The translations under genes were made by a program, and so were the position numbers. This document shows positions 1 to 10,000 of a DNA stretch of 10,000 nucleotides, piece by piece; within the stretch, counting starts at the first letter, position 1, and the number at the start of each line of letters is the position of its first letter. The DNA is from Candidatus Hydrogenedens sp. (GTDB lineage Bacteria; Hydrogenedentota; Hydrogenedentia; Hydrogenedentales; Hydrogenedentaceae): the NCBI GenBank assembly GCA_020216745.1, contig JAIWNQ010000147.1:1-10000 (forward strand), read 5' to 3'. The notes beneath the pieces were generated by a model, which worked only from the letters and a program-made list of their open reading frames with translations, was not told the DNA's origin and did no database searches.

Positions 1-100
1 ACGACCGCAGTGCTTTTTCTGTTTGTGCACCTTTCTCACTTAAAAACTGGTCTACTTGGCTCGGATTAAAATGCTTTATCAATGGAAAATCAGAATTCAT
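1..100 (-). CDS. Partial N-terminus, probable polyprenyl (geranyl/farnesyl) diphosphate synthase
   Basis: An open frame on the minus strand begins with ATG at 100-98 and stays open to the window edge (33 codons): [20 protein letters not shown], then SEKGAQTEKALRS. Its start shares one base with the xseB stop (TGATG), so it looks translationally coupled and is the third gene of the xseA-xseB operon. In many bacteria, including E. coli, ispA follows xseB, and short-chain isoprenyl synthases often begin with an amphipathic helix of this kind (hydrophobics spaced through a charged segment ending near 'EKAL'). No catalytic DDxxD motif lies within the visible part, so the product is inferred from context and a weak N-terminal likeness. 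That the frame is coding is much surer than its name. Confidence 0.6.
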   Translation of the reverse strand, partial: MNSDFPLIKHFNPSQVDQFLSEKGAQTEKALRS

Positions 101-492
101 CAAAACGGTAAATCCTCATTATCTGTTAAATAGAGGTTGCCCTCATTATTCTCCAATGTTGATTTTTTCGGTTTGGTAGAAGTCTTTTTATGATGCACCT
201 TTTGAGAATCATCTGCAGTTTCTTCACGAGAAGCAGATTCCGCTTCTGATACATCAAAAGGTTGTGGTTCAATCTCACCTTCCTCATTCTGCAAAAGTAT
301 TTCAATCCGTCGTTCTGCTTCTGTTAGGGCTTTCTCACATCGTCGTGCTAAATGTATCCCTTCTTCAAAACGTTTTAACGATTCTTCTAAAGAAAGTTCT
401 CCTTTCTCAAGGTCTTGAACAATTTGTTCTAATTTTTGCAAGTCCTTCTCAAAATTTCCAGGACGTTCCTTCTCTGGATTTTTTTCCTTCAT
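100..492 (-). CDS. xseB: Exodeoxyribonuclease VII small subunit with SSB-like C-terminal tip
   Basis: This is the small subunit of exonuclease VII, which with XseA degrades single-stranded DNA to short oligonucleotides. Residues about 14-68 are the complete XseB helical hairpin, with the typical core [18 protein letters not shown] followed by a second helix rich in Arg/Glu. The chosen start is the ATG at 492, which forms an ATGA overlap with the xseA stop and has AAGGA 9 nt upstream. An ATG three codons earlier (501) abuts that same AAGGA and is less likely. The protein is 130 aa, against about 80 for E. coli XseB. The extra part (69-130) is charged, probably disordered, and ends in TDNEDLPF. 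That end closely resembles the acidic tip of SSB (DDDIPF or DDDLPF), which recruits repair proteins. Family assignment is firm; the role of the tip is inferred. Confidence 0.93.
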
Positions 493-1868
493 TGTTTCCA
501 TTCCTTATCTTCCTCAATATTTTTTACAGTTGCATGGACATTTCCTTTTGAAAATTGAATTTTAACACAATCTCCAGGTTTTAGTTGAACAGATGAACGA
601 ACCAGGTCATGTTGAGGCTCAAGCCAGGTCAGTGAATAACCACGATTTAACACATTTAACGGACTTAACATTTCAAGCTTCGCAATACACGGCAAAAATA
701 ACGACCTTTTATTCTGCACAATATTTGACATTACTTGTTCTAACTGACTTGCAAGAAATATAAGTCTCTCTGTCTGCGTTTTAATACGCATTTGAGGTGA
801 CATAATTTGTAAAGCATATTTTACCTTCTGAAGCCTCTGGCTTAGTAAGGTTCGTTTCCAATTCCACCAATCTTCAAGTTGTTTACGATAGTCCGCCACC
901 TGGAGTCTATATTCACGAAACATCGCTTCAACACTTTGAAATCCACGATGCCGAAGAGCCAATTGAAGACGATGCCGAAATACCTGTATCTTTTGGGATA
1001 AGAGATGTAGCACCTTCTGCTTTTTGGTCTGAATCATATCCCACAGTACTGTTTGGTCCTGAATAACCATCTCTGCCGCTGCTGATGGTGTAGGAGCACG
1101 CACATCTGCTACAAAATCTGCCAGAGTAAAATCAATCTCATGACCTACCGCAGAGATAATCGGTGTTTGGGCTTCATATATAGCACGCACTACCCTCTCC
1201 TCATTAAATGGCCAGAGGTCCTCTAATGAACCTCCGCCTCTACCAACAATAATAACATCCACACCATATCTATCCAGGAACCGAATCCCCTCTACAATTT
1301 CACTACTCGCTTCTTCTCCCTGTACTCGTGCAGGATATAAAATTACATGAATATTAGCAAACCGACGAGTTAAAACTTTCAAAATATCACGGATTGCCGC
1401 ACCTGTTGGAGACGTAACTATACCAATTTTACGCGGGAGCATAGGCAATTTTTTCTTATGTGCTGGGTCAAACAATCCTTCCAACTCTAATTTCTTTTTC
1501 AACTGTTCAAAAGCAAGCTGTAACGCACCCAGTCCCTTGGGCTCCATTTGTCGAACTACAATCTGATGCGTCCCGCGACGTTCATAAACTGTAACCTGCC
1601 CTGATACAATAACCTCAATACCATTCTCTGGGGTAAATTTTAACAACTGCAAGTCACCCCCAAACATCACAGCACTAATCTCGCTTTCTGAATCCTTTAA
1701 TGTGAAATATGCATGCTTTGATGAGGCAACCCTCCAATTAGAAATTTCACCTGTAAGCCAGATGTAACCGATCTCTTCCTCCAATAAAAAACGGATTTTA
1801 CGATTCAGTTCGGACACAGTCCATATATGTTGTTCCGTTATCTCAGAAATCTGTTCAGACACAATCAT
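489..1868 (-). CDS. xseA: Exodeoxyribonuclease VII large subunit
   Basis: Catalytic subunit of exonuclease VII, 459 aa from the ATG at 1868, close to the 456 aa of E. coli XseA. Order: N-terminal OB-fold DNA-binding domain (about 16-110, starting [16 protein letters not shown]), the catalytic domain (about 135-270) with [30 protein letters not shown] and [20 protein letters not shown], then a long coiled helical region (270-400) where XseB binds, and a small C-terminal β part. Residues matching E. coli D155, R205, H238 and D241 are present as D161, R210, H243 and D246, so it should be active. A TTG start at 1889 is possible, but it has no Shine-Dalgarno sequence, whereas AAAGG lies 4-5 nt before the ATG at 1868. 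It is the first gene of the xseA-xseB-isoprenyl synthase-like operon and is divergent from the lipoprotein gene. Confidence 0.96.
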
Positions 1869-1910
1869 AATACCTTTGTCATTAACCAACGTTTTATTTT
1901 GAGAAAGTTA

Positions 1911-1916
1911 ATTATA
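1911..1916 (-). promoter_or_regulatory. Putative -10 element for the xseA operon
   Basis: The minus strand reads a perfect TATAAT here, 42 nt upstream of the chosen xseA ATG. A TTGGTA (4 of 6 to the -35 consensus) lies 19 nt further upstream at 1941-1936, a rather long spacer. It is the best candidate in the 132-nt divergent gap between xseA and the lipoprotein gene, but AT-rich DNA yields such hexamers by chance. Confidence 0.3.
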
Positions 1917-2000
1917 ATTCGTTTATTCAAATAAATACCAAAATGAATTGCCATAGATAAAATGATACAATGTTAATGAACTTAGAAAAAAGGTAAAGAT

Positions 2001-2684
2001 ATGATTTTAAATATTCGACAATTAAACAATTTATTAATTTCCATACTGGTCATTCTATTCCTCTTCCTATCCTGTAAACCCAAAGAAGTTAAACCTATCG
2101 AAGAACAGCCCCAAACAAAAGAACAGTATATAAAACAGCTTCACGAAATACTCAATCCACTCCGTGCTTTTATCCCTACGTCTCCTGAAACACCTACACC
2201 TGGCTTAAAAGAAGAAGTTCGTATACAAGTATTAAATGCACTATTTGAGTTCGTACAAAAAAATTCAGGAAATCCTACTGCTCAAGAAGCATGTAAAGAA
2301 GTATCCCAAGAAGTGGCTCAATGGGCAAAAATAGCCAAAGAACAAAATCGTTGGGTTTTAGCATTAGCGTGTATTGATGTGTTTGAACTACTTGGGGCAA
2401 GAAGTGAGGCTTTACAAAGGCTAAAAGAACGAGGCCAATTGCTAATCACAACTCCTAAAATAATGGTTCGCGGGTTCCTCGACGACAAAGAAACAGGGAA
2501 TACAACTATCTTTGTTGAAGTAATTAATCGCCAAACAGGGGAATCAAAAAGGGTTGCAGCACGAGTCGGGGACGAATTTGACAATATTCGCGTCGTAGAT
2601 ATTATTCCATTCAAAAATATTGTTCGCTTCGAATATATTCCTATCGAAGGTATGTTCTTTGATGTTGAAGGTCCAAAATTCTGA
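2001..2684 (+). CDS. Predicted lipoprotein of unknown function
   Basis: A 227-aa protein whose ATG is preceded by AAAAAAGG at 7-nt spacing. The N-terminus has a basic residue at R6, a hydrophobic run from about 11 to 24, and ends LFLFLSC, a lipobox-like end with Cys25 as probable lipid attachment site; F at -3 is slightly off consensus. A Lys/Glu/Pro-rich linker follows (26-45), then a helical part (about 45-147), then a probable β-rich domain (153-222) beginning KIMVRGFLDDKETGNTTIFV, with a conserved-looking 'VGDEFDNIRVVDII' stretch. This last part faintly recalls small β-domains of pilus or secretion-pilot lipoproteins (PilP/GspC-like), but I do not recognise the family. It is likely monocistronic: divergent from xseA and convergent with the kinase gene, whose stop lies 14 nt beyond its own. 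Confidence 0.85.
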   Translation: MILNIRQLNNLLISILVILFLFLSCKPKEVKPIEEQPQTKEQYIKQLHEILNPLRAFIPTSPETPTPGLKEEVRIQVLNALFEFVQKNSGNPTAQEACKEVSQEVAQWAKIAKEQNRWVLALACIDVFELLGARSEALQRLKERGQLLITTPKIMVRGFLDDKETGNTTIFVEVINRQTGESKRVAARVGDEFDNIRVVDIIPFKNIVRFEYIPIEGMFFDVEGPKF

Positions 2685-2698
2685 GTTTCAAAATGTTT

Positions 2699-4381
2699 TT
2701 ATTTTTTCAAAGGGAGAATACACCGAAAACCAACCGTATTTGTTCTTGTTTCGGGGAATAACCCCTTTCGTGCTGTACAGGTAATTTCATTACTACTGGA
2801 ACTCCAGCAACCACCTCGAACCACCCGCAGTGGAGGATTCGGTATTTTATCAGGCTGTGAACGGGCAACCGAATACGGCAAGTAATAATCCCGAGTCCAT
2901 TCCATTACATTACCAGCCAAATCACAGATTCCATCTGGCGTTCGCCCCTCTTCATGCATTGTAACAATAGAAGGTATGCCTAAATAATTATTATAATTGC
3001 AATGAATCGTGTCTGGAGGTGTGTTTCCCCACGGATACTTACGATTTTCCTTTCCACGTGCAGCAAACTCCCATTCTTTTTCAGAAGGAAGCATTTTTCC
3101 TGCCCATTGAGCATATTCATTTGCCTCAAACCACGAAATACCAACAATAGGTTGGTCTGGCCCGTTTAAAACAGGGTCATGCCAATAACGAGGTAATGGT
3201 GCCCCTGTTGCCTCTATATATTTCTGATACTCCGCAACAGTCACAGGATAAATATCCATCCAGAATGGCTCAACAAAAACTTCCTCCTCTGGGGACTCCT
3301 CCACTACCTCATCATTACCCATTAAAAAATAACCCCCTTCTAAAAATACCATTTTCTCCGTTGATACATTTTTTTCCTTCTGTATCTTTGTAATAACATG
3401 GATTTTCTTTTCCGTATACGATTTCTCAAAACTTTCCTGTAATGCCTCACGGAATTCCAATGCGGTTTGCCAGCGGTCTTCACGTTCTTCTTTAAGTGCA
3501 CGTTGTAATACATCGTTTATAGAAGGTGATACATCACTACGTAATTGTAATAAAGGAACATATTCATCAATAGGCGACCGTAGAGTTAACAGTTCATATA
3601 AAATTAACCCGACAGAATACAAATCTGCCCGCGTATCAATAGCCCACCTTTTCTTCTGCTCGGGAGATGCATAGGCATATGTACCAACAATACTTTTTTG
3701 TAATTTCGTTTCGCTACTCGCCGACTGTGATATAGACTCTTCTACCGCTAAAGCCAATCCAAAATCCAAAACTTTGATCTTCTCGCCTGGTAAAACCATA
3801 ACATTCTCAGGTTTTAAGTCCCGATGTGTAACCCAACGATGTGCATACTCCAACGCCTGTAATATCTGCAAAGTAAATTGAATCCCTATACGGACAGGGA
3901 TATATTTTTTCTCAATTCGATATTTTCGTAAAAGACTCCTCAATGATTGACCTTCTAAGTACTCCATACTTAAAAATAAAAAGCCTTCATTAGTCCAATC
4001 TACATCATGAACAGCAATGATATTCTCATGCCGTAACCGACGTGCCAACTGAGCCTCTTTAATAAATAACTGTGCCGCTTTCGGTGCTTTGAGTAAACTT
4101 GGATGCAAAAATTTAAGTGCAACTGCCTCATCCAACAATTCATCCTTCGCCCGATAAACATATCCCATCCCACCTTTACCTATTAACCCCTCTATAATAT
4201 ATCGGTCATCAATTCTATCCCCCTGTTTAAACTCAATATGGAACGAAGTATCTCCTGTCAGATTTGGAACGACTATTGGTTGATGGCAATTAAAACAATA
4301 ACTCTTTCTACCCTGTACCACTGCAGGAACCCATATCTTCAAACCACAATTTTTGCATATCACTGAAACTATAGGTTGCAT
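2699..4381 (-). CDS. Ser/Thr protein kinase with N-terminal zinc ribbon and C-terminal FGE/sulfatase-modifying-factor fold
   Basis: A 560-aa three-part protein. Residues 9-32 form a zinc ribbon (C9xxC12, C29xxC32, of the MJ0042-like type). Residues about 61-315 are a Hanks-type kinase with all key residues: glycine loop GKGGMGYVY (68-76), K90, E109, HRDLKPEN with D188, K190 and N193, D206 of DFG, and ASPE at 238-241. A Ser/Thr-rich activation segment (216-234) offers autophosphorylation sites. After a short charged linker, 343-557 is an FGE-sulfatase (SUMF1) domain, from MVFLEGGYFLMGN to VGFRCILP, with the typical PVTVAEY, LPSEKEWEFAARG, YPWGN and DLAGNVMEWTRDYY blocks. No membrane segment is visible, so it is probably cytoplasmic. 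The FGE copper/catalytic Cys pair is not at its usual place (GGCWSSSS here), so that domain is probably non-catalytic. Chlamydial Pkn1 has a comparable kinase-FGE layout. An AAGGAG lies 12 nt before the start and a second GGGAAGGA abuts it. Confidence 0.93.
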   Translation of the reverse strand: MQPIVSVICKNCGLKIWVPAVVQGRKSYCFNCHQPIVVPNLTGDTSFHIEFKQGDRIDDRYIIEGLIGKGGMGYVYRAKDELLDEAVALKFLHPSLLKAPKAAQLFIKEAQLARRLRHENIIAVHDVDWTNEGFLFLSMEYLEGQSLRSLLRKYRIEKKYIPVRIGIQFTLQILQALEYAHRWVTHRDLKPENVMVLPGEKIKVLDFGLALAVEESISQSASSETKLQKSIVGTYAYASPEQKKRWAIDTRADLYSVGLILYELLTLRSPIDEYVPLLQLRSDVSPSINDVLQRALKEEREDRWQTALEFREALQESFEKSYTEKKIHVITKIQKEKNVSTEKMVFLEGGYFLMGNDEVVEESPEEEVFVEPFWMDIYPVTVAEYQKYIEATGAPLPRYWHDPVLNGPDQPIVGISWFEANEYAQWAGKMLPSEKEWEFAARGKENRKYPWGNTPPDTIHCNYNNYLGIPSIVTMHEEGRTPDGICDLAGNVMEWTRDYYLPYSVARSQPDKIPNPPLRVVRGGCWSSSSNEITCTARKGLFPETRTNTVGFRCILPLKK

Positions 4382-4440
4382 TCCTTCCCATCACTCCTTA
4401 AAATATTACCTATTCTAAACATTTCTCAGCCAATTTTGTG

Positions 4441-4446
4441 TATAAT
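4441..4446 (+). promoter_or_regulatory. Putative -10 element upstream of the cohesin-like gene
   Basis: TATAAT preceded by TTTTGTG, 50 nt before the ATG at 4497, within the 115-nt gap between this gene and the divergent kinase gene. No convincing -35 was found at 16-18 nt. A comparable TTTTG plus TATAAT arrangement occurs ahead of the next two plus-strand genes. Confidence 0.3.
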
Positions 4447-4496
4447 TAATCTAACCTTATTATCCTATAAATAAACGACGTTTGTCTAATAACAAA

Positions 4497-5492
4497 ATGA
4501 TTATTATGAATGAAAGAAAAAAATATAAATATATAACCATATTCAAAATAGTTACTTTTTTATTATTGGTAGGATTTAATTCCTTCTCGGCTACTATTAA
4601 AATTCCAGGTGTATATGCAAACCTTAATGACTGCATATCAATAGATGTTGAGATAATAACATCTGATGAAGAAATCACAACCGCAGTCATTGCTTTTACA
4701 TTTGATCCTCAAAAAATTCAAATTGGATGTAATACCGAGAATATCGTTACTTCTTTAAGCGAACCCATTATCTATGATTATTCAAATATATCGCCTAATG
4801 AAACTAAAAATACTGAGCCTCCTATAAACATAACAGATGAACTTAAAAACAATAATATTAAATATCGCATCGCTATATACCCCGAAGGCTTATTTGTTAT
4901 TGCTCTTTGGGGAAGTACACAAAAAATTCCGTCAGGAACCATTTTTTCCGTTCCATGCAAAATACTAAGCCCCGCCAAACCAGGTGAGACATTGCTTCTC
5001 ATACTACCTACACAACAAACACCCATTACATTAGAACGTGTATTTCCCGACAATCATGTAGAACAACAACTTTTTTACTGCTCACTCTCAAATATAGAAG
5101 CCTTGCCTATAGAGGTAACAACTATCCCAGGTGCAATTTGTGTAGTACCCTTAAATGAAGGAACCCTAAAAATAGAGGGTGAAAATATTCAGGAAGGGGC
5201 AAACCAGGAAGGAACACATGAATGCACTCCAGAAGGGCAATATCCAGAAGGAAACACCAACGATGGAGCAATAGAAGGAGATGGAGAAGGAACAAATACT
5301 GAAGGGAGTATCATTGAGGGACGTAAGGAAGAAGGCTCGAAAGAAGGTGATAACTCCCATACCGTCAAAGTGCTTTGTGGTTGTCAAAAAAGTGAAACCA
5401 ACAAAAACATAAAAACCAAACTGTCTCTATACCCATTAAACATAAATTTTGGTATAATGCTCACACTTCTTGTTTTACTAAGAAAAATATAA
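4497..5492 (+). CDS. Secreted cohesin-like protein with Glu-Gly repeats and putative Cys-type C-terminal sorting signal
   Basis: 331 aa from the ATG at 4497. The in-frame ATG at 4506 (MNERKKYKY) is equally plausible and a TTG lies at 4482; none has a clear Shine-Dalgarno sequence. Residues 1-32 are a signal peptide: a Lys/Arg-rich n-region, the core ITIFKIVTFLLLVGF, and probable cleavage after NSFSA. Residues about 33-215 look like a cohesin-type β-sandwich ('VYANLNDCISIDVEI' then 'AVIAFTFDPQKIQIG'), a resemblance by pattern only. Residues 221-284 are a low-complexity tract of Glu-Gly pairs. The C-terminus has Cys294-Gly-Cys296, an 18-20 residue polar spacer, a short hydrophobic segment (about 317-328) and a terminal RKI. 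This Cys / helix / basic-end order resembles MYXO-CTERM-like sorting signals handled by intramembrane proteases. The Lgt-family gene begins 30 nt downstream, suggesting co-transcription. Surface anchoring is inferred; the precise function is unknown. Confidence 0.85.
   Translation: MIIMNERKKYKYITIFKIVTFLLLVGFNSFSATIKIPGVYANLNDCISIDVEIITSDEEITTAVIAFTFDPQKIQIGCNTENIVTSLSEPIIYDYSNISPNETKNTEPPINITDELKNNNIKYRIAIYPEGLFVIALWGSTQKIPSGTIFSVPCKILSPAKPGETLLLILPTQQTPITLERVFPDNHVEQQLFYCSLSNIEALPIEVTTIPGAICVVPLNEGTLKIEGENIQEGANQEGTHECTPEGQYPEGNTNDGAIEGDGEGTNTEGSIIEGRKEEGSKEGDNSHTVKVLCGCQKSETNKNIKTKLSLYPLNINFGIMLTLLVLLRKI
5157..5348 (+). repeat. Degenerate Glu-Gly coding repeat
   Basis: This stretch of the cohesin-like gene contains about 13 Glu-Gly pairs (GAA/GAG followed by GGA/GGT/GGG/GGC) spaced by two to six variable residues such as NTND, TNT and SII. 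Gaps and synonymous codons vary, so it is an old, diverged array rather than a recent slippage tract. It forms an extended acidic, probably flexible stalk between the folded domain and the C-terminal Cys-Gly-Cys signal. EG-rich stalks of this sort are, from memory, frequent in exported proteins of Lentisphaerota and Hydrogenedentota. Confidence 0.8.
5453..5458 (+). promoter_or_regulatory. Putative extended -10 element for the lgt-family gene
   Basis: TGGTATAAT (5450-5458) fits an extended -10 (TGN plus TATAAT) and lies inside the 3' end of the cohesin-like gene, 64 nt before the lgt-family start. It could give that gene an internal promoter in addition to read-through. No -35 of note was seen. 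The hexamer also encodes part of the C-terminal helix, so chance occurrence is possible. Confidence 0.25.
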
Positions 5493-5522
5493 AAAATCCC
5501 AAATCTATTAGGAAAGGGAAAG

Positions 5523-6374
5523 ATGCGTCCTGTTTTAATAAGTATAGGTATATTTGAACTGCACTCCTATGTAGTGTGTCTTGCCCTCGGTTTGCTGGTC
5601 GGAGTTTCCTTAGCATTAAAAGAAAACAGTCGTTTACCACAACCCTACCCAGCAACAGGCAAAGTTGGCATTTGGGGACTAATTGGAGGCTTAATAGGGG
5701 CAAAAACATACTATGTTGTCCAATACGAAGGACTATCTCATTGGTATGAAATGCTCATCTTCTGGACTGGAGGATATGTCTTTTTTGGTGCTTTTATTGG
5801 TGGCACTATTGGTGTGTGGTTATATTTGAAAAAAAACAAAATTCCCTTTTTGCCCTCTGCCGATATCTCCGTGCCATTTCTTTGTTTAGGACATGCTATT
5901 GGCAGATTAGGTTGTTTCCTCAACGGCTGTTGTTTTGGCGATTTATGTAATACCCCATGGGGTATTATATATCCCGCTGATAGTGGAATACTGGATCATC
6001 ATAAATTTTTACGACTACTCCCTAATGGTGCCCAAGTACCCATCCCGATACACGCAACCCCAATATATGAAGTAATAGGCTTAATTATGATATTTTTCCT
6101 TTTACGTATGATTTACAAAAATAAGAGTTACAACGGTCAGGTATTATTATGGTATTTCTGCCTTTATGGAGCGTGGAGATTCTTTGATGAAAACTTCCGT
6201 GGTGACAGTTCCCATGAAATTTTCGGAATGACAGCCTCCCAAACTATTGCATTAACCGTATGTATCCTTAGTGGATTGATTATCTTCTTTCTTTATCTTC
6301 TTATATCCCGAAAAAAAGAGAACCCCTGTCAAACTCTCTTATCCCAAGAAGAATCTCCTATCTCTACAGAATAA
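5523..6374 (+). CDS. lgt: Prolipoprotein diacylglyceryl transferase family protein (divergent Lgt)
   Basis: A 283-aa polytopic membrane protein; the ATG at 5523 is preceded by AGGAAAGGG. Lgt transfers a diacylglyceryl group from phosphatidylglycerol to the lipobox cysteine of exported pre-lipoproteins at the inner membrane. Family hallmarks: LHSYVVC (Y16, matching E. coli Y26), GRLGCFLNGCCFG (128-139 core), HATPIYE (177-183), and LYGAWRFFDENFR with Y215, R219 and E223 matching Y235, R239 and E243. At least six hydrophobic segments are visible, the last at about 240-262, followed by a polar tail. Against E. coli Lgt, H103 aligns with F88, N146 with C131 and E151 with C136. The 'GCFLNGCC' form is a recurrent branch of this family rather than a sequencing error. 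It may be the organism's main Lgt or a paralogue with another substrate. The gene lies 30 nt after the Cys-Gly-Cys protein. Confidence 0.88.
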   Translation: MRPVLISIGIFELHSYVVCLALGLLVGVSLALKENSRLPQPYPATGKVGIWGLIGGLIGAKTYYVVQYEGLSHWYEMLIFWTGGYVFFGAFIGGTIGVWLYLKKNKIPFLPSADISVPFLCLGHAIGRLGCFLNGCCFGDLCNTPWGIIYPADSGILDHHKFLRLLPNGAQVPIPIHATPIYEVIGLIMIFFLLRMIYKNKSYNGQVLLWYFCLYGAWRFFDENFRGDSSHEIFGMTASQTIALTVCILSGLIIFFLYLLISRKKENPCQTLLSQEESPISTE

Positions 6375-6387
6375 CCCAACAACCTCT

Positions 6388-6459
6388 GTCCACCCCGTCC
6401 GACGTGTCCACCCCGTCCGACGTGTCCGACTTGTCCGATGTGTCCCCCTCGTCCGACAA
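6388..6459 (+). repeat. Eight-unit 9-nt intergenic tandem repeat (GTCCGACNN type)
   Basis: Eight consecutive 9-nt units, all starting GTCC: GTCCACCCC, GTCCGACGT, GTCCACCCC, GTCCGACGT, GTCCGACTT, GTCCGATGT, GTCCCCCTC, GTCCGACAA. The first four form an exact 18-nt duplication. The array starts 14 nt after the lgt-family stop and is far more GC-rich than its AT-rich surroundings. There is no start codon or ribosome-binding site on either strand that would make it coding, and no T-run that would make it a terminator. Similar GTCCGAC-type arrays are, to my recollection, scattered between genes in several planctomycete-related genomes; their function is unknown to me. Confidence 0.88.
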
Positions 6460-6492
6460 ACAAAAATCCCACATTCCAACCCCACTCTTTTG

Positions 6493-6498
6493 TATAAT
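6493..6498 (+). promoter_or_regulatory. Putative -10 element for the large surface-protein gene
   Basis: TATAAT directly after TTTTG, 91 nt upstream of the ATG at 6590. An alternative, TTGAAC (6513-6518) with TACATT (6535-6540) at a 16-nt spacer, matches 4 of 6 bases in each box and gives a shorter leader. The rest of 6460-6589 is very AT-rich and shows no hairpin or riboswitch-like structure that I can support. Confidence 0.25.
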
Positions 6499-6589
6499 GT
6501 TTTAAAAATTTATTGAACCAAAACAAAACAATATTACATTTAATTAATATAATCATGTACCATATATAAACTAAATTAGGAATAATGCT

Positions 6590-9500
6590 ATGCCTGTAAA
6601 GAATATTTCTTCTTTTGGAATCTTAATCAACATTGTCCTTTTCTCTTATCTACTCTTAACCGCCTCAATTCCAACTATACCCAATTCTGTAGCAGAAATA
6701 GAACCACATCACTTATCACCTCTTATCAACAAAGAACTTTCACTAAATAACGTAACAATAAGTTCTCCATTGGATAATAGAAAGGTTAAGTCCACAAACA
6801 ATAACTATGACCCAACTCAATTAGAAATCAATATTCCTTTAACAGCAGAGTATCCAGAACCGACAACAGACACAATTACCTTCGTTGCATGTAATGAAAG
6901 CAGTATATGCTTCAACAACGAATTATGGATAGGCGATGTATTTTCAGACACAACATCTATTCCTGGACAAAGTAGTATAAATATATCCCCTTTTATTACT
7001 GGCTCAAATTCCACACAAAATGTATCTATCTACGGGCTCATCAATGCAGAAATTAACCCCTCAGAACCGATAACCTCCTTCTCTTATGAGGATACAACTT
7101 CACTTGACAAACCTATTAAAATTACCCTCGCCGAATTGCCATCAGATATTGATAATGATTTGAACGGTATACCTGATAACCTACAAACATCAATATTATC
7201 AGGCGAATTTTGGGTAGCTAACCAATTTATAAATAATGCAATACGAACCGTAAATATTATGAATTTAAACATCCCTGGAGACTCAGTTCTTATCATTCCT
7301 ACAAACTCTGTTGAGATAGAAGTGCCAACGTTGGAAAAATTAAAATCGGAAAATAACATTGACCCAGGTACCAATTACGCATACGCTATCATTACAGTAT
7401 CGAATGAAATTTCCGCATTAATCGATACTGTTACCGACAATTCAAAAACAAACTCAGTATCTTCATGGGTAGAAACCGCAATAAACAATGCCCCAGGAAA
7501 TTTAAATCCACAAAATGTGTTTTTAGGAATAACCTTAATCGCTATCGACGAAAACCAACAAATCCAACTAATTCGCCTTAACCCACAACAAACAGGGGTT
7601 AAAATCAAATTAAAAAATATCCAAAAACCAGTAGTAGGTAAATCCGAAGTATTTTCTTACCCCGTATCAATCACAGAAACCTATTTAACTAACGACCCAG
7701 ACCGAGAACTTATTTGGACAAATGTTAATTCCGTTTCTTCCGATAACGAAATCACTTTTCAAATTCAAGAGAGTTCCATTATCGCCTTGTTCGATGTTGG
7801 AATAACAATCAACGAGATTTCTCCAAACATTATCCCCAAAGGTATATCTATAGATTTAATTCTTAAAGGAATTATTCCCGTATCAACTGCTTTAAATGTA
7901 GAACAAGCCACAGAATTATACGAAGTCAAAATAGGTGGACAATCTGCATTATTTAGAGAAGGCTCACCTGATTATAAAGGGATTGCCATTACAGCCTACA
8001 AAAATTCAAAAAACAATCAGATGTTTATTAAATCCCCATCTATTAATGAAACTGGCATTGTGGATTTAGAAATCATCCAAAAGAATGTAAACAATCTATC
8101 TTTTGTCTTCCCCAATGCAATTACAGTAGCCAACACCTATAAAGTAACCGCAACAATTGAACGTGGACCTAACGCCCTCTCTGAAAACGCCGAACTGAAA
8201 ATTACACCAAGTAAAAGTCCAACTCTCCCTGAAGATGGTACGTTCTTTGAAGGGGAAACCATCTCTATCTCATTAAACAATGTCGATGAGCAAGACCAAT
8301 TCGAAGGGTGGTATTCATCCGATGGTACCTTATTATCACGCCTACCAGAATTTATAACTCGTGTAAATTCAAACTTAAACATCAAAGCTCGTATCGTCAA
8401 GAGGCAATATTCACTTACAATTACTATCGACCCGCCAGAAACAGGAATTGTAACCCTCAACCCCGAGGGAGGCATTTATGCTCCAGAAACAGAGGTCGAG
8501 GTGAAAGCCCAGCCTGAACAAGGTTTTAAGTTCAAACACTGGCTCTTACCCAATGGTAACACCTCTGAAGAAAACCCTCTGACCATAACTATCAATCAAG
8601 ATTATCAAATTAAAGCCGTGTTCGAAGTCGGGCCACCGATATTTTTCGGAATTGCAAAACTCGATGGAGACCATTTTGAGAAGGATAGTGATGGCAAAGA
8701 ACGGCTGGTAGTATGGGCAATCGGTGGTGTAGTTCGACGTATCGAAGGCTTAAACTTAGATTTAGAAACAACATTACAGTTAGTAGATGCTAAAACAGGC
8801 AAGGATATTGGCAGTCCCTTCAACGGAATTCATTCAGCCGATGATAAAAAATATCTGGACTTTATTGTCCCACCATACCCATTATATTCCGACTCAATGC
8901 CAGAATATGTGGACGTTGACCTAAAAACCAACGACTCAATAATCCCTGCTTTTCGATATTACCATTATTCCACTGATGAATTTGGAATACATACAACCGC
9001 TTTCATTTCCGACTTTAGCAAATCAGAAAAAACCACTGTTTTTCTCGACAATGGAAAACAAGGGACATTTGAACTCCCAGCATTAAGCACTCAACCGACG
9101 CCTGTATATGGCATTTTCCGTGCTATTAAACTCTCAAACAACCCAACTCTGAGTGCAATGGCAAATATCATTGGCAATACATCCATTCATGGTGGTATGT
9201 TTGGTAACCCCATAGAAAATGCCTACGAAATAACTTATTACCTTTATCAACCTGAAACATTCACATCACCACCCGAGCCTGGTACCGCCACTTATTCCCC
9301 TCCCAAAGATGGCTCAGGACGTCTATTATTCCACAATCCCGTATTCCCATATAACCTCGATGGAACAGAGAAACAAGACATCCCTGTCATTAAGATTACC
9401 CTCCCTTCCGATGGTTTGGATTATAGCTACTTCAAAAGCGGAATCACCGTTTTTAGCCAGTCGTCCACCTATGATTACATCAAAAATCGGGTAACACCTG

Positions 9501-10000
9501 GAACCAAAACTGCATACCAATCACAAATCTTATCTACCGACATCGACCCTATAATGACCGAGAATAGTTTCGGCAATACAAACAAAGTGACAATGCGTGT
9601 CTATTCCCTCAACGGGTTCGGACTTCGCTACCAATCATTATTACCATTTGAAGTATCTGCACTGGCTCGGCTCTCTACTAAAAATGGTGTTACCACATCA
9701 AAAACAGTCGGAAAATCTGAAATACAAGTAGTTTCGCCTAAAGGAGGCTTGGCATATATAGACCACATTGAATTAAGAAACAATGAAAAACAAATATCTG
9801 TAACAACAAAGCCCGAAAGTGACCCGGGAGAAACGGAAGGACTACTTAAATTCAAAACCCCTGCAATAAAAAAATCTGCTATCGTAGATGTCTTAATCTA
9901 CTTGAAGAGCCAACCCAATGTCCCCGCAATTGTCTTAGATAATGTAATTGAATATCAAAAAACACCTATCATTTTGGATTCATGGATACTCATACCCTTA
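6590..10000 (+). CDS. Large multidomain exported surface protein (TIG and InlB-type repeats), C-terminus beyond window
   Basis: A frame with no stop runs 1137 codons from the ATG at 6590 to the right edge. AGGA lies 8 nt upstream; an out-of-frame ATG at 6585 stops after four codons. The N-terminus is a signal peptide (MPVKNISSFGILINIVLFSY then LLLTA), cleaved after A25 or more likely A35 (NSVA). Residues 186-196, DIDNDLNGIPD, form a calcium-binding loop like those of dockerin or thrombospondin-3 repeats. Residues about 405-514 resemble an IPT/TIG β-sandwich (INEISPNIIPKG, VKIGGQSALF, IKSPSINETGIVDLEI). Residues 517-605 are a degenerate and 607-680 a clear divergent InlB B-type repeat (GIVTLNPEGGIYAPETEVEV, GFKFKHW, IKAVFEV). 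A second, weaker TIG-like unit spans about 711-763. The rest is β-rich and unrecognised. It is probably an adhesin or surface-layer-type protein; the anchoring signal is not in the window. Confidence 0.9.
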   Translation, partial: MPVKNISSFGILINIVLFSYLLLTASIPTIPNSVAEIEPHHLSPLINKELSLNNVTISSPLDNRKVKSTNNNYDPTQLEINIPLTAEYPEPTTDTITFVACNESSICFNNELWIGDVFSDTTSIPGQSSINISPFITGSNSTQNVSIYGLINAEINPSEPITSFSYEDTTSLDKPIKITLAELPSDIDNDLNGIPDNLQTSILSGEFWVANQFINNAIRTVNIMNLNIPGDSVLIIPTNSVEIEVPTLEKLKSENNIDPGTNYAYAIITVSNEISALIDTVTDNSKTNSVSSWVETAINNAPGNLNPQNVFLGITLIAIDENQQIQLIRLNPQQTGVKIKLKNIQKPVVGKSEVFSYPVSITETYLTNDPDRELIWTNVNSVSSDNEITFQIQESSIIALFDVGITINEISPNIIPKGISIDLILKGIIPVSTALNVEQATELYEVKIGGQSALFREGSPDYKGIAITAYKNSKNNQMFIKSPSINETGIVDLEIIQKNVNNLSFVFPNAITVANTYKVTATIERGPNALSENAELKITPSKSPTLPEDGTFFEGETISISLNNVDEQDQFEGWYSSDGTLLSRLPEFITRVNSNLNIKARIVKRQYSLTITIDPPETGIVTLNPEGGIYAPETEVEVKAQPEQGFKFKHWLLPNGNTSEENPLTITINQDYQIKAVFEVGPPIFFGIAKLDGDHFEKDSDGKERLVVWAIGGVVRRIEGLNLDLETTLQLVDAKTGKDIGSPFNGIHSADDKKYLDFIVPPYPLYSDSMPEYVDVDLKTNDSIIPAFRYYHYSTDEFGIHTTAFISDFSKSEKTTVFLDNGKQGTFELPALSTQPTPVYGIFRAIKLSNNPTLSAMANIIGNTSIHGGMFGNPIENAYEITYYLYQPETFTSPPEPGTATYSPPKDGSGRLLFHNPVFPYNLDGTEKQDIPVIKITLPSDGLDYSYFKSGITVFSQSSTYDYIKNRVTPGTKTAYQSQILSTDIDPIMTENSFGNTNKVTMRVYSLNGFGLRYQSLLPFEVSALARLSTKNGVTTSKTVGKSEIQVVSPKGGLAYIDHIELRNNEKQISVTTKPESDPGETEGLLKFKTPAIKKSAIVDVLIYLKSQPNVPAIVLDNVIEYQKTPIILDSWILIPL

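Follow-up and report, generated by a model that had tools for sequence, protein, structure and literature searches.

The C-terminal tip of SSB, the protein that binds single-stranded DNA (ssDNA), is reported to read DDDIPF in E. coli and DDDLPF in SsbA of S. aureus (PMC5531588). The pockets that receive this tip (SSB-Ct) are described as burying the C-terminal Phe, with a basic lip that holds its carboxylate and a basic ridge that meets the acidic residues. For RecG, binding is reported to weaken when either of the last two residues is lost or altered: the KD for the SSB tip is 3.1 µM, against more than 30 µM without the Phe and 23 µM when the Pro before the Phe is changed to Ser (both PMC10164576).

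For exonuclease VII (ExoVII) the described counterpart is that of E. coli. Its small subunit XseB (PDB 8txr; also 1vp7) belongs to the same family as the protein studied here, and the genes are alike in their position beside xseA or in the order xseB-ispA. However, XseB of strain K-12 measures 80 amino acids and ends in LTPFTPDNE, with neither a linker nor a tip, as the sequence-only reading had claimed. Deinococcus DdrB offers another comparison, but this is an ssDNA-annealing protein whereas XseB is a nuclease subunit; the DdrB motif is reported to be unnecessary for radioresistance.

The XseB analysed here is encoded in a window of 10,000 nucleotides, by which we mean the whole stretch of DNA under study. 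Its build is that of SSB: a folded domain, a long and variable linker that is predicted to be disordered, an acidic stretch and a C-terminal Phe. The likeness is one of sequence and has its limits, since the tip sits on a nuclease subunit, and across the order (Hydrogenedentales) the residue at -2 is mostly L instead of P and that at -3 L instead of I or V. Among the open-licence PMC papers listed (titles and the beginnings of abstracts, preprints and subscription papers excluded) we found no description of an SSB-like tip on XseB.

The xseB gene and its product

The features of the locus are listed in Table 1. The gene xseA lies directly upstream of xseB on the same strand, and its stop codon overlaps the ATG at 492, which is the likely start of xseB. 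From this codon the protein comprises 130 amino acids; the first ATG of the frame (100-501) is found at 501 and would yield 133. On the other side the next frame overlaps xseB by one base, as ispA does in E. coli, although this likeness is one of position. For XseA the sole PDB relative found was 8txr_A.

Table 1. Features of the xseB locus in window coordinates
Feature	Position	Strand	Basis
xseB, exonuclease VII small subunit	100..492	minus	Pfam Exonuc_VII_S 69.7 bits, NCBIfam NF002140 86.1 bits
Folded XseB core, helical hairpin	298..453	minus	Pfam stretch; predicted helices 12-30 and 35-62
XseB charged linker, mostly disordered (predicted)	127..255	minus	pLDDT; position identity about 0.1 among relatives
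XseB C-terminal tip TDNEDLPF	103..126	minus	Conservation across the order
xseA, exonuclease VII large subunit	489..1889	minus	Pfam Exonuc_VII_L 335.7 bits, TIGR00237 475.3 bits
Start of next frame, ispA-like position	2..100	minus	ATG and xseB stop have one base in common

The claim that this is an XseB with an SSB-like acidic tip is borne out. The protein is a genuine XseB by profile, its score lying well above the curated cut-off of 24 for Exonuc_VII_S (PF02609), and it ends in the acidic tip given in Table 1. In an AlphaFold2 model computed from 38 aligned sequences, pLDDT is high for the greater part of both helices and below 50 at residues 88-101, 103-105 and 113-121. The tail is thus predicted to be a disordered tether.

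Two other frames of the window may be mentioned. The one at 2699-4381 (minus strand) encodes a protein kinase domain fused to a sulfatase-modifying-factor (FGE-sulfatase) domain, and the one at 4482-5492 (plus strand) an EGE-rich repeat protein that has no Pfam match at an E-value of 0.001.

Conservation of the tip in the order and comparison with SSB

We searched 60 genomes of the order, including that of the window, and found XseB in 54 of them (a second, weak match in G036 was excluded). All 54 proteins could be read to the stop codon. They end in F in 53 cases and in Y in the remaining one (L276). At -2 there are 45 L and nine P, at -3 L occurs 40 times, and at -4 74% have D or E. Pairwise agreement between the proteins is 0.96, 0.72 and 0.55 at positions -1, -2 and -3 but only about 0.1 from -16 on, and the linker is unalignable. 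The tip takes mostly an acidic-L-L-F form, with EDLPF, GELPF, GELLF, EDLLF, GNMLF and MDALF among the variants. The sequence-only reading had expected homologues to keep the terminal motif while the linker varies. This is correct across the order as far as the linker and the Phe end are concerned, but the form is mostly LLF, with LPF less common; LPF as such was rejected as the conserved motif because PF ends only the nine proteins with P at -2.

To be counted as acidic, a tail had to end in F with at least three acids among the preceding eight residues. Under this rule 47 of the 54 XseBs pass, and six others end in F with fewer acids. The background consisted of 300 stop-to-stop frames of at least 150 codons, chosen from 101 fetched xseB loci (L004-L033, L069-L139) by a greedy procedure that favoured length and allowed little overlap; these are frames and not vetted genes. 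Eleven of them end in F and none satisfies the acid rule. Judged by these counts the XseB tip of the order is not an accident. A frameshift or assembly artefact was likewise rejected as its source: among 30 loci that were read, 29 genes of relatives share the tip type with the window's own.

In a separate set of Hydrogenedentota-like relatives (P0001-P0078, from which P0014, labelled partial, was dropped before counting) 77 of 77 end in F, but this count is biased because the split from P0079-P0120 was made after lengths and tails were known. The count over 54 genomes is the trustworthy one.

The SSB of the same organism ends in HFPEDDVPF, the gene being split over two adjoining 10-kb pieces of the assembly. 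The sequence-only reading had called for a comparison with this end, and it is supported in that the SSB tip reads EDDVPF. Three other genomes of the genus have SSBs ending in EDDVPF, EDDVPF and EDDIPF. An SSB match was found in 58 of the 60 genomes of the order; 30 of these SSBs were fetched, one of which runs off its contig, and all 29 with a stop codon end in [IV]PF. As SSB keeps [IV]PF whereas XseB in the same cell carries mostly L-[LP]-F, the two ends are alike without being identical. Going by their final letters, the XseB tips of the order differ from the SSB tips systematically.

Recurrence outside the order

A scan of named genomes yielded 71 XseB loci, several of these genomes overlapping with the order and class sets. 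Nine of the 71 proteins end in F, all nine with at least three acids before it, and 62 have no Phe end; the latter include the XseBs of Syntrophaceae, Rokubacteria, Nitrospira, Chlamydiae, Lentisphaerae and Bacillota. Judging by their tails, three of the F-ending proteins (L077, L090 and L117) belong to the window's order or genus. The other tips are DEDDIPF in Pyrinomonas methylaliphatogenes (L074), DESVF in a Pyrinomonadaceae MAG, DEDAPF in a Vicinamibacteria MAG, DDDVPF in an Acidobacteria MAG, DDDTPF in a Vicinamibacterales MAG and PSSLF in a Pirellulaceae MAG. In five of these six genomes outside the order the SSB ends in [DE][DE]D[IV]PF (DEDIPF in P. methylaliphatogenes, L142); in the sixth no SSB was found.

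Of 78 genomes searched in the Pyrinomonas class 75 contain XseB and 70 proteins were extracted, Pyrinomonas itself being counted under the named scan. Twenty of the 70 end in F, 15 of them as PF, with tips such as DDSIPF (L216, L221, L222, L223), DDVPF (L176, L180), DIIPF and AVPF; L218 even ends in DDDIPF, the exact letters of an SSB-Ct. P stands at -2 in these 15 of the 20 F-ending proteins against one of the 50 others. Acid alone is not special, however, because 40 of these 50 also carry at least three acids. The planctomycete class of the Pirellulaceae MAG (59 genomes searched, 54 with XseB, 46 extracted) gave 24 F-ending proteins, 18 as LF (DRTLF, DRKLF, GPRLF and others) and six as PF, and nine of the 24 have fewer than three acids before the F. 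Two more planctomycete XseBs have a similar motif that stops short of the C-terminus, L237 (...GLFE) and L251 (...GLPFGEEDS). In the class of the Vicinamibacterales MAG (the class of L105; 60 genomes searched, 55 with XseB, 50 extracted) four of the 50 XseBs end in F, all as PF.

Among relatives of acidobacterial type (P0121-P0235, an acidobacterial source name being given only for P0131, P0151 and P0169) all 115 end in F, 111 of them in PF and mostly as DESPF. This set is uninformative on frequency, because seven of the ten sequences in the query alignment end in F and the rows come from the best 120 of 7984 matches.

The tails collected here place a Phe-ended XseB tip in three phyla. A tree of the XseB core (255 rows, of which 75 have F) requires at least 24 changes of the F state, compared to 59-70 in 30 shuffles of the labels. 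The count is rough and does not distinguish gain from loss; the tree was built on about 66 residues and includes every third of the order's 54 members as well as some duplicate genomes. An earlier tree that did not include the class of L105 (205 rows) also gave 24 changes. The trait therefore follows clades, yet it has been gained or lost many times.

A candidate role for the tip and its alternatives

What the analysis shows is the motif with its conservation and predicted disorder, the end of SSB in the same genome and the recurrence in other phyla; a pocket, a partner and an effect are inferred. Our preferred, though tentative, reading is that the XseB end is a selected linear motif of the SSB-Ct type, through which ExoVII engages SSB-Ct-type pockets in trans. 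The motif would consist of a disordered tether, acidic residues, one or two hydrophobic residues and the C-terminal Phe. As the E. coli enzyme in 8txr comprises 4 XseA and 16 XseB chains, an ExoVII particle with its many XseB copies would likely display many tips. The pocket of the partner would read the Phe side chain together with the alpha-carboxylate, as in SSB-Ct pockets; the Phe is indeed terminal in all 53 F-ending XseBs of the order, which is expected if the carboxylate is read. Repair proteins with such pockets would be engaged in trans, RecO being a candidate, and the outcome would be either a nuclease coupled to the processing of SSB-coated DNA or competition with SSB.

By their letters, the XseB tips fit the rules of SSB-Ct pockets in that the Phe stands at the very end and acids mostly precede it. 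The Leu before the Phe in most XseBs of the order (44 of the 53 F-ending ones) appears to misfit the Pro rule and counts against binding of SSB-Ct pockets in trans, although the substitution measured was to Ser and not to Leu. The same goes for the non-terminal planctomycete motifs of L237 and L251, the systematic difference from the SSB tips, the F-ending tips with fewer than three acids (six of 53 in the order, nine of 24 in the planctomycete class), the 62 of 71 named-scan XseBs that lack a Phe end, and the findings on RecG, PriA and RecQ given below. The SSB mimicry proposed from the sequence alone is partly supported: it is plausible overall, with the strongest case in the acidobacterial forms and a weaker one in the LLF forms of the order.

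The tip might also act in cis, a possibility that goes beyond the sequence-only reading, as XseA of B. subtilis is itself a partner of the SSB tail. There, XseA is listed in the interactome of the SSB C-terminus: GFP-XseA no longer forms foci when SSB lacks its tail, and XseA is recovered together with tagged SSB, but the table of the same paper marks in vitro binding of XseA to SSB as ND (PMC3000357). An SSB-Ct-like tip could then sit in a pocket for SSB, on XseA or in another part of ExoVII; this would keep the enzyme inactive until the tip is displaced by SSB on ssDNA, or fix the XseB shell to XseA. The many XseBs per particle would provide a high local concentration at such a pocket. Nonetheless, the Phe tip is missing from the large majority of the named-scan XseBs and from that of E. 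coli, so ExoVII assembly in general needs no such tip, and we think an action in cis unlikely. The prevalence of different forms could also mean that the C-terminal Phe motif is read by a lineage-specific partner unrelated to SSB, with LLF or xxLF (Hydrogenedentota and Planctomycetes) as one motif and the acidobacterial PF as another. Most F-ending XseBs of the order and of the planctomycete class carry LF, whereas most of those in the Pyrinomonas class carry PF; unlike SSB, 14 of the 18 planctomycete LF ends show R or K among their five final residues (as in DRTLF, DRKLF and GPRLF). But a single order holds both LPF and LLF, which replace one another there, and a single planctomycete class both LF and PF; a pocket tolerant of either would explain this more easily. 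Most tips moreover match SSB-Ct in their terminal position and acidic surroundings. A separate partner for each lineage is in our view improbable.

Known clamp-binding motifs end in LF, Gln heads the QLxLF motif, and clamp motifs need not be terminal. The LF at or near the C-terminus of XseB resembles the end of such motifs and might bring ExoVII to the replication clamp. This explanation is very improbable, and a canonical clamp motif was rejected, since the head Gln is nearly always missing: among F-ending XseBs, Q stands at -5 in one of 53 in the order, none of 20 in the Pyrinomonas class and one of 24 in the planctomycete class, and the EDLPF of the window has E there. The Pro at -2 of the LPF and IPF forms misfits a clamp motif, too, and the Phe is last in 53 of the 54 XseBs of the order, though the two planctomycete motifs noted above are non-terminal. 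Chance or drift, by which acidic low-complexity tails merely happen to end in Phe, could draw on the many acidic tails that lack Phe in the Pyrinomonas class. Such an origin of the order's tip is, however, largely refuted and hardly credible given the terminal F in all but one of the 54 genomes despite unalignable linkers, the lack of F together with acids in all 300 background frames, and an F state that changes far less often on the tree than after shuffling.

To engage SSB-Ct-type pockets in trans, as we prefer, ExoVII needs partners in the same cell. Of the known SSB partners, the genes of RecO, PriA and RecG were found in the organism's genome, but the pocket residues of E. coli type are not conserved in RecG and PriA. 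In RecG (L354) the E. coli pocket residues R467/R474/R614 align with K/F/C; without the three SSB-binding arginines it may not be an SSB client of the E. coli type. For PriA the pocket residues R697 and Q701 are described from Klebsiella (PMC5531588). As we read the alignment (E. coli numbering shifted by one), which does not include the N-terminal pocket residues, R697 is replaced by T, followed by two lysines, and Q701 by N. RecO is too diverged for pocket mapping, its PDB matches having E-values of 0.32-0.98 only, and the RQC domain of RecQ was not found in the assembly, which is given as 86% complete. Still, the organism's SSB keeps a canonical tip, so some pockets presumably exist.

SSB-Ct is regarded as the address label that belongs to SSB. 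A look-alike of it, conserved and recurrent, on a multi-copy nuclease subunit would imply that the code is open to other proteins. ExoVII would thereby gain access to SSB-centred repair, and the look-alike would bear on the presence of XseA in the B. subtilis interactome. A wider proposal, which we hold to be possible but rather doubtful, is that ExoVII has repeatedly become a second SSB-type hub in at least three phyla. The shell of XseB tips would then capture either the partners of SSB or the SSB site on the XseA of the same enzyme; the choice of repair enzymes that meet a DNA end would fall to a nuclease and not to the ssDNA-binding protein.

Unusual XseB frames among the relatives

Some frames met during the searches deviate from the usual build. 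The planctomycete XseB L248 has an internal SSLF and a new end, QEVPF; it looks as though a PF end had taken the place of an LF end after an extension. Two Exonuc_VII_S domains stand in tandem within one frame in L332:303-2393 (plus strand), L350:102-1799 (plus strand) and L351, and in nine of the 60 genomes of the class of L105 two Exonuc_VII_S matches lie about 200 bases apart. Long frames of this class (551-697 codons) that finish as XseB resembled XseA-XseB fusions, but Pfam detected no XseA domain in the five that were scanned, and their upstream parts may be chance open frames. Finally, a contig titled Methanosarcinaceae archaeon (L102) encodes an XseB-like small subunit, which points either to an archaeal ExoVII or to a binning error.
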